Shown here in pieces: positions 1 to 64,000 of a stretch of DNA of 64,000 bases. Origin of the DNA: Isosphaera pallida ATCC 43644 (GTDB taxonomy: Bacteria; Planctomycetota; Planctomycetia; Isosphaerales; Isosphaeraceae); contig NC_014962.1 of assembly GCF_000186345.1 (NCBI RefSeq), positions 5,112,450-5,176,449 on the forward strand. Reading direction: 5' to 3'. A program made the position numbers and the translations under genes. The notes below the pieces were generated by a model. The model had not been told where the DNA came from. It did no database searches and saw nothing but the letters and a program-made list of their open reading frames with translations. Positions within the stretch are counted from its first letter, which is position 1, and each line of letters opens with the position of its first letter.

Positions 1-78
1 CGTTGGTAACGATGACGAACCGGGGCGGGCGCTCTCGATCAACCGACGCGCTCCCAAACCGAGGGACTTGGCTTCGAC

Positions 79-588
79 TCAGCCTTCGGCCTTGGGCTTG
101 AGGTTGAGGGTCAGGGGCCTGAGCACGGCGAGCATGGTGTTGAGATGGGCCAGACGGGGGCCGAAGCGATCCACGAAGTCGGTCAGGGCGAAGTCGCCCT
201 CAACGAGGTTCTCCTGGTTGTCGGCGATATATTCGGTCAGTTCCCGCATGAGGGCAGCGTGAACTTGCTCTAGCTGACCGACCGACTCCCGGCAGGCGTC
301 CAACACCTCGCTGTGGCTGGCCTGCCAACGCTCCAACTCGGAAATCTGGCGGGCGCGCTGCTCGCGGGCCACCTGGACCGTCTCCTTGGCCAACTCCAAC
401 TGCTGGCGTTGCAGCTCCAGGGATTGGCGTTGCGCCTCCAGGGTTTGCGACTGGAGATTGATCAGAATCTGGAGCAGAGCGACCAGGTCGTGAGCAGGGG
501 AGTGCGGCATGGTGGGGACGGCGCCCGAGGGGGAGACTTCCACCCGATAGGTCAGACCCTGAAACGATTGGGGGTTCTCCTTGGACAC
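79..588 (-). CDS. Coiled-coil hypothetical protein
   Basis: I do not recognise a named family. The product is 169 residues. A Gln/Leu/Glu-rich stretch with heptad-like spacing (about residues 35-95, containing LEAQRQSLELQRQQLELAKE) predicts a long coiled coil. A second helical part follows, with an acidic end around DFALTDFVDRFGPRL. There is no signal peptide or membrane segment, so it is probably cytoplasmic. I chose the GTG at 588 because AGGAGG lies at 595-600, an ideal ribosome binding site. The frame stays open upstream to an ATG at 834, but that extension has no conserved look. It ends close to the window edge, so its downstream neighbour is unknown. Function is not assignable from sequence. 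Confidence 0.6.
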   Translation of the reverse strand: MSKENPQSFQGLTYRVEVSPSGAVPTMPHSPAHDLVALLQILINLQSQTLEAQRQSLELQRQQLELAKETVQVAREQRARQISELERWQASHSEVLDACRESVGQLEQVHAALMRELTEYIADNQENLVEGDFALTDFVDRFGPRLAHLNTMLAVLRPLTLNLKPKAEG

Positions 589-963
589 CCTCCGCCTCCT
601 TTCCCCGCACGGGGCTGGATTGGCCGCCTCGACCGAACTGGTTGTTGAATGGTTGATCCCGAACGCGACGGGATGGCGGCGGCGTGACGAATTGCAGTCA
701 ATCAGCTTGTTCGTCCGGCGATTCATCCCATCCGCAGCGATCCGGCTCGCCGACGACCCCACTCCGGACCCACTCCCGAAGCAACCCGATCGGCAGGTCG
801 AACCACTGTTCGCATTATAGGTGGGCTTCGTCATCTCGACAGGTCAACCTCGCCACTTTTTCCCAAGACCGCCCGTCCGCAAGGGTTGTGACCCGGTCGA
901 TTCCCCCGATCGATTCGGAACGTCGGTTGAACGATTTCGTCCAGCGGTTCGGTGATTTCGGAA
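589..963. other. Intergenic region, no gene seen
   Basis: This 375-bp gap lies between the coiled-coil gene and the end of nnrD, which is on the same strand. It holds the AGGAGG ribosome binding site of the coiled-coil gene at 595-600. I see no convincing promoter or hairpin. Confidence 0.5.
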
Positions 964-1875
964 TCAATCTTCCCATTCTCTGAGCGCTTCGGCGATGAAT
1001 TCGGGAAGGTCAGAGGCGATTAGGCCATTGGGTCCCCGTCGCCGCGCGCCAAGATCGCCGGCCCGTCCGTGGCGATCGACCGCCAGGCAGGCTGCCTCGA
1101 ACGGTGCCAGCCCCCGCGCCAGCAGCGCCGCGACGACGCCGGTCAACACGTCGCCGCTGCCTCCCGTGGCGAGTCCCGAGTTGCCAGTGGTGTTGCGGCG
1201 CGCCCGGCGACCATCGCCGATCAAGGTTTCAGCTCCTTTGAGAACAAAGACGATCCCGGAGTCCCTCAAGCGGGGACTCAATGTCGTCAGAAAACCGACG
1301 CGGTCGTGACGCGCCTGCTCGGCCAGCTCGGGAACCAGACGCGCCGCCTCGCCGGGATGAGGGGTCAGTACCGCCGGACCACGAACGTGGTCCAACCCCC
1401 CTAGGTCCGCCAGGGCGTTCAGCGCGTCGGCGTCAAACACCCGAGGACGCTCCAGCGCCGGGGATTCCGCTAAAAACCGGATCATGCGGTCCAATTCTGG
1501 TGAGCGGCCCAGGCCGGGACCAACGGCGACGGCGTCGGCCCAACTGGCTTGTTCTTCGAGGAGGGTCCAGGTTTCGGGGGGGGCGAAGTCGATGCGTCCT
1601 TGGGGATCGGCGGGCAGGGGGACGATGGCGTAGGAGGGTTCGAACCCGGCGACGGTCTCGAGGATGGTTTCAGGCACTGCCAGACGCACCAGCCCGGCTC
1701 CGGCTCGCAACGCCCCCCGACCGGCCAGGGCGGCCGCGCCGGCCATGCCGCGGCTTCCCGCCACGATCAGGACCGAGCCGAACGTCCCTTTATGACCGTC
1801 GGAGGGGCGGCGGGGCCAGGGTGGGAGTTCGACCCATTCCAAATCCAAGGTGTCCGAAGGCTCCGAGGTGGTCAT
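964..1875 (-). CDS. nnrD: ADP-dependent NAD(P)H-hydrate dehydratase
   Basis: This enzyme repairs damaged NAD(P)H hydrates by ADP-dependent dehydration. It belongs to the ribokinase-like YjeF C-terminal (carbohydrate kinase) family. The 303 residues carry HKGTFGSVLIVAGS near the N-terminus, the VLTPHPGE motif in the middle and NTTGNSGLATGGSGDVLTG near the C-terminus, all family signatures. The usual N-terminal epimerase domain (NnrE) is absent, so this is a stand-alone dehydratase. The ATG at 1875 starts just ahead of the conserved region; the frame continues upstream into the larB 3' end without conserved sequence. It lies 52 bp downstream of larB on the same strand and may be cotranscribed with it. 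Confidence 0.9.
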   Translation of the reverse strand: MTTSEPSDTLDLEWVELPPWPRRPSDGHKGTFGSVLIVAGSRGMAGAAALAGRGALRAGAGLVRLAVPETILETVAGFEPSYAIVPLPADPQGRIDFAPPETWTLLEEQASWADAVAVGPGLGRSPELDRMIRFLAESPALERPRVFDADALNALADLGGLDHVRGPAVLTPHPGEAARLVPELAEQARHDRVGFLTTLSPRLRDSGIVFVLKGAETLIGDGRRARRNTTGNSGLATGGSGDVLTGVVAALLARGLAPFEAACLAVDRHGRAGDLGARRRGPNGLIASDLPEFIAEALREWED

Positions 1876-1927
1876 GACTGGGGTTTCCCGGCGTGGGGTT
1901 GGAAAGGGTCGTCCGAATCGGGACGAA

Positions 1928-2746
1928 TCAGGTGGAACGAGGGGAGGGGGGAGCGTGGGCATGTCCCTGGCGCGCCAGGTGGAGCTTTCGGGCAATCATG
2001 CCGGCGAGGTGACCGCCGTTGAACCCGGCGTCGATGTTGACTGCCGTGACATTCGAGGCGCAACTGTTCAAGATCGCCAACAGGCTGGTCAGGCCATGAA
2101 AGTGCGCTCCGTAGCCAACGCTGGTGGGCACGGCGACCACCGGGCAATCGACCAACCCGCCCAGCACGCTGGGCAGCGCCGCCTCCATGCCCGCGACGGC
2201 CACCACGGCGTCGGCCCCCACGATCTCGGGTAAACGTCGCAACAGACGATGCAGGCCGGCCACCCCCACGTCGGCGATCAGCTTCACCTCGCAGGCCCAG
2301 GCTTCGGCCACCACCCGCGCCTCCTCGGCCACCGGCAGGTCGGCGGTCCCGGCGGTCACTACCACCACGTTGCCCCCGACCGGCTCCGGTTGGCAGGGAG
2401 GAATCCGAAAGGTGCGCCCCAAGGGGTTGTGTTGGCCTTCGGGATGGTCTCGTTGCAACAGTTCGCCGGTCTCGGCGGTGATGCGGGTCACCAGCGCGCC
2501 CTGACCTGTCTCGCCCAAGCGGCGCATGATCGCGCGGATTTGGTCGGGGGTTTTGCCCTGACCAAAAACGACCTCGGGGAAGCCGCAACGAGCTTTGCGG
2601 TTGAGGTCAAGCGTGGCGAAGTCCCCCAACTGGACCGCGGCGGGACGATCCTCCGATCCTCGGATCAACCGTTGGGCCGCTTCGGAGGGTTCGATCGCCC
2701 CTCGCCTCACTTCGTCAAGCAACCGCGCCAGGGCGTCAGGGTTCAT
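1928..2746 (-). CDS. larB: Nickel-pincer cofactor biosynthesis protein LarB (AIR carboxylase-like)
   Basis: LarB carboxylates nicotinic acid adenine dinucleotide in synthesis of the nickel pincer nucleotide of lactate racemase-type enzymes. The 272 residues have an N-terminal helical part, then a PurE-like domain with VVTAGTADLPVAEEA, GMEAALPSVLGGL and VPTSVGYG. The last block (LLAILNSCASNVTAVNIDAG) is typical of LarB rather than PurE. The ATG at 2746 has GGGGAG about 10 nt upstream; a longer frame to 2905 looks non-conserved. No larC, larE or larA is nearby, so its partners must be elsewhere. nnrD follows on the same strand. Confidence 0.88.
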   Translation of the reverse strand: MNPDALARLLDEVRRGAIEPSEAAQRLIRGSEDRPAAVQLGDFATLDLNRKARCGFPEVVFGQGKTPDQIRAIMRRLGETGQGALVTRITAETGELLQRDHPEGQHNPLGRTFRIPPCQPEPVGGNVVVVTAGTADLPVAEEARVVAEAWACEVKLIADVGVAGLHRLLRRLPEIVGADAVVAVAGMEAALPSVLGGLVDCPVVAVPTSVGYGAHFHGLTSLLAILNSCASNVTAVNIDAGFNGGHLAGMIARKLHLARQGHAHAPPSPRST

Positions 2747-3164
2747 CGTCGGATCGCTCCCCTGCTGAAACTCTTTCGAACCTGATCCCGCCGTGTTCAA
2801 CCAGCACAACGCGACCCAACGGGGCGATTCCCTCATCGAACGCATCGAGATCGAGCGAGCCTTGACCGCGTCCGACAACGGCGTGTCCCGCGTCGTGACC
2901 AACACGCCCGAGGAACCGGCGTCGTCCCTGGTTCAGCATAGCGACCCGGCTCGTTTTCGCCACCAGGTTTGGAAATCGCTTCCTCCCGCGCTTAGACTGG
3001 GAAGTGACGCCTCTTCCCAAACGGTGACGATCCCCCCAGAGCGAACGTGGACACCAACCTCAAACGGTCACGGTTCCCTTCAAAACGAAGGCGGGAATGA
3101 GGTAAATGGGATCCGTTTCGAGGGAACGAGTGAGCGTGCCGCAACGTCCGAAGGATCGCCGCCG
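2747..3164. other. Divergent gap between larB and the DUF2135-like gene
   Basis: This region separates the divergent larB and downstream plus-strand gene starts. The reading frame of the plus-strand gene is open back to a GTG at 2793, so a longer N-terminus for that protein is possible. I see no clear promoter hexamers or other gene. Confidence 0.4.
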
Positions 3165-4313
3165 ATGACCCCATCTCCCAACCCGCTTCCGATGGATCGC
3201 TCGCCGTCTTCTCAAGAAAACGATGTGAATCCGGCGCGCCAAACGGTGCCCCTGTCGTCCGGCGAGCCGGTCGGTACCGGTTTGAGGATCAACATCGAGG
3301 CTCAAGCGATCGCTCCGTCTTCCCATCCGGCACGCTCTAGTCCCAACACGATTTCCTCTCGTGCTCAGGCGGTAGGCGGTCAGGCCGCCGCCGCCGCTCA
3401 GGCCGCCGCCCAACGTGCTGGCCAGGCTGCCCGACGGTTCCGCGATCGGGTCGCCTCCGGCTTGCCGCTCCAAGTGCGCCGGGTCGAGGAGGAGGAAAAC
3501 ACCGAACCCTTCGATGCCCGCGCAGGCGTGCGGATTCGTTCCTGGACCGTTTCGGCCCTGGTTCACTTGGTGCTCTTTCTGGTGTTGATGGTTTGGGCGA
3601 TCGCTCCCAGCGGCTCCAGAGGCGACGGGCGGTTCACCGGCGGCTTCGGCGGTTTCAACTCCGGGGCCACTGGCTTCGATCAGATCGAAGGGTTCGACGA
3701 ACCGCTGGCCAGCCCCGCCCTCAATCCCATCGACACCATGCCGATCGACACCACCTTGCCCGCGACTGCTCTGAGCGACAACCTCTTGACGGTCGACGCC
3801 AGCGGCGTCGCCAGCCGAGGACGCGGCTCCGCCGGCGGTTTGGACGGCGACTTCGGCGACTCCCTGTTCGGCGATGGTTCCGAAACGATCAAGGGGGTGG
3901 CCGTCAAGGTCGGCGACCCTCAATTCACTTTGCTCTGGGATACGCGAACCGATATCGACCTGCACGTTTGGGAACCCGGCGGTGCCCATATCTATTGGAA
4001 TGAACGTCGATCCGCTCAAGGCGGCGAACTCGACGTGGACAACACCCAGGCGTTTGGACCTGAGAACATCTACTGGACCGTCACTGACGAAAAGGGCAAC
4101 CAGGTCAAAACCAATGGCCCTCCAGGGGAATACGTCTGGAAGGTTCACTTCTACGGCGCACCCAGCGGGCTGTCGATTCCCACCCGCTGGAAGGTGCGAG
4201 TCAAGCACAAAGGCAAGGTGCAGATTTACTCCGGCGTCCTCAAACGCATCGGCGAGTGGTCGCGGCCCTTCACCCTGACCGTCTCGCCGTCCGACTCGTC
4301 CCGAGGCGATTGA
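3165..4313 (+). CDS. Membrane-anchored protein with DUF2135-like (YfaP-type) domain
   Basis: The function is unknown. The protein (382 residues from the ATG at 3165, which has AAGGA about 10 nt upstream) starts with a Ser/Pro-rich, then Ala/Gln-rich low-complexity region. One transmembrane helix follows (VHLVLFLVLMVWAIAP, about residues 140-160), then a Gly-rich linker. The C-terminal domain contains FTLLWDTRTDIDLHVWEPGG, ELDVDNTQAFGPENIYW and PGEYVWKVHFYG, resembling the DUF2135/YfaP extracytoplasmic beta-domain. The topology suggests a cytoplasmic tail with the beta-domain outside. The frame is open to a GTG at 2793, so the true start is uncertain. It lies 143 bp upstream of lpxB. Confidence 0.65.
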   Translation: MTPSPNPLPMDRSPSSQENDVNPARQTVPLSSGEPVGTGLRINIEAQAIAPSSHPARSSPNTISSRAQAVGGQAAAAAQAAAQRAGQAARRFRDRVASGLPLQVRRVEEEENTEPFDARAGVRIRSWTVSALVHLVLFLVLMVWAIAPSGSRGDGRFTGGFGGFNSGATGFDQIEGFDEPLASPALNPIDTMPIDTTLPATALSDNLLTVDASGVASRGRGSAGGLDGDFGDSLFGDGSETIKGVAVKVGDPQFTLLWDTRTDIDLHVWEPGGAHIYWNERRSAQGGELDVDNTQAFGPENIYWTVTDEKGNQVKTNGPPGEYVWKVHFYGAPSGLSIPTRWKVRVKHKGKVQIYSGVLKRIGEWSRPFTLTVSPSDSSRGD

Positions 4314-4456
4314 GCGTCATTCGGCAGGAACCGGACGAGCGACTCGTGATCGTCGATCCCGGGATTTCCGGCGATCGACCTTCCCCGTTGGTCGAGTCAG
4401 GGTTAGGATGGACCCCCGACGGAGCGTCAACCACGTCCAACGATCCGACCGCAGGG

Positions 4457-5794
4457 ATGCGAGACCGCGCGATGCACCTGTTCCTCTCCACCGGCGAGCC
4501 CAGCGGCGACCTGCACGCGGCCAATCTGGCCCACGAACTCAAACGGCTCGACCCCAGCCTCAAGCTCTCCGGCTTTGGTGGCCCGCGCCTGGCCGAGGCC
4601 GGTTGCGAGGTGATCTATCCGCTCACCGAACTGGCGGTGATGTGGTTCACTCGCGTTCTGCTCAACCTGGGCACCTTCCTGGGCATCCTTCGCCAGGCCG
4701 AACGGTTCTTCGAGGAGCATCGCCCCGATTTGGTCGTTCTAATCGACTACCCTGGACTTCACTGGTGGATCGCCCGCGCTGCTCACCAACGCGGCATCCC
4801 CGTGGTCTACTTTGTCCCCCCTCAAATCTGGGCCTGGGCCCCCTGGCGCATCGAAAAGATCAAACGCCACTTCGATGAACTACTGTGCAGTCTCCCCTTT
4901 GAGCCGCGATGGTATCACCAACGCGGCTATCCCCACGCGACCTACATCGGCCACCCCTACTTCGACGAACTGCGGCAGCGTCGCCTCGATCCAGCGGTTT
5001 TGGAGCGTTACCGCTCGGAGGCCGACGACGCCGACACCTTGGCCATCCTGCCCGGCTCGCGTTCGGCGGAGGTCGGCTTCAACGGCCCTCCACTCTTGAA
5101 AGCGGCCGCCAAGCTCGCGGCGGTGCGTCCACGGACCCGATTTCGCGTGGCCGCCTACAAATCCACGCACGCCCAGACCCTCCGCGACATGCTCGATGCA
5201 CTGGATTTACCGACCGACCAGCGTGCGCTTTTGGATCGGCGGCTGTCGATCCATGTGGGCGAGACCCCCGAAATCCTCCGGGTGGCCGCCGCCTCGTGGT
5301 CGGTCTCTGGCTCAGTGAGCCTGGAGTTGATGATGGAGGCGGTCCCCTCGGCGGTCGTCTATCTGCGCCCCCGCTGGAACCTCTGGGTCGCCCGCCGCTT
5401 CATCCAGGTCCGCTACATTTCACTGGTCAACCTGATCGCCGACGAAGAAATCTTCCCCGAGTTCCTAGAATCCCGCGACATCACTGACGACCTGGTGCGA
5501 CTCGCCCAGGGCTGGCTCGACGATCCCGCTCAACGCGCCCGAGCGTTGGCCGGTCTCGATCGGGTCCGCGATCTCTGCGCCCAACCGGGAGCGACCCGCC
5601 GCGCAGCGGAACGGCTCTTGACCCGCCTTCACAGCCCCGAGCGGATGGCCCGATTACGTCAGGACGAAACCAGTTTATCCCAACCCACGTCGCTTGCTCC
5701 CTCCGCGACCCGGTTCGACTCCGCCCACTCAGTTCCCTGCCGGTTGGAGCCGTCCACCACTCACTCCGGGACCATCGCGGCGAAGGTTTCATAA
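4457..5794 (+). CDS. lpxB: Lipid-A-disaccharide synthase
   Basis: LpxB joins UDP-2,3-diacylglucosamine and lipid X to form the lipid A disaccharide at the inner face of the cytoplasmic membrane. Its presence supports a lipid A-type outer membrane. The protein shows the GT19 landmarks: LFLSTGEPSGDLHAANLA at the N-terminus, VLIDYPGLHWW, the PPQIWAWAPWRI block, LAILPGSRSAEV, and VSGSVSLELMMEAVPSAVVY. I used the ATG at 4457; the ATG at 4472 is equally near the conserved start and neither has a strong ribosome site. About 50 extra C-terminal residues are rich in Ser, Thr and Pro and look disordered. It is convergent with hpnE, 48 bp away. Confidence 0.93.
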   Translation: MRDRAMHLFLSTGEPSGDLHAANLAHELKRLDPSLKLSGFGGPRLAEAGCEVIYPLTELAVMWFTRVLLNLGTFLGILRQAERFFEEHRPDLVVLIDYPGLHWWIARAAHQRGIPVVYFVPPQIWAWAPWRIEKIKRHFDELLCSLPFEPRWYHQRGYPHATYIGHPYFDELRQRRLDPAVLERYRSEADDADTLAILPGSRSAEVGFNGPPLLKAAAKLAAVRPRTRFRVAAYKSTHAQTLRDMLDALDLPTDQRALLDRRLSIHVGETPEILRVAAASWSVSGSVSLELMMEAVPSAVVYLRPRWNLWVARRFIQVRYISLVNLIADEEIFPEFLESRDITDDLVRLAQGWLDDPAQRARALAGLDRVRDLCAQPGATRRAAERLLTRLHSPERMARLRQDETSLSQPTSLAPSATRFDSAHSVPCRLEPSTTHSGTIAAKVS

Positions 5795-5842
5795 TCCTCA
5801 TCCTCCCGCCGAGTTGCCGGGACCAAAGGGGATTGGGTCGCG

Positions 5843-7402
5843 TCAGCCCGCCGCGATCATCTCGGTCTCGGCGTTGGGAGATGAGGAACCTAAAGGCTCC
5901 GGTGGTTCGTCGGCAATGGGGCCCAGGATCAGGCGTCCGGGACGGTCGCAGGGGGGAGGGCCCAGCAGCCAGCGGCTGAGACCGTTGCCGGGAGGGTTGG
6001 GACGGACTAGGCGGCGAGGACAGCCAAGGTATTCCAGCGCTTCCTCGGCGGCGAGGAAGCCGGAACGGACTGCCCCTTCCATCGTGGCGGGCCAGCCGGT
6101 CGCGGTCCAGTCGCCCGCGAGAAACAGGCCGTCGATCGGCGTCCGCTGAAACGGACGGCGCTTCTCTAGGCCGGGGGTGGCCGAGAAGGTCGCGGCGTGC
6201 TCGGTGACCACGCGCGCGGCGTTCAAACGAGCTTGACCCACCTCGGGCCAGATCGCCGTCAACTCGGCCAACGCCCGGTCGATGATCGCCTGACGGCCCA
6301 TCCCCTTGAGCCCCCGCGAGGCGCTGACGACCAACTGAAGGTATTCCGGTCCCGCGTCGGCACCGCCACCGATCTTCCGGTGGTTGAACACCCATTGAAT
6401 CATCCGGCCCGGCGTGGCGGCGAACTCGATGGGGCAGACCGGGCGATCGAACCAAAGGTGAATGCCGGTGATCGGCGCGGCTTCCATGCTGTTGAGGGTC
6501 TCGATCAAGGTTGAGAGCCGTCGTTGTCCGCGTTCAGGCAACACGGCCGCAACCCGACCAAACGGCAGCGCCAAAATGACCAGATCGGCCTCCACGACGC
6601 GACCATCGCGTAGGGTCAGACCAGCCACCGCCTGCGGTTCGTCTTCAAGTTCGATCCGGCGCACGCTGGTGGAAAGGTGGATCTTGACGCCGCGTGTGGT
6701 CAACCAGTGTTCTAGAGACGGACCAAACACCTCGCCGAGGGGGCCGCGAGGAATCAACGGGCGGTAACCATAGCGGTTCCGCATCAGACCTTCGACAATG
6801 ACCATCCGAGCCAGGCCAGGGTCGATCCGGTCGAGCGATTCGTTGAGCGCGGAGACCAGGATCGGTTCCCAGAACCGCTCGATCGCGTGGGGTGATTGAC
6901 GATGGCGAGTTAACCACGCGGCGAAGGGTTCGTTGGGTCGGAAGTCGGGTCGAAGCGCCAGGCGTGTCACCGCGTAGGCGATGCCCAGCTTGTCGCCCCA
7001 GGTCAGAAAGGGTAAGCGGAACAAGCCGCCCGCCAGGTGGAGAGGCGCGGGCAGGGGGCCGGCCTTAAGCGCTCCGGCGCGGCGATCCGGACCAATCATG
7101 GGGATGCGATCAAATGGCTTGAGGAAGTCGCCGCGGCCGATCGTTTCGAGAAAGGCGATCACATTGACGCAACACCCCAGCGCGATGTGTTGACAGTGAT
7201 CGACGAGTTCGCCGGTGGTTGCGTCGGTGAACGAGCCAGCGCGACCGCCCAGGCGGGGGCGGCTCTCGTAGAGGGTCAGGTTGAGGTCACGTCCGGTCAG
7301 GGCAACGGCGGCGGCCAACCCGGCCAAGCCGCCACCTACGATCGCCACACGCGGCGGGGGAGGCATCCAATCGGCCTTCGGGGTCGCCCACGCCGTGGTC
7401 AT
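5843..7402 (-). CDS. hpnE: Squalene-associated FAD-dependent desaturase HpnE
   Basis: HpnE reduces hydroxysqualene to squalene in the bacterial HpnCDE route. The 519 residues begin with the FAD-binding dinucleotide fold VAIVGGGLAGLAAAVAL (about residues 19-35), followed by the GRAGSF and DHCQH blocks. The ERFWEPILVSALNE motif and the C-terminal GLFLAGDWTATGWPATMEGAV are typical of HpnE and related amine-oxidase-fold desaturases. The start at 7402 avoids overlap with hpnD, whose stop is 46 bp upstream. It is the last gene of hpnC-hpnD-hpnE. A C30 carotenoid desaturase is a weaker alternative, but the two synthases upstream favour HpnE. Confidence 0.85.
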   Translation of the reverse strand: MTTAWATPKADWMPPPPRVAIVGGGLAGLAAAVALTGRDLNLTLYESRPRLGGRAGSFTDATTGELVDHCQHIALGCCVNVIAFLETIGRGDFLKPFDRIPMIGPDRRAGALKAGPLPAPLHLAGGLFRLPFLTWGDKLGIAYAVTRLALRPDFRPNEPFAAWLTRHRQSPHAIERFWEPILVSALNESLDRIDPGLARMVIVEGLMRNRYGYRPLIPRGPLGEVFGPSLEHWLTTRGVKIHLSTSVRRIELEDEPQAVAGLTLRDGRVVEADLVILALPFGRVAAVLPERGQRRLSTLIETLNSMEAAPITGIHLWFDRPVCPIEFAATPGRMIQWVFNHRKIGGGADAGPEYLQLVVSASRGLKGMGRQAIIDRALAELTAIWPEVGQARLNAARVVTEHAATFSATPGLEKRRPFQRTPIDGLFLAGDWTATGWPATMEGAVRSGFLAAEEALEYLGCPRRLVRPNPPGNGLSRWLLGPPPCDRPGRLILGPIADEPPEPLGSSSPNAETEMIAAG

Positions 7403-7448
7403 GTCGGAGAACTCCAGGGATGGTTCAGGATCGCCGTTTGTCAGCGGC

Positions 7449-8444
7449 TCAGGAGGACCAAATCCGTCCCGTCCACCAAGCACGCCCGGCGATTGCGAGT
7501 TTACGCCAACGGGCCACCCGGACCCGCCCTCCCCAGATGTTGTAGTCGCGGCGGACGATTTCACGGAGCAAGGCGTGATAAATCCCCACGATCGCGGCCA
7601 GCACTGGGCGGCCCACCGGGTTGATCAGGTTCGCCAGCGGCGCGGCCTCGCGGTAGAGGGTCTCGGCCCGCTGGGCCTGGAATTCCAGAAGGGCCCGGAG
7701 TTGACGAGGGGCAGGATGGGTCATCTCCGCCAGACTCGCCGGATCGACCCCAAACCGGGCCAATTCGGCGCGGGGGAGGTAGATTCGTCCTTGGCGGGCA
7801 TCCTCTTGAACATCCCGAAGGATGTTGGTCAACTGAAGGGCGATCCCGCATTGCTCGGCCAACCGCACCGCCCGGCCGTCGCGGTTGTCGAAGCCCCAAA
7901 GATGCAGACAAGTCAAGCCGACCGCGGAGGCGACGTGGTAACAATAGGTCCGAAGCGCCTCGAAATCCTCGAAGCCGTGATGCTCCAGGTCCATCGCCAC
8001 TCCGTCGATGACCTCGTGAAGATGGCGTGGGGGGATGGCGTGTCGCCGCACCGTTTCCACCAGGGCCGCCAGGCCAGGCCATGACGAGCCGTGGATGGGC
8101 GGGGGGGGGTCGTGGTTCAAGGCGTGGTCGAGTTGGATGCGCCAGGCGTTCAAGGCGGCGCGACGGCGTTCCAACGGTCCCGGCTGGTCTACCAGGTCGT
8201 CAGTGTGGCGGAAGAAGGCGTAGATTGCGTTCATGCCCCGCCGACGATCCGCTGGCAAAAGTCTGAAGGCATAGGCAAAGTTGCGTGCCTCGCATCGCAC
8301 CACTCGGGAACAGAACTCATGGGAGGCCAGGGTGGCGGCTTGGTCCGAGGCGATGGTTGAAGAGGCCGGCCGCGCCGAGGACACCGCCGACCCGATCGCG
8401 GGCGGGGGAGGAGCCGGAGCCGAAACGGCGCGGAGAGTGTTCAT
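7449..8444 (-). CDS. hpnD: Presqualene diphosphate synthase HpnD
   Basis: HpnD condenses two farnesyl diphosphates to presqualene diphosphate. This trans-isoprenyl diphosphate synthase (331 residues) has the first Asp motif RHTDDLVDQ and the second, QLTNILRDVQEDARQGRIYLP, both needed to bind Mg-diphosphate. The start is the ATG at 8444. It overlaps the hpnC stop as ATGA (8441-8444), which implies translational coupling and rules out the longer frame reading back to 8816. The first 35 residues are Ala/Pro/Ser-rich and not conserved. Taken alone the domain could be a phytoene synthase; its place between hpnC and hpnE decides the call. Confidence 0.87.
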   Translation of the reverse strand: MNTLRAVSAPAPPPPAIGSAVSSARPASSTIASDQAATLASHEFCSRVVRCEARNFAYAFRLLPADRRRGMNAIYAFFRHTDDLVDQPGPLERRRAALNAWRIQLDHALNHDPPPPIHGSSWPGLAALVETVRRHAIPPRHLHEVIDGVAMDLEHHGFEDFEALRTYCYHVASAVGLTCLHLWGFDNRDGRAVRLAEQCGIALQLTNILRDVQEDARQGRIYLPRAELARFGVDPASLAEMTHPAPRQLRALLEFQAQRAETLYREAAPLANLINPVGRPVLAAIVGIYHALLREIVRRDYNIWGGRVRVARWRKLAIAGRAWWTGRIWSS

Positions 8445-9442
8445 GGGCGGGGAACCTGTTTGAGAAGGGTCGAGTCGAGCGTCGGGGGGATTGCAACCCG
8501 TTGGTCTTGGCCTTGGCGTCGTCGGGGCGGCTTGAGCGCCACTTGGGCCATGAGCGCCAATTTGGTCCAACGTCCCACCACCGGTCGCATAGTCCAAACG
8601 TCGTGGTTGCAAGCTTCGATCGCCCGGAGGATCGCCAAGCCACCCAGGCGGAACAGTTCGACGGCCCGATTCCAAGGCGGGCCCAGGCTGGCGGCCAGTG
8701 GTTCGCCCCGTTCGAGATAGGCCCGCGCCTGCGCCACCTTGCGGCTCGACAAGGCGCGGTACGCCGGGGTGTATCGCCGCGCGTGCAAATCCTCGTCGGA
8801 GTAGCCCAGTTCCCAACGGTCAGATCGTGGCAAATAGATCCGTCCGATGTCGAGGTCGCAAGCCACATCCTGCCAGAAGTTAGCCAGTTGAAGGCCAGTG
8901 CAAATCGCGTCCGACCATTCCCGACGCGCCGGGTCGTCGGCCTCGGCCAGCTTCAAAACCAAGCGTCCCACTGGGTTGGCCGAGCGTCGGCAGTAGTCGA
9001 GTAACTGAGCATCGTTTTGATATTCGTAAACATGTTGATCCTGAATGAAGGCGGAGATGAGGTTCTCGAAAGGCTCTAGCTCCAGGTTGAAGCGGGTGAT
9101 CGTGGGAGCCAGCGCCACGAAGACCGGATGACGCGCTGAGGTGGGATCGGCGAAGACCGCCCGCAACTGGTCGCGCCACCAGACCAACAGACGTTCTGAG
9201 CGGGCTGGATCGCCCACTTCGTCCCCCAGGTCATCGGCCCAGCGGCAAAATGCGTAGATCGCCTCCATCCCGGTTCGCGCCTCCTTGGGCGTGAACCAAC
9301 CGATCACCTGGAAATTCTCGTAATGGCTCCGCGCTAAGTGGGCGCAGTACACCTGCGCCTCCGCCAGGTCAGGAGGCCGCGTCGCGCGGGCCAGTGCGTC
9401 GGGACCGTAACGATTGAGGTGATCGGCAAAGCGAACAGACAT
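8441..9442 (-). CDS. hpnC: Hydroxysqualene synthase HpnC
   Basis: HpnC converts presqualene diphosphate to hydroxysqualene. The 333 residues contain the squalene/phytoene synthase motifs FCRWADDLGDE and LQLANFWQDVACDLDIGRIY, plus ARSHYENFQVIGWFTP near the N-terminus, which is characteristic of HpnC. The ATG at 9442 precedes the conserved RFADHLNRYGPDAL segment; the frame extends to 9556 without conserved sequence. It is the first gene of the operon and overlaps hpnD by four bases. No squalene-hopene cyclase adjoins it, but a terpene-cyclase-repeat gene lies at the far right end of the window. Confidence 0.88.
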   Translation of the reverse strand: MSVRFADHLNRYGPDALARATRPPDLAEAQVYCAHLARSHYENFQVIGWFTPKEARTGMEAIYAFCRWADDLGDEVGDPARSERLLVWWRDQLRAVFADPTSARHPVFVALAPTITRFNLELEPFENLISAFIQDQHVYEYQNDAQLLDYCRRSANPVGRLVLKLAEADDPARREWSDAICTGLQLANFWQDVACDLDIGRIYLPRSDRWELGYSDEDLHARRYTPAYRALSSRKVAQARAYLERGEPLAASLGPPWNRAVELFRLGGLAILRAIEACNHDVWTMRPVVGRWTKLALMAQVALKPPRRRQGQDQRVAIPPTLDSTLLKQVPRP

Positions 9443-9622
9443 CGAACTCGATGGGGGCCGAGAAATGGGAAAGATGGGCAAAAGGAAGGCCCTTGGTGGG
9501 TGGTTCCAACACAGGAGGGCTGTTTCCTTGGCCGGAGAGCTGGGCGAGTTTAGCAATCTTGGGGTCGTTTCGCCAGCGGTCGGGTCGGCGTCGGCTGTTG
9601 GTCTGGGTGAATGATGGTGAAG

Positions 9623-12013
9623 TTATGACGACGGTTTCACCCGATAGAGACGAACGAAGCGGTCGCTATAGAGAAGCTCGAAGCGGTCGGGGCGTTGGTC
9701 GGCCCAGGTTCGTTCAATTGGAAACGCGTCGCGGTCGTAGGGGTTGAGTCGTCCCTCCTCGGCCGCGGCGCGGGTGACGAAGAGCAGTTCGATGCGATGG
9801 CGTTCCAGGTTTTCCAGCCAAGCGTCGGGGTCAGCCTCTTGGCGATGCCAGCAGGGTCGGGTGTCGGGCCAGGTTGGTTGGCCTCGGGCGATCGCTTCGC
9901 GGTGGAAGTCGTGCGGGAGCCAGTCGTCGTGGCGGTTGATTCCCACGTAGCGGACCTGATGCGCTAGGTCGGGTCCGAGAAGATAATAAGGGATGTTGGT
10001 TCCCGAATAGGCGACGCGGTGAGGTCGTTGGGCGGTCTCGCGCTCGAAGGCGGCCCATGCCGGGGCGAAGTCGAAGATCGGGTAGAAGACCAGGCGAGGC
10101 GGTTGATTCCAGGGAAACCGCGAGGCGACCTGGACCCCCAGGAAGCTCAAGGCCAGAACCGCTGCCACCGCTGCCCGCCCTGGGGAGGGCTGCCGTCCCC
10201 AACGCCAAAGCCCCCACGTCAGTCCCAGAGCGGTTAGCGCCGACGCCGCGAACCAGGCGAGGTTGGCCTGGTCCGATCGCGGTGCGCTCATCAGCGAACC
10301 CAACGACACCACGGGCAAGGGCGTGCCGATCACTGCCGGCGAGACGCTGGGCACATATTCGGTGAAGTCCCAGGGGATGTTCGAGCTGCGCCGCAACTCC
10401 GCCAGATAGTCTCCTGGCGCGGTCCAGCGTTCGGTGCCAAACGGCCAGGGTTGCGGTGTGAACAGATGAAGGCTCAGCACCGCGACCGCCGCCCAGCGTC
10501 GCCAGACCCCCCCTTCCAACGTCAACGCCAACGGCGCGCACCAAAGCGCGATGCCCTGAAGCATAAACCGCTGCTGGGTTCGATAGGGAATCACTCCCCA
10601 GTACAACGCGATGTTGAGCAAGCCCAGGAGGATCAGGCCGATCACCAACGCGGTTCGTCCTGGGCTTCGACCGCGAAACGCTGCGATTGGCCCGAGGATA
10701 AGGCCGATCAGCCAAACCGGCAGCGTGCGAGCGTCGAACACCAAAATCAGAATGTCGGCCAACGCTTGCCAACTGGTGAACGGAATATAATAAATGCTGG
10801 TCCTCATCGCCTCGCGGTCGTACCATCCCGGCAAGGTCAACGGTCCCAGCGCGATCTGCGCGGGGTACAGCGGATGCCCGCCGTGGAGGGTGTTGCGAAC
10901 CCACCAAAACAAGGTGGGCATCAGCAACGAAACGACAAACAGCAGGACATGGTATCCAACCGCGCGTGAGGCGTGGTTCTTGGCGTCCGTGGAGTTGGAG
11001 GCGGAGTCGAAGTCGCGGCGGGACCCGCGGGCTTGGGTCACGATCACGAGCAGCCCCAAAACCGCCAGCGGCGCCACGAACACGATCGCGGTCGCCTTGG
11101 TTCCCAGCGCCAAACCGGCGGCGAGACCCGCCAGCGACCACATCGCCGGGACAGTTCGGCGGGTGGGAAGGGGGGAGCCGAGGCCATTGGCGTCGCCGGG
11201 CTTAGCTCCAAAGCCCATCGCCCGCAGTCCGAAGGCGACCGCCCCGAGATAACCGGCGACGAAGATCGTATCGACATTGGGCTCACTAGACCAGACGATC
11301 AACGGAACACACGTGGCGAAAAACGCGGTCGCCACTATCGAGGCCGACCGCCCCGCGCCAACGAGGCGGCATAAGTCGTAGGTCAGGAGGAAGGCCAGTC
11401 CCCAAAAAGGAACCTGACCCACTTTCGCCAGACGGTCCCCTTCCCAGGCGATCATGAGCCAGGTGAACCAGAGGTCGCCATTGGCCGGGAAGTAGGTGGC
11501 CGCGCTTTCGCCAAAGACAACCGGGATGAGCGACAGCCCCCCCTCGCGCCACCATCGGGCAGCGAAGTAAAGGTGATAGATTGGGCCGTCGCTGACCACC
11601 TTGACTGGCCCCAGCAGCGAGGGCGTCGCCAGGTGGCTCAACGCCCAAACCGAGCCGACCAAGGCTAGCCAGGCGGGCGCGTCCCACCGGTCCGTGTTGG
11701 CGGGCTTGGCGAGGAACGCCATCGGATCATTCGACCAGAGCGTTGAGCGGCGGTTTGGCCATCCAACGGCCAGTCCCAGGCCGCCCCAGACCAGCGACCA
11801 AGCCAACAACGGCGGGCGCCCCAGCCCGCCCAGGACTCCCAGCCCCTGCATTCCTAGAGTCAGACCCAGCCAACTCAGGAACACGGTGATCAGCCAGCGG
11901 GCGCGTCGGGCGTGATCGCCGTTGCTGGGGTCGATCCATGCCGAAGCGGTCGCCCAACCGCCCAGCACGAGCGGCGCAGTCAGCAACAGGGTCCAACCCA
12001 ACGATTCGGCCAT
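9623..12013 (-). CDS. GT-C type membrane glycosyltransferase-like protein
   Basis: This large polytopic membrane protein (796 residues) has at least ten hydrophobic helices. It resembles the GT-C superfamily (family 39/ArnT-like), which transfers sugars from polyprenyl-phosphate donors on the outer face of the membrane. The first periplasmic loop carries an acidic segment, SDGPIYHLYFAARWW, in the place where these enzymes keep a catalytic Asp. The last 120 residues form a soluble domain (NIPYYLLGPDLAHQVRYVGI). The ATG at 12013 has GAGGGAGGG upstream and sits right before the first helix; a TTG at 12064 would add 17 residues. The acceptor is unknown. Confidence 0.65.
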   Translation of the reverse strand: MAESLGWTLLLTAPLVLGGWATASAWIDPSNGDHARRARWLITVFLSWLGLTLGMQGLGVLGGLGRPPLLAWSLVWGGLGLAVGWPNRRSTLWSNDPMAFLAKPANTDRWDAPAWLALVGSVWALSHLATPSLLGPVKVVSDGPIYHLYFAARWWREGGLSLIPVVFGESAATYFPANGDLWFTWLMIAWEGDRLAKVGQVPFWGLAFLLTYDLCRLVGAGRSASIVATAFFATCVPLIVWSSEPNVDTIFVAGYLGAVAFGLRAMGFGAKPGDANGLGSPLPTRRTVPAMWSLAGLAAGLALGTKATAIVFVAPLAVLGLLVIVTQARGSRRDFDSASNSTDAKNHASRAVGYHVLLFVVSLLMPTLFWWVRNTLHGGHPLYPAQIALGPLTLPGWYDREAMRTSIYYIPFTSWQALADILILVFDARTLPVWLIGLILGPIAAFRGRSPGRTALVIGLILLGLLNIALYWGVIPYRTQQRFMLQGIALWCAPLALTLEGGVWRRWAAVAVLSLHLFTPQPWPFGTERWTAPGDYLAELRRSSNIPWDFTEYVPSVSPAVIGTPLPVVSLGSLMSAPRSDQANLAWFAASALTALGLTWGLWRWGRQPSPGRAAVAAVLALSFLGVQVASRFPWNQPPRLVFYPIFDFAPAWAAFERETAQRPHRVAYSGTNIPYYLLGPDLAHQVRYVGINRHDDWLPHDFHREAIARGQPTWPDTRPCWHRQEADPDAWLENLERHRIELLFVTRAAAEEGRLNPYDRDAFPIERTWADQRPDRFELLYSDRFVRLYRVKPSS

Positions 12014-12346
12014 CGGCTCGCGTGTCCCTCCCTCGTCAGCTTGATTCGATTCAACTCGGCTCAACTCCCAGGCGCGGTGGTTGTTTGGTTGATGAACAAG
12101 GAGCCTCCACGTTCCAAGGCGTCCTCAAGGCAAGGCGTGGGTGTGGAGGTCGCGGCGATGATGACCGATTCCCCCGCCCGGCTCAAGACGACGGCGGCAG
12201 GCAAGCACCAGACCCAAGCCATCTCCCGTCGCCTTGACAATCCCGCGGCCAATGCCTCACCATGACCTCCCAACCAGGACGCGCGGAGTGGAAGCGACCG
12301 TGGAGGGGAGGAGGCGGGTAAAGATGGTCCGCTCAAAGGAACGACC
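12014..12346. other. Divergent promoter region, no gene
   Basis: This 333-bp region separates the GT-C gene (minus) from the DUF2254 gene (plus). It should hold both promoters, but I could not pick hexamers with confidence. The AAGGA ribosome site of the plus-strand gene lies near its right end. Confidence 0.4.
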
Positions 12347-13750
12347 ATGTTTAATCTAATTTACGCCTGGGATCGGTTGAGGTCCGGTTACTGGTTTGTC
12401 CCCACGGTCGTGACGGTGTTGATGATTGGTTTGGCCCGCCTGACTCTGGCGCTGGACGCCGCAGCGGCGGACCATCTGCCCGGTCTCAAACTTGACCTGT
12501 TCGGGGGTGGTCCCGAGGGGGCCACCGCGATTTTATCAACCGTCGCCGGATCGATGATCACGATCGCCGGCCTGGTCTTCTCGATCACGATGGTCGTGCT
12601 GACCCTCGCCAGTTCCCAGTTCGGCCCCCGCTTGCTTCGCAACTTTTTACGCGACCCAATCAGTCAATTCGTTCAAGGGTGTTTCGTCGCAGTCTTTTTG
12701 TATTGTCTCTTCATCCTAGGGGCGATTCAGTTCGAGGGCGACCAAGCGGCGCTACCGCAAATCTCGGTCCTGATGGCGATTGTGCTGGCGGTCGTCAACC
12801 TAGGCGCGCTGATTTATTACGTGCATCACGTCTCCGTTTCAATTCACGCGGATCGGTTGATTGCCGCGGTGGGCAACGAGTTGGTCAACACGATCGACCG
12901 GCTGTTCGTCGAGGTGACACCCCACTCGGGATCCGACGAGTTGTTAATCGCCGAGTCGCCCGAGACTGTGAACCCCGACGTTCAGTTCGCGCCGATTTTG
13001 AAACGGCTGGAGGAGCGGGCCCAGACCGTCATGGCGACTCAAGACGGCTATGTGCAAATGATTGATGAAATTTCACTGGTTCGCTGGGCCGCCGAACACG
13101 ACCTGGTCGTGCGGATGGATCGGTTGCCCGGCCATTACGTCTTGCGCGACGGACCATTGGCCTCAGTGCTGGTTCCCGAGGGGACCTCATGGAAACCAGA
13201 ATGGGCCGGGGTGATTAACCGCGCGGTCGTGATTGGTTCGTCGCGCACCCCAGTCCAAGATTTGGAGTTTTGTTTGGATCAACTGGTGGAAATCGCGTTG
13301 AGGGCGCTGTCGCCAGGGATCAACGACCCGTTCACCGCGATCGTTTGTATTGATCGGCTGGGATCGGCGCTGGCCCGGTTGCTGAGACGCACCCCCCCTT
13401 CATCCTACCGAGTCGATCCGCAAGGGCAATTGAGGGTGGTGATTCGTCCAGTCTGTTTCCCCGCGGCGCTGAACGCGGCCTTCAACCAGCTGCGTCAATT
13501 CGGCGCGACGAGTCCGGCCGTGGCGATCCGACTGGTTGAAACGTTGGAGGCCATCGCCCACCACGTCCGGCGTTCCTCCGAGGCCGACGCCCTGTTCAGA
13601 CACGCCGTCATGATCGAGCGCGCCTGTCGGGAAGCTGTCACTGAGCCCTTTGATCTAGATGACCTTCGGCAACGGTGCCGCAGCCTCGAAGCAACCCTAC
13701 GCGAGCGAGGCTACGCGCCGCCGTCCGACCGACTCATCCACTCTTCTTGA
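12347..13750 (+). CDS. DUF2254 family membrane protein
   Basis: The role is unknown; the family is predicted to be inner-membrane. The 467 residues begin with four hydrophobic helices: about residues 17-36, then a pair spanning ILSTVAGSMITIAGLVFSIT and FVQGCFVAVFLYCLFILGAI, then MAIVLAVVNLGALIYYV. The signature VLTLASSQFGPRLLRNFLRD follows helix two and is a hallmark of DUF2254. The C-terminal two-thirds is soluble, with VQDLEFCLDQLVEIALRALS and SPGINDPFTAIVCIDRLG, also conserved in the family. AAGGA about 8 nt before the ATG supports the start. It is convergent with the next gene and probably monocistronic. Confidence 0.85.
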   Translation: MFNLIYAWDRLRSGYWFVPTVVTVLMIGLARLTLALDAAAADHLPGLKLDLFGGGPEGATAILSTVAGSMITIAGLVFSITMVVLTLASSQFGPRLLRNFLRDPISQFVQGCFVAVFLYCLFILGAIQFEGDQAALPQISVLMAIVLAVVNLGALIYYVHHVSVSIHADRLIAAVGNELVNTIDRLFVEVTPHSGSDELLIAESPETVNPDVQFAPILKRLEERAQTVMATQDGYVQMIDEISLVRWAAEHDLVVRMDRLPGHYVLRDGPLASVLVPEGTSWKPEWAGVINRAVVIGSSRTPVQDLEFCLDQLVEIALRALSPGINDPFTAIVCIDRLGSALARLLRRTPPSSYRVDPQGQLRVVIRPVCFPAALNAAFNQLRQFGATSPAVAIRLVETLEAIAHHVRRSSEADALFRHAVMIERACREAVTEPFDLDDLRQRCRSLEATLRERGYAPPSDRLIHSS

Positions 13751-13813
13751 CGAGCGACCTATCCGCGTCGCGCCAGGACACTGTCGGCAAGCAGGGTGGG
13801 GAACCGAGGATGC

Positions 13814-14884
13814 TCAACGAAGGCTCGGACTCGTGTTCGTGATCCAGGGACGTTGGAGGATGGTCAAACGCACCACCCAAGGAACTGAAAAGATCACCAT
13901 CCAAACTGCCATGACAATTCCCATGATGCCAGTCCCACGCAGGATGCCGAAAAGGCCGCCTTCGCTGATGAACGACGCGCCCATGACCAGCGCAAACAAA
14001 ATGGCGTAGGCCAGGGTGAACTCCTTGACGTCGAAATCGAAGGGATGGGACGAGACATCCAGCTTGGGGTCGGAGGCTTTAGGACGGGGTCGGTCGGGGT
14101 CGGCCCCCGCGGGCAGGAAGCCCAGGTCCTGCTCAGCAGCAGGGGCGTCCTCGGCATCGGTCCGAGCGGCTGAACGAGTTAGCCAGGCGTCCAGTCGAAG
14201 TGGCCAAACCGCCCGCTTGGCGGCCTGCTCCGTGGTGGTTTTGATGAGGGGATCGTCCAAACGACGGGATTGCTCAATGAAGACGATGAGGTTCAGGATG
14301 ACCGAGGTGGCCCAAACCACCGCGAAGCTCGCGCCAAAGAGCGTGAGAATGTTGGCCATCATGAGGATATCCCGTTCCTTGGGTATCAGAGGACGAACGC
14401 CAGTTAGAAACGTAAACATGAACATAAAAAAGGCCATTCCTACACCGAGGCTAGTCCAACCGACTGGCGTGGTGCGAACTTTTTGCCGTCGTGGGATCGA
14501 CGACGACACACTTAAGCCCCCTAGCACTTGCAAGACCGCGCCTAGGAACAAGCATCCCAAGATCGCCAGAGCCAGGGTGCGACCACCCAAGTTGAAGAGC
14601 CAGAAAATCGAGCCGATTACGCCAAGCGAGCCGATCACCGCGCCGACGGCTAGTGCCACCAGGCCGGACCCTCGCGGACGCGGCGGCAGGCTTGGGTCCA
14701 GCAAGCTGGGGTCGAACCGCGGTTTGGGCGGGGTGGGACGTGCCGAAAAGCCGTAGGGGTCGTCTTGAGAGGAGCGACCGCGTGGAGTTGGCTCCAGATC
14801 GTCGTCGTTCCACTCTGCGCCGCCGGGACCGAGTCCTTGACCCTGACCGGGTCCGTTGCCGTTGCCGGGATGGTTGCTCGCCAT
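13814..14884 (-). CDS. Unknown six-helix membrane protein, downstream of the lycopene cyclase
   Basis: I do not recognise the family. The 356-residue protein has a disordered N-terminus (about 70 residues, rich in Gly, Asn, Pro and acidic groups). Four membrane helices follow between residues 72 and 210, including GSGLVALAVGAVIGSLGVIG and FGASFAVVWATSVILNLIVF. A soluble loop rich in Asp and Ala comes next, then two more helices at the C-terminus (FTLAYAILFALVMGASFI and MGIVMAVWMVIFSVPWVV). It starts only 22 bp after the crtY stop on the same strand, so it is probably the third gene of a brp/blh-crtY-membrane protein transcript. That context hints at a membrane role linked to carotenoids or phototrophy, but the residues themselves do not show it. 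Confidence 0.6.
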   Translation of the reverse strand: MASNHPGNGNGPGQGQGLGPGGAEWNDDDLEPTPRGRSSQDDPYGFSARPTPPKPRFDPSLLDPSLPPRPRGSGLVALAVGAVIGSLGVIGSIFWLFNLGGRTLALAILGCLFLGAVLQVLGGLSVSSSIPRRQKVRTTPVGWTSLGVGMAFFMFMFTFLTGVRPLIPKERDILMMANILTLFGASFAVVWATSVILNLIVFIEQSRRLDDPLIKTTTEQAAKRAVWPLRLDAWLTRSAARTDAEDAPAAEQDLGFLPAGADPDRPRPKASDPKLDVSSHPFDFDVKEFTLAYAILFALVMGASFISEGGLFGILRGTGIMGIVMAVWMVIFSVPWVVRLTILQRPWITNTSPSLR

Positions 14885-14906
14885 GTGCCTGTCGCTCCGT
14901 TGGGAT

Positions 14907-16400
14907 TCAGCCCAAGCCCGTGGGGCTTGAGGAACCGGCTGGGTTGACCGACGCCCGCGAAATCAAGGCGTCGTCCACCATACCGAGATACTCCAGCACC
15001 AAGTCGCTCAAGAGGGGTCCCCAGATGGGTCGCGAACGCGCGGCGGCTCGAAGGAAGGGGAGTTTGGGCAACGCCAAAATCAGACTCAGATCATCTCCCC
15101 AATCGGAGGCATCGGTCAGGAACCGCGCTAAGGCATCGGGCTGGGTGCGCTCGAACATTCGCGTGAACAGAGTGGGAACCTGCTCGGGGTGGTCTCGCAG
15201 AACTTGGAGGAAAATCGTGTCGAGGAAGTCGTACTTCCGGGGGGCGACCCGCGGATCGCGCAGACCACGCGCTAGCGCCCGAACCTGGCGTTGAATCCTC
15301 ACAAAAGCGTAACCGCTGGAGGGCCGGGCGGCCCCGCCGGCTAAGCCGATGCGGCGGCAACGCCCCTGGGCGAAAGCTCGTTCCAGACCTACAGGAGGCG
15401 GCGCGGGTTGGGTGTTCATCGGGATCCGACCCGCCTCGGTTTCCAGAATCTCGTAGTCGTCGGCCCGCGCTGCCCATTGTTCGGCCAACGCCTGACGGAT
15501 CGCCTGTTCGTGACGCTCCCGTCCCACCCTGACGCCCGGCGGTAGCAGCATCGTGCTTTCCACCAGGCCGCCTCGTTCCGAGTCGGGCAGCACGTAGAGG
15601 AAATGCGGGCCGCATGACTGGTCGCAACGGAAGTCCATCAGGATCGGCGTCGTCGGGTCGAAACCCACGACTGGTGTCGGATGGGTCAGACGCACCCGCC
15701 AGCCGACGAACTGTTGCACGAGGCCACTCGATCCTTGTTCAAGCTCAACGTTGGTCCGCGTGCCGCGACCGTCGTTCCAGCCGGTCCCCAAGTAGAGACG
15801 GCGGCCCCGCGCCACGCCTAGCGAGGTGATGACCTCGAACCCCTCCTCATCGCCCAGGTCCCGACAGGATTCAACGGTGCGCCCCAGCGCCAGCCGCACA
15901 TTCTCCGCCCGGCTCAGCCGTCCTAGGGTGCGTTGGTAAACGTCGATGGCCCTAAGCCGCAGGTAGCGGTAACGCTTGGAGGCCGCCGTCACGTCCCAAT
16001 CGCTCCCCCCACGGCCACCCCCGGGCGCAACGACCCGCCAACGATCCCAAGCGTGGGTCGCCAGATCGTCGAACGCGGTGCGCTGGACGTTCCAGTAACA
16101 CCAAGTTCGGTCGTTGACGTAATGCGAGCGACGATCAATCAACAAAATCGAGTCCTGGGGCCGATGATCGAGCAACGCCCAGGCCAGACTCAACCCAGCG
16201 GCTCCCGCGCCGACGATCACATGGTCGTAGTCGCGGGGTCGTCCCGAGGCCGAGTCCGGTTCAAGCCAGTCGAACCAGTGGGGAGACTCGATCCGCGTTT
16301 GATCGGAGTTCGGTTCCGTGGTCCGCGGTGGCCGTGTGGGGAGCACCACCGTTGATTCCATCAACGGCCGGTGGAGCGAAGGCAAGGGGGCGGCGATCAT
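14907..16400 (-). CDS. crtY: CrtY-type lycopene beta-cyclase
   Basis: This enzyme cyclises both ends of lycopene to give beta-carotene. The 497 residues carry a dinucleotide-binding start, DHVIVGAGAAGLSLAWALL (GxGxxG at about 64-69), then the family hallmark NDRTWCYW (about 96-103). The RIPMNTQP block, the GLAGGAARPSSGYAFVRIQR block and a C-terminal FERTQPDALARFL segment also fit CrtY cyclases. I used the ATG at 16400; the ATG at 16361 and a TTG at 16460 are alternatives and none has a strong ribosome site. It follows brp/blh by about 110 bp on the same strand, matching the order of reactions from lycopene to retinal. Confidence 0.87.
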   Translation of the reverse strand: MIAAPLPSLHRPLMESTVVLPTRPPRTTEPNSDQTRIESPHWFDWLEPDSASGRPRDYDHVIVGAGAAGLSLAWALLDHRPQDSILLIDRRSHYVNDRTWCYWNVQRTAFDDLATHAWDRWRVVAPGGGRGGSDWDVTAASKRYRYLRLRAIDVYQRTLGRLSRAENVRLALGRTVESCRDLGDEEGFEVITSLGVARGRRLYLGTGWNDGRGTRTNVELEQGSSGLVQQFVGWRVRLTHPTPVVGFDPTTPILMDFRCDQSCGPHFLYVLPDSERGGLVESTMLLPPGVRVGRERHEQAIRQALAEQWAARADDYEILETEAGRIPMNTQPAPPPVGLERAFAQGRCRRIGLAGGAARPSSGYAFVRIQRQVRALARGLRDPRVAPRKYDFLDTIFLQVLRDHPEQVPTLFTRMFERTQPDALARFLTDASDWGDDLSLILALPKLPFLRAAARSRPIWGPLLSDLVLEYLGMVDDALISRASVNPAGSSSPTGLG

Positions 16401-16511
16401 GGGGGACGGCCTCGCCAGAACCAGGGACGGGGGAAGGGACAGAGCAACCACGAACACCAAGCAAGCCGAGTCTTCACTTCGGAGGCGAGTGGGACGGCGT
16501 GGATGGGGGAG

Positions 16512-17609
16512 TCAGACGATCGACCCGCCGGAGCCAACCGGCTTGACCGACCAAACGCCCTGGAATCGATCCATCGCCGCGACCACGATCAGATGGGGAA
16601 TCGTCACCGCGCTAAGAAACGCCAACGCCAGGAAGCCCAGATCGGTCGGCTCCCGAATCCGGTCCCACGCCAACCAACCCAGACCACCCATCAACAGAAA
16701 AGCCGCCGTGTTGGTTGGCCAGGTCCGTTTCAAAAACCAGCCCAAGGTGGCAAGGACGCCGGGACGACGACCAGGCGCAGCTAGGTCGGCAATCCGCTCG
16801 ACATGCCGAAGCGCGTGCCACACATGGAAATAGACACCCATTGCGAGAATTGGAGGCACCAAGGCGAAGCTAGCCCAGAGCAGGGCCGTTTCACCCAACT
16901 CAGCAGCGATGTCGCGTCTCAGGTCAGCTCGTCGGGATGCTAGCGACACTCCACGGATCAACTGGGTCAGAGAGGCCCCGCCCACCAGAAGCCAGGCCGT
17001 CCACCAGGCCGCCGTTCCCTGGGGCAGGGGCGGTGGCGGCGGACCGCCCGAGGCGGTTGTCTGACCCCCGAATCGGGCTAGCGCCTCGCCGAAAAGGTCG
17101 GGGAAGGCTAGAACCGGCAGCACGATTGGCACGCAGCCCCGCGTCAGCAGGAACGCCAAGCGGTCGATCCTGCCGCCGGCCACTCGCAGCGGACGGCTCC
17201 AAACCAGGTCACCTTGGCCAAAATGCAGCGCTGCGGCAATCAGGAACAAGGCCAGAGCCAGGCCTGGTGCCACCCACCAGACAAGGAGGACGGCGGCCAT
17301 GAGCAAAAGGTACCCCGACGCAAACGCCAAATGCGCCTTCAGCGATCCCGACCGATCCCGACCCGATAAACGTCTCAACAACGGCCCAATTTCATGGTCG
17401 AACGCCCCGTGAGGCATACCCAGGACCGCCAGCCCCACGACCCACGGCAACCATTCGACCCAAACTGGCCATGAGCGGATCGGAACCCCCAACGCCTCAC
17501 TCATCCCCGCCGCGATCAAGACGCCAGCCAGAGCCAACGGCCCCAACCACAACGCGATTGAGCCACGCGCTTGGCAATCGAACGTGCTGGGAGAGCGATC
17601 GGCACGCAT
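16512..17609 (-). CDS. blh: Brp/Blh-family beta-carotene 15,15'-dioxygenase
   Basis: This membrane iron enzyme splits beta-carotene into two retinals, the rhodopsin chromophore. The 365-residue protein is all-helical and hydrophobic. It has the family signature GMPHGAFDHE (His at about 67 and 72), LHFGQGDLVW (His 129) and YFHVWHALRHVERI (His 262, 265 and 269), which together supply the iron ligands. The ATG at 17609 precedes the first helix; the frame reads back to 17792 through Pro/Arg-rich sequence that does not look conserved. It is divergent from the rhodopsin and upstream of crtY, so retinal production and the pump are encoded side by side. Confidence 0.9.
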   Translation of the reverse strand: MRADRSPSTFDCQARGSIALWLGPLALAGVLIAAGMSEALGVPIRSWPVWVEWLPWVVGLAVLGMPHGAFDHEIGPLLRRLSGRDRSGSLKAHLAFASGYLLLMAAVLLVWWVAPGLALALFLIAAALHFGQGDLVWSRPLRVAGGRIDRLAFLLTRGCVPIVLPVLAFPDLFGEALARFGGQTTASGGPPPPPLPQGTAAWWTAWLLVGGASLTQLIRGVSLASRRADLRRDIAAELGETALLWASFALVPPILAMGVYFHVWHALRHVERIADLAAPGRRPGVLATLGWFLKRTWPTNTAAFLLMGGLGWLAWDRIREPTDLGFLALAFLSAVTIPHLIVVAAMDRFQGVWSVKPVGSGGSIV

Positions 17610-17884
17610 GACGCTTCGACGCCTTCGACTTGTGACGCATTCCAAAAAACCTGGCCAAGGGCCGCCCGGACGTGGTTCCCCGATAGGAAGGAAAAGGGAT
17701 GAGGGGATCCAAATCGGTGGTGGGTGACAGGTCTGTTTGAACAACGCGAGTCCGACAGGAAGTTTAGACCGGCGGCAACAGCGTCGGTCCAAATTTCTTC
17801 AACGCAGTGCCAATGCCTCAAAACCGTCCAATCCCCTCCGGAATCCCGTTCTAAACGAATTGTCCAAAAAAATCGCGCGGCCTC

Positions 17885-17912
17885 TTGACCGTGGTTTGGA
17901 GACGACTATACG
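17885..17912 (+). promoter_or_regulatory. Candidate sigma-70-like promoter of the rhodopsin gene
   Basis: TTGACC (17885-17890) and TATACG (17907-17912) are separated by 16 bp and read toward the rhodopsin. Transcription would start near 17919 and give a leader of about 280 nt. Hexamers were matched by eye. Confidence 0.45.
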
Positions 17913-17963
17913 AACCAACGGGTCGATCAGACGAGATGCTCCCATTGCATGACGGCCCTCTCA

Positions 17964-18036
17964 ACGGTGAGCGACACAGCATGCCGTATTGACTTCCATC
18001 GAAGTCGAAGTCTTGGAGCATACGGTATCTCACCGT
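17964..18036 (+). promoter_or_regulatory. Long interrupted stem-loop in the rhodopsin leader
   Basis: ACGGTGAG (17964-17971) pairs with CTCACCGT (18029-18036). ATGCCGTAT (17981-17989) pairs with ATACGGTAT (18020-18028) with one G-T pair. GACTTC (17991-17996) can pair with either of two tandem GAAGTC copies (18001-18006, 18007-18012). The left arm has a nine-base bulge between the first two helices. The element lies downstream of the predicted start site, so it would be part of the mRNA; a DNA operator is also possible. Confidence 0.55.
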
Positions 18037-18084
18037 CATCCTCACATGGATGTTGTCGTGCTTGGGAAATAATGCCGTCACCTC

Positions 18085-18117
18085 CGGTTTGTTGGCCTCG
18101 ACCTGAGGTACAAACCG
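18085..18117 (+). promoter_or_regulatory. Second stem-loop in the rhodopsin leader
   Basis: CGGTTTGT (18085-18092) pairs perfectly with ACAAACCG (18110-18117). Inside it CCTC (18096-18099) pairs with GAGG (18105-18108) around a five-base loop. No T-run follows, so it is not a standard terminator. It lies about 80 nt before the rhodopsin ATG. Confidence 0.55.
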
Positions 18118-18199
18118 TAGTGCGCGTTCGTCTGTCTGTGCCTCGCTTCACCACCCGATCTGTGCCAGTCCGTTCACGTCTTGGTATTGGAGTCTGACA

Positions 18200-19126
18200 A
18201 TGACGACGAGCTTGCTCACCGCAGGTTTGCTGCTGTTCTTCGCTCAGGAGGGCAGCACGGCTGCTCCGGCTCCCGAAGCTCCTGCTGCAGCGCCCGCTGC
18301 GACGGAAACCTCGGCGGCCCCGTCCAAGGAGCCTGGCCTGCCGACCCTGACCCCCGCTCAGTACAGCACTGTGTACAACATGTTTTCTTTCACCATCGCC
18401 TCGATGGGTGCCTCGGCTCTGTTCTTCTTCCTGTCGCGCAACCAGTTGGCTCCCAAGTATCGTCCGGCGATGATGGTGTCGGGCTTGGTGGTTTCCATTG
18501 CCTGCTACCACTATTTCCGAATCTTCGAGAGTTGGGAAGCGGCTTACGAATTGACCGGGGGCCAATACGTACCGACGGGCGCGGTCTTCAACGACGCCTA
18601 TCGTTACGCCGACTGGCTGCTGACCGTGCCTCTGCTCATGGTTGAGTTGATCGCGGTGTTGGCGTTGCCCAAGGGCGAGGGTCGTGGTTTGCTAGTCCGT
18701 CTGTCGGTGGCCGCCTTCTTCATGATCGCGCTGGGTTACCCCGGCGAGATTGCCAAGTACGAAGCCGGCGCCCAGTACTGGATTTTCTTCGTCCTGAGCA
18801 TGATTCCGTTCCTGTACATCCTCTTCGTGCTTCTGACCGAATTGACCAAGTCGCTGGAGCGTCAGCCCGAGAACGTGCGGGGCTACATCTCGGCTGCCCG
18901 CCTCATTGTGCTGGTCTCGTGGTGCTTCTACCCGATCGCCTACCTGGCCTCTGGCGTGGGTGGTCTGTCGGGTGCTCAGGCTGAGGTTGGTCTGCAAGTT
19001 GGCTACACCATTGCCGACATCGTTGCCAAGGCGGTCTTCGGTGTGTACATCTACTTTATCGCCCGCACCAAGAGCGAGAACGAAGGGTACGAAGTGTCGG
19101 CTCAGCCAGCCGTCGCCACCGCCTAA
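18200..19126 (+). CDS. Xanthorhodopsin-clade light-driven proton pump
   Basis: This 308-residue microbial rhodopsin should pump protons outward across the membrane. Helix C reads RYADWLLTVPLLMVE: D138 is the proton acceptor, T142 the middle residue and E149 the donor, the DTE triad of proton pumps. The helix G segment TIADIVAKAVFG holds the retinal lysine K277 and counter-ion D273. H104 (CYHYFRIFESW) matches the acceptor-linked His of proteorhodopsin and xanthorhodopsin. L146, the colour-tuning position, predicts green absorption. F197 stands where xanthorhodopsin has the Gly that admits a carotenoid antenna. The first 46 residues form a hydrophobic, signal-like start and an Ala/Pro linker absent from xanthorhodopsin. 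TTGGAG lies 7 nt before the ATG. A strong terminator follows, so it is probably monocistronic. Confidence 0.96.
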   Translation: MTTSLLTAGLLLFFAQEGSTAAPAPEAPAAAPAATETSAAPSKEPGLPTLTPAQYSTVYNMFSFTIASMGASALFFFLSRNQLAPKYRPAMMVSGLVVSIACYHYFRIFESWEAAYELTGGQYVPTGAVFNDAYRYADWLLTVPLLMVELIAVLALPKGEGRGLLVRLSVAAFFMIALGYPGEIAKYEAGAQYWIFFVLSMIPFLYILFVLLTELTKSLERQPENVRGYISAARLIVLVSWCFYPIAYLASGVGGLSGAQAEVGLQVGYTIADIVAKAVFGVYIYFIARTKSENEGYEVSAQPAVATA

Positions 19127-19222
19127 TCCTGACCGTCTCTGCCTGACAACGGGCTGCTGGTCTTCGTGGGGTTGATCGCTCTCCGAAGAACCTCCGCGTG
19201 TTTCCAGCTCGGTCGTTGATGC

Positions 19223-19269
19223 GATCAGCGCGAGTGGGTTTTACAACCTGCCCGCGCTGATCGTCTTTT
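19223..19269 (+). terminator. Intrinsic terminator after the rhodopsin gene
   Basis: A perfect 10-bp stem, GATCAGCGCG (19223-19232) with CGCGCTGATC (19253-19262), is followed by GTCTTTT. A small GGTT/AACC helix can form inside the loop. It ends the rhodopsin transcript about 100 bp after the stop codon. Confidence 0.85.
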
Positions 19270-19407
19270 CGGTGTGACCCGTTTCGGAGGTCCGGTCTAG
19301 TGGGCATACTGGGCGTCGTGTCGCGGGGTGGTCGGCCGCTGGCCGTTCATGCGACCCGACCTCGTTGACCCTGCGATTTCCTGAGGCCTGTGAGGAATGT
19401 CGCGGCG

Positions 19408-20655
19408 ATGTGTCATCTGATGGGAGGGCGTTGGTTAGGTCTGCTGAGCCTCTTGGCCTGGTCGTGGGGATCGACCCACGCCGCCCAAGGAGGAGGGGAC
19501 GATCTTGCGGGATCACTCGACAAACTTCGCCTGAATCAAATCCAGGTGATCGGCACCCACAACTCGTATCACCTCGCGCCCGAGCCGGCCTTGATGGAGG
19601 CAATGGCCAAGGTGGTGGGGGTGGAACGGATCAAAGGCTGGGATTACACCCATCGTCCCTTGCCGGAGCAGTTCACTCGTTTGGGGATTCGCCAAATCGA
19701 GTTGGATGTCTTCGCCGATCCTGCCGGTGGGTTATTCGCCAACCCGCTTTCCCGCGTCCTTTTGGGTGGGGCGGGCGTGAACCCGCAAGGCGACGCCCCA
19801 GGCAGTCCCAATGCCGACGATGCGGCTAAGGTGACGGAGGCTCTGCGGTTGCCCGGCTTCAAGGTGCTTCATGTGCAGGATCTCGACCATCGCTCGACGG
19901 TCACGACCTTGGAGCAAGCATTGGCTCAGGTGCGGGGATGGTCGCGCGACCATCCCCGGCATGTGCCGATCCTCATCCTGCTGGAGTTGAAGGATCAGAC
20001 GATCGCCGGGTTGCCCACTCGCCCGATCCGATTCGACGAGCCACTTCTGGATCAGATTGACGCGGCGCTTCGACAGCACTTTCCACCCGGTACGATTCTG
20101 ACCCCTGACGATCTGCGGGGCCATTTTGCCGACCTCCCCACCGCCCTGACGATGCGGGGTTGGCCGACGCTGGCTCAAGCGCGCGGTAAGGTGCTGGCAG
20201 CTCTGGACAACGAGGGCAGTTTGCGCGATCTCTATGTAAAGGGCCACCCCGCGCTCAAAGGACGGATGATGTTCGTCTCGGCGGATGGTCCCGAGTCGCC
20301 CGAGGCGGCCTGGTTCAAGATCAATGACCCGGTCGGCCAATTCGATCGCATCCAGAACCTGGTTCGCGCTGGATTCCTGGTCCGAACCCGAGCCGACGCC
20401 GAGACCCGCGAGGCGCGAACCGGCGACATCTCCCGACGCGACCGGGCGCTGGCTTCAGGCGCGCAGTTCATCAGCACCGATTACCCCGAGGCCCGCGTCG
20501 AATGGTCGCCTTACCAGGTACGCTTGCCGGGCGGGATCGTTGCGCGTCCCAACCCAGTCAGCGCGGCCGACCTTCCCGGCGATCTTGACGTGGAAGGAAG
20601 CTTTGTTGGATCGCCTTCCCCCTCCGCTCCGCCAACCGGAAGCCCTCCGCGATGA
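19408..20655 (+). CDS. Secreted PI-PLC-C1-like (calcium-dependent) phosphodiesterase
   Basis: This resembles the Ca2+-dependent phosphoinositide-specific phospholipase C1 family, which uses a TIM barrel to cleave phosphodiesters. The first 28 residues form a signal peptide (GLLSLLAWSWGSTHA), so the enzyme is exported. Active-site blocks are visible: QVIGTHNSYH (first catalytic His), IRQIELDVFAD (metal-binding Glu/Asp) and FKVLHVQDLDH (second His). A later LILLELKD block and FISTDYPEAR fit the barrel's end. The ATG at 19408 has GAGGA about 10 nt upstream; a GTG at 19390 would add six residues. Its stop overlaps the arsS start as ATGA, so it is the first gene of a coupled four-gene operon. The substrate is unknown. 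Confidence 0.78.
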   Translation: MCHLMGGRWLGLLSLLAWSWGSTHAAQGGGDDLAGSLDKLRLNQIQVIGTHNSYHLAPEPALMEAMAKVVGVERIKGWDYTHRPLPEQFTRLGIRQIELDVFADPAGGLFANPLSRVLLGGAGVNPQGDAPGSPNADDAAKVTEALRLPGFKVLHVQDLDHRSTVTTLEQALAQVRGWSRDHPRHVPILILLELKDQTIAGLPTRPIRFDEPLLDQIDAALRQHFPPGTILTPDDLRGHFADLPTALTMRGWPTLAQARGKVLAALDNEGSLRDLYVKGHPALKGRMMFVSADGPESPEAAWFKINDPVGQFDRIQNLVRAGFLVRTRADAETREARTGDISRRDRALASGAQFISTDYPEARVEWSPYQVRLPGGIVARPNPVSAADLPGDLDVEGSFVGSPSPSAPPTGSPPR

Positions 20656-21773
20656 CAAATCCGTTGCCTCCACCCAACCTGGTGCGCCTCGAATCTCCCG
20701 CGGGGTTCACCACGTCGGGTCGCCACCCGTCTCCCCGGCTGTCGCTGGCGAGGCGGGCCGCCCCGTTGGCTTCGCCCCAAGAGCAAATCCACCTGCTCAA
20801 CCACACCGCTGCCCCCGAGTTCGCCGAGGTCTTGAAGGCGCGGGGATTGCCACCCCTCAAGGCATCGGGCGTTGCCGTTTTGCAACTCAACCTGGGCAAA
20901 CTCTGCAACCAGACCTGTTCGCATTGTCATGTCGATGCGGGACCCGATCGCCGTGAAGTCATGAGCCGCGCTCATTTGGAGTATGCCTTAGAGATTCTCA
21001 AGCGAACAGAGATCGGCACCGTCGATTTGACCGGAGGCGCGCCGGAGATGAACCCGCATTTCCGCTGGTTCGTTGCTGAGGCGCGCTCGTTGGGACGACG
21101 GGTGATCAACCGTTGCAACCTAACGATCCTGAACGCGCCGGGGTTCACCGACCTTCCCGAGTTTTTGGCCGCGCATCAGGTCGAAATTGTCGCCTCGCTG
21201 CCGTGCTACCTGGAGGAGAACACCGATCGTCAGCGGGGCGACGGGGTTTTCGTCCGTTCCATCGCCGCGCTCAAGCGACTCAACGCTTTGGGTTACGGCC
21301 AGCCCGCCGAGCGGGGCGGTTTGCCTCTGACCCTGGTGTACAACCCGATTGGCCCAACCCTGCCTCCCTCCCAGAACGCACTGGAGACCGATTATCGCCG
21401 TCAGTTGTCCGAGCGTTTCGGAATTGTCTTCACCCGTTTGTTCACCATTACGAACCTGCCGATCAGCCGTTTTCTTGAGGAACTGGTGCGGGAGGATCAG
21501 TTGGATACCTACATGAGTTTGCTCGTGAACTCGTTTAATCCGGCGACGGTGGAGGGGGTCATGTGCCGCGAGACCGTCTCAGTCAGCTGGGATGGTCGGT
21601 TGTTCGATTGCGACTTCAACCAGATGCTCGACCTTGAGACCGACTCGGCGGTTCCTAGGCGTCTCGACGAATTCGACGCGGAGGCGCTGGGAAGCCGCCG
21701 CATCGTCACGGGCAAGCATTGTTTTGGCTGTACAGCTGGGGCGGGATCGAGTTGTCAAGGCGCGTTGGTATGA
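20652..21773 (+). CDS. arsS: Arsenosugar biosynthesis radical SAM protein ArsS
   Basis: ArsS-type enzymes transfer the 5'-deoxyadenosyl group of SAM to dimethylated arsenic in arsenosugar synthesis. The 373-residue protein has the iron-sulfur motif CNQTCSHC (C85, C89, C92; Cx3Cx2C) followed by HVDAGPDR, a family hallmark, and DLTGGAPEMNP for SAM binding. The C-terminal DUF3641 region ends in HCFGCTAGAGSSC (C357, C360, C368), likely a second cluster or substrate site. Some homologues are selenoproteins; this one uses Cys throughout. The start overlaps the PLC-like stop and the stop overlaps the GT2 start, each by ATGA. No arsM methyltransferase lies nearby. Confidence 0.85.
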   Translation: MTNPLPPPNLVRLESPAGFTTSGRHPSPRLSLARRAAPLASPQEQIHLLNHTAAPEFAEVLKARGLPPLKASGVAVLQLNLGKLCNQTCSHCHVDAGPDRREVMSRAHLEYALEILKRTEIGTVDLTGGAPEMNPHFRWFVAEARSLGRRVINRCNLTILNAPGFTDLPEFLAAHQVEIVASLPCYLEENTDRQRGDGVFVRSIAALKRLNALGYGQPAERGGLPLTLVYNPIGPTLPPSQNALETDYRRQLSERFGIVFTRLFTITNLPISRFLEELVREDQLDTYMSLLVNSFNPATVEGVMCRETVSVSWDGRLFDCDFNQMLDLETDSAVPRRLDEFDAEALGSRRIVTGKHCFGCTAGAGSSCQGALV

Positions 21774-22543
21774 CCCACGATTTGCCGCCGGTGGCGGTGG
21801 TGTTGCCGACCTGGAACGAGGCCGATCAGATCGGCCGGGTTCTGGCGAGTTTGTCCCGCCAGACAGTTCGACCCGCGCACGTCGTCGTGGTAGACGGTGG
21901 TTCCACTGACCACACGGTGTCCCTGGCCCGCCAGGCGGGAGCCGAGGTCATCGAGGTGGCGGAGGATCACCGAGGCCGAGGCAATCAAATCGCTGTGGGG
22001 GTCGCGTCGTTGCCGCGTGAATTTGACCTGGTGTTGATCGCTCACGCCGACATGGAGTTCCCTCCCGACGCGGTCGAGGCGGTGGCGCGTGCCTTCGCCG
22101 CCGCCGATCACCTTGCCGGAGGCTGCCTGGGACATCGGTTCGACGCGCCCGAACGGTTCTTCCGGGCGCTGGAGTGGTTCAACCGGTTGCGAGCTGTTTG
22201 GGGCGTGCCGTTTGGCGATCAAGCGCAGTTCTTCCGCCGCTCCGCCTTGGAGACGGTAGGGGGCTTTCCTTCTCAGCCGATTATGGAGGATGTCGAACTG
22301 GCGTTGCGGTTGCTGCGTCTCCGTTCGTTCGTAGCGTTGGAGCGTCCAGTGCGGGTCTCGACCCGCGACTTCCGACGTCACGGCATTGGGGGGGCGATGA
22401 TCCGCTACGCGGTCTTTCTCACCGCCTACGCCTTGGGCGGGCCGTCAGCGTGCCAAGCGATTCATGCCCGCTACTACGCTCATCATCAAATGAACAAACA
22501 TATAAATATTTCCTCAAGCCATTCGATCCCTGGGGCGTCATGA
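21770..22543 (+). CDS. rSAM-associated family 2 glycosyltransferase (TIGR04283-like)
   Basis: This GT-A fold glycosyltransferase (257 residues) matches the 'transferase 2, rSAM/selenodomain-associated' group that travels with ArsS. It starts with VAVVLPTWNEADQIGRVLAS, followed by HVVVVDGGSTDHTVSLA (nucleotide binding) and LIAHADMEFPPDA with the DxD-like metal site. QAQFFRRSALETVGGFPS and IMEDVELALRL supply the acceptor-side and catalytic acidic residues. There is no signal peptide. It probably glycosylates the arsenoribose product, an inference from context. The last 20 residues lie in AT-rich DNA and look non-conserved. It overlaps both neighbours by ATGA. Confidence 0.8.
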   Translation: MTHDLPPVAVVLPTWNEADQIGRVLASLSRQTVRPAHVVVVDGGSTDHTVSLARQAGAEVIEVAEDHRGRGNQIAVGVASLPREFDLVLIAHADMEFPPDAVEAVARAFAAADHLAGGCLGHRFDAPERFFRALEWFNRLRAVWGVPFGDQAQFFRRSALETVGGFPSQPIMEDVELALRLLRLRSFVALERPVRVSTRDFRRHGIGGAMIRYAVFLTAYALGGPSACQAIHARYYAHHQMNKHINISSSHSIPGAS

Positions 22544-24084
22544 GCGTTGCCGTACTTGCGGGCGATCCCTACGACGAGGCGTTGATCGCCCAGGTCCATC
22601 CTCGGGATTGGGTCAATCCCACCCCAGCGCCATGGTACAACCTCGTGGTGTTAGGAGCCGGCACCGCGGGGCTGGTCGCCGCTGGAGGCGCAGCGCAGCT
22701 GGGAGCACGGGTGGCATTGGTCGAAGAGGACCTGATGGGAGGCGATTGCCTCAACGTCGGCTGTGTGCCGAGCAAGGCGTTGATCCACTCGGCGCGTGCG
22801 GCTTGGGCGTTGCGGGAGGCGGAAGCGGCGGGAATCTTGGTCGATCGTTCGGCCTGGCGGGTTGAAGGCCGGGCGGTCTTCGAGCGTTTGCGCAGGCTGA
22901 GGGCGTCAATCGCGCCCCATGACTCAGCGCGACGCTTTGCTGACTGGGGCGTGGATGTCTTTCTGGGTCGAGGACGTTTCACCGGGCCGGATCGTCTGGA
23001 GGTCAACGGCGCGACCTTGCGGTTTCGGCGGGCAGTATTGGCCACCGGGGCCGGTCCGCGACCATTCGAGGTTCCAGGGGCCGATCGAGTCGAAATTCTA
23101 ACCAATCACACCGTGTTCGCCTTGACTGAACTCCCGCCCCGTCTGGTCATCGTGGGCGGCGGACCGATCGGTTGCGAACTCGCTCAGGCGTTCGCGCGTT
23201 TAGGTTCGAAAGTGACGTTGGTAGGCCGCGGGCCTCGGCTGTTGTCCCGCGACGATCCGGAGGCCGCTGATCTGGTGGCCGCCGCATTGCGGCGCGACGG
23301 GGTTGCCCTACGGTTGGGAAGTCGGATCGAACGAATCGAGAGTCCCAACGGCTTGACCAAACGGCTGACGATTCGACACGAACACGGCGACCAAACAGAG
23401 ACGATCGACGCTGAAGCGATCCTCGCCGCGGTCGGCCGCGCTCCGCGGGTGGAAGGGATTGGTTTAGAGGCGGCGGGGGTCGCATTCGACCCGGTGCGTG
23501 GGGCGATCGTGGACGATTATTTGAGGACCACCAACCGCGCGATCTTCGCCGCGGGCGATGTGGCCTCGCCAGACAAGTTCACCCACGCCGCCGAAGCCCA
23601 GGCCCGTCTGGTGATCCGCAACGCCCTGTTCGCGCCGTGGGGACTTGGCATGGGACGAGCCAGCCGTCTGGTGATTCCCCATTGCACCTACACCGATCCC
23701 GAGGTCGCCCAGGTCGGCCTCACCGAGGGCGAAGCGATCGCGCGAGGCTTCAAGCTTCGGGTGTTGGTTCACGAGTTCGCCGAAGTCGATCGCTCGGTGG
23801 TTGAAGACGAAACCGCAGGGTTCGTCAAGTTGATCGCTGCGGCGCGGGGGGATCGGATTTTGGGCGCGACGATTGTGGGTCGTCACGCCGGCGAACTCGT
23901 GGGGACTGTCACCCTGGCATTGACCAAAGGTTTGGGACTGGCGACGTTGTCGCGTTTGATTGTTCCCTATCCCACCCGCTCCGATGCCTTGCGTCAGGCC
24001 GCTGGCGTGGCAGAACAGGCGTTCCTTTTCTCGCCGGGTGTACATCGCTGGACCCGACGTTGGTTGAGTTGGGTTCGCGGTTGA
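22540..24084 (+). CDS. FAD-dependent disulfide oxidoreductase (mercuric reductase-like)
   Basis: A 514-residue class I pyridine nucleotide-disulfide oxidoreductase. FAD binds at LVVLGAGTAGLVAAGGAA; the redox disulfide is in GGDCLNVGCVPSKALIH; NAD(P)H binds at LVIVGGGPIGCELAQAFA; and the second FAD block is RAIFAAGDVAS. The C-terminus reads IVPYPTRSDALRQAAG, so the His-Glu dyad of glutathione reductase is replaced by Tyr and Asp, as in the MerA-like branch. It lacks the N-terminal metal-binding domain and C-terminal Cys pair of true mercuric reductase, so Hg(II) is an unlikely substrate. The ATG at 22540 overlaps the GT2 stop. It is the last gene of the ArsS operon. Confidence 0.82.
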   Translation: MSVAVLAGDPYDEALIAQVHPRDWVNPTPAPWYNLVVLGAGTAGLVAAGGAAQLGARVALVEEDLMGGDCLNVGCVPSKALIHSARAAWALREAEAAGILVDRSAWRVEGRAVFERLRRLRASIAPHDSARRFADWGVDVFLGRGRFTGPDRLEVNGATLRFRRAVLATGAGPRPFEVPGADRVEILTNHTVFALTELPPRLVIVGGGPIGCELAQAFARLGSKVTLVGRGPRLLSRDDPEAADLVAAALRRDGVALRLGSRIERIESPNGLTKRLTIRHEHGDQTETIDAEAILAAVGRAPRVEGIGLEAAGVAFDPVRGAIVDDYLRTTNRAIFAAGDVASPDKFTHAAEAQARLVIRNALFAPWGLGMGRASRLVIPHCTYTDPEVAQVGLTEGEAIARGFKLRVLVHEFAEVDRSVVEDETAGFVKLIAAARGDRILGATIVGRHAGELVGTVTLALTKGLGLATLSRLIVPYPTRSDALRQAAGVAEQAFLFSPGVHRWTRRWLSWVRG

Positions 24085-24503
24085 CCCGCACTGCGGTCTG
24101 AGATGGTGTCATGGCACCCGGCCAATTCAACCTGAAGCTCCAGGCGCTCGACAATCATTGTCATTGCGTCGTTTTAGTTAGGACTGACTGTTGGAAGCAA
24201 GTCGCTCTTTCCCCTCACATCTCACTCATGGGAACGAACCGTTCGAGGTTGAGAATCACCGGAAACCAACCGTCGAAGGGTCGGGTTCGCCCTCAGGACC
24301 GTGAACAATCCGAGGGATTGTCAGGTCAGCCACGTGGAATGAAGAATCAGGCGAGGTGGCCAGAAAGGATCGAAGACAGAGAAGTCAGTTGGGCGTGTTG
24401 ACTCTGTTTCGATGTTGACTGTGTTCTACACTTCAGCATCCCGACCAACCCCAACCCAACTGATCGTGCCTGGTTCGGGTCGGTCGGATTCGCGGTTTGA
24501 ACA
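24085..24503. other. Intergenic region, no gene
   Basis: This 419-bp region between the ArsS operon and the DUF72 gene is less GC-rich than its surroundings. It contains two TTGACT hexamers (24398-24403, 24415-24420) that could be -35 elements of the DUF72 gene, but no good -10 pairs with them. No RNA gene or hairpin with a T-run was seen. Confidence 0.4.
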
Positions 24504-25376
24504 ATGTTGGTGAACATGATGAACGACGGCCAAGTTCGACTGGGGACCAGCGGTTGGAACTATCCGGATTGGCGGGGTTCGTTTTACCCTGATGGTCTCA
24601 AGCCTGAGGAATATCTCGAGTTCTATGCCCGTCACTGGCCGACGGTGGAGGTTGATTGCAGTTTTTACGACATTCCCACCGCGGCGATGTTGAAGAGTTG
24701 GGATCGTCGCACGCCGGCGGGTTTTGGATTCACGCTCAAGGTGCCGCGGGTGATCACCCATGAGCGGAAGCTGGTGGATTGCTCGGGGGTGGTTGCGGCC
24801 TTTCTCAACGCGACCGACGCCTTGGGCGACAAACGTTGGTGCGCGCTGCTTCAGTTTGGTTATTTTCCGCCCACGGTGTTCGCCAACGTGCGGGAGTTTT
24901 TAGAGCGGTTGGGACCGTTCCTGGCCTCCTGGCCGGTGGAGCGGTGTCCAATCGCAGTGGAGGTCAGGAACGCAGGATGGATCAACGGGCGTTTGGGCAA
25001 GGTGTTGCGGGATCACCAAGCCGGCTTGGTGTTGAGCGACCACGTCGGCTTGCCGCCGCCCTGGGTGGTGGCCAACTGGTTCGACCCTGCCACGGGGCCG
25101 GTCACCCTATGCCGTTTGCTGGGAGATCGGGAGGGGATTGAACAGATCACCACCACCTGGGAGAAGCGGGTGCTGGATCGCTCCCCCGCGTTGGACGAGG
25201 TGGCCAAGGTGTTGGAGGGTTTGGCCGATCGCACCCGAGTTCTGATTTACGCTGCCAATCATTATGAAGGACATTCCCCCGAAACGCTGACCCGTCTGGC
25301 CCAGCGTCTTGGACCACGGGTGGCCGGTCCAGCGCCGTCCGACCAGCCTCCGCGTCGTTTGACCCTCTTCGAATGA
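24504..25376 (+). CDS. DUF72 (YecE-like) family protein
   Basis: The biochemical function is not established. The 290-residue protein has a TIM-barrel-type DUF72 fold: RLGTSGWNYPDWRGSFYP at the start, then VEVDCSFYDIPT, FGFTLKVPRVITHER, LLQFGYFPPTVF, IAVEVRNAGW and a C-terminal LIYAANHYEGHSPETLTRLA. No signal peptide or membrane helix is present, so it is cytoplasmic. Three ATGs lie at the start (24504, 24516, 24519) and the ribosome site does not decide between them. It is flanked by intergenic DNA on both sides and is probably transcribed alone. Confidence 0.87.
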   Translation: MLVNMMNDGQVRLGTSGWNYPDWRGSFYPDGLKPEEYLEFYARHWPTVEVDCSFYDIPTAAMLKSWDRRTPAGFGFTLKVPRVITHERKLVDCSGVVAAFLNATDALGDKRWCALLQFGYFPPTVFANVREFLERLGPFLASWPVERCPIAVEVRNAGWINGRLGKVLRDHQAGLVLSDHVGLPPPWVVANWFDPATGPVTLCRLLGDREGIEQITTTWEKRVLDRSPALDEVAKVLEGLADRTRVLIYAANHYEGHSPETLTRLAQRLGPRVAGPAPSDQPPRRLTLFE

Positions 25377-25696
25377 GGCCAGCTAAGCGGCGCGCGGGGG
25401 CGGTTTCGGTTCGCTGAGGCCGTCGCGGTTCTTCAAGTGGAAATTGGGTGGGAAAAGTAGAAATTGGGTGGGAAAAACCAAAGGGGACTTGCCTTTTGCC
25501 GTGGAACACGAAATTCTCAAGGGGACGGATGCGGATCGACATCCCGATGAAATGATCAGCGTGGGTTGGATCAGTCATCGAGAGTCCTCCAGGCCGGGCT
25601 CCGTCATGCCCATCGACGCTGGTGGTCTCCGTCACGGTTCGGGTTGAAAGAAGCGGGAGCAACCAGCGCAAAAGGTAGGAGAGAACGTCTCCGGCA
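25377..25696. other. Intergenic region with a short tandem repeat
   Basis: This 320-bp region follows the DUF72 gene and holds the leader of the receiver-HPt gene. Its only visible structure is the repeat at 25440-25476, plus AGGAG about 15 nt before the GTG at 25697. Confidence 0.45.
25440..25476. repeat. Two tandem copies of a 17-bp G/A-rich sequence
   Basis: GAAATTGGGTGGGAAAA occurs at 25440-25456 and 25460-25476, a 20-bp period. Two copies on the same helical face could be a regulator site for the gene at 25697, or a simple slippage duplication. Confidence 0.6.
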
Positions 25697-27178
25697 GTGC
25701 GATTCAAGGTGAGCAAATCAACGCTGGTGAGTGACTCGCTTCAACCTGGTCCCTGGTTTGTACCGATCACGCTCTTCCTGCTGGGCGTGGCCGTTGGATG
25801 GGTTCTGGCGTGGTTGACACGCCCGCGTCCCCGCACGCGCGAATCCCGCTTGAGTTTCCACGGGTTAACCCGGCGCGAGGGGCGCGACCTGGAGTCCTTC
25901 CTGGCACGCACGGAACGCGAGGCGGCGCGGTTGGGCGATTCGCCCTTGGAGGCGATGAATCGCTGGATTCAGGATCCGCGTGGGTTTTTGCCCATGCTCC
26001 GCGAAGCCCGCGCCTTGTTGTCCCGGCGGTTGGATCAGAATCTGGAGGATAGCGGTCTGACCAACGTGGAGGGTCGCGGCGGGGCGAACGCCTCGTTGAG
26101 ATTCCCGTCCTCGGATTCTCCCCGAAGCGAGTTGGATCGAACCGATTCGACACCATCTCCTTCAAGCACCAAGTCGTCAGGCCAAAACGCGCGACCGCCC
26201 ACCAGCGGCAAGTCCGGTCTGCCCTGGGCACGCGCGTCGTCAACCTCCACGCGGGGAAGCCCTCGTCCGCTGGACGCCCCGCGGTTGGAAGATCGAACCG
26301 TGCTCGACATGCCCACGCCCATCCTCACGCCGTCGTCCTCGGCCCGGGAGGCACAGGGACCCGTCGGCACGCGCTGGATCGACGAGGCGGCCAGCTCTAA
26401 CGCGGACAGGCTCGCTTCCAGCTCGCCCCGGAGCCGTCGCTTCAGAATTTTGGTGATCGACAACGATCCGGAACATCTCGCCATTCTCAAGTACTACTTG
26501 GAACGACGCGGCTTTCACGTCCAAACCGCGGTCAATGGGTTGGAAGCCCAGGACCGGGTCCAGAAAACCGAGTTCGATTTGGTGCTGCTGGATCTGCTCA
26601 TGTCGCCGCTGGATGGGGCCGCCACCTTGAAGCGGTTGCGGGATCTGGGCCAGCGGATGCCCGCGCTGGCGATGACAACCCGTTGCGACCCCCACGAAGA
26701 GGACCACGCGCAAAGTCAGGGATTCGATGGTCTACTTGTCAAACCAATCGATATCTATCGTTTTGAAAAGCTCTTGAAACAGTTTGGTCTAACCGGGACC
26801 ATCTGCCAATCCCCGATACCTCCACGCTCCCCCGACCTTGGTCTCGATTCTGCCACAACGCCCGAACCGCGTCAGGGAGGGGATGGGGAGCGGGCGCGGA
26901 GACGTTACACCGAACTCCTTTGCGAACGCGCGCAAAGTCTTGCTGAGGCGATCGCGGCCGATCGACTTGATGTGATCGAACACATCGCTCATTTGACGCG
27001 CGGATCCGCCGCGCTCTACGGCATGGACCACCTAGGCCAAGCGGCCGAGTGGGCCGAGACCGCCCTGAAGAGTCAGGGCGGTTGGAATTCTAGCCAAATC
27101 CGTGGAGCAATCGAAGAATTTCGCCTCCAACTCGAGCGGACGATCCAATCGCTGCGACACCAGGTCGAGATTGGCTAG
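25697..27178 (+). CDS. Membrane-anchored receiver and HPt domain protein
   Basis: A two-component phosphorelay protein without its own kinase (493 residues). One helix near the N-terminus (PITLFLLGVAVGWVLAWL, about 23-40) anchors it. A short helical region and a long Ser/Pro/Arg-rich linker (about 135-247) follow. The receiver domain spans about 249-365, with acidic D255 and D257, phospho-acceptor D299 in DLVLLDLLMSPLDG, and K349 in LLVKPID. The C-terminal HPt-like domain has IEHIAHLTRGSAALYGM, with H432 as the phospho-His. The start is a GTG; AGGAG lies 15 nt upstream, farther than ideal. No kinase or output gene adjoins it. Confidence 0.75.
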   Translation: MRFKVSKSTLVSDSLQPGPWFVPITLFLLGVAVGWVLAWLTRPRPRTRESRLSFHGLTRREGRDLESFLARTEREAARLGDSPLEAMNRWIQDPRGFLPMLREARALLSRRLDQNLEDSGLTNVEGRGGANASLRFPSSDSPRSELDRTDSTPSPSSTKSSGQNARPPTSGKSGLPWARASSTSTRGSPRPLDAPRLEDRTVLDMPTPILTPSSSAREAQGPVGTRWIDEAASSNADRLASSSPRSRRFRILVIDNDPEHLAILKYYLERRGFHVQTAVNGLEAQDRVQKTEFDLVLLDLLMSPLDGAATLKRLRDLGQRMPALAMTTRCDPHEEDHAQSQGFDGLLVKPIDIYRFEKLLKQFGLTGTICQSPIPPRSPDLGLDSATTPEPRQGGDGERARRRYTELLCERAQSLAEAIAADRLDVIEHIAHLTRGSAALYGMDHLGQAAEWAETALKSQGGWNSSQIRGAIEEFRLQLERTIQSLRHQVEIG

Positions 27179-27244
27179 CAATCGGTACAACGATTGCATT
27201 TTTACTCATCTACACACTCGCTCAAGGCATGTGTAGTTGAAGGT

Positions 27245-28267
27245 TTAGCGTGTCAGCGCTGGGTGGAGAGGCAATGGGACAGGGGTCACCAAGCCGGAGG
27301 CTCCCACAGCGTCCTGAGTGGCCGCGATGATCGCCGAGGCTTGAGGACGGCCCGGCTGAGCCTGAGGCTTACGGTTGGTCTGGATCAGGCTTGCAATCTG
27401 ATGACGCGCTGCCAGAGGGAGGTCGGTTTGCTTCATGATCGCCGCCTGAGCCCAGTCGGGATGCCGCTCGATCAAGCGACCCAGCACCGAGATGAACCAG
27501 CCGGCTTCCTGAACCTGATCATTGAGCAATCCCTCGATAATTGGGCGGGCAACTCGGGCGATCGCTTTCCAGCCCCGCGAGTCGATCTTGACGAACACCT
27601 CCACGTCATGACGGATATGGTCCCGTTGCGCGGCATCCCGAAGATACTCAGTGCGAAGGATCAGCACCACGCGGGCGTCGAGCTTGACCGCTTCGTTTGG
27701 GCCCACGTGATTGAGATGACTGTGCAGAATATGCAGGTTGGGAGTGGCTAGAACATAGTCCCAAACCGCTGTGGTCCCCTGACCGTCGTTACCTTGGAAG
27801 CGAGCCGGGCCGATCCGTCGCAGCCACGCTTGCGTTCCCCCGAGGTCGCGCCAAAGACCTAGCGTCAAAACCGGCTCGTTGACCAAAGCCAGATACAACC
27901 GGGGATCACACTCGAACAGCTCGGCGGGGCTGCGGCGGTGAAAGTGGGCCGACCGCATCACTTCGATCAGGCCATCCCGCCATTCCGGAGCGATTGAAGC
28001 CCAGGGAAGACTCGCCAGGGTCGCCTCAACGTCGAACGACTTGGCGGCGTTGGCCCACGCCAACGAGGGAATCCCCCCCACCAGCATCGTGGCTAGACAC
28101 ACCGCCAACCAACTCCGGCAACCGCGTCTCCACACGGTGGACTTCGCGCCAACCAGACGCGGCCCGCGTGACCCAACCGGTTGGAGTCGTCGACCGAGAT
28201 CATCGCCGAGGTCACGGCTCGCCCGACGACTCCATGCCGACCGCGTTCGAGTTTGACTCGACGCCAT
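27245..28267 (-). CDS. Exported hypothetical protein
   Basis: I do not recognise the family. The 340-residue protein has a basic N-terminus (about 50 residues) then a hydrophobic stretch (WLAVCLATMLVGGIPSLAWA) that fits a long signal peptide with cleavage near AWA-NAA. The mature part is about 265 residues and mostly helical, with ATPNLHILHSHLNHVGPNEA and VVLILRTEYLRDAAQRD as distinctive segments. Gln/Pro/Ala-rich sequence ends it. AAGGAGG sits 7 nt before the ATG at 28267, which fixes the start; the frame continues upstream to 28456. It is divergent from the HEAT lipoprotein. No function can be given. Confidence 0.65.
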   Translation of the reverse strand: MASSQTRTRSAWSRRASRDLGDDLGRRLQPVGSRGPRLVGAKSTVWRRGCRSWLAVCLATMLVGGIPSLAWANAAKSFDVEATLASLPWASIAPEWRDGLIEVMRSAHFHRRSPAELFECDPRLYLALVNEPVLTLGLWRDLGGTQAWLRRIGPARFQGNDGQGTTAVWDYVLATPNLHILHSHLNHVGPNEAVKLDARVVLILRTEYLRDAAQRDHIRHDVEVFVKIDSRGWKAIARVARPIIEGLLNDQVQEAGWFISVLGRLIERHPDWAQAAIMKQTDLPLAARHQIASLIQTNRKPQAQPGRPQASAIIAATQDAVGASGLVTPVPLPLHPALTR

Positions 28268-28760
28268 CGCCTTTCCTCCTTGCGTCGCTTCGCCGACCAT
28301 CCAGGTCCGCCGAGTCACCCGAGATCCGACGCACTCGTGTGACATTTCCTCATTTCGGCGGCTTACCTGGTTTAAACCGACGTCAACCCATCGGGTTGGC
28401 TGGAGTCTGCAAGGGTCCGATCGGATAGGAGGGATGCACCGATTAGGTCGAGGCACGTTTTGACCAAATCGCTTGAACCATTCGAGATCAACCAGAGGGA
28501 GTGAGAGGGAGGGCCTCTAAGTGCGGTTTGGCGCGACGAATCGGTTGAAAGGAGGGGAACCGCCTGAGAATCGGGGTTGCGGACTTGAGGGAATTTCTTA
28601 CGATGCCCGCCGATTCAGGATGAGGAGGAGTTGGCGTCGCCGCGAACCAGTTCCGTTTCATCCGTGTGAGCGAGCGGTTCCCCAAGAGGGGTGGGAACGC
28701 GGGCAGGACCGTCGGATTCGACGAGTGGATTAACGTACCCAGGAGTGAGGAATCACCAAG
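28268..28760. other. Divergent intergenic region
   Basis: This 493-bp gap separates the exported hypothetical (minus) from the HEAT lipoprotein (plus). A weak plus-strand promoter candidate is TTGCGG (28577-28582), a 16-bp spacer and TACGAT (28599-28604). No gene is visible. Confidence 0.35.
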
Positions 28761-30041
28761 ATGAGCGAAGGAACGCGACCCGCGGGAGGGGGACGATGGG
28801 CTGCCTGGGGCCTGGCCGCTTGCGGGATGATTGGTTGGGGAGGATGCGGATCGTCAGATCCGGCGACCACCGACCCGCGACTCCACGTCCAAACCACCGC
28901 CCCTAGCGCCGCGGTTGCCCACGCCGGAACCACCCCGGCATCCACCGGCCCGCTGGCGAGTCGGCCCGACGCCACGCCGCTGGAGCGAGGCGACAACCAG
29001 GCGATTCAACAGGAACTAGCTCGACTCAAAGCCAAGTCCGCCTCGAGCGATCGACCGGTTCTCTTCGAGACCGAGGTCGCTCAACTGGTCGCCATCCTCA
29101 ACCAACTCGTCGTGGGGTTCCCACACGCCGACGAGGAGACCCGTTCGGCGATCGTCGGCTTAGCACGCGACCTGTTGATCCGTCTCGGCGCGACTGACGC
29201 CCCGCCCGATTGGGCCTCCGCCATCAAACCGATCGGGGCGGTTTATCACGCCGGTTTGGTCAGTCCCTCACGCCAAGTCCGCTACGCCACCGTCGCCTCC
29301 ACCGGACTCTGCTGGGAATGGTATCCCGGACGTACCCCGCTGCCGATCGAGGAGCGAATCCTCAACGACTGGAAACAGACGCTCTACGACCAAGTAATTC
29401 AATGTCTCAAAGATGAGGATCCATTGGTCCGTGTGGCAGCGGTGGCGACCCTCTCGACGCTGCCGATTGACTCGTTGGCCGCTCCGGCACTGGAATTGCT
29501 GGGCGACCCCGAAATCGCCGTCCGCTGCCAGGTGCTTCTCAGTTTCGCTCAGCGCGAGAGCTTACTCATTCCTGAACAAGTCTTACCTTTGTTGCACAGC
29601 GACCCTGAGGTGGCGATTCAAGCGCGTCGGACCTTGACCCAGATGGGGCTGTCCGAAGCGCAGATTCAACTGGGCGGCTTGGCGTACCATCCTCAGGCGT
29701 CGCAACGTCTTCGGGGTCTGGACCTGGTGGCCACTGGCGCGTTGGGCGATTCAGGTGATCCCGAGGTCTGGTTGCTGCGGTTTTCCCGTGACCCTGAGGC
29801 GATGGTGAGGCTAAGGGTTGTGGAGCTTCTCAGCGGTCCCGACCCGGTGGTGACTTGGCGGCCCGGTTCGGAGTTGGCCCGTCGTCTCGACGAGATGGCG
29901 ATGATCGATCCGGCCCGCGAAGTTCGCGCCGCGGCCCGCGATTTGGTGGCGGCCCGCAAGACGGCTGCGACTGACGAGGACGCCACCGCCTGGTTGCCTC
30001 CTTTGCCGGGTGATCGCCGTTTCAATCCCATCGCCAACTGA
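28761..30041 (+). CDS. HEAT-repeat lipoprotein
   Basis: A 426-residue putative lipoprotein. The N-terminus has a short hydrophobic stretch ending at C29 (GWGGCGSS), with an alternative lipobox LAAC at C21. After an Ala/Thr/Pro linker, residues about 80-400 form helical repeats of HEAT type: DPLVRVAAVATLSTLPID, LELLGDPEIAVRCQVLLSFA, LLHSDPEVAIQARRTLTQMG and DPEAMVRLRVVELLSG all show the repeating D-P-x-V-R pattern. Such repeats serve as protein-binding scaffolds, and no catalytic motif is present. GAGGAA lies about 9 nt before the ATG. A GT-C membrane protein follows 75 bp later on the same strand and may be cotranscribed. Confidence 0.75.
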   Translation: MSEGTRPAGGGRWAAWGLAACGMIGWGGCGSSDPATTDPRLHVQTTAPSAAVAHAGTTPASTGPLASRPDATPLERGDNQAIQQELARLKAKSASSDRPVLFETEVAQLVAILNQLVVGFPHADEETRSAIVGLARDLLIRLGATDAPPDWASAIKPIGAVYHAGLVSPSRQVRYATVASTGLCWEWYPGRTPLPIEERILNDWKQTLYDQVIQCLKDEDPLVRVAAVATLSTLPIDSLAAPALELLGDPEIAVRCQVLLSFAQRESLLIPEQVLPLLHSDPEVAIQARRTLTQMGLSEAQIQLGGLAYHPQASQRLRGLDLVATGALGDSGDPEVWLLRFSRDPEAMVRLRVVELLSGPDPVVTWRPGSELARRLDEMAMIDPAREVRAAARDLVAARKTAATDEDATAWLPPLPGDRRFNPIAN

Positions 30042-30116
30042 GCGTCGGTTGGTCGATATGTTCCGAGATGGAACCGTGGATCGGACTGGGTCAGGTTGAG
30101 TTGGGTCCCTCGCTTC

Positions 30117-32030
30117 ATGAGTCGCTCCCGGATGGTTGTCCCTCCACCTTGCGAGTTGAGGAAGACGAGTGCGAGTGCTACGGAGTCGGTGCCGTCCTCC
30201 TGGGTGGGGGGCGGTGTCGAAACCGAGGTGTGTCTTGCCGCGGAACCACGGAGCGGAGCGGAGGCGTGGAGCCGCAACGTCGGGCTTGGGGCGATCGTGG
30301 CGGCATGTTTGACCGGGTGGGGGATGGTCTGGATTCTGGCCGACCGCGTCTCGGCCACTTACGACGAAGTGGCCTATCAAGATCAAGCTGCGCGTTGGTG
30401 GCGAACTGGCGAGGACGAGACGATAAGCCGGATGGGTTCGCCGGTCACGTTTTGGAAGCTCCAGCAAACCGTCCCCCTGGCCATCTTCGACCTGGTGGGG
30501 CTTGATTGTTGGATTGACCAACCCGCGCAGCATCGGGCCGAATCCTTGCCCTGGCTCCGACGAGCCTCGGGCGTCTTCCTGGCGCTGACGGCGGCGTTGA
30601 CTGGCGTATGGGCTTGGCGGATCGCCGGGCCGATTGCGGGCGGGTTCGCGGCCTGGATGACCGTGCTTAGCCCCAATCTGCTGGCTCATGGCGGACTCAT
30701 TACGATGGAGTCGCCCCTGACGGCCGCCTCGGCCGTGGTCTTCTGGACCGCTTGGGAGGCGCTGAGGGCGCGGAACCAAGGCCGTGCGGCGGCAGCGCGG
30801 CGTTGGTGGTTGGCGACCGGGTTGAGTGTGGGGCTGGCCTTTTCACTGAAGTTCACCGCCTTATTGTATCCGTGGCTGGTCGCGGGCTGTGGTTGGGTCG
30901 TCGAGCTTCGTCGGGGGGAGGTGGCGGCAGCGGCATGGCGCGCGTTGGCGCGCGGGTTGGGGTTGATGATGAGCCTGGTGTTGGTAAATCTCTTGTTGAC
31001 CGGCGGGGCGACCCTGGTTCCCAGTCGTCATCAGGGCGCGCATCCCGTGTTGGAGCGGTTGCCCGAACCGGCGCGGCGTGGGGTCGGTTGGTTAATCGAA
31101 CGGCCCTGGCCGCGGGATTGGGCCGCCTTGGCCATTCAGCTTCAACATCAACGCGGCGGTGGTCCCAGCTACCTTCTGGGAGAAGTGCGCGACCGGGGTT
31201 GGCGGGAGTATTATCTCCTCGCCTTGGTGGTGAAAATGCCACTAGCGGTTTGGGGACTCTTGGCGGCCCGCGCCTGGTGGTCGTGGGTCGAGTGGCGGGA
31301 GTCAACGCAGGGACGAACTCAAGCTGATCTGTTTGCACCTTTGGTTGTGATGGGATTCTTGGCGATCGCGTCGTTGGGTTCGAGCCGCAACTACGGGATG
31401 CGTTACGTGTTGCCGGTGGCTCCCGCGGCGATTGTCTGGGTGGCGGGTCTTCTTAGGGCGAGCCGCCCGCTGGGTGGGGGGCGTCTTGGGCGGGCGGCAG
31501 GGTTGGCCGGACTCACGGCGTTGGCCAGCGCGACCGCCTCCTGTCTGCCCTATCCACTGACTTTTTTCAATACGTTGGCGGGCGGCGTCTCGGGTGGGGC
31601 GTGGTGGTTGGCCGACTCCAACCTAGATTGGGGACAAGGGGCGCGGCCATTGGCGGAGTGTCAAGCACAACGGCCCGAATTGACCGACTTGACCCTGTTC
31701 GCTTTTGGCGACGCCGACCCGGCCGAATTCGGTGTGGTGGGCGTGATTCATCTGATCGACGCCCACGGATTCAAACGGATCGACGGACGCTTGGTCGATC
31801 GGGGTCCTCAAGCCGGTGCCTCCCGCCAGTGCCTCCCCCGTCCCGAATTCAGCGCCACCCGATACGTGGCGGTTTCGCTCTCGCTTTCGCACGGCCCTTG
31901 GGGACCGCCCGGTTGGTTCGCGGTGGTCCGACAGGTCCAACCGATCGCCGTCACCCCCGACGGCTCGATCTGGATTTACGAAACCCAGGCGGTTCGACAG
32001 GCGGCTCAATCCCAGACCAACTCGAACTAG
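30117..32030 (+). CDS. Family 39-like membrane glycosyltransferase
   Basis: A 637-residue polytopic protein of the GT-C type, related to protein mannosyltransferase/ArnT enzymes that use polyprenyl-phosphate sugars. About 45 low-complexity residues precede helix one (VGLGAIVAACLTGWGMVWIL). The first loop has SATYDEVAYQDQAARWWRTG, whose Asp-Glu pair sits where these enzymes keep the catalytic acid. Many helices follow, then SRNYGMRYVLPVAPAAIVWV, typical of the family. The C-terminal part contains LADSNLDWGQGARPLAEC, a motif seen in bacterial family 39 members. Starts at 30117 or 30132 are both possible. The substrate is unknown. Confidence 0.75.
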   Translation: MSRSRMVVPPPCELRKTSASATESVPSSWVGGGVETEVCLAAEPRSGAEAWSRNVGLGAIVAACLTGWGMVWILADRVSATYDEVAYQDQAARWWRTGEDETISRMGSPVTFWKLQQTVPLAIFDLVGLDCWIDQPAQHRAESLPWLRRASGVFLALTAALTGVWAWRIAGPIAGGFAAWMTVLSPNLLAHGGLITMESPLTAASAVVFWTAWEALRARNQGRAAAARRWWLATGLSVGLAFSLKFTALLYPWLVAGCGWVVELRRGEVAAAAWRALARGLGLMMSLVLVNLLLTGGATLVPSRHQGAHPVLERLPEPARRGVGWLIERPWPRDWAALAIQLQHQRGGGPSYLLGEVRDRGWREYYLLALVVKMPLAVWGLLAARAWWSWVEWRESTQGRTQADLFAPLVVMGFLAIASLGSSRNYGMRYVLPVAPAAIVWVAGLLRASRPLGGGRLGRAAGLAGLTALASATASCLPYPLTFFNTLAGGVSGGAWWLADSNLDWGQGARPLAECQAQRPELTDLTLFAFGDADPAEFGVVGVIHLIDAHGFKRIDGRLVDRGPQAGASRQCLPRPEFSATRYVAVSLSLSHGPWGPPGWFAVVRQVQPIAVTPDGSIWIYETQAVRQAAQSQTNSN

Positions 32031-32129
32031 GCTCCTCTGACAATCATCCAGGTCATTCGATCATCCCCAACTCCAATGGGGTCGGGCATAATCGGGACAC
32101 CCACCATCGGGGCGACTTGTCAGGACAGC

Positions 32130-32972
32130 CTAGGAAACGTAGTCAATCAACTGCGCGATGCGGCCCCGCAGGTCGTGACGGTGAACAATTTGGTCAATGA
32201 ATCCATGCTTGAGTAAGAATTCGCTGGTTTGGAATCCTTCGGGCAGCTTGACCCCAACGGTTTGCGCGATGACTCGGGGACCGGCGAAACCGATCAGCGC
32301 TTTGGGTTCAGCGAGGATGATGTCGCCCAGGGAGGCGAAGCTGGCGGCGACCCCGCCCATGGTAGGGTTGGTGAGCACCGAGATATGGAGTTGACCGGCC
32401 TGGTGGTGACGGCCCAGCGCGGCGGAGACTTTGGCCATTTGCATCAGCGACAAAATCCCTTCGTGCATCCGCGCGCCGCCGCCAGAGCCGGAGACGATCA
32501 CAATTGGCAGCCGCTCGCGGGTGGCTTGTTCGATAGCGCGGGTCAGTTTTTCGCCGACGACCGAGCCCATGCTGCCCATGATGAAGTTGGAGTCGGTCAC
32601 GGCCAGGACCAGCCGGATGCCTTTGACGAAGCCTTGGCCGACCAGACAGGCTTCGCGTAGGCCGGTGCGCTTCTGTTCGGCGGCGATCCGTTCGGGGTAG
32701 GGGCGGCGGTCGTTGAAACCGAGAGGGTCGTCGGGCAACAGGTCGGCGTGCCATTCCTCGAAGGTGTCGGGGTCGAGCAGTTGGCGAATCCGTTCCCGGG
32801 CCGAGATGGTGAAGTGGTGGCCGCAGGCTGGGCAGACTCCAAGGGCGCGTTCCACGTCGCGGCGGAACAGCGTCGCGCGGCAGGCGTCGCAACGCATCCA
32901 AATCCCTTCAGGAACGCCCCGCTTGCGCGTCACCGCGTCGTTGGAAGGGCTGGGGGAAACCGCGCCACTCAT
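32130..32972 (-). CDS. accD: Acetyl-CoA carboxylase carboxyltransferase subunit beta
   Basis: AccD moves the carboxyl group from biotin to acetyl-CoA, making malonyl-CoA for fatty acid synthesis. The 280 residues begin with a zinc ribbon, [10 protein letters not shown] and CPACGHHF (C28, C31, C47, C50). The crotonase-fold domain follows with [40 protein letters not shown] (oxyanion site) and [25 protein letters not shown] about 9 nt before the ATG at 32972 fixes the start. The alpha subunit and biotin carrier are not in the window. It is the last gene of the minus-strand run from gap. Confidence 0.96.
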
Positions 32973-33113
32973 GCTGACCACTCCCTGATCCGCCTCTGCG
33001 AAGCCACCGCGCCGCGGAGGGGGTTTCGGATGTTTTGGCCGATTCGTCAAGCCCGGTTGGCTGGAACCCGGCCGGGTCGGAGTCGGACTCGGTCCGGGTC
33101 TAAGCCATCAAGT

Positions 33114-33698
33114 TTAGCTGGCCCAGCCGTTGCGGCACAACTGGGGATCGACCGCGATGGTCTCGAAGGTGGCCGTGGGCGGGGTTTCCTCGAGTTGGAT
33201 GTCACCAGTTTGACGCAGGTGACAGGCGACGATTCGGGCCAGCGGTTCGGGCACGATCAAGCCGAAGGTTTCGTCCCGATGCCGCTTGAGGATCGGTTTG
33301 AGGGCGGTTTTGAGACGTTCCCGGGCTTGGTCGATGGTTTCGCCCTGGGGGGGACAGACTGTGTCGGGCGCTTCGACCCACTGGCGGAAGACACGGGCAT
33401 GGCGGCGTTTGATCTCGTCGATGCACAAGCCTTGCCACAAGCCCTGATCTAGATTGTGCAGCTCCTCGATTAGCCGCGGTTTGAGCGCCAGTCGTGGCCC
33501 GAGGATGGCGGCGGTTTGCTCGACCGAATCGCCGGGACCGTAGTATAGGGCGGTCAGGCGACGCTCGGTCAGCCGTTCGGCCAGGTCTTCGACCTGACGG
33601 CGGCCCTGATCGCTCAGGGGGATGTCCAAAACGCCCTGGATGCGGTGCTGCTCGTCGTAGAGCGTCGCTCCGGGGCGGATGAGAATCACCTCGGTCAT
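33114..33698 (-). CDS. Histidine phosphatase-like protein lacking both catalytic histidines
   Basis: The fold is that of the phosphoglycerate mutase/histidine phosphatase superfamily (194 residues), but the active site is lost. The RHG motif reads LIRPGAT, with Pro 9 (codon CCC) in place of the phosphate-accepting His. The second His motif near the C-terminus reads LIVPEPLARI where active enzymes have a Ser-His-Gly. The internal Arg motif is also absent (YYGPGDSVEQTAA). Other fold landmarks remain: IQGVLDIPLSDQGRRQVEDL and ELHNLDQGLWQG. It is therefore probably a pseudoenzyme with a binding or regulatory role. It lies between rpe and accD on the same strand. Context with gap and pgk might tempt a gpm call, which the motifs contradict. 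Confidence 0.8.
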   Translation of the reverse strand: MTEVILIRPGATLYDEQHRIQGVLDIPLSDQGRRQVEDLAERLTERRLTALYYGPGDSVEQTAAILGPRLALKPRLIEELHNLDQGLWQGLCIDEIKRRHARVFRQWVEAPDTVCPPQGETIDQARERLKTALKPILKRHRDETFGLIVPEPLARIVACHLRQTGDIQLEETPPTATFETIAVDPQLCRNGWAS

Positions 33699-33806
33699 TC
33701 GGAAACCGGTCTGCCCGCGATTGTGGATCGACTCGGCCTCGACGGGGAAAAGAACAGCCCGCGCCGTCGGTCCCGTCGCGTTGACGGGAACGGCCGGGAT
33801 GAGGGG

Positions 33807-34574
33807 TCAGAGGGGGTCAGTCCGCCTCCGAGTCCCAAGGAGAGGAGATGGGTTGACTTGGCGAAGTCGCTGGTTCAGGTCGGACCAGGCCACTTCCAGT
33901 TGGTCGTCGGCTCGGAAGAAGGCTGAACCGATCACCAATTGATCGACCCCCGTGGCCACAGCGGCGGCCAGGGTATCCGGGCCGATTCCGCCATCGATCG
34001 CCACCCGCAGGCCGGGACGCGCTTGCTTGAGCGCCGCGACCTTGGACAACACCGAGGGGTCGAACACCTGGCCGCCAAAGCCCGGCATCACGCTCATCAC
34101 CAGCGCCGAGTCGAGCAAAGCCAGCCAGGATGGGACCGGATCGAGCCGCAACAGGGTTGGTGGGTTGACCGCGATCCCCGCGCGTAGCCCCCGCGCTTTG
34201 ATCCGTTCCAGCACTGGCCACGGTTGTTCGACCGCTTCCAGATGAACCACGAGGGTATCGCAACCGGCGTCGGCGAACGGGTCGATCCAACGTTCGGGTT
34301 CGACGATCATCAAATGGGCGTCGAATACCAGATGGGTCGCCTCGCGCCAACGGGCGATTACGGGGGGACCGTAGGTCAGATTCGGCACGAAACGTCCATC
34401 CATGACGTCGAGGTGGACCGCCTGAACACCAATGCGGGCGATGCGGTCCAGCACGTCGCGCATCCTCCCAAAGTCGCAGGCCAGCAGCGACGGGGTAATG
34501 AACGGCCCGGATTGGTCCAGGCCATCCCAGACGGTCAGACGGGAGCCGCGATCCGAAGTCGCCGAAGGTGACAC
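33807..34574 (-). CDS. rpe: Ribulose-phosphate 3-epimerase
   Basis: Rpe interconverts ribulose 5-phosphate and xylulose 5-phosphate in the pentose phosphate pathway. The 255-residue TIM barrel shows ITPSLLACDFGRMRD, VHLDVMDGRFVPNLTYGPPV (metal ligands), VFDAHLMIVEPERW, LVMSVMPGFGGQVF, VAIDGGIGPDTL and QLVIGSAFFRA, all canonical. The GTG at 34574 has AGGA about 10 nt upstream and begins a little before the barrel; an ATG at 34694 would add 40 non-conserved residues. About 20 basic, Pro-rich residues follow the barrel. It lies downstream of pgk on the same strand. Confidence 0.94.
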   Translation of the reverse strand: MSPSATSDRGSRLTVWDGLDQSGPFITPSLLACDFGRMRDVLDRIARIGVQAVHLDVMDGRFVPNLTYGPPVIARWREATHLVFDAHLMIVEPERWIDPFADAGCDTLVVHLEAVEQPWPVLERIKARGLRAGIAVNPPTLLRLDPVPSWLALLDSALVMSVMPGFGGQVFDPSVLSKVAALKQARPGLRVAIDGGIGPDTLAAAVATGVDQLVIGSAFFRADDQLEVAWSDLNQRLRQVNPSPLLGTRRRTDPL

Positions 34575-34750
34575 GGTCCAGCGTCCTGAAGGGGCAAAGC
34601 AGTGTAGAGGGAAACCAGAGCCACGACGCAGTCGAGAGGCAAGCGTCCGTTGACGATCTTCCGGCTTGAAGGCCAACTGGGGACCCTCTCTCATGCGGGG
34701 CGTGAGGGAGACAAAGTCCGGTTTGACGTTCGAGCGGACAGCGCAACGGC

Positions 34751-35947
34751 TCAGTTGAGATCGGGAATGATTGCCAGGGAGTTGAAGGTTTTTCCTTCCA
34801 GAGACTCCAGGAATGCGCCTCCGCCGGTGGAGACGTGGGTGACCTTGTCGGCCAAGCCGAACTGCTCGATCGCCTCGGCGGTTTCGCCGCCGCCGACGAC
34901 GGTGATGGCGGGCGACTCGGCCAGGGCGCGGGCGATGGCCAGGGTCCCGTCGCGGAACGGCTCATCCTCGAACTTGCCGACCGGGCCGTTCCAAACGACC
35001 GTGCCGGCGGTCTTGATCAGGTCGGCGTAGATCGCAGCAGTTTTGGGCCCGATGTCGATGCCTCCCCAACCCTCGGGCAGATCGTGGCCGTCGATTGTCT
35101 GAACCGTTCCCGGCGGGCTGACCGAATCGGTCACGCGCACATCGACCGGCAACATCAGCTTATCGCCAGCCTTCTCCATCAGCATTCGGGCCAGGTCGAG
35201 CTTGTCGGGTTCTGAGCGGCTGGTGCCGATTGCGTGACCTTTGGCCTGAAGGAAAGTGTAGGTCATCGCGCCGCCGATCAAGAGCCGATCCACCTTGGCT
35301 AGCAAATTTTCGATCACTTGAATTTTGTCGGAGACCTTGGCCCCGCCCATGATTGCCAGCATGGGCCGCTTGGGTTCGCCCAGCAGGGTTTGGAGGATGT
35401 CCAGTTCCTTTTCGACCAGGAAGCCGATGGCTCGACGCTCGGCCGGGAAGGCCGAGGGAACCGCGACCATCGAGGCTTCGTCGCGGTGGCAGGTGCCGAA
35501 GGCGTCGTTGACATAGGCGTCGGCGAGGCTGGCGAGTTGCCGGGCGAACTCGGGATCACCCTTTTTCTCACCCGGGTGGAACCGCACATTCTCTAGCATC
35601 ACAATGCCGCCCGGCTTAAGGTTGGCGCGGGCCGCCTGGGCCGAGGGGCCCACCACGTCGTCGGCCTTGACCACGGGGCGACCGATCAATTCCTCCAGGC
35701 GGCGCGCCACTGGGTCCATGCGGAACTTGGCGTCCTCCTCCGGCTTGCCGGTGGGGCGTCCCAAATGACTAACCAACACCAGCGCCGCGCCGTGGTCCAG
35801 CGCATATTGCAGGGTCGGCAGCGCCGAACGGATCCGGCGGTCGTCGGCCACCGCGCCGTCGGCCTTCTGGGGCACGTTAAAATCCACCCGAACCAACACC
35901 GTCGCGCCGTCGAGCTTCAGATCGCGGATCGTCTGTTTTTTGGACAC
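34751..35947 (-). CDS. pgk: Phosphoglycerate kinase
   Basis: Pgk transfers phosphate between 1,3-bisphosphoglycerate and ADP in glycolysis. The 398-residue protein has all family blocks: VLVRVDFNVPQ, VLVSHLGRPTGK, MLENVRFHPGEKK, NDAFGTCHRDEAS, MLAIMGGAKVSDKI, LLIGGAMTYTFL, TVVWNGPVGKFE and THVSTGGGAFLESLEGK. The GTG at 35947 (SKKQTIRDL start) has GAGGGAG upstream, supporting it over a more distal GTG at 35977. It follows gap, separated by 167 bp holding a strong stem-loop. It is the sole Pgk seen. Confidence 0.97.
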   Translation of the reverse strand: MSKKQTIRDLKLDGATVLVRVDFNVPQKADGAVADDRRIRSALPTLQYALDHGAALVLVSHLGRPTGKPEEDAKFRMDPVARRLEELIGRPVVKADDVVGPSAQAARANLKPGGIVMLENVRFHPGEKKGDPEFARQLASLADAYVNDAFGTCHRDEASMVAVPSAFPAERRAIGFLVEKELDILQTLLGEPKRPMLAIMGGAKVSDKIQVIENLLAKVDRLLIGGAMTYTFLQAKGHAIGTSRSEPDKLDLARMLMEKAGDKLMLPVDVRVTDSVSPPGTVQTIDGHDLPEGWGGIDIGPKTAAIYADLIKTAGTVVWNGPVGKFEDEPFRDGTLAIARALAESPAITVVGGGETAEAIEQFGLADKVTHVSTGGGAFLESLEGKTFNSLAIIPDLN

Positions 35948-36005
35948 CGGTGACTCCCTCGATGAAACACATCTCACAATTCAAGTAGCGATTCACAAGT
36001 TTAAC

Positions 36006-36047
36006 AATCGTCGCGCTCGACCTGGGTAGGTCGAGGACGCGACGATT
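36006..36047 (-). terminator. Strong stem-loop between gap and pgk
   Basis: AATCGTCGCGCTCGACCT (36006-36023) pairs with AGGTCGAG plus CGCGACGATT (36028-36047) around a GGGT loop, an 18-bp stem with a two-base bulge. No clear T-run follows on the minus strand. It could terminate gap transcripts partly, or protect the 3' end of gap mRNA and so set gap above pgk. Confidence 0.6.
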
Positions 36048-36114
36048 CGCAGTGGGTCGGAGAGTTGGAGAGATTGGGTTGAATTCGACGTTGGAGCGGG
36101 TTGAGTGACCAAGG

Positions 36115-37526
<1,412 letters not shown>

Positions 37527-38594
37527 ATGAATCCGGTCGAGATGTCATCCAAGTTGGAGTTGCGGGCCTCGTTGGGGAGACGCGATTCGCTCCGATCGAC
37601 TCCGGCGGCGGGGAGCCGGGTACCCGATCCGGTGGATTTTCCCTACCACGGTTCTTGGTTCGAGAAATTAGTGTTTCTGGTTCGGGTTGCGGTTTTGGCT
37701 CCTTCCACCCACAACAGCCAGCCGTGGCGGTTTCATGTGGAGGATCATCGCATCGACCTCTTGGTGGATGAGTCTCGGCGCTTGCCGGTAGCCGATCCCG
37801 ATGGCCGCGAGTTGTACTTGAGCCTGGGATGCGCGTTGGAGAATCTGCTGGTCGCCGCCGAGCGATTCGATCTCTCGTATGTGTACGAGTTGATCCCTGT
37901 TCCGGATGAACCGTCGTTAGCGGCGCGGGTGTTGTTCGGCACGGTCGGTCAACCGACCACGTTCCGCGATCGACGGCTTTACGACGTGGTAGGGGATCGC
38001 CATACCCATCATGGACCGTTCGAGGATCGGCCAATTCCCGCCGACCTGGTGGAGACGTGGAAAAGTTTGGTGGTGGAGCCGGGGATCGACCTTTGGTTGA
38101 TCGAGAGTCGGCGGTTGCGCGACCGTTTGAGCCTGTTGGCGGAGCGGGCCGATCAGGCCGAGTTCGCAGACCCCGAGTTTCGTCGCGAATTGGCCGACGC
38201 GGTGGGACGCGGCGACTTCGGCGATACCTGGCCCATGAACTGGATCGGTCAGTGGGCGATTCGTCACTTTGATCTGGGAGGAACGTTGGGTCGCAAGGAG
38301 GCCGCACTGATTCAGTCGGCTCCGCTGTTGGGACTCATCACCGCCAAGACCAACCACCGGGTCAACCAGCTTCGCGCGGGCATGGTCTTCGAGCGAATCG
38401 CCCTGACCGCCACCTTGAGCGGCGTGCGTCTGCAACCGATCAGTTCCATCCTCGAAGTCGCTGCCACCCGCGACGAGTTGATCGACCTCACCCCCGACCC
38501 CGAGATGATTCCCCTGCACCTGTTTCGCATGGGCTATGCCGAGCCGGAGCACCGCGAGTCGCCCCGCCGTCCGCTTGAGGATGTCCTGATCTGA
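37527..38594 (+). CDS. Nitroreductase-family (Acg-like) flavoprotein
   Basis: The 355-residue protein resembles Acg-type members of the FMN-dependent nitroreductase superfamily. FMN binding is suggested by VAVLAPSTHNSQPWRFHV near residue 60, and the SLGCALENLLVAAERF helix is also typical. The C-terminal half contains GLITAKTNHRVNQLRAGMVF and ALTATLSGVRLQPISSILEV, a repeat of the nitroreductase half-domain as in Acg proteins. The ATG at 37527 has AAGGAGAG 8-9 nt upstream and is preferred to a TTG two codons earlier. It appears to be transcribed alone. The electron acceptor is unknown. Confidence 0.72.
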   Translation: MNPVEMSSKLELRASLGRRDSLRSTPAAGSRVPDPVDFPYHGSWFEKLVFLVRVAVLAPSTHNSQPWRFHVEDHRIDLLVDESRRLPVADPDGRELYLSLGCALENLLVAAERFDLSYVYELIPVPDEPSLAARVLFGTVGQPTTFRDRRLYDVVGDRHTHHGPFEDRPIPADLVETWKSLVVEPGIDLWLIESRRLRDRLSLLAERADQAEFADPEFRRELADAVGRGDFGDTWPMNWIGQWAIRHFDLGGTLGRKEAALIQSAPLLGLITAKTNHRVNQLRAGMVFERIALTATLSGVRLQPISSILEVAATRDELIDLTPDPEMIPLHLFRMGYAEPEHRESPRRPLEDVLI

Positions 38595-38648
38595 AGTGTG
38601 GGGAGTGGAGAGTGGGGAGTGGAGAGTGTGGGGAGTGGAGAGTGGGGA
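38595..38648. repeat. Two copies of a 24-bp G/A/T sequence at 30-bp period
   Basis: A sequence starting AGTGTGGGGAGTGGAGAG occurs at 38595-38618 and 38625-38648, with related GTGGGGAG units between and after. The first copy directly follows the nitroreductase stop codon. It looks like simple-sequence slippage rather than a regulatory array. Confidence 0.7.
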
Positions 38649-39071
38649 GAGTGGGGGTGAGTCATAGGGGGCAAAGCGAGTGGGGAGGGGTGTTCGAAGA
38701 ACGTAGGCAACGTGGTCTGACGTGTGAAAGAAGAACATGTGGGTTGGGATTGGTTCCATGTGAGCGTTCCGAGACGAAAGGAACTCGCACTTTCTGGAAA
38801 TGGGTCAGAATGGTTTACGGAACGGCGTTCCTTAAACCATCAAACCATCAGAAACTATTCTGGTTGATTGGACTGCTTCCTTGACCTTGACGAGGTCGTT
38901 CCAACAGCCCAGGGCAAGGCCCGGGGAGAGAAACGGCCGCCGTGCGGCCTCGCGTTCCACGATCCTAGCTGATCGCGCTGGTTCATCAACCCCGACGGCT
39001 CGAAGTTTGCCAGATAATCAAACGTCGGGGAATTGGAACCGCTCTCGGGACATCAACGATCCAGACGATGG
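38595..39071. other. Gene-free region with G/A-rich repeats
   Basis: This 477-bp stretch follows the nitroreductase gene. It begins with a 30-bp-period repeat (38595-38648) and is otherwise less GC-rich, with a short AAACCATC duplication near 38835. No gene or RNA is seen. Confidence 0.5.
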
Positions 39072-39776
39072 TTAACGAAGGTGGGTCAGAATATGAATCT
39101 CCGGTGGGGTGGAAGAGGTGGCATTCGTCTCAGGGGCGGGCACGATCAGGCTGGGGCCGTTTGCGTGTCGAATCGGCCAACCGAGAGGGCGAACGAGGCT
39201 CAGAAACACGTCGAGAGGTTGAAGTTTGAGATTGATGCGAGGCGTAAGGTAGTGCATCGGCACCACGTGCCGGGGTTTCAACTCCACCAACAAGTCGCGG
39301 AGATCCTCGAGCGCCAAGGTGGGCGGTCCACCGGCAGGGACGAGCGCTAGGTCGCAACCCCGCAGCCCGGCGAGCTGGTCGGGCTCCAACGGGTGGCCCA
39401 GATCGCCCAGGAACAAAACGCGAACTCCGCCCAAGGTGAAGTCGAGGATCGTCACCGCCTCTTCAGGACGACGCGCGGGACTCTCGAAGACCCGTTGAGC
39501 GTGAAAGCGGACCCCGCCGAACTCGACGCCGTCAGGAGGAAACTCCAGACCACGCAACACGGTAAACGGGGGACGAATCTGCCCAAGGTGGCTATGGTAG
39601 CGGTCGTTCTCATGACTGACCACCACGACGTCGGCTGAGTCGTCGATCGGTTCGTAGCCGCCCGAGTCCGGCGAGCGGTAGGGGTCCAGAATGACGCGAT
39701 GTCCCGAACCCTCCAGCTTGAACGCGGCATGACCGTACCAAGTGACACGCAGCCCAGTTGGAGTCAAATTGGTCAT
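39072..39776 (-). CDS. MBL-fold hydrolase-like protein with altered metal motif
   Basis: The 234-residue protein has a metallo-beta-lactamase fold of the UlaG-like group. It opens with LRVTWYGHAAFKLEG, a pattern of that group. The metal motif, normally HxHxDH, reads SHENDRYHSHLG, so the second and third His positions differ. Downstream landmarks remain: VRVLFLGDLGHPLEPDQL and HVVPMHYLTPR. It may bind a single metal, a different metal, or be inactive. There is no signal peptide. It is followed upstream by an OsmC gene on the same strand, 32 bp away, suggesting an osmC-MBL transcript. The AT-rich gap may also contain a promoter. Confidence 0.7.
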   Translation of the reverse strand: MTNLTPTGLRVTWYGHAAFKLEGSGHRVILDPYRSPDSGGYEPIDDSADVVVVSHENDRYHSHLGQIRPPFTVLRGLEFPPDGVEFGGVRFHAQRVFESPARRPEEAVTILDFTLGGVRVLFLGDLGHPLEPDQLAGLRGCDLALVPAGGPPTLALEDLRDLLVELKPRHVVPMHYLTPRINLKLQPLDVFLSLVRPLGWPIRHANGPSLIVPAPETNATSSTPPEIHILTHLR

Positions 39777-39808
39777 AGATGTGCGTGATTCATAATAATA
39801 TCAAGAGT

Positions 39809-40324
39809 TTATGAATGGGTTCGAATGATCGTCGTGAGGGTGGGAGGGTGTGACAAGGTTTGATGGACGACGCAGTAGCGCTCGACCAGACGGGTGAGGT
39901 TGGCGAGTTGGTCGGCGTTGGCGTCGGCGTCCAGGTCGAAGAGCAGGCGAATCGCCGTGAATCCAACTGGAGCTTGCTTGGAGACGCCCATCGTGCCTCG
40001 GAAGTCTAGGTCGCCCTCGACTGTGACCGATCCTCCCCGTAGCGGAATCTCCATCGCGGTGGCGACCGCTTTGAGCGTCACCCCCGCGCAACCGGCCAGG
40101 GCCTGAAGCAGCATTTCGGCGGAGCAAGCCGAGAGACCGTCTCCACCGCAAGCCGGATGCAGACCCGCGGGCGTAACGCCGCTGAAAGTGTCGAGCGTCA
40201 CGGTGATGCCCGCTCCTTCGAGCCGCCCGGTGGCCCTCAAGGTCGCTAGGGCAGCTTCAGGATGCTCTTGAAATCGGGTCTTCACCGGCGCTTGCAGAGC
40301 GCGGAGTTCGTCGCGGGTCATCAT
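39809..40324 (-). CDS. OsmC-family protein
   Basis: OsmC/Ohr proteins are thiol peroxidases that remove organic hydroperoxides. The 171-residue protein has an N-terminal strand region, then SACSAEMLLQALAGCAGVTL with Cys residues, and ERYCVVHQTLSHP with the third conserved Cys near the C-terminus. That pattern fits the broader OsmC fold; which Cys pair acts as peroxidatic and resolving is not certain. AAGGGA lies about 9 nt before the ATG at 40324; the adjacent ATG at 40321 is equally possible. The MBL-fold gene follows 32 bp downstream. Confidence 0.8.
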   Translation of the reverse strand: MMTRDELRALQAPVKTRFQEHPEAALATLRATGRLEGAGITVTLDTFSGVTPAGLHPACGGDGLSACSAEMLLQALAGCAGVTLKAVATAMEIPLRGGSVTVEGDLDFRGTMGVSKQAPVGFTAIRLLFDLDADANADQLANLTRLVERYCVVHQTLSHPPTLTTIIRTHS

Positions 40325-40472
40325 GAGACGAGTCCCTTCGAAACAACGAGAAAAGCGTGTGAAGAATCAACGGACGAAATGGGGCCAAGTGGAACCGGAA
40401 CTCTCGACCCTTTCCCCTCTTCCCCCGCCATCCCTCCCCCTCCTTGCACGCCTCTCCGATCACCCCACCCCC

Positions 40473-42842
40473 TCACTTGGCCAGAGCGGCCTGACCAGCG
40501 GTGGATCGCTTGGACTCGGCCTGAAGCAGTTCCAGGTCAGTCTTCAGAGCGGCGAGGGTTTGGCGGGCCGCGTCGAGCGGAGCCGACTTGTCGGCGAAGG
40601 TTTTGGCGACGGCGGCCTGATCGGCCTTGGCCTTTTCGACCATCGCGCGGGCCTGGTCGTGGGCGTTTTGGGCCTGAGCCAGGGTTTGGGCCAATGCGTC
40701 GGCCTGAGCAACCGCCTGCTTGACGGCCTCGGCTCGCTTGGCCAGTTCGGTTCGTGCAGCGTTCAAGGCAGCTTCGGCCTCAGCGCGACGGGCGGGCAGG
40801 GCGGCCAGATCACGTTGGGTTTGGGCGAGCGCGGCCGTCAGGTGGGCGCGGGTGCCGTCTTGAGTTAGGACGGCGAATGCGGCTTGATCGATCGCTTCGA
40901 CACGCGCTTGGACCTCGCGGCGCCGTTGAATCACGACCTGAGCGGCCTGGGCGACCTGGGTGGGGTCGGCGGCCTTGAGGTCAGCGACGGCTTGCGCTAG
41001 GGCCTGATCGGCCTGAGCCTTGGCGGCCAGGGCGGTTTCGACTTCCACGCGGGCGTGGTTGATCGCGGCGGCGGTTTGGGCGAGCGCGGTTTGGGTTTCG
41101 GCCATCGCGCGTTCGTGGGTGGCTTTGGCGGTGTCGAGGGCTTGCAGCGCCTGTTGGGCCGCCTGGGTGGCGTTGGCGGCGTCGGCCTGGGCGGCCTCGG
41201 CTTGTTGGCGGATCTGGGTGGCTTTGTTGGCCTCGGCTTGAGCCTGGGCGAGTTCGGCGGCGCGTTGGGCCAGGGTGGTTTCGGCGGCCTTGACCGCTTG
41301 CTCGGCGGCGGCGACCGCAGCGCGGAGATCGCTGAGACCGGCCTCCAGCTGGTTGGCTTGAGCTTCCGCTTCGGCGACGTTGGCGGCAGTCTGTTCCAGA
41401 CGAATCGGCAGGGGGGCGGGGTTGGCGGCGAGGTCGGCCAGAACTTGGCCGCTTTCAGCGTTCCAAAGCCGCACGACGCCGGAGAAGTCGGCTCCGATGA
41501 GGATCTGACCGTCGTGAGTCAGCACCGCTTGCAAGCCGAGGTCGGGCAAGGGGTCGAAGTCGCGGATCTTGTCGCCGTTGGCGTTCCAGAGTCGGGTGCG
41601 GTTGTCGCGTCCAGCGGTGGCGATTCGGCCGTCGAGGGCGAAGTGGATTGCCTCGACTCCGCCGCCGTGGGCGTTGATCGCCTTGATTTGCCCGCCATTG
41701 GTCATTTCCCAGAGCCGCACGGTTCCATCCAGTGAGGCGGAGGCCAGCACGTTAGAGTCGGCCCGCCAGGAGACCCCGGTGATCGCCTTGGAGTGGCCGC
41801 GCAAGTCGAAGAATTCGCGGCCGTTGAGAGCTTCCCAGACGAGCAGGCCATTGTTGCGGTCGCCGCTGGCCAACAGCACCCCATCCGGGGAGAACTCCAG
41901 GGCGGTGATCCATTCGGTGTGTTTACGAATCTCGTAGATCGGTTCACCTGTGGAGGTATCGTAAACTCGGACGATCCGGTTGGGTCCGCCGACGGCCACC
42001 AGGCTTTGGTCGGGGCTGATGTCGGCGGCGAGGACGACGTCGTATTCCTTGTCGCGTCCGACCTCGAAGAGCCGTTCGCCGGTCTTGACGTTCCAGACGA
42101 CCGCGAGGCCGGACTCGCCGCCGCGTCCGCCGCCGCCCAGCAGCAGGTCGCCGCTGCGGCTGAACCGCAAGGTGTGGATCGTGCCCTCGGGGAACGGCAG
42201 CACCGCCGCTAGGCGACGGGTGCCGTCGGTGCGATAAATCACGACCTGTTTATGGCTACCGACCGCCACGATCGGAGCCCACGGGCTGGCAGCCAGAGCC
42301 AGGATGGGGCCGGGACGGCTCGGGTGGATCGGCGGGTTGGTGGAGACTAGCGCGGGGTCGGGCGTAGCCGGGTCGCCCTGGGGTTTGCCAACCGCGGCGG
42401 GGTCGAGCTTGAACTCCGCGTTGGGCTTTTTGGGGGCCGCCATAGCGCTACCAGCGTTCTCGGGCGCGCCGGCGTCGATCCATTGCTTGAGGATCGCCAA
42501 TTCGGCGTCGGGAATCCGCGCGCCGTTGGGCGGCATCCGCGGTTCCTCCTCGTGGGCCGCCAGCAGATAAAGGGTGCTGGCCGAGGCGTCGCCCGGTTCG
42601 ATCACTTCGCCCGAGCCACCTCCCTGCATCACTCCTAGATAGGTGTCCAGCACCAAACCGCCCTTTTTCTGGTCGCCGTTGTGACAGGGCATGCAGCGGG
42701 CGCGGAAGACCCCCAGCGCCTCCTGGTAGGTCACCTTTTTGTCCCCGTCAACGGCGCGGGCCGGCGACAATCCGGCGTCCACTCCCGCCGTCATGGTCGC
42801 CGTCAGCAGCGTCCAGGTCCAATAGACTCGACTCAGACTCAT
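40473..42842 (-). CDS. Exported cytochrome c / WD40 / coiled-coil protein
   Basis: A 789-residue planctomycete-type exported protein. A signal peptide (about 1-30) precedes a small cytochrome c domain with CMPCH (C50, C53, H54) and a distal MPPNG loop whose Met is a likely axial ligand. Residues about 175-490 form WD40 repeats (ITALEFSPDGVLLASGDRNN, ASASLDGTVRLWE, and others), a beta-propeller scaffold. The last 270 residues are extremely Ala/Gln-rich with heptad character, predicting a long coiled coil. It is the last gene of a run with DUF1549/DUF1553, PPC and DUF1501 proteins. Electron-transfer partners are unknown. Confidence 0.82.
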   Translation of the reverse strand: MSLSRVYWTWTLLTATMTAGVDAGLSPARAVDGDKKVTYQEALGVFRARCMPCHNGDQKKGGLVLDTYLGVMQGGGSGEVIEPGDASASTLYLLAAHEEEPRMPPNGARIPDAELAILKQWIDAGAPENAGSAMAAPKKPNAEFKLDPAAVGKPQGDPATPDPALVSTNPPIHPSRPGPILALAASPWAPIVAVGSHKQVVIYRTDGTRRLAAVLPFPEGTIHTLRFSRSGDLLLGGGGRGGESGLAVVWNVKTGERLFEVGRDKEYDVVLAADISPDQSLVAVGGPNRIVRVYDTSTGEPIYEIRKHTEWITALEFSPDGVLLASGDRNNGLLVWEALNGREFFDLRGHSKAITGVSWRADSNVLASASLDGTVRLWEMTNGGQIKAINAHGGGVEAIHFALDGRIATAGRDNRTRLWNANGDKIRDFDPLPDLGLQAVLTHDGQILIGADFSGVVRLWNAESGQVLADLAANPAPLPIRLEQTAANVAEAEAQANQLEAGLSDLRAAVAAAEQAVKAAETTLAQRAAELAQAQAEANKATQIRQQAEAAQADAANATQAAQQALQALDTAKATHERAMAETQTALAQTAAAINHARVEVETALAAKAQADQALAQAVADLKAADPTQVAQAAQVVIQRRREVQARVEAIDQAAFAVLTQDGTRAHLTAALAQTQRDLAALPARRAEAEAALNAARTELAKRAEAVKQAVAQADALAQTLAQAQNAHDQARAMVEKAKADQAAVAKTFADKSAPLDAARQTLAALKTDLELLQAESKRSTAGQAALAK

Positions 42843-42994
42843 GGGGGAATCACCTTGAATAGAACGGGGTCTTAGTTTCGAGATTGACTTGAATGTGTCG
42901 AATCCCTGATTCGATCCGGCGTCGCGTCGGTCGGGGGGGAGTTGGTTGGATGAGCGGGATTGACACCTCGCGGCCGGAGGAGGTCCGATACCAA

Positions 42995-45496
42995 TCAGTG
43001 ATTGAACAGAAATTCGCGGCTGTTGAGCAAGGACCAGAAGATGTCTTCGTAACCCTGCTTGAGCGCGGCTGGGTCTTGTTCCCGGCCGGCGACGAGGTGA
43101 TTGAGCGCGTTGATTTCCTCGTCGAGCGGCTTGCGGCCCAAGACGCGGATGTAGAGGTAGGTGATGGCCTCGTTGGGCGGGGTCTTGGCGTCGATCAATC
43201 GTTTGATCACGGGACTTTGCTGGATTTTGGCGTTGGTGGTGTCGCCGTTGAGCAGGTGGAGTGCCTGGGAGAGGGTGGGTTCCATTTTGACTTCGCAGGA
43301 GCAGACCGTCTCGCGGGTTGCGCGGCCGAAGGTGGTTAGGAAGTAGGTTGAGGTCGCGCCGTTGGCGATCTGGACCGCCCGCGCGCCCAGGGGCAGACCA
43401 GGAAACTTATCTTTCGTTTCAGTCACTTGACTGATGATGTCCAACAGGTTTTCGGCCTTGATCCGCCTCAGGTTGGCGTGGGCGAAGTTGAGCCGGTCGC
43501 CGGCGTTGGATTCATTACGCGTGGTGGAACGTTGATAGGTCCGCGAGGCGCAGATGTCGCGTACCAGTTGCTTGAGGTCGTAGTGGGATTCGGTGAACCG
43601 TCGGGCCAGTGCGTCGAGGAGTTCGGGGTTGGAGGCGGGGTTGGAGACGCGGAAATCGTCCACCGGCTCGACAATCCCCACGCCGAAGAAGTGGGCCCAG
43701 ACGCGGTTGACGAAGCTCTTGGCGAAGTACGGGTTGTGTGGTGAGGTTAGCCATTCGGCTAGGACCGCGCGACGGTCCTTGCCTTGAACGTCGGCGGGGC
43801 CGCCGCCCAGGAAGGTGGGGGCCATTGTGCGGCCGTCCACCGGGTGTTTGGTTTCGCCGCCGCCGGAGTTGAACACGATTTGTTCGCGGTAATCCTCGCC
43901 CTGCTTGCGGCCGATCTGCGCGAAGAAGGCCACAAAGCCGTAATAGTCGTCCTGGGTCCAGCGGTCGAACGGATGGTTATGACACTGGGCGCACTGGATG
44001 CGCATCCCCATGAACACCTGGGCGACGTTTTCCGCCAACAGTTTGGTGTCGTTGGTCGATTGGAAGAAGTTGGTGGCGGGGTTCTTGAAGGTGCCGCCGC
44101 TGGCTGAGAGCAGTTCTCGAACCATTTGATCCATCGGCGTGTTCTTGGACAGCTTGTCCACCAACCAGTTGAAATACAAGAACATCGCCTTAACGCTGAC
44201 TTGTTGGGATGACTTGACTTGGAGCAGTTCGGCCCACTTGTTGACCCAAATTTCGGAGAATTCCTTGCGCTCCAGCAGTTCATCGACCTTCCGCGCCCGC
44301 TTGTCGGGGGACGTGTCGTTCATGAACGCCTCGAACTCCTCGGGGGTGGGCACGAGTCCGACGATGTCGATGGTCACCCGGCGGAGGAATTCCTCGTCGG
44401 AGCAGAGGCCAGAGGGGGCCATGCGCAGTTTTTTGAGCTTGTTGGCCACCAGGGTGTCGATTTCGTTGACCTCGGGTTCGTCGGGGTATTCGAAGACCAG
44501 TCCCTTGGGCAGCACAATGAACGGCGAGCCGACGGTGTGGGTCTCGAACCGGGCCATGACGAATGCTTCGCCGCGTTCGCCGGCGGTGATCAAGCCAGTG
44601 GGACTGACCGCGGCGGAGGTCTCGTTGTTGGTCAGGAAGACTGCCAGGCTGGTCACGTCGCGGTCGGTGCCGTCGGAGTAGCGGGCCCGCACGGTGAGCT
44701 GCTGGGTTTCGCCCGCGCCGTCAAGGACGCCGTTGGGCGGGTACAGTTCGACGGCCACCACCTTGGCGACCTTGGAAACGTCGTCGTTGGGCGCGCCGTT
44801 GCTGATCCATTCTCGCAACGTAGCGTAATATTCGCTTTCTTTCTCAAACAGTTTGCCGCCGGTGTGGGGCACGGCGTTGATCGCCTTCTCCAGCAGGGTG
44901 CTGTCTTCAGGGATCGCTAGGTTGATCCGCCGCCCGACCTGCTCGCGGGTCAAACGGACGTGGTCGCCCGCTGGGTCGTAGCCGAACAGCGAGAGCATGA
45001 AGCCGTCCTTGCCCCGCGCTGCGCCATGACAACTGCCCGAGTTGCAACCGGCCTTCATGAAAACCGGCATCACATCCAAGCGGAAACTCAGGGGATGGCG
45101 GACCTCCGCCTCGCGCACCTTGACCGGCAGGGTGACCGTTTGGCCTTCATAGGTGACGTTCAGGGTGGTTTCCCCGTCCTTGGCGGGATAGAACACCGCT
45201 CCTTCAACCCGTGCGAGGGTGGGGTCGGTCAGGCTGAATTGGGACGAGCCGGTGACATCCCGCGTGATCCCGTTGGCGTAATGCGCCTGGACCACTAGCG
45301 ATTGGCGGTCGCGTGCGCCGCTGAGGTCAATCGCCGAGGGGAAAACCTGGATCGAGACCAGTTCCTTCCCATTGGCGTTGGCTGGCGGGCCGGCGTTGGC
45401 GGTCGAGACCGCGATCAAGACACAAGCGGCGGCCAACCCCGCGTGGCGGAGGGGAGGCCGTCGAAATCGGTCGAACGGAGTCATGGCGGGTCGCAT
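42995..45496 (-). CDS. DUF1549/DUF1553 protein with Ig-like domains and cytochrome c motifs
   Basis: An 833-residue exported protein typical of Planctomycetes. A signal peptide (about 15-36) is followed by a bacterial Ig-like domain (about 45-130), a first haem-like motif CNSGSCH (C151, C156, H157; non-standard spacing), and a second Ig-like domain (about 245-330). DUF1549 runs about 345-540 and includes QCAQCHNHPFDRW (C502, C505, H506), a standard CxxCH haem site. DUF1553 follows, with AKSFVNRVWAHFFGVGIVEP and RRIKAENLLDIISQVT. Homologues are paired with DUF1501 proteins, as here. The role is unproven; polymer degradation has been suggested from context in other genomes. ATGs at 45496 and 45484 are both possible starts. 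Confidence 0.85.
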   Translation of the reverse strand: MRPAMTPFDRFRRPPLRHAGLAAACVLIAVSTANAGPPANANGKELVSIQVFPSAIDLSGARDRQSLVVQAHYANGITRDVTGSSQFSLTDPTLARVEGAVFYPAKDGETTLNVTYEGQTVTLPVKVREAEVRHPLSFRLDVMPVFMKAGCNSGSCHGAARGKDGFMLSLFGYDPAGDHVRLTREQVGRRINLAIPEDSTLLEKAINAVPHTGGKLFEKESEYYATLREWISNGAPNDDVSKVAKVVAVELYPPNGVLDGAGETQQLTVRARYSDGTDRDVTSLAVFLTNNETSAAVSPTGLITAGERGEAFVMARFETHTVGSPFIVLPKGLVFEYPDEPEVNEIDTLVANKLKKLRMAPSGLCSDEEFLRRVTIDIVGLVPTPEEFEAFMNDTSPDKRARKVDELLERKEFSEIWVNKWAELLQVKSSQQVSVKAMFLYFNWLVDKLSKNTPMDQMVRELLSASGGTFKNPATNFFQSTNDTKLLAENVAQVFMGMRIQCAQCHNHPFDRWTQDDYYGFVAFFAQIGRKQGEDYREQIVFNSGGGETKHPVDGRTMAPTFLGGGPADVQGKDRRAVLAEWLTSPHNPYFAKSFVNRVWAHFFGVGIVEPVDDFRVSNPASNPELLDALARRFTESHYDLKQLVRDICASRTYQRSTTRNESNAGDRLNFAHANLRRIKAENLLDIISQVTETKDKFPGLPLGARAVQIANGATSTYFLTTFGRATRETVCSCEVKMEPTLSQALHLLNGDTTNAKIQQSPVIKRLIDAKTPPNEAITYLYIRVLGRKPLDEEINALNHLVAGREQDPAALKQGYEDIFWSLLNSREFLFNH

Positions 45497-45689
45497 CCCC
45501 GGAGAAATGACATACGGTCAGCGGGTGACGATGACTGTTGGGTTCAAACTTGGTTTGGCGGCCGGCCGAGGTCGCGTGGCCAAGTGAGCTTGAACGCGGC
45601 GGCGCGGCGATTCCAAGACGCTCGTGCGTCGGGATTCCTCCCAGCGGGCGAGGAAGGCAAGGCAAGGGGAGGGGAGGGAGCGGGCCAAA

Positions 45690-48332
45690 TCACGGCGAGG
45701 GAGGAGGTTGGCCTTGGGGATCGGCCTTGGCCTTCTCGGCTCGGGCGGCCTGGCGGGCTTGATACTCCAGACGCAGTTGCTCCAGGCGGCTCAACGGCTT
45801 GGTCTGAGGTTGCGCTGGCTGGGCTTGGGGTTGAGGCGTCGGAGCCGTTTGGACCGGGGCCGGGGCCGGTTTGTCGATCCGCACTGGGGCGAGGCCGACG
45901 TTGAAGACCACAGGTTCGCCGTGTTCCTGAATGGTGAAGCGGGCCAGAATCCCCTTGTGCTGACCCACTGGCGACGCGGTGGTGGTGGTCAATTTGAACG
46001 TGACCTCGGTGGTGTCGGCCTTGACTTTGACTGGCTCGCAGGAAACTTGGTGGGGCAGACCCAGCAGTTCAATCAACGCTTCGCCTTCAAAGTCGCGTAT
46101 CTTGGAGAGTTCGGCGGCCACGAAGATCTCCTTGCCCTGTTCTCCCCCGGCTGGTTTGGACGCGAGACTCAGATGCGGAGTGCCAATGGTCAGGTTGATG
46201 AAGTCGGAGGCGATCCGCACGTCGATGTTGGGGGTGCGGGCGTTGGGAGGCGCGGATGGGTTAGGCAGTGAGGCGGTGGCTTCAACCACGATTGGCCAGG
46301 TCTGGGTTGGAGCGTTGCCGTTGGCGTTGAGGGTGATGGTCGCTTCCGAACGGTCTTTGGGGATTTTGACGTTGCGGGCCGAGGAGACCCCCGGCGGGTT
46401 CCAAGGCAGGTTCAGGGTAATCTCGCCGTCAAAGCCCGGTTCCCGACGCGCTTGCACCCGGAGTTCCAGACTACCGTTGCGCACCAGGGGGGCTTGGGGT
46501 TCGACCGCTGCGATCGAGAACGGCACTGCCTGGATGACCCCCACCGCGTAGCGATCGGTGACGCGATCCCAAAAGCTGATGTTGTTCTGGCCGTAAACCA
46601 GGGTTGAGGTGTGGCTGAACTCGACGACCGGCTTGGGTGGGGGGGGCTGTGCGGAGGCGGCGGTGAGGTCCGGTCCTAGATCGAGCTGGATCAGCGACGC
46701 GCCGATCGCAGCGTCGGGGGCGGCCTCGAAAATCACCGGCATCAGGTTGAGGTTGGTGGGGAAGGGGGGGGCTTTGAGCACCACCCCCGGCGGCAGGTCA
46801 TGGGCGAGGAGGTGGAGAACCTGACCGTAGTTAGCCCGTCCCGCCGAGACCAGAATCGCTTGGCGATTGCCCTGAGGGACCGACGCTGCGCCGATTGGGG
46901 TACCGCGGCGCAGTTGTTCAGCCTGAGGGGTGAGGGTCACCTTGGGGAGGGGGGTGGTCAATTCGATGCGGTACACGAACTCGGGACCACCTTGGCCCAG
47001 GTGGTCGTAGAGGGTCACGACATAATCGGCATCCTCGGGAGCGGTGAAGGCGATGAAGCAATCGGGGTTGCCCGCGGCGATGTCGTCGTTACCCGCAAGA
47101 ACGCCTCCTCCCAAACGCGCGACGTTGAGGACCGGGTCCAGAGGCGAGCGGATCGAGCGGGCGTGAGCGCGAATCTCGAACACCTGTCCCTTCTTAGCGG
47201 TGAAGCGGAACGAGTCGCTGTCGCCCGGTTGGTCGATGACGCCGTTGACCGCGCCAGGGGCTGGAATCGGCTGGGGACCGTTAGGGTCGGCCCAGGCGTT
47301 GTCCTCGTTGACATCCTCCAGATCGCTGATCCGAAACACGTAGGGAGCCGGGCTGATGCCTCGTTCGTCCTGGTCGAACAGGGTGAAGCGAGCGATGGAC
47401 TCGGGGTCAGAGGGCAGGGTCACCGTGGTGGTCCGTTCGCCGGCCGGGTCGCCGATCCAGCGCAGTTGGACTGTTGAACCGGCCTTGCCGCCGGCCGGGA
47501 AGACAGCGCGGGCGCGGGGGTACTCGCCGACGTGGAGCCGATAAAAACACGCGCCGTTGCCCTGATAGGCGCTTTCACGGACTTCGACGATGTAGGTGCC
47601 GTCCTCAGGGGCAACGATCGTGGCGATGCCGTCCTGCCGGACCTGAGCGGCGTCGTCGCTGGTGGCCAGTTCGAAGCGTTCGGAGTTGAGGATGGCCACA
47701 TAGGGGTCGAACAAGGTGATTCCCAGGCGAATCCCCTCGACCTCGGCAGTGAGGCGTTGGCCTTTGGTGAGCTTGACGGCGTAGTAATCGACATCCTCGT
47801 TGCCCGCCACGCCGTTGACCGTGCTGCCCAGCGGGATTTCCTGGGGCGCGGTAAAGTCGTTGTTGGGCTCGATTTCCTTGATCTCATTCAGCGCGCCGAC
47901 GCTGAAGCTCTGCAACGCGCCTAGGCCGCCCCGGCGGCTGCGGGGCCGGAAATCGTAGAGGCCCGGCGGGCAGTCGGCAGCGATTTTGAGGGTGACCCGC
48001 GCTTTGTCGAAGGCGTCGTTCTCGATTTTGACGACTTCGATGCCCGGACGGAAGAAGATCAGCTCCTCCAGGTCGTTGAGATGAGTGCCGGTGAGCGTGA
48101 CTTCGACCTCGGTGCCGCGTTGCGCGCCCAGGGGGCTGACCGAGGCGATTTGGGGAACGGCCCCGGCCGGAGCCGCCGTCATCACGATCCCTGCCCACGC
48201 CCACGCCAGCGACACCCCTGCCCGGGTCAACCACAACGCCAACGATCGTCCGGGTCGTCGGAATCGCGTTTGGGTCTGGCACGCGCGGGCGGGACTGGAT
48301 TGGGGCGGGGCAGGGTTGTCCAACGGGGTCAT
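45690..48332 (-). CDS. Exported PPC-domain protein
   Basis: An 880-residue exported protein of beta-sandwich domains. A signal peptide (hydrophobic stretch ending PAGAV) is followed by an IPT/TIG-like domain (ISVSPLGAQRGTEVEVTLTG type) and two pre-peptidase C-terminal (PPC) domains: EIEPNNDFTAPQEIPLGSTV with DVDYYAVKLTKGQRLTAEVE, and DSDSFRFTAKKGQVFEIRAH. No peptidase domain is attached. The C-terminus is Pro/Gln-rich and ends in a basic helix. GGAG lies about 9 nt before the ATG at 48332. It lies between the DUF1501 and DUF1549 genes and is probably surface or periplasmic, perhaps a binding partner of those proteins. Confidence 0.8.
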   Translation of the reverse strand: MTPLDNPAPPQSSPARACQTQTRFRRPGRSLALWLTRAGVSLAWAWAGIVMTAAPAGAVPQIASVSPLGAQRGTEVEVTLTGTHLNDLEELIFFRPGIEVVKIENDAFDKARVTLKIAADCPPGLYDFRPRSRRGGLGALQSFSVGALNEIKEIEPNNDFTAPQEIPLGSTVNGVAGNEDVDYYAVKLTKGQRLTAEVEGIRLGITLFDPYVAILNSERFELATSDDAAQVRQDGIATIVAPEDGTYIVEVRESAYQGNGACFYRLHVGEYPRARAVFPAGGKAGSTVQLRWIGDPAGERTTTVTLPSDPESIARFTLFDQDERGISPAPYVFRISDLEDVNEDNAWADPNGPQPIPAPGAVNGVIDQPGDSDSFRFTAKKGQVFEIRAHARSIRSPLDPVLNVARLGGGVLAGNDDIAAGNPDCFIAFTAPEDADYVVTLYDHLGQGGPEFVYRIELTTPLPKVTLTPQAEQLRRGTPIGAASVPQGNRQAILVSAGRANYGQVLHLLAHDLPPGVVLKAPPFPTNLNLMPVIFEAAPDAAIGASLIQLDLGPDLTAASAQPPPPKPVVEFSHTSTLVYGQNNISFWDRVTDRYAVGVIQAVPFSIAAVEPQAPLVRNGSLELRVQARREPGFDGEITLNLPWNPPGVSSARNVKIPKDRSEATITLNANGNAPTQTWPIVVEATASLPNPSAPPNARTPNIDVRIASDFINLTIGTPHLSLASKPAGGEQGKEIFVAAELSKIRDFEGEALIELLGLPHQVSCEPVKVKADTTEVTFKLTTTTASPVGQHKGILARFTIQEHGEPVVFNVGLAPVRIDKPAPAPVQTAPTPQPQAQPAQPQTKPLSRLEQLRLEYQARQAARAEKAKADPQGQPPPSP

Positions 48333-48898
48333 CGAACAGGCTCCAGAAAGGCAATAGTGGTCGATCGCAGAGGGCAAGGCGACGCGGAGTAGGAGACCGC
48401 GGGAGGAGGTCCAGCGTCAGAGCGCCGCGGCCGAAGCCGGGGTGGGTTTCCACGGGACCACGCGCCGCGACGCGGTGCCGACCGCGCGAGCCGACGCGAA
48501 CGCGGCGAACGGGACGCAGGGGTTGAACCGCGAGGGGGCCGCCGTAATCGAGCTGCCGCAATCGAATCCGGGGACGGTCTTCATTGAGGAGGGATCACAG
48601 CGATTCGGTTGGGGAGAACCATGACACGACACCATCGGATCAACCGGGCCGTCAGCGATGCGCCACGTTGTCGTTGAGGCGGGATGGTCCAGCTCCGAGC
48701 CAAGGTCACGGGCGAGGCGGTGGTCGAGTCGGTTCGTGATAGCCGAGGCCGAACGCGGGACACTCCACGGCTCACCCGAACGGTTCGCTCCTACCCGTAG
48801 GGATGGGAGCGGAACCGTTCGGACTCCAGCGCAGCGGCGTCATTTTTCACATTTCACAGTCTTGGCAGGTCGGGGTGGAGAATCGACGTTTGTTGTCC
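48333..48898. other. Gap between the DUF1501 and PPC genes
   Basis: This 566-bp interval is long for an operon junction. It holds a strong stem-loop (48776-48822) and no gene. A promoter for the PPC gene may lie here, but I could not pick hexamers. Confidence 0.45.
48776..48822. repeat. Strong inverted repeat after the DUF1501 gene
   Basis: CCGAACGGTTCGCTCC (48776-48791) pairs with GGAGCGGAACCGTTCGG (48806-48822), a 16-bp stem with one bulged G and a 14-nt loop. It lies 77 bp past the DUF1501 stop on the minus strand, where a terminator would be, but no T-run follows. Confidence 0.65.
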
Positions 48899-50218
48899 TT
48901 AGGCCAGGAGTTCCTGAATCACCCGGCCGCCGTCCACGATTTCGATGGGACGATCGCCAGGGGCCATGAGTTCCTTCTCGGCGTCGATACCCAGTTGGTG
49001 ATAGATGGTGGTGGCGAGGTCTTCGGGACCGACCGGATCGCGTTCCGGCTCGGTAGCGGTGGAGTCCGACGCGCCGTGGATGTAGCCCCGCTTGAGGCCG
49101 CCGCCGGCCAGCAGCACGCTGAAGACTTTGGGCCAGTGGTCGCGTCCGGCGTCGCCGTTGACCTTGGGGGTGCGCCCGAATTCGGAGGAGACCATGACCA
49201 GGGTGCGGTCCAGCAGGCCTTGACGGTCCAGGTCGGTGATCAGGGTGGACAACGCCTGATCAAAGGCGGGCATGGCGTTTTGCATCGCCGGGAAGATGTT
49301 GGTGTGCATGTCCCAACTGCCGTAGGTTAGGGTGACAAACCGCGCGCCGGCGGCGACCAAGCGGCGGGCCATCAGCATCCGCTGACCGGCTTGGTTCATG
49401 CCGTACTCCTCGCGGATCGCCTGGGGTTCGGCGGCGATGTTGAACGCTTCGCGGGCGGTCTGAGACGAGATCAGGCTGTAGGCCCGTTCGTAGAAGCTAT
49501 CCATCGCCGACAGTCCGTCGTCTTGTTCCTTGGCGCGGAAGTAGGCGTTGACTGCCTCCAGCGCCGAGCGCCGCGAGGCGAACCGGGCCTCGTTGATGCC
49601 GCTGGGCAGGTTGAGGTCGCGCACCGAGAAGTTGGCAGCGGCTGGATCGGCCCCTAGCGAGAAGCCGGAGTAGCTCGAGGAGAGGTAGCCGGTGCCGGCG
49701 TACTCGTTGGGCTGGGTGGGGATGCAGATGTAGGGTGGCAGGTTGTTGCGGGGACCGTACTCGTGGGCCACCACCGAACCCATGCTGGGGTATTGCAGCG
49801 CTGGGCTGGGCCGGTAGCCGGTGAACATGTTGTGGGTGCCGCGTTCGTGGGCCGCCTCGCCGTGGGTCATCGAGCGGATCAGGGTGATCTTGTCGGCCAC
49901 CTGGGCCAGTTTGGGCAGGGTTTGGCAGAAGACCTCGCCGGGCAGCTTGGTCGCCACCGTGCCGAGTTGGCCGCGGTATTCCACCGGGGCCAGCGGCTTG
50001 GGATCGAACGACTCCTGCGCCGCGATGCCGCCGGGCAGGAAGATGTGGATGACCGAGTCGGCCTTGGGTTCGATCTTGCGGCCTTGCTTGATGTCGGCCC
50101 GCGCGCGGAGCCGGAAGTAGTCGCCCAGGGTCAATCCGAGACCACTAACGGCTCCGACCGCCAGGAAGCCGCGACGGCTCAACGACGAACCCCGACACGG
50201 GGTGGACTTGCTCAACAT
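48899..50218 (-). CDS. DUF1501 family exported protein
   Basis: A 439-residue protein with a twin-arginine-type signal (SLSRRGFLAVGAVSGLGLTL), so it is likely exported folded. The domain belongs to DUF1501, related to the alkaline phosphatase/sulfatase superfamily. Visible blocks are IHIFLPGGIAAQESFDPKP, MTHGEAAHERGTHNMFTGYR, FVTLTYGSWDMHTNIFPAM, LVMVSSEFGRTPKVNGDAGR and HWPKVFSVLLAGGGLKRGYI. The conserved His, Asp and Glu suggest metal binding, but no reaction has been shown for the family. GGAG lies about 9 nt before the ATG at 50218. It is first of the PPC-DUF1549/1553-cytochrome/WD40 group. Confidence 0.9.
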   Translation of the reverse strand: MLSKSTPCRGSSLSRRGFLAVGAVSGLGLTLGDYFRLRARADIKQGRKIEPKADSVIHIFLPGGIAAQESFDPKPLAPVEYRGQLGTVATKLPGEVFCQTLPKLAQVADKITLIRSMTHGEAAHERGTHNMFTGYRPSPALQYPSMGSVVAHEYGPRNNLPPYICIPTQPNEYAGTGYLSSSYSGFSLGADPAAANFSVRDLNLPSGINEARFASRRSALEAVNAYFRAKEQDDGLSAMDSFYERAYSLISSQTAREAFNIAAEPQAIREEYGMNQAGQRMLMARRLVAAGARFVTLTYGSWDMHTNIFPAMQNAMPAFDQALSTLITDLDRQGLLDRTLVMVSSEFGRTPKVNGDAGRDHWPKVFSVLLAGGGLKRGYIHGASDSTATEPERDPVGPEDLATTIYHQLGIDAEKELMAPGDRPIEIVDGGRVIQELLA

Positions 50219-50650
50219 CGGCGATGCTCCGCTTGGGTTGGGAACCTGGGACCGATTGACCCCAACGGCTGGCGGAGGGTGACCGGGCCGTTGAGACCGA
50301 TCCAAGGAAGGAGGCTGATGGTGAAAATAAGGGGGGGCGGGGGTGGGGAAGTGATGGTGATGTGGGGTGGGTCGAGCCGGAGCGGTGGGGAGGTGGGTGG
50401 ATCAACTCGTTTTGGCCGCCTCGGTTCTTAGTGGGGCAGGGGCTGGAACACAAGCCGTCAGGTTGGCGGCCCGTCACATCAGGTCTAGTTGAACCAGAAA
50501 CGGACCGAGACCATCTGGGACCAACCCGGCAACGACGGAGAGTCACCATCACGTTATCACCAGGTACGTCGCCCTGACGGAGAGGCGTTGGCGCGATGTT
50601 GGATTTTTTGGAGAAGCGGGCACGTTCCGAGGACGGGGAAGGGAGCTGGT
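50219..50650. other. Intergenic region, no gene
   Basis: This 432-bp region separates rnhA from the DUF1501 gene (same strand). It contains G-rich tracts near 50325-50400 and no clear promoter or gene. Confidence 0.4.
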
Positions 50651-51130
50651 TCAACCCGCGATGAGTTTGCGGTAGGCCGCCACCGCCATCCGGTCGCACA
50701 GTTCGTTTTCGGGATGACCCGAGTGGCCCGCCACATGAGTCACCCGCAGCTGGTGACGGTCGGCCAGTTCGTCGATCCGCTTCCAAAGATCGGCGTTGAG
50801 GACCGGCTTGAGCTTACCCCCGTCCTTGCGCTGCCAGCCCCGCGCCTTCCAGCCCGCCATCCATTCGAGGATGCCCTTACGTACATAATCGCTGTCGGTA
50901 ACGATCTCCACCACGCAGGGTCGTTTGAGCGCTTCGAGTCCCTTGATGACGCTGGTCAGTTCCATGCGGTTGTTGGTGGTTTCGGCTTCCGCGCCGGAAT
51001 CGCTGAGTTGCTTGCCGGTGGCCGGATGAATTAGCACGAAGGCCCAGCCGCCTGGTCCGGGATTGCCGCTGCACGCGCCGTCGGTGTACAGCTTCACGTA
51101 ATTGCGGGGCGTGGGGACGTCGTTGCTCAT
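50651..51130 (-). CDS. rnhA: Ribonuclease HI
   Basis: RNase HI cuts the RNA strand of RNA-DNA hybrids, for example R-loops and primers. The 159 residues hold every catalytic element: D17 in LYTDGACSGNPGPGGWA, E57 in ETTNNRMELTS, D79 in VTDSDYV, and H136 with D146 in AGHSGHPENELCD. The basic handle WKARGWQRKDGGKLKPV is present, as in the E. coli enzyme. Length is normal. The ATG at 51130 has AAGG about 13 nt upstream, rather far. It appears monocistronic. Confidence 0.96.
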   Translation of the reverse strand: MSNDVPTPRNYVKLYTDGACSGNPGPGGWAFVLIHPATGKQLSDSGAEAETTNNRMELTSVIKGLEALKRPCVVEIVTDSDYVRKGILEWMAGWKARGWQRKDGGKLKPVLNADLWKRIDELADRHQLRVTHVAGHSGHPENELCDRMAVAAYRKLIAG

Positions 51131-51434
51131 AGCGGACCGGCCTTGATCCTAGGCGAGGTTCGGATCGGGTCGAAGGGTGGCGGAGGGGGACGGCCCGCGC
51201 CCTCGTGTTCGTCTGTTGCCCATGTTTTACCGGGGCGGGGCCGGCTTGACCAGGGGGAACCTGGTTCGGCTTTGGGTCCTCCCGCTTGGGGTAAGGCTGG
51301 GCGTCCGTCATCCCGGGCAAGGCGTCGAAAACGACTCGGCCATCCCATACGATGCTGCGTTCGACCCACCACCCGACGACGCAATGAATGAACGAGTTTA
51401 CAAGCAGACCAAGACTCGTTAATGAATTGGGTCT
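51131..51434. other. Intergenic region, no gene
   Basis: This 304-bp region lies between the BaiN-like gene and rnhA on the same strand. I see no hairpin, promoter or gene. Confidence 0.4.
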
Positions 51435-52811
51435 CTAGACTGTCGAGCCCACTAACCAGCCACCGCTCCAAGCGGCTTGGAAGTTGTAGCCGCCGATGCG
51501 GCCGTCTAGGTCCAGCACCTCGCCCACGAGTCTCAGGTCGGGGTGGAGTAGGCTGCGTCCGGTGTGGGGATCGACTTCTTCCAGCGCGACGCCTCCGCTG
51601 GTGACTTCGGCCTTTTCGAAGCCGAGGGTACCGGTGATCGGCAAGTCGAGGGTTTTGAGGGTTCGCACCAGGCGTTTGCGTTCTTCGCGGGAGAGGTCGG
51701 GGCCTTTGCGATCGGCGGGCAGACCAGCGTGGAGGAGGAGGGCTTGGACCAGACGGTGGGGCAGGTGGGCCGGCAACAGCGTCTCGACCAACCGCCGACC
51801 TAGGCGGCTTTCAGTCTGAAGGGTTTTGTCCAGGGCTTCGCTTGAAAGGTCGGGCAGGAAGTCAAGACGCAGACGGCAGCGGGTGGGGTCGTCGAGTCGC
51901 GCTACGGCGGAACTGACATCGAGAATGGCCGGTCCTGAAAGGCCGAAGTGAGCAAACAGCACCGCCTCGCGGCGGGCGCAGGCCAAGGCGGTGGCCGTGG
52001 CCGTTTGACGGCCAGTCGCCGTCGCGGTCGCCGTGGTGGTGGTCGGAGTGGCCACCTCGGCGTCGGGCAGGGCGGTGGCTTCGGCGTCGGGCACGGCGAT
52101 CCCTCTGAGTTCGGGCACCCAGGAGGCGGCCACCTTCAGGGGGACCAGAGCCGGTTTGGGTTCGACCAGGGTGTGACCAACCCGTTGGGCGAAGCCGTAG
52201 CCGTCGCCGGTGGTGCCGCAACCCGGGTAAGACAGGCCGCCGGTGGCCAGCACCAAAGTCCGCGCTTCCAGTGTGCCGTGGGGCGTCTCGATCCGAAAGC
52301 CGCCCCCCCGCGACAACGGCAACGGCTCGATGGCCCGGGCCGGGCAACTTAATTCCAACCGCGCTCCCGAACGCTTCAGACGACCGACTAAGGCGGCCAG
52401 CACGTCCACTGCCCGGTTGGAGACCGGGAAGATTTTGCCGTTGGCCTCGATCTTCAGCGCGACTCCCTCGGCCTCGAAGAACCGGACCGTGTCGCCCGCC
52501 GAAAACGCTTTGAGCGCTGGAGCCAGAAACGCGCCATTTGGTCCGAACGCCTCCTGAATCGACCGCGCCCCCTTGCCCTGGTCGAGGTTGTAAGCTGGGT
52601 CAATCGGGCCCGAAAGCGCCCGTGCCTCGGCCCGTCGCAGGCCGCGAGCGTTGGTGACGTTGCAGCGGGTGCCACCGGACATCAAAATCTTGATGCCCGG
52701 ACGCTTGTTCTTTTCAAGCAGGGTTACCGAGCGGCCCCGCTCGGCTGCCCGGAGGGCGGCCATCATCCCCGCCGCCCCCGCCCCCAGCACCGCCACGTCG
52801 CATTTAGTCAT
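51435..52811 (-). CDS. BaiN/HI0933-like NAD(P)/FAD-dependent flavoprotein
   Basis: A 458-residue flavoprotein of the HI0933/BaiN family, whose reactions are poorly known. It begins CDVAVLGAGAAGMMAALRAA (FAD site), then GIKILMSGGTRCNVTNA, a family hallmark, LVLATGGLSYPGCGTTGDGY, and ends GEVLDLDGRIGGYNFQAAWS, also diagnostic. An insertion of about 35 residues rich in Ala, Thr and Pro (around 245-280) interrupts the middle, just before the AHFGLSGPAIL block. It is probably a surface loop grown by slippage. The start sits immediately upstream of the FAD fold. Confidence 0.85.
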   Translation of the reverse strand: MTKCDVAVLGAGAAGMMAALRAAERGRSVTLLEKNKRPGIKILMSGGTRCNVTNARGLRRAEARALSGPIDPAYNLDQGKGARSIQEAFGPNGAFLAPALKAFSAGDTVRFFEAEGVALKIEANGKIFPVSNRAVDVLAALVGRLKRSGARLELSCPARAIEPLPLSRGGGFRIETPHGTLEARTLVLATGGLSYPGCGTTGDGYGFAQRVGHTLVEPKPALVPLKVAASWVPELRGIAVPDAEATALPDAEVATPTTTTATATATGRQTATATALACARREAVLFAHFGLSGPAILDVSSAVARLDDPTRCRLRLDFLPDLSSEALDKTLQTESRLGRRLVETLLPAHLPHRLVQALLLHAGLPADRKGPDLSREERKRLVRTLKTLDLPITGTLGFEKAEVTSGGVALEEVDPHTGRSLLHPDLRLVGEVLDLDGRIGGYNFQAAWSGGWLVGSTV

Positions 52812-52870
52812 CGCGTGGTTCGACCCCCCAGGGTCGCGCCGCCGAGGCGAAGCGTTCGTAGGAAACGCTT

Positions 52871-54190
52871 TTACATGACCGTAAAGTAATTCTTACAGGC
52901 GTGGTCGAAATACTCTTCGGTCATCTCGAGCGGCACTTGGTGATAGATGCAGTAGTTGCGAATTTGGAGCAGCAGGTCGCGGGGCTGGCAGGCCCGCATC
53001 GGCCGATTTTTCGCGGTGTAGTGGGTCGCAATGAGGTAATCGACCGCCTTCCAGTTGACCTGCTTGAATCCCAGAATCGGCGCGAAGATTTCGATCATCT
53101 TGCGGAACATCGGCTCGGTGGGGTCCTTGGCTTCGATCTTGTAGGGAATTCGCCGCAGGAACGCTTCGTCCACCAGTTGCTTGGGTTCCAGGTTGGTCGA
53201 GAACAGGATCAGCTGGTCGAACGGCACCCGCACCACTTTGCCGTTGGGCAGTTTGAGGAAGTCGTAACGCTTCTCCAGCGGCACGATCCAGCGGTTGAGC
53301 AGCTCGATTGGGGGCATCCGCTGACGTCCGAAGTCGTCAATCAGCAGGGTCCCCATATTGCTTTTCATTTGCAGGGGAGCTTCGCAGATGCGGTTCTGGG
53401 CGTCGTAATGGATTTCCAAGTTCTCCATCGTCAATTCGCCGCCGGCGACCAGGGTGGGGCGGCGGATGTGGATCCAGCGCTTGTCGTAGTCCTCGGTGCG
53501 GAGAAGCGATCCTTTGCGTTCCTCCTCCTCGACCGGCTCATGGTTGACCGGGTCAAACAGCTTGACGATCTGACCTTCGATCAACAGCACTTTGGGAATC
53601 CAGACCGTGGTGCCGAAACAGCGGGTGATCCGTTCAGCAATCGAGGTCTTGCCGTTGCCTGCCGGGCCATACAGGAACATACCGCGGCCCGAGTTGATCG
53701 CCGGACCCAGCATCTTGAACATCTCTTCGGACACCAACAGGTCTGAGAAGGCCCGCCGCAGGTCGGACTCCTTGGGATGCTCGTTGTTAATCGTCTGCTG
53801 GGCCACCGCTTCCAGGTATGGTTTGTAGGGGACCGGCGCGGTGCCGATGTAGGCAGTTTCGCGCGCGTAGGACATCGCCCGATCCCGTCCGGTGTCGCTG
53901 GCCCGATACTCAAAGTCGTTGCCCGGCAGGGTGTTCTCGTAACTCACCAGGCGTGTTTCTTTTAAGCGACGCAAGACGTCCTGCAAAATCCCAAACGGCA
54001 GCCCCAGTTCCTCGGCAATGCGACGGCCTGAGGCCAGTCCTGCGGCTGTGAGGTACTTGAGAATCAGCCCTTCGATCATCGCCAGGCTCAGCCCGGTCGA
54101 TTCCAAATCCACCGGCGCTTTGGGTCGGAAGGCGGTTTTGATCCCGTGCGTCGAAAACGACGGGAGGGTGGAGGGAGCATGTAGACTCAT
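52871..54190 (-). CDS. AAA-family ATPase with N-terminal winged helix
   Basis: A 439-residue ATP-binding protein. Residues about 25-100 look like a winged-helix segment (IEGLILKYLTAAGLASGRRI, LQDVLRRLKETRLVSY). The AAA domain has Walker A MFLYGPAGNGKTSIAERI (175-182), Walker B TLLIDDFGRQRM, a sensor-like LILFSTNLEPKQLVDEAF, and an arginine-finger candidate in FLRRIPYKIE. The C-terminus is a helical lid (ACQPRDLLLQIRNYCIYHQ). GAGGA lies about 11 nt before the ATG at 54190. Homologues are common in planctomycetes and lack a defined role. It follows tsaE on the same strand. Confidence 0.8.
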   Translation of the reverse strand: MSLHAPSTLPSFSTHGIKTAFRPKAPVDLESTGLSLAMIEGLILKYLTAAGLASGRRIAEELGLPFGILQDVLRRLKETRLVSYENTLPGNDFEYRASDTGRDRAMSYARETAYIGTAPVPYKPYLEAVAQQTINNEHPKESDLRRAFSDLLVSEEMFKMLGPAINSGRGMFLYGPAGNGKTSIAERITRCFGTTVWIPKVLLIEGQIVKLFDPVNHEPVEEEERKGSLLRTEDYDKRWIHIRRPTLVAGGELTMENLEIHYDAQNRICEAPLQMKSNMGTLLIDDFGRQRMPPIELLNRWIVPLEKRYDFLKLPNGKVVRVPFDQLILFSTNLEPKQLVDEAFLRRIPYKIEAKDPTEPMFRKMIEIFAPILGFKQVNWKAVDYLIATHYTAKNRPMRACQPRDLLLQIRNYCIYHQVPLEMTEEYFDHACKNYFTVM

Positions 54191-54289
54191 AGGGGCGGAT
54201 CCTCGTGCGGATCGAGGTCGAACCAACGCGACATCAACGACGGCACGTGGCCCGACGCTTTCTCGATGTGTCTTGAGACCTCGCTCAAT

Positions 54290-54853
54290 TTAGAGCGCGT
54301 TTGCCCGTTCGTCAACCGGCTGTTGTTGCACGTCTCCAAATCCCTCTAATTGCCAATCCATTGCGGCTGGGTCGCTCCAAGGGATGTCTAACCAAAACCG
54401 GCGGCCGTCCCAAGGCTGACGGCCAGGTTCCAGCCGCAACTCCCACCGCGTTTCGGGCAACCGGTCGGCCACCTTGTCGGCCCATTCCACCAGGCACAGC
54501 CACCGCGCGTCGCCTAGATAATCGTCACCCCCGGCCGCCTCCAGAGCCGCGCCGTCCTCGAGTCGGTAGGCATCGAAATGGGCCAGGGGGATGGCCGCCT
54601 CGTATTCATGGATCAAGCTAAACGTGGGGCTGCTCACCACGGATGGGTCGGCCCCCAGTGCCTCGGCTAACGCCTTGACGAGGGTGGTTTTGCCCGCGCC
54701 GAGGGGACCGTTTAGCGCGATCGTCAGACCCGGACGCGCCACGGCGGCCAACGTTCGACCCAGGGCGCGGGTGGCCTCCTCGTCGGCCAATTGGCCCTCG
54801 AAACGGCGGCGGATGGGGCTGGGAGGGTAGGGCAGGCAGGCAACCTCGCTCAT
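54290..54853 (-). CDS. tsaE: tRNA threonylcarbamoyladenosine biosynthesis ATPase TsaE
   Basis: TsaE is the ATPase that works with TsaB and TsaD to form t6A37 on tRNAs decoding ANN. The 187 residues contain Walker A LNGPLGAGKTTLVKAL (K55), the VVSSPTFSLIHEY block, LAHFDAYRLED and LCLVEWADKVADRLP, all canonical. About 20 Gln/Asp-rich residues extend past the usual end. It lies 12 bp downstream of the HisA-like gene on the same strand, so the two are likely cotranscribed, and the AAA ATPase follows. Neither tsaB nor tsaD is in the window. Confidence 0.94.
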   Translation of the reverse strand: MSEVACLPYPPSPIRRRFEGQLADEEATRALGRTLAAVARPGLTIALNGPLGAGKTTLVKALAEALGADPSVVSSPTFSLIHEYEAAIPLAHFDAYRLEDGAALEAAGGDDYLGDARWLCLVEWADKVADRLPETRWELRLEPGRQPWDGRRFWLDIPWSDPAAMDWQLEGFGDVQQQPVDERANAL

Positions 54854-54865
54854 GGTTGGGGTTTC

Positions 54866-55693
54866 CTAGGGATCACGCACTCGACGATGCAGCGCCGAGC
54901 CGACCAGCACTGCGTCGGCTCCCGCTTGGCTCCAGCGCGTCAGGTCGTTCCATTGGCCTAATCCGCCGCCGACGATGACTCCCACCGCGGGATGATGTTG
55001 GCGAAGGTGGCGGATCAGGGCCAGACGTGGGGGATCGACTCCTCGGCCACGTCCGACCGCCGCTAGGTCCAGCAGCAGGACGCGCTGAATCCCCTGGGTC
55101 AGCGCTTCGTCCAGCATTGCCTGGGGATTCAGGCGATCGGTCCAGGAGGCGTCGGTTGGGGTCATCGGGGTTGCGTCGCGCAGGTCGAGGCTGAAGATAA
55201 TCCGGGTGGCTCCATAAACGGCGAGCAGTCTCGCCAGGGCGTCGGGACCGTTGAGAGTTTCCGAACCGGCCACCACCACTAGGCGGTCGTGGTCACAATC
55301 TAGAGGCGGGGAAGCGTCGGTCCAGCCCGCATCGAGCCAAAGGGTCCGCCCGCGCGTCAACCAGTGAGCCATCAGGCGGGTCGCAACTGGCGAGGGGGGG
55401 GATCCGGGGGACTCGATCGCGTCTAGATCAGCGAGATAAAGTGTGTCGTGGCCAACCAAGTTCCGCAGGCATTCGGCCCAGGCGATGGGATCGGACCCAA
55501 TGGAGTCGGGGCCGACGAGAGGCGCGTAGCTGGCTCGGGGGCCGCCGTTCGCCGCTACTGCGCGGCCCAGGCGCACATCCAGCACCGGTACGACCAGAAG
55601 GGGAGGACCGGTGCCAACAGGGGAGTCGTTTCCATGATGACAATCAGCGGCGCACTGGGGGACACCGAATGGTCGGGAATCGTCGTGGTTCAC
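54866..55693 (-). CDS. HisA/HisF-like TIM-barrel protein
   Basis: The product resembles HisA-related proteins of COG1411 type, found with H4MPT-linked C1 genes, rather than histidine biosynthesis. The barrel starts LLVVPVLDVRLGRAVAA, then LYLADLDAIESP, LWLDAGWTD, IIFSLDLRDATPM, VLLLDLAAVGRGRG, and ends VGVIVGGGLGQWNDL and DAVLVGSALHRR, a phosphate-binding site. The start is unclear: the only in-frame start codon I find is the GTG at 55693. That adds about 30 non-conserved residues and overlaps the divergent ATP-grasp gene by 60 bp. It is the only minus-strand member of the methanofuran-type cluster. Its reaction is unknown. Confidence 0.7.
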   Translation of the reverse strand: MNHDDSRPFGVPQCAADCHHGNDSPVGTGPPLLVVPVLDVRLGRAVAANGGPRASYAPLVGPDSIGSDPIAWAECLRNLVGHDTLYLADLDAIESPGSPPSPVATRLMAHWLTRGRTLWLDAGWTDASPPLDCDHDRLVVVAGSETLNGPDALARLLAVYGATRIIFSLDLRDATPMTPTDASWTDRLNPQAMLDEALTQGIQRVLLLDLAAVGRGRGVDPPRLALIRHLRQHHPAVGVIVGGGLGQWNDLTRWSQAGADAVLVGSALHRRVRDP

Positions 55694-56938
55694 GAATTTG
55701 TGACCGGGGGTGGCTTAAAGGGGGAGGAGGCTCCCGAGTCTTGGAGGATTGAAGGGGAGGCGATGCGTCGGGCCCTGGCGCGGGAGTTCGCGGCGGTCGG
55801 ACCGATGGTGCGGGTGGTGACAACGCGGGACGCGACCAAGCGGGGCCCGCGGTTCTCAGGGGAGACCGAAGGCTGGTGGGATCGGCTTCTCCCAACGGCG
55901 ACACGCCAACGAATGCTCGAATGTCCGGTGGGGGGCGATGGTCCTGACGAGCGCGCGGTGTTGGAGGATTGGGCGGCGCGTCCCGAGACGCTGGGCGTGG
56001 TGATCGTCGCGCCCGAGACCGATGGCATTTTGGCCGAGCGGGTCGAGTGGGTCAATCGCGTCGCGCCTTGGCGTTGGTTGGGCGCATCGGTTTCGGCCAT
56101 GCGGCAATGCGGCGACAAGCTGGCGATGGCGGCGCGTTGGCGATCCCAAGGGGTAGCGACTCCTCCGGGTTGGGTGATCGAAGCGGGGCGGTCGCTGCGG
56201 GAGTGGTTGGAAACAACCAGGGCACGGGGTTCGTTGGCGTTGCGGTTTCCGATCGTGGTCAAGCCGTTGGACGGGGCCGGTTGTTGGTTGACGCGACGCT
56301 TTGCCACGCCCGAGGCAATCCCGGAGGGATGGGCACCGGAGCGTTGTTCATTGGTTCAGCCGTGGTGGGAAGGCATCCCGGCTTCGGCTTTGGTGTTGGG
56401 AACCCGGACCCGAGGCGCGACGGTGTTGACTTGGGGGCGTCAGAGGATCGACCTCGACGATCAGGGCCGATTGGGGTATCGAGGGGGTGTCTTACCCTGG
56501 CGGTGTCGTCCAGAGGGGTCAACCGAAGCAGCGATCCAGGCGGCGACAACGGTGGTGGACGGGTTGTACGGGTTGTTTGGGGTGGATTTCCTCTATGCGG
56601 AGTTGACCGAGGGGGCCACAATCACCATGACGACCAAGGCGCGGGACGATCAGAGGGGATGGCAATGGATTGAGATCAATCCCCGGCCCACCACTTCCTG
56701 CGTTGCCTTGATCGACTTGCTTTCCCGGTTCCCTGGGCCTGCGGCCCGCGCAGGCGATCTGGGACGGGCTTGGCTGGCCGCGGTTCTTCACGACAATCCC
56801 GCGCCGGCGCGACGACTCCGCGACGCTTTGGCGGGGGTTCCTCCCACCCAGGCGATCCATTTCAACGCCGCGGGACAAGAAGAGGAGTCGGAGGGTCCGG
56901 CGAACCGTCCGACCCGATCTTGGCGTCCTCGATCCTGA
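55634..56938 (+). CDS. mfnD: ATP-grasp ligase, MfnD-like
   Basis: In methanogens MfnD joins tyramine and glutamate during methanofuran synthesis. This 434-residue ATP-grasp protein opens IVVVHEFVTGGGLKGEE, a signature of that group. It has a helical region (about 40-130), then FPIVVKPLDGAGCWLTRRF (ATP-grasp glycine loop with Lys), CSLVQPWWEGIPASAL, YGLFGVDFLYAEL and WIEINPRPTTSCVALIDLL (Mg/ATP ligands). AGGGGAG about 9 nt before the ATG at 55634 supports this start, overlapping the HisA-like frame on the other strand. The C-terminal 25 residues are Glu/Arg-rich. The family match is clear; the exact substrate is inferred from MfnE- and MfnF-like neighbours. Confidence 0.75.
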   Translation: MMTISGALGDTEWSGIVVVHEFVTGGGLKGEEAPESWRIEGEAMRRALAREFAAVGPMVRVVTTRDATKRGPRFSGETEGWWDRLLPTATRQRMLECPVGGDGPDERAVLEDWAARPETLGVVIVAPETDGILAERVEWVNRVAPWRWLGASVSAMRQCGDKLAMAARWRSQGVATPPGWVIEAGRSLREWLETTRARGSLALRFPIVVKPLDGAGCWLTRRFATPEAIPEGWAPERCSLVQPWWEGIPASALVLGTRTRGATVLTWGRQRIDLDDQGRLGYRGGVLPWRCRPEGSTEAAIQAATTVVDGLYGLFGVDFLYAELTEGATITMTTKARDDQRGWQWIEINPRPTTSCVALIDLLSRFPGPAARAGDLGRAWLAAVLHDNPAPARRLRDALAGVPPTQAIHFNAAGQEEESEGPANRPTRSWRPRS

Positions 56939-56998
56939 AACTGATTCGCCGATCTCCACCCCACTGGGGATCCTGACCTTCTGCGTGTTAGGTTTGTC

Positions 56999-58141
56999 AT
57001 GGCCGATTCCACTCCGTCTCCCACGTCCCCTCCAAGTTCCGGTCCACGGTCGCGTCCCGCGTCGGGGGCGGGAGCCAACGGCTCGTTGTCCTCCGCCTTT
57101 TGGTTGGGGCTGGACATCGGCGGGGCTAACATCAAGGCGTCCCACCCCAGCGGCGTGTCCCGGACCATGCCGTTTGAGTTGTGGAAACATCCTGAGGATC
57201 TACCGCGTTCGTTGGCCTCGCTCCTCAAAGGGTTACCCGAAGCCCATGGTCTAGCGGTGACCATGACTGCCGAGCTTTGCGATTGCTACGCCACTAAGGA
57301 GGAGGGGGTCAACGACGTCCTCAACGCCGTCGAGCAGGTCGCACGCCACCGCGAGGTGTGGATTTGGGGGATCGACGGTCGCTTTCATAAGCCGGCGGTC
57401 ATCCGGGAGGAACCCCGCCGGGCCGCCGCCGCCAATTGGTTGGCCCTGGCGATCCTAGCGGCGCGGCTGGCTCCCCGGGGACCGGCGATTCTCATCGACA
57501 TCGGTTCCACCACCACCGACCTAATTCCCATCCAGGACGGCCGACCGATCCCCCGCGGCCGCACCGACACCCAACGGCTACAAACCGGCGAACTCGTTTA
57601 CGCTGGAGTGCGCCGCACCCCAGTGGCTACCCTCGCCACCGAACTAAGGCATCGGGGTGTGCCAACCGGCTTGACCTCCGAGACTTTCGCCACCACCGCC
57701 GACCTCTATTTGGCTCTGGGCGAAACCGAGGAGGATCCCTCCGACCTGGGGACCGCCGACGGCCGCCCGCTGACCTTGGAGGCCACCCGCGACCGTTTAG
57801 CCCGCATGATCGGCGCGGATCGCTCCGAGTTCTCGCTGGACGACGCCCGTGAACTGGCTCGCGAGGCCGACCACGCGCTGATGGACCGGCTGGTGACCGT
57901 CGCCAAGCGTTGCTGTTTCGGTCAGATCGGACGACCCCGCACGGCGATCGTGGCCGGTCAGGGCGAATTCCTGGCCCGACGCTTGGCACTGAGGTTGCTC
58001 GCCTCCGACGGCCAAATCATCAGCCTGCGCGAAGCCTGGGGCGAAACCGCCTCCGCCGCGGGATGCGCCTACGCCGTGATGAGGCTGGCCATTGAATCGT
58101 TGAGCGATCCGCCGCGGACCTCAGACCCCCCAACCCGATGA
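56999..58141 (+). CDS. mfnF: H4MPT-linked C1 pathway protein, MfnF-like (hydantoinase/oxoprolinase family)
   Basis: MfnF condenses the furan diphosphate with gamma-glutamyltyramine in methanofuran synthesis; bacterial homologues are annotated 'H4MPT-linked C1 transfer pathway protein'. The 380 residues have an actin/ASKHA-like fold. WLGLDIGGANIKAS is the first phosphate loop and LIDIGSTTTDLIPIQDG the second. LAVTMTAELCDCYATKEEGV, TGELVYAGVRRTPVATL and the DLGTADGRP block are all highly conserved in the family. An N-terminal Pro/Ser-rich extension of about 30 residues precedes the fold. The stop overlaps the mfnE-like start as ATGA. Confidence 0.85.
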   Translation: MADSTPSPTSPPSSGPRSRPASGAGANGSLSSAFWLGLDIGGANIKASHPSGVSRTMPFELWKHPEDLPRSLASLLKGLPEAHGLAVTMTAELCDCYATKEEGVNDVLNAVEQVARHREVWIWGIDGRFHKPAVIREEPRRAAAANWLALAILAARLAPRGPAILIDIGSTTTDLIPIQDGRPIPRGRTDTQRLQTGELVYAGVRRTPVATLATELRHRGVPTGLTSETFATTADLYLALGETEEDPSDLGTADGRPLTLEATRDRLARMIGADRSEFSLDDARELAREADHALMDRLVTVAKRCCFGQIGRPRTAIVAGQGEFLARRLALRLLASDGQIISLREAWGETASAAGCAYAVMRLAIESLSDPPRTSDPPTR

Positions 58142-58869
58142 CGGCCATGTCCCCCGACGCCAACCCCAACTCCCAACCCGCCGGGGATCGGGACCACCAG
58201 CCTTTGCCTCCGGGCGTCCGCCCAACTGCCCGCGCCCGAGTCGTTCCTACCCCACCCTCGAGTCTGGGACGCTTGACTGTCCTCAAGGTGGGAGGCAGTC
58301 TATTGGATTGGCCCGAACTTCCCGAACGGTTGGAGCGGTTGCTCGAGGATCTGAGACGCCGCGGCGACCGCGTGGTGGTGCTGGTGGGAGGAGCCGCTGT
58401 CGCCGATTGGGTCCGCGCCCTGGACCGCATCCATCGCCTTGGCGAGTCGCGATCCCATCATCTGGCGATCCGCGCGTTGGAGTTCACCTCCCACGTTCTG
58501 GCAGCCTTAGCGCCTCGGCTGGGTCTGGACGTCATCGACAACCTGGACGACTGCGACGAATCCTGGTTGGCCGGTCGCGTCCCTATCCTCTCGCCACGCC
58601 TCCTGCTCGACCAGGACGAGCAGGAATCTCCCGTCCCTCTGGAACACTCCTGGGATGTGACCACGGACTCGATCGCCGCTCGGGTCGCGTTTCGGCTCAA
58701 GGCCGAATTATGGCTGCTCAAAAGTACCGACCTTCCCGAGGGCGTCGATCGGTTCGAGGCCGCTTGTCTGGGGTTGGTTGACCCCGCCTTTCCCATGGTG
58801 GCCCAGCCGCTGGAGACCGTCGTTTACCTCAACCTCCGCGCCCCCAAGCTGGATGTTCGATTCTTGTAA
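58138..58869 (+). CDS. mfnE: Amino acid kinase-family protein, MfnE-like
   Basis: MfnE phosphorylates the aminomethylfuran phosphate to the diphosphate in methanofuran synthesis. The 243-residue protein starts with about 45 Pro-rich residues and then an amino acid kinase fold: LTVLKVGGSLLDWPELPERL (Lys-Gly-Gly phosphate site), VVVLVGGAAVADWVRALDRI, SHHLAIRALEFTSHVLA, HSWDVTTDSIAARVAFRLKA and LWLLKSTDLPEGV. These match the archaeal/bacterial COG2054-type kinases rather than UMP or aspartate kinase. It is coupled to the mfnF-like gene by ATGA (58138-58141). Confidence 0.78.
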   Translation: MTAMSPDANPNSQPAGDRDHQPLPPGVRPTARARVVPTPPSSLGRLTVLKVGGSLLDWPELPERLERLLEDLRRRGDRVVVLVGGAAVADWVRALDRIHRLGESRSHHLAIRALEFTSHVLAALAPRLGLDVIDNLDDCDESWLAGRVPILSPRLLLDQDEQESPVPLEHSWDVTTDSIAARVAFRLKAELWLLKSTDLPEGVDRFEAACLGLVDPAFPMVAQPLETVVYLNLRAPKLDVRFL

Positions 58870-58966
58870 GCAGCAAGGACCTGACATTCCAAGGTGAAAA
58901 CTTGCCGAGTTCGTCGGCTCGGCTGGAGATGGGATTGGAACCAGTGGGGTCGGTTGGGACATCGCC

Positions 58967-60115
58967 TCATGGAATCACACGCCGGGTTTGTCGGCCCCCG
59001 ACGAACGATTGATACACCAGTTTGCCGATGTCGGAAGCGTCGCACGAGATCGCCACGCCGCGGGTGACCTTGGCCAGTTGTTCGACGAAGTTGACCAAGC
59101 CAACATAAAACGAGTCTTCAATCAAGGCGAAGCTGGAGACGGCAATGCCGGCCCGGGCGCATTGGCGGGCTTCGGCGAGGGTCGCGTCGGCGGTGCGTTC
59201 GCAGGGGGGATAAATGAGCAACACGTCCCGCCCCTCAACGTGCGCGGTGGGCTCGCCGTCGGTAATCACGATGATCTGTTTGGTGGCGGCGGTTTGACGA
59301 GCCAGAATCGATCGGGCCAGTTTGAGACCGGCGTGGATGTTGGTGAAGTGTTGCGGCACAAAGGCGGGTGGGGCATCCAAGTTGATCCGCAGGTGAACCC
59401 GCGGGTCGAAGATGCTCACCCGTTTGGGCGCGGAGTTCAACAAGTCGATTTCGCTGAGACGATGGGCGAACGATGAGAATCCGACGAATTCCAGACTGTC
59501 CTGGGGAAACCGGGCTTGGACCAAACCGGCCAGCGCCAGAGCGATCCGCTTGGTCTGGGCGTACTTGCCGTAGCGACCCATCGAGCCAGATTGATCGATC
59601 AGAACCACCGTGGCGCAGCGGACTTGCCGCTCGGTCTCGTGGATCATCAGATCGTCACGTTCGAGCCGGATCGGCGGACCGCTTGGGCGTCGCGCCATTG
59701 CGTTGCGCAACGTTTCGTGTAAATTCAAATGAGCAAGCGAATCCCCGTACACATACGGCCGAATATCCTCATGCGGGGATTCGCAGCCTCCTTTGAGACG
59801 GGTCTCGTGGTTGCCACCTGCTGCGTTGGCCTTGAGGGTCTGGAACAGGTTCAACAAGGCGTGGTGACGCACTCGCTTGAGACCCTGAGGCGTCACCACC
59901 CAGTGGCCTTCCTTGTCCCGTTCCATCAGGCCCTGTTCCTGAATCTTGCGGAGCAGGTCGGCGGCGTCGGGGTCGTCTTCGAGGTCTTCGAGCCGACGCA
60001 GCACCTGATCGCCGAACTGGAGCATCTGCTGGGCGATTTGGTCGAACAACCGATCAGCCGACTGAGGCGAGAACGACTGGCGGCCGTCCCAACGGGAGTA
60101 TTCGTGCAAGGCCAT
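58967..60115 (-). CDS. VWA-domain protein partnering a MoxR-type ATPase
   Basis: A 382-residue cytoplasmic protein. The N-terminal 160 residues are helical. The C-terminal von Willebrand A domain has a MIDAS site: TVVLIDQSGSMGRYGKY (D174, S176, S178), HFTNIHAGLKLA with the Thr ligand, and QIIVITDGEPTAH with the Asp. Such proteins act with MoxR or Mg-chelatase-like AAA ATPases to insert metals or remodel targets. The ATPase gene lies 181 bp upstream on the same strand, which supports a pair. The client is unknown. Confidence 0.85.
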   Translation of the reverse strand: MALHEYSRWDGRQSFSPQSADRLFDQIAQQMLQFGDQVLRRLEDLEDDPDAADLLRKIQEQGLMERDKEGHWVVTPQGLKRVRHHALLNLFQTLKANAAGGNHETRLKGGCESPHEDIRPYVYGDSLAHLNLHETLRNAMARRPSGPPIRLERDDLMIHETERQVRCATVVLIDQSGSMGRYGKYAQTKRIALALAGLVQARFPQDSLEFVGFSSFAHRLSEIDLLNSAPKRVSIFDPRVHLRINLDAPPAFVPQHFTNIHAGLKLARSILARQTAATKQIIVITDGEPTAHVEGRDVLLIYPPCERTADATLAEARQCARAGIAVSSFALIEDSFYVGLVNFVEQLAKVTRGVAISCDASDIGKLVYQSFVGGRQTRRVIP

Positions 60116-60296
60116 GCGGCGGGCTCCGAACGGGTCAACTCGGCACCAATTCGACGAAGCGCAAAACAGAGAACGTGACGAGCATCAAGGCGAAGCCGGG
60201 ACAGAGCGGGGCGGGGCGGAGGTGGCACGACGACGGCTGGGACCTGGAACGAGAACCAACGACCCATCCAATCCCGGCTGGTTCAGATGCCGAGGA

Positions 60297-61757
60297 TCAA
60301 CTCCGGTAGGACTGGCCACTGTTTTTGGGGGAGCGGTTGAGACGATTGTGGACATGGAGCCCGTCCAGCAGGAGTTCCGCCACGGCCACTCGCGCCGCGT
60401 CGCCACCTTGGTCGGACGGACGGCCGACGGCCTCGGGGATCAGACGTTCCAGCAGATTCTCGACCATTTGCGCCAACGGAGGCACTTGAGCGATTCGCGC
60501 AGCTCCCTCCTGGCTTGGCACCATGTCGCCGAGTTCTAGGGTTCCGCCCGCGTCGAACCACTCGACGATTGGCTTGAGGCTTTTGACTGAAATATGCTGG
60601 TCGAACACGACTTTCAACGCTTCGTCGCGGAGGCGTAGGATCAACAGATCTTCTTGGGTGTCATCTTCGGTCATGAGGAGTTCGAGTTTGCCGCGCGAGC
60701 CGGGGGCCAAGTGGTTGGTGTCGGAGGGGCGGGGTAGGATCACGTTTTCATGGTGAACTAAAGCGCGACGTTCGGCGTTGGAGACGATATTTTCCAGGTT
60801 GGCGATCGACATCCGCGTCGAGACGCCCGACTGTTGGTTGACATGGGGCGAGGTTCGGGCCAGCCGCGAGGTCTCCTCGATCAACTCCTTGATGAAAGGG
60901 GGGATGACCAACGCCAGCCCCTCGGGCCGGTCGAGATAGGCGTTCTCGTCGTTGATGCGGATCCCCAACTCACGGGTCAGGGGGTAGTGGGTGCGTACGA
61001 CCGTCCCGATCCGATCCTTGAGCGGCGTGACGATCCGGCCCCGGTTGGTGTAATCCTCCGGGTTGGCCGAGAACACCATGCAGACATCCAACTCCAACCG
61101 GATCGGAAACCCTCGGATTTGCAGATCCCGCTCCTCCAGCACGTTGAACAGCCCCACTTGAATGCGGGGCGCGAGGTCGGGCAATTCGTTGACGCAGAAG
61201 ATACCCCGATTGGTCCGCGGGATCAATCCATAGTGGATGACATTCTCGTTTGAAAGGTAGCGACCTTCAGCGACTTTGATCATGTCGATTTCACCGATCA
61301 GGTCGGCGATCGACACGTCGGGGGTCGCCAGCTTCTCCAGATAGCGGCGATCCCGGCCGATCCATTCGATTGGGGTGTCGTCGCCGTGGTCGCGGATGAG
61401 TTGGCGGGCGTAGGCCGAAAGGGGACGCAATGGGTCGTCGTTGATTTCCGACCCCGCGACGATGGGAATCGCCTCGTCCAGCAGATCGACTAACCGCCGC
61501 AGCATGCGGGTTTTGGCCTGGCCGCGGAGGCCTAGGAACAACAGGTCGTGACGTGAGAGGATGCCGTTAATAATCTGAGGAAACACCGTCTCTTCGTAGC
61601 CGACGATGCCGGGAAACAGCGGTTCGCCCCGGCGGAGTTTGGCGATGAGGTTGGTGCGCATTTCCTCCTTAACGGGGCGGGACTGGTAGCCGCTGGCTTT
61701 GAGTTGGCCCAGGGTGCGGGGCCGGTCGGCAAACCGAGACGCCATCTCCGTGGTCAT
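60297..61757 (-). CDS. MoxR/Mg-chelatase-type AAA ATPase
   Basis: A 486-residue AAA ATPase of the MoxR/magnesium chelatase I group. The P-loop is LFLGLRGQAKTRMLRRLV (G76-T83), the Ala-Lys-Thr form typical of this group. Walker B and sensor elements follow: NRGIFCVNELPDLAPRIQVG, LDVCMVFSANPEDYTNRGR and PLKDRIGTVVRTHYPLTREL. GVSTRMSIANLENIVSNAER forms the lid. The VWA protein is encoded 181 bp downstream and is the probable co-factor. The ATG at 61757 or 61745 is the start; neither has a strong ribosome site. Confidence 0.87.
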   Translation of the reverse strand: MTTEMASRFADRPRTLGQLKASGYQSRPVKEEMRTNLIAKLRRGEPLFPGIVGYEETVFPQIINGILSRHDLLFLGLRGQAKTRMLRRLVDLLDEAIPIVAGSEINDDPLRPLSAYARQLIRDHGDDTPIEWIGRDRRYLEKLATPDVSIADLIGEIDMIKVAEGRYLSNENVIHYGLIPRTNRGIFCVNELPDLAPRIQVGLFNVLEERDLQIRGFPIRLELDVCMVFSANPEDYTNRGRIVTPLKDRIGTVVRTHYPLTRELGIRINDENAYLDRPEGLALVIPPFIKELIEETSRLARTSPHVNQQSGVSTRMSIANLENIVSNAERRALVHHENVILPRPSDTNHLAPGSRGKLELLMTEDDTQEDLLILRLRDEALKVVFDQHISVKSLKPIVEWFDAGGTLELGDMVPSQEGAARIAQVPPLAQMVENLLERLIPEAVGRPSDQGGDAARVAVAELLLDGLHVHNRLNRSPKNSGQSYRS

Positions 61758-61948
61758 GGGCGCAATCCGGGTCAGCGGGGCGGAGGGAGGGGGAGCCGTC
61801 GCGGTTGATGTCGTGAGGAATGGTTTGGAACTGGGGGGAGCACGTCCCTCATCGTAGGGTGGAACGGCGTGGCGTCAACCACAACCGACCGTAGGTCCAA
61901 CGGGAGACGCCCAGGCATCGCCTGTCGGGTCGGAGGCGGGGACGCGGG

Positions 61949-63427
61949 CTAGGGGGTCTCTTGGGGATTGGGGGTGGCGCGGATGATTCGGGCGTCGATC
62001 CAGTTGGCGAGGTCGTTGACGTCGCCTCGGTCGCCGAAGTCGGCGATTAGGACCAGCAGGCGTTTCCCCGCCAGATCGACCCGCACAGGTTGGGGCGGGT
62101 CGCGTAGCGCCAGGTCGCGTTGAAACACTTCGGTGCGATCCACCAGGACGCGGAAACGGACATGACCATGAGTCACGGGGTTTTCCGGGACGCCGCCGGA
62201 GTCGTCGATGCCGATTTCGGCGTGGAACGCCTGATCGTCCGGTTCAACCCGGTAGACCGCGATGGTTCGGGAGCGCATGCCTAAGCCGTGGTCGTAGGCT
62301 TGGCCATCGAGGATCAGCGGTCCTCCAGCGGCGTTGCGGTTGAGAAACACGACCGAGGCGGGGTCGGTGGCGGAGTCGCCGAAGTAGTCGGCGAACTGGA
62401 CGGCCAGCGGAGTCCGGGCCGTCAGCCATTGGAGGCGGTCGGTTCGGGGTTCGATGCGGACCACGTCGGCGAGGGGAACATTGATCGACGCGCCGAAGCG
62501 GGTCCGGGCCAGGATTCGACCTCGAACAATCTTGGAATCGACCACGCCGATCCGAGAACCATCCACCAGGGTGAGGGTCAAAACCATCGCTGGGGGAGGC
62601 GGCAGGGGATAATCGACCAGGGCCGGGTCGAAACCGATGGCGCGGATGCCGGTCAGATCGAGTTGGGCGGGTTGGGCGGCGTTGTTGAGTTGGAACCGCA
62701 GCGCCCGGTTGGGGCCATCCAGACCCAGTACGCCTCCGGTTTGCCGATCGCCGTTAGTGAACCAGACCGAGTCGCCGCCGGGTTCCATACTGGCTAATAG
62801 GTCGAGTTGAGCGAGGGTTTCGGCGACCGTGGTAGGCGGCTGCAGCAGCAGGCCCAACGGAGCTAGCAGCGGGGTGTTGAGGGGGCCGAGCAACCGAGTT
62901 TGCAGGATCAGGTTGGTGTCGTCGCCGCCGACTCCCACAATCGCCAGCCGCTCGCCGTCGGGAAAAACCGCCAGGTTCGTCGCAAACGGGGGAATCATTG
63001 GCCTCGGACCCTGGCCTGGTTCGCGTGGCGCGGTGCGGGTGATTCGAACCACCTGGGCGAGAGGCAAGGCAATCCGCGACCCGAGGGCCTTGTCGTCCGC
63101 AACCGCGGCGACTTGAACGGGTTGGGGTTGAGGTTGATCCAGGGGGGGCGTGTTCGGGGACGTTTCGGGATGAGGTGGGGACTCCGGTGGGGGTTCGTCC
63201 AGCAGGAGCAGTAGGGTCGGTTCGGTCATCGCCTTGGCGGCCGGGTCGGAGGGGGCGACCAAGCCCTCTAGGCGTCCCACGCGGACGGTGCCGTCGATGA
63301 AGGTCACGTTGAAAATCGGGTCGGCTTGCTGCGCTTCGGCGGGCGAACCAAGCCCCAACCAACCCCGACCCGTACCAAGGCCGACCAACGCGACGACAAC
63401 CAAACGAGTCCAGAAATGCAAGTTCAT
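61949..63427 (-). CDS. Exported NPCBM-like domain protein
   Basis: A 492-residue exported protein. The ATG at 63427 begins a signal peptide (LVVVALVGLGTGRGWLGLGS, cleavage near AEAQQ). A small beta segment (FNVTFIDGTVRVGRLEGLV) and a Pro-rich linker follow. The C-terminal domain contains LILDGQAYDHGLGMRSRTIA and FHAEIGIDDSGGVPENPVTH, then FRVLVDRTEVFQRDLALRD and LVLIADFGDRGDVNDLANW. These fit the NPCBM/NEW2 beta-sandwich, a carbohydrate-binding type of domain. The frame continues upstream to 63703 into the neighbouring gene, so 63427 is preferred. It is probably a surface or periplasmic protein. Confidence 0.78.
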   Translation of the reverse strand: MNLHFWTRLVVVALVGLGTGRGWLGLGSPAEAQQADPIFNVTFIDGTVRVGRLEGLVAPSDPAAKAMTEPTLLLLLDEPPPESPPHPETSPNTPPLDQPQPQPVQVAAVADDKALGSRIALPLAQVVRITRTAPREPGQGPRPMIPPFATNLAVFPDGERLAIVGVGGDDTNLILQTRLLGPLNTPLLAPLGLLLQPPTTVAETLAQLDLLASMEPGGDSVWFTNGDRQTGGVLGLDGPNRALRFQLNNAAQPAQLDLTGIRAIGFDPALVDYPLPPPPAMVLTLTLVDGSRIGVVDSKIVRGRILARTRFGASINVPLADVVRIEPRTDRLQWLTARTPLAVQFADYFGDSATDPASVVFLNRNAAGGPLILDGQAYDHGLGMRSRTIAVYRVEPDDQAFHAEIGIDDSGGVPENPVTHGHVRFRVLVDRTEVFQRDLALRDPPQPVRVDLAGKRLLVLIADFGDRGDVNDLANWIDARIIRATPNPQETP

Positions 63428-63525
63428 CGTCAAGAAGAGGTGGTGTTGAGGGCAGGGGGGGGTGAGAGCGGCCGGCCAACCGTCCGGATCAGAAGGGGCG
63501 TACCGCGACCCAGCGGGGTCAACGA

Positions 63526-64000
63526 TTAGCGTTGGAAGATTGGCAGGGTGTTGTTGGGCATTTGGAGAACGATCAGCGCCATTGCGGTGCCGTATTCGCG
63601 GCAGACGGTGTCCATCCAGTAGCCTTGGGCCATCTGTTTGGCTAATAATTCGTCGCGGATCGCTGGGTACCAGTCGTCCCAGTCCTTGCCGCCCCGAATC
63701 CACATCGCCTGTGCTGCGTAGTAATGACCGTAGAAGTAGTGGGGGAATTTGGGCGGACCACCGTCGCGGCCCGAGGGCAGATATTTGTTGAGATAGTCGA
63801 AACCTCGGTCGATCTCCGCCTGATCGTACACCGCGGCGCTGTAGAGGGCGACAATGCCGGCCGCGGAGCGGGGAAAGGCGCTACCGCCGCCTTGGAGCAT
63901 GTAGCGGAAGCCGCCGTCGGGGTTTTGCGAATCCTTGCAGTATTTGATGCAGTTTTCGACGGTTTCCTTGGGCACGAAGATACCCGCGTTGCGGGCGGCC
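63526..64000 (-). CDS. Terpene-cyclase-repeat protein (partial, 5' end outside window)
   Basis: This is the 3' part of a gene entering from beyond the window. The visible residues (about 158) show prenyltransferase/squalene-oxidase type repeats with Gln-Asn-Pro-Asp-Gly-Gly-Phe (SQNPDGGFRYML), HYYAAQAMWIRGGKDWDDW and YWMDTVCREYGTAMALIVLQ. The frame is open to the window edge and reads RNAGIFVPKETVE there, so the Met at 63975 is not the start. No DxDD motif of squalene-hopene cyclase is visible in this part, so hopene cyclase activity cannot be claimed. Planctomycetes carry many such repeat proteins of unknown function. It lies 98 bp upstream of the NPCBM gene. Confidence 0.8.
   Translation of the reverse strand, partial: AARNAGIFVPKETVENCIKYCKDSQNPDGGFRYMLQGGGSAFPRSAAGIVALYSAAVYDQAEIDRGFDYLNKYLPSGRDGGPPKFPHYFYGHYYAAQAMWIRGGKDWDDWYPAIRDELLAKQMAQGYWMDTVCREYGTAMALIVLQMPNNTLPIFQR

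Follow-up and report, generated by a model that had tools for sequence, protein, structure and literature searches.

Three genes were found to form the locus under study within the window, a 64,000-nucleotide stretch of the Isosphaera pallida ATCC 43644 chromosome. A xanthorhodopsin-type rhodopsin of 308 amino acids was encoded on the forward strand (18200–19126), and the reverse strand carried a gene for a Brp/Blh beta-carotene 15,15'-dioxygenase (blh, 16512–17792) together with one for a CrtY-type, FAD/NAD-binding protein of the lycopene-cyclase family (crtY, 14907–16460). The longest reading frame of blh opened at TTG 17792, but its upstream residues did not align with those of relatives, hence the true start was probably ATG 17609 (MRADRS...). 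The start of crtY was uncertain, with ATG candidates at ~16400 and ~16361.

The divergent genes blh and rho were separated by an intergenic region of 590 bp, counted from the probable blh start (17610–18199), which presumably contained both promoters. A Shine-Dalgarno-like GGAG was read ahead of the rhodopsin ATG (18189–18192, +). A structured RNA leader had been claimed upstream of the rhodopsin gene by an earlier, sequence-only reading of this DNA. This element was rejected, as in the stretches folded the stability was no better than that of shuffled sequences (z of −1.63 and −1.35), no Rfam match to the leader was obtained, and the intergenic DNA showed no similarity to that of the relatives. 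The strong hairpin of the locus was located downstream of the rhodopsin gene instead (19221–19264, +; folding z −6.3); it was followed by TCTTTT and was a likely rho-independent terminator.

The rhodopsin matched the Pfam family Bac_rhodopsin (PF01036, 6.5e-39). When solved structures were searched, the best match was xanthorhodopsin 3DDL (E 3.5e-83), and the nearest relatives were xanthorhodopsin, psXR, Gloeobacter rhodopsin and the XR-type Kin4B8. The AlphaFold model comprised seven helices (mean pLDDT 86) and fitted the structures of these relatives with an rmsd of 1.0–1.4 Å at 51–57% identity, so that the profile, the fold and the retinal lysine K277 all identified a type-1 rhodopsin. The Asp/Thr/Glu triad was represented by the counterion D138, T142 and the proton donor E149, with H104 beside the counterion, and L146 was the green-tuning residue; D138-T142-E149, K277 and L146 were exactly the residues claimed before. 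Salinibacter ruber xanthorhodopsin (PDB 3DDL) had the fold, the triad, the His and the Lys in common with the protein and was 55% identical to it in the structural comparison, and Gloeobacter rhodopsin (PDB 6NWD, 54% identity) was likewise an XR-type proton pump of the DTE type. At the N-terminus (window 18200–18340), an extension of ~45 residues was observed, in which a hydrophobic stretch was followed by an Ala/Pro-rich sequence of low confidence; the same form was not seen in the family relatives.

In the phylogenetic check, two trees placed the rhodopsin among XR-like proteins of planctomycetes and Fimbriimonadales, all of them D-T-E, and far from a separate planctomycete D-T-K group, with both trees being midpoint-rooted only and the branches around the window protein weakly supported. 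A single clade of Isosphaeraceae rhodopsins was not recovered, yet it was not rejected either (p-AU 0.116). The families, residues, tree and model agreed with the earlier reading of the locus as a pump accompanied by a retinal-forming enzyme and a lycopene cyclase. DTE rhodopsins with a carboxylate donor are an established proton-pump group. Since this donor is kept, a proton pump was the natural reading of the protein. It is predicted to be light-driven, and its pumping, direction, colour and expression are all presumed from the sequence.

Overall, the rhodopsin was closest to the antenna-binding xanthorhodopsins, and carotenoids give the organism its salmon colour (PMC3072084), both of which would suit a dual-chromophore protein with a bound carotenoid. 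In xanthorhodopsin, however, Gly156 makes the opening (fenestration) for the carotenoid (PMC13093654), and here this antenna glycine was replaced by F197, while M201 was found at the position of T160. This closed fenestration was overlooked in the earlier reading. Gloeobacter rhodopsin has G178 and binds keto-carotenoids, whereas its G178W mutant loses carotenoid binding and continues to pump, with stability and pumping improved (PMC9151804). The rhodopsin of I. pallida resembles this laboratory mutant and may be regarded as its natural counterpart, with the reservation that the evidence from PMC9151804 concerns W rather than F at that position. Among GR homologs, Trp and Phe account for 24% and 2% of the residues at the fenestration position, respectively (PMC9151804), therefore the closed state was not new in itself.

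The enzymes for antenna carotenoids were also searched for in the genome. No family match to a CrtZ-type hydroxylase was obtained, and no convincing CrtW/CrtO was present. The sole FA_desaturase match resembled a DesA fatty-acid desaturase, and a distant CrtO-like oxidoreductase (L097) scored 114 bits (cut-off 1000), which leaves a ketolase, and thereby a ketocarotenoid, possible. Hence, antenna binding as in S. ruber is not expected, and a dual-chromophore xanthorhodopsin was considered very unlikely. Because the antenna glycine was replaced, F197 (with M201) should fill the carotenoid fenestration, and the pump is predicted to run on retinal alone; some carotenoid-binding modes independent of this glycine may exist.

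The fenestration residue was W in seven other Isosphaeraceae with the region covered, and G in 17 XR-like proteins of other planctomycetes. At least three changes between the open and closed states were needed on the tree. The closed antenna pocket, which appears to be family-wide and unlike that of other planctomycetes, is the one point of interest of the module. I. pallida is a hot-spring planctomycete, and the closed pocket was also considered as a hot-spring trait; glycine is, however, retained at this position in the Thermus rhodopsin 5AZD, therefore temperature alone does not explain the closure.

Phototaxis in a heterotroph was first known from I. pallida (PMC3072084), and no report on the receptor was found in the literature. 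The rhodopsin could control phototaxis either as a sensory photoreceptor or by a motility signal fed by its pumping, and it is the sole rhodopsin of a genome in which two MCP-type transducers are present. Such control was judged improbable, as E149, a carboxylate donor typical of pumps, is retained, neither a transducer nor a Che gene adjoined the rhodopsin gene, nothing linked the protein to signalling, and blh accompanies the rhodopsin gene also in relatives not known to be motile. Moreover, two phytochromes of the genome (L142 and L143, one of them a histidine kinase with a receiver) would be equally good receptors. No BLUF protein was found in the genome. We would thus give only a small chance to the proposal that an antenna-less xanthorhodopsin provides the light signal for phototaxis, directly or through the proton motive force. 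The module could serve as an energy source, or as a receptor, in this bacterium, whose phototaxis has long been known and is apparently unexplained.

Blh, claimed before as a dioxygenase with His signatures on the opposite strand, was confirmed by PF15461 (5.7e-69) and by the curated profile TIGR03753 (158 bits, cut-off 95), and its motifs HGAxD, HFGQGD and WHxxRH were conserved among the relatives. The lycopene cyclase claimed beside it was upheld at the family level, with 144.6 bits for PF05834 against a cut-off of 23.4. The CrtY protein was, however, below the curated cut-offs of the equivalogs TIGR01789 (59.2 against 215.2 bits) and TIGR01790, and its function as a lycopene beta-cyclase is presumed from the position of its gene beside blh.

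A search of the genome for crtB/crtI had been proposed, with the absence of any phytoene synthase/desaturase named as one refuting outcome. A crtE-crtI-crtB-type cluster was found on the chromosome away from the window (L103:3277-8126), and that objection falls. The cluster contained genes for a crtE-type polyprenyl synthase, read as a GGPP synthase, a CrtI-family phytoene desaturase and a squalene/phytoene synthase, with a distant CrtC-like gene in the same row. The desaturase scored 621 bits against a cut-off of 238. An apparent in-frame TAA in crtI was dismissed, as the reading frame was intact and encoded 521 amino acids. The crtB-type protein passed no equivalog cut-off and is putatively a phytoene synthase, as judged from its neighbours. 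On paper, the chain from lycopene through beta-carotene to retinal was complete, with the enzyme products assigned provisionally. The CrtC-like gene reached 47 bits (cut-off 400) and points to hydrated acyclic carotenoids in addition to the beta-carotene branch.

The 45 genomes searched in the order all belonged to one family, Isosphaeraceae; the rhodopsin was present in 9 of them, and Blh in the identical nine; the chance of such a coincidence would be 1.1e-9 if the two were independent. The divergent arrangement of rho and blh-crtY was retained in all six relatives with enough contig context. The gene order, which the sequence-only reading had regarded as special, is for this reason a family trait and standard for Isosphaeraceae. 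The rhodopsins of other Isosphaeraceae (L003-L009) shared the closed fenestration and, where the context allowed, the divergent layout, but had W in place of F, and their spacing between conserved codons of Blh and the rhodopsin was shorter (408–583 bp, compared with 887 bp in I. pallida). In xanthorhodopsin modules from planctomycetes outside the family (e.g. L118, L121, L126, L133), the rhodopsin gene also adjoined blh, and often crtY; unlike here, the order was co-directional, rho-blh(-crtY), and glycine was kept at the fenestration. Retinal phototrophy in Isosphaeraceae thus takes the form of a compact module, gained or lost as a unit.

The module was absent from 36 of the 45 searched genomes and is therefore dispensable in the family, which would also fit a decaying or unexpressed locus without a current role. 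Such decay was regarded as most improbable, as all three reading frames were intact with the catalytic residues retained, a strong terminator-like hairpin followed the rhodopsin gene, and the rhodopsin and Blh were retained or lost jointly.

A third, unspecified gene had also been attributed to the module. The likeliest candidate, an open reading frame of 356 amino acids downstream of crtY (13814–14884, −), had no Pfam match, and no homolog adjoined the module in any relative. The flanking DUF2254 and PI-PLC-like genes were rejected as members, since they were not near the module in the relatives.

It was considered highly probable that the locus is a self-supplying retinal phototrophy module with a pump operating on retinal alone. 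Lycopene would be supplied by the crtE-crtI-crtB-type cluster, cyclised to beta-carotene by CrtY and cleaved to retinal by Blh. Retinal would then bind the opsin at K277, and green light would drive outward proton transport through the D138/T142/E149 relay, a contribution to the proton motive force of an aerobic heterotroph. The filling of the antenna fenestration by F197 and M201 would leave the pump without a carotenoid antenna. In other respects the module is a well-formed, ordinary xanthorhodopsin module of a known type.

The accessible text of a metagenomic report on the Mushroom Spring mat describes a xanthorhodopsin-like gene and a gene for a carotene-cleaving enzyme in the Isosphaera-like OTU-83, and in that text no residue analysis, gene layout or remark on the fenestration is given (PMC5459899). 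The word rhodopsin is absent from the I. pallida genome paper (PMC3072084) and from a four-genome comparison of Isosphaeraceae; earlier mentions may exist, e.g. in subscription literature.

Several further observations were made in the relatives and in the window. A second, apparently broken Blh copy was found in a family relative (G007, contig C128:5381-5999) as two fragments with one in-frame TGA. Other planctomycetes (L113, L114, L115, L116, L119, L120 and L122) carried a second rhodopsin type, D-T-K, with Lys at the proton-donor position, and its gene adjoined blh in all but L120 within the stretch examined. The D-T-K motif is as in Exiguobacterium rhodopsin. Elsewhere in the window (7223–9331, −), at a distance of ~5.6 kb from the retinal genes, an HpnE-like oxidoreductase gene was grouped with two genes of the squalene/phytoene synthase family; the group resembles the HpnC-HpnD-HpnE route to hopanoids and squalene. 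Directly after the retinal locus (20652–24084, +), an ArsS-type radical SAM protein (TIGR04167, 450 bits), a family-2 glycosyltransferase and a pyridine-nucleotide-disulphide oxidoreductase were encoded, a possible arsenosugar cluster.

Follow-up and report, generated by a model that had tools for sequence, protein, structure and literature searches.

A conserved promoter and a predicted long, hairpin-bearing leader upstream of the rhodopsin gene of Isosphaera pallida

The rhodopsin locus and its divergent neighbours

In the bacterial rhodopsin–blh clusters of retinal phototrophy, a rhodopsin gene stands beside genes for a beta-carotene 15,15'-dioxygenase and a lycopene cyclase, and the locus of Isosphaera pallida described here resembles them in this company. 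An Isosphaera-like population with a rhodopsin and a gene for a carotene-cleaving enzyme was reported from a hot-spring mat in 2017 (PMC5459899), and a literature search among open papers found no paper on the regulation of the rhodopsin considered here.

The window, that is, the whole stretch of 64,000 nucleotides that was analysed, belongs to a genome of 5.53 Mb in two contigs. It encodes on the plus strand (18200–19126) a rhodopsin of 308 amino acids, a light-driven pump, which is classed as xanthorhodopsin-type on account of its Bac_rhodopsin domain (PF01036, E 6.5e-39) and of xanthorhodopsin being its nearest sequence match and best solved relative (3ddl, E 3.5e-83). On the minus strand, divergent from rhodopsin, lies blh/brp (16512–17609; PF15461, E 3.5e-69), encoding the beta-carotene 15,15'-dioxygenase of retinal synthesis, followed on its 3' side by a lycopene cyclase gene (14907–16460, minus strand; PF05834), and this gene order is kept in relatives. 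The divergent pairing of rhodopsin with blh and the lycopene cyclase gene is preserved in six relatives of the family. The explanation that we consider likely as a whole takes the space between rhodopsin and blh as an ordinary divergent regulatory gap, with the retinal- and carotenoid-making genes on its far side.

The core of the rhodopsin (18338–19123, plus strand) has an LPTLTP stretch at its N-terminus and an LGYPGE segment in common with 3ddl, the closest solved structure. It is preceded by an N-terminal extension of residues 1–46 (18200–18337, plus strand), with a hydrophobic start and then an Ala/Pro-rich part, which is missing in the family relatives; their rhodopsins start with (V/M)ELS(V/L)xQF or near variants, behind a strong ribosome site. 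An in-frame AAGGAG at about 18328–18333 occupies the position of the relatives' ribosome site, as if an upstream start had replaced an older one, and the codon score of the 46-residue extension is neutral, yet highest in the rhodopsin frame. Translation would begin at 18200 from the Shine-Dalgarno (SD) sequence GGAG (18188–18191, plus strand), and the accessibility of this start region is ordinary (57th percentile of leaders). An upstream open reading frame of 82 codons (17949–18197) came out as non-coding in a coding-score test.

The promoter of the rhodopsin gene

The original prediction had proposed a promoter-like pair, TTGACC and TATACG, with a leader of about 280 nt behind it, and the comparison of genomes bears this out, since the hexamers and their spacing recur upstream of rhodopsin in other genera. 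In the window, TTGACC (17885–17890) and TATACG (17907–17912) can be read from the plus strand with a spacer of 16 nt. When the gaps of seven relatives were read, TTGACG-16-TATCCC (L095), TTGACG-16-TATGGC (L100) and TTGACG-16-TATGCC (L101) were found oriented toward rhodopsin and 190–250 nt 5' of its start, along with the looser variants TTGAAT-16-TACAAA (L096) and TTGACT-17-TAAAAA (L099). Three further genomes of the family (G012, G025 and G008) carry TTGACG-16-TAT at the equivalent position. The extended motif CTTGAC-N16-CTATNC, which covers 17884–17911 in the window, appears 190–250 nt upstream of rhodopsin in G012 and G008, and in G025 with its last base different.

Such sequences are infrequent elsewhere. 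TTGAC-N17-TAT occurs three times, both strands summed, in the 464 kb of the window's genome that were used as background (0.003 per kb per strand), and it is present in the rhodopsin gap at four of the eight rhodopsin loci. Genome-wide, the extended motif has a single occurrence in I. pallida (G000, 5.5 Mb), at 17884 before rhodopsin, a single one in G012, again at rhodopsin, and two in G008, one of which is at rhodopsin; the motif was defined after the sites had been seen, and the positional coincidence across distinct genera is still far beyond chance. With −35 and −10 hexamers, a spacing within the 15–19 nt of sigma-70-type promoters and conservation upstream of orthologous genes, 17885–17912 is, judged from these comparisons, a real and evolutionarily conserved promoter of rhodopsin. 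This conservation makes a transcription start near 17919 likely, from which the sigma-70-type promoter would drive rhodopsin behind a 5' leader of about 281 nt.

Further genomic matches of the motif lie at unrelated genes; for example, CTTGAC-N16-CTATGC is conserved immediately 5' of a Y-family-DNA-polymerase-like gene (named by eye) in two genomes that share a genus (L153, L154 at 1501). Because the motif stands there 5' of an unrelated gene, its best reading is that of a housekeeping core promoter, which would carry no light-specific signal. On the blh strand of L099, TTGACG-17-TATACA lies about 38 nt before blh (reverse-complement), so that a comparable core promoter may serve blh in that relative; in the window, none was seen for blh on the minus strand of the gap.

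Hairpins within the predicted leader

The predicted leader (17919–18199, plus strand), whose start is placed from the −10 hexamer, folds with a minimum free energy of −100.5 kcal/mol (z about −2.2 to −2.3), and 3 of 200 shuffles fold as well, i.e. it beats 197 of them (98.5%). For the 200 nt immediately 5' of the called rhodopsin start, z is −1.16 against a background mean of −0.35 (sd 1.02, 156 leaders). The leader exceeds chance in structure only modestly.

Two inverted repeats, which probably form local hairpins, lie within it. The first is interrupted (17964–18036) and has perfect 8-bp outer arms, ACGGTGAG (17964–17971) and CTCACCGT (18029–18036), inner arms of 9 nt, ATGCCGTAT (17981–17989) and ATACGGTAT (18020–18028), and the pair GACTTC/GAAGTC in its loop. 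The stem-loop that had been proposed here holds for the outer arms and for GACTTC/GAAGTC, but the inner arms are complementary at eight of nine positions and do not make the 9-bp helix expected of them. The second repeat (18085–18117) is present as it had been described, with perfect 8-bp arms, CGGTTTGT (18085–18092) and ACAAACCG (18110–18117), and a nested 4-bp CCTC/GAGG helix.

The first hairpin has z −2.7 on the plus strand and −2.6 on the minus strand, with energies of −27.5 and −34.0 kcal/mol, respectively, the minus-strand form being the more stable, and the second (z −3.0 plus, −3.3 minus) is also more stable on the minus strand. Among 90-nt windows, the simple G+C-corrected energy of the first hairpin falls at the 14th percentile on the plus strand and at the 1.2th on the minus strand, and the best local fold of the rhodopsin gap, located on the minus strand, ranks 20th of 61 intergenic gaps. 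Two perfect 8-bp inverted repeats are found in 2.1% of shuffles and in 8.6% of the real 286-nt intergenic tiles of this genome; when the nested helix is added, a joint criterion that was set post hoc, the figures become 0.2% and 1.4%. Hairpins of such strength are common among the intergenic gaps of the genome, and those of the leader stand out little.

Symmetry at the DNA level, with perfect 8-bp arms and a minus strand that is equally or more strong, is what a DNA operator at 17964–18036, bound by a regulator of rhodopsin or blh, would display, and an operator had been suggested for the first repeat. However, its arms are 57 nt apart, at about +46 to +118 relative to the predicted start, and the repeat has neither a second copy in the genome nor a counterpart in relatives, all of which leaves an operator quite unlikely. 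The single-copy state of the repeat also largely refutes the reading of both repeats as remnants of a mobile element or of a repeat family. Such an origin might agree with a gap to the start at 18200 of about 590 nt, versus about 250–460 nt in relatives, and with a G+C content of the leader (0.55) below that of the window (0.63), but there is no obvious target-site duplication, and we regard it as highly improbable.

A blastn comparison (word size 7) of the leader with the gaps of seven relatives found nothing in common, and when homologues of the leader or promoter were sought in plasmids, in viral contigs and across 45 family genomes, nothing useful emerged. The sole DNA match of the leader in the 44 other family genomes, 27 nt in G020, falls within a coding gene, where the sequence is of the GAAGTCGAAGTC type, and was judged to be due to chance. 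The leaders of the relatives measure 70–220 nt and adopt unrelated folds (z −2.6 to +0.97). As far as these sequences tell, the hairpins are lineage-specific, with no counterparts in the relatives examined, which are other genera of the family, a comparison that a structure conserved in the genus only would escape.

For one pair of relatives from the same genus, L100 and L101, the leader can be aligned, with 75.8% identity versus 73.6% at third codon positions, and both sides have changed in 3 of 57 predicted pairs. Since the identity barely rises above that of third codon positions and double changes are so few, the pair offers no convincing covariation. The first 145 nt past the promoter contain in both the blocks GGAAG...CTTCC and CCGGCG...CGCCGG, which could form a hairpin-enclosing stem; these arms are invariant between L100 and L101 and therefore give no covariation either way.

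Regulatory readings of the leader and known systems

The original prediction had also envisaged a riboswitch or protein-binding leader. In a cis-regulatory RNA of this kind, including one acting by attenuation, one or both hairpins would switch form on a signal and thereby control rhodopsin synthesis. A long leader behind a conserved promoter is consistent with such a function, as are the z values of the leader (about −2.2) and of its hairpins (−2.7 and −3.0). A weak excess of structure also appears when the eight rhodopsin leaders are taken as a group (mean z −1.35 versus −0.48 for control leaders, p about 0.02–0.03), which, owing to their unequal lengths and to two members that are close kin, amounts to a hint. 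Against this, Rfam at gathering thresholds matched no family in the leader, and the permissive threshold brought up SgrS alone, at a sub-threshold 15.1 bits versus a cut-off of 37. No terminator-like site was found on the plus strand of the leader, nor is the ribosome site sequestered beyond background, so neither form of a riboswitch expression platform was detected in it. A possible pairing between GACTTCCAT and the ribosome site, promising by eye, was discarded, as the best anti-SD duplex is equally or more stable in the leaders of 79% of genes. Considering in addition that the relatives lack a counterpart and that the fold is stronger on the opposite strand, a switching leader appears unlikely. 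It is very unlikely, too, that the leader represents a new regulatory RNA by which rhodopsin synthesis is tuned to light or to the supply of retinal or carotenoids, and which evolves so fast that the leaders of relatives, downstream of the same promoter, would be differently built but functionally equivalent.

Temperature had been put forward as another possible signal. An RNA thermometer would be plausible in a hot-spring organism, and the leader does contain stable helices, but the predicted thermal opening is absent: in silico, pairing of the SD sequence is near-constant from 25 to 55 °C, with its two G bases staying about 0.12–0.17 unpaired, the start region does not stand out among leaders and the ribosome site lies outside both hairpins. 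We therefore give a thermometer scarcely any credence.

An ordinary conserved promoter followed by a long 5' UTR with lineage-specific, non-switching hairpins is probably the right description of this region. The hairpins would have at most a general effect, such as slower mRNA decay or a fixed level of translation, and would not respond to a ligand or to temperature. What the locus offers is a rhodopsin promoter backed by comparative genomics, within a divergent rhodopsin–blh layout that is retained across several genera. The leader constitutes a concrete object for testing, and its hairpins are by themselves insufficient for claiming a new RNA switch.

With the riboswitches and RNA thermometers of Rfam, the leader shares its 5' position and its stable hairpins, whereas it differs from them in having no family match, no visible expression platform and no demonstrated conservation. 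The likeness to bacterial sigma-70 promoters lies in the TTGAC −35 element and the TAT-type −10 element, with a ribosome site and start codon downstream; unlike these, the promoters of the window and its relatives have a spacer of 16 nt in place of the usual 17, a −10 element ending in CG, CC or GC rather than AT, and a long leader. Finally, while the rhodopsin is accompanied by the same enzymes as in other bacterial rhodopsin–blh clusters, in the window and in the family relatives it is divergent from blh and the lycopene cyclase gene and would be transcribed from a promoter of its own.
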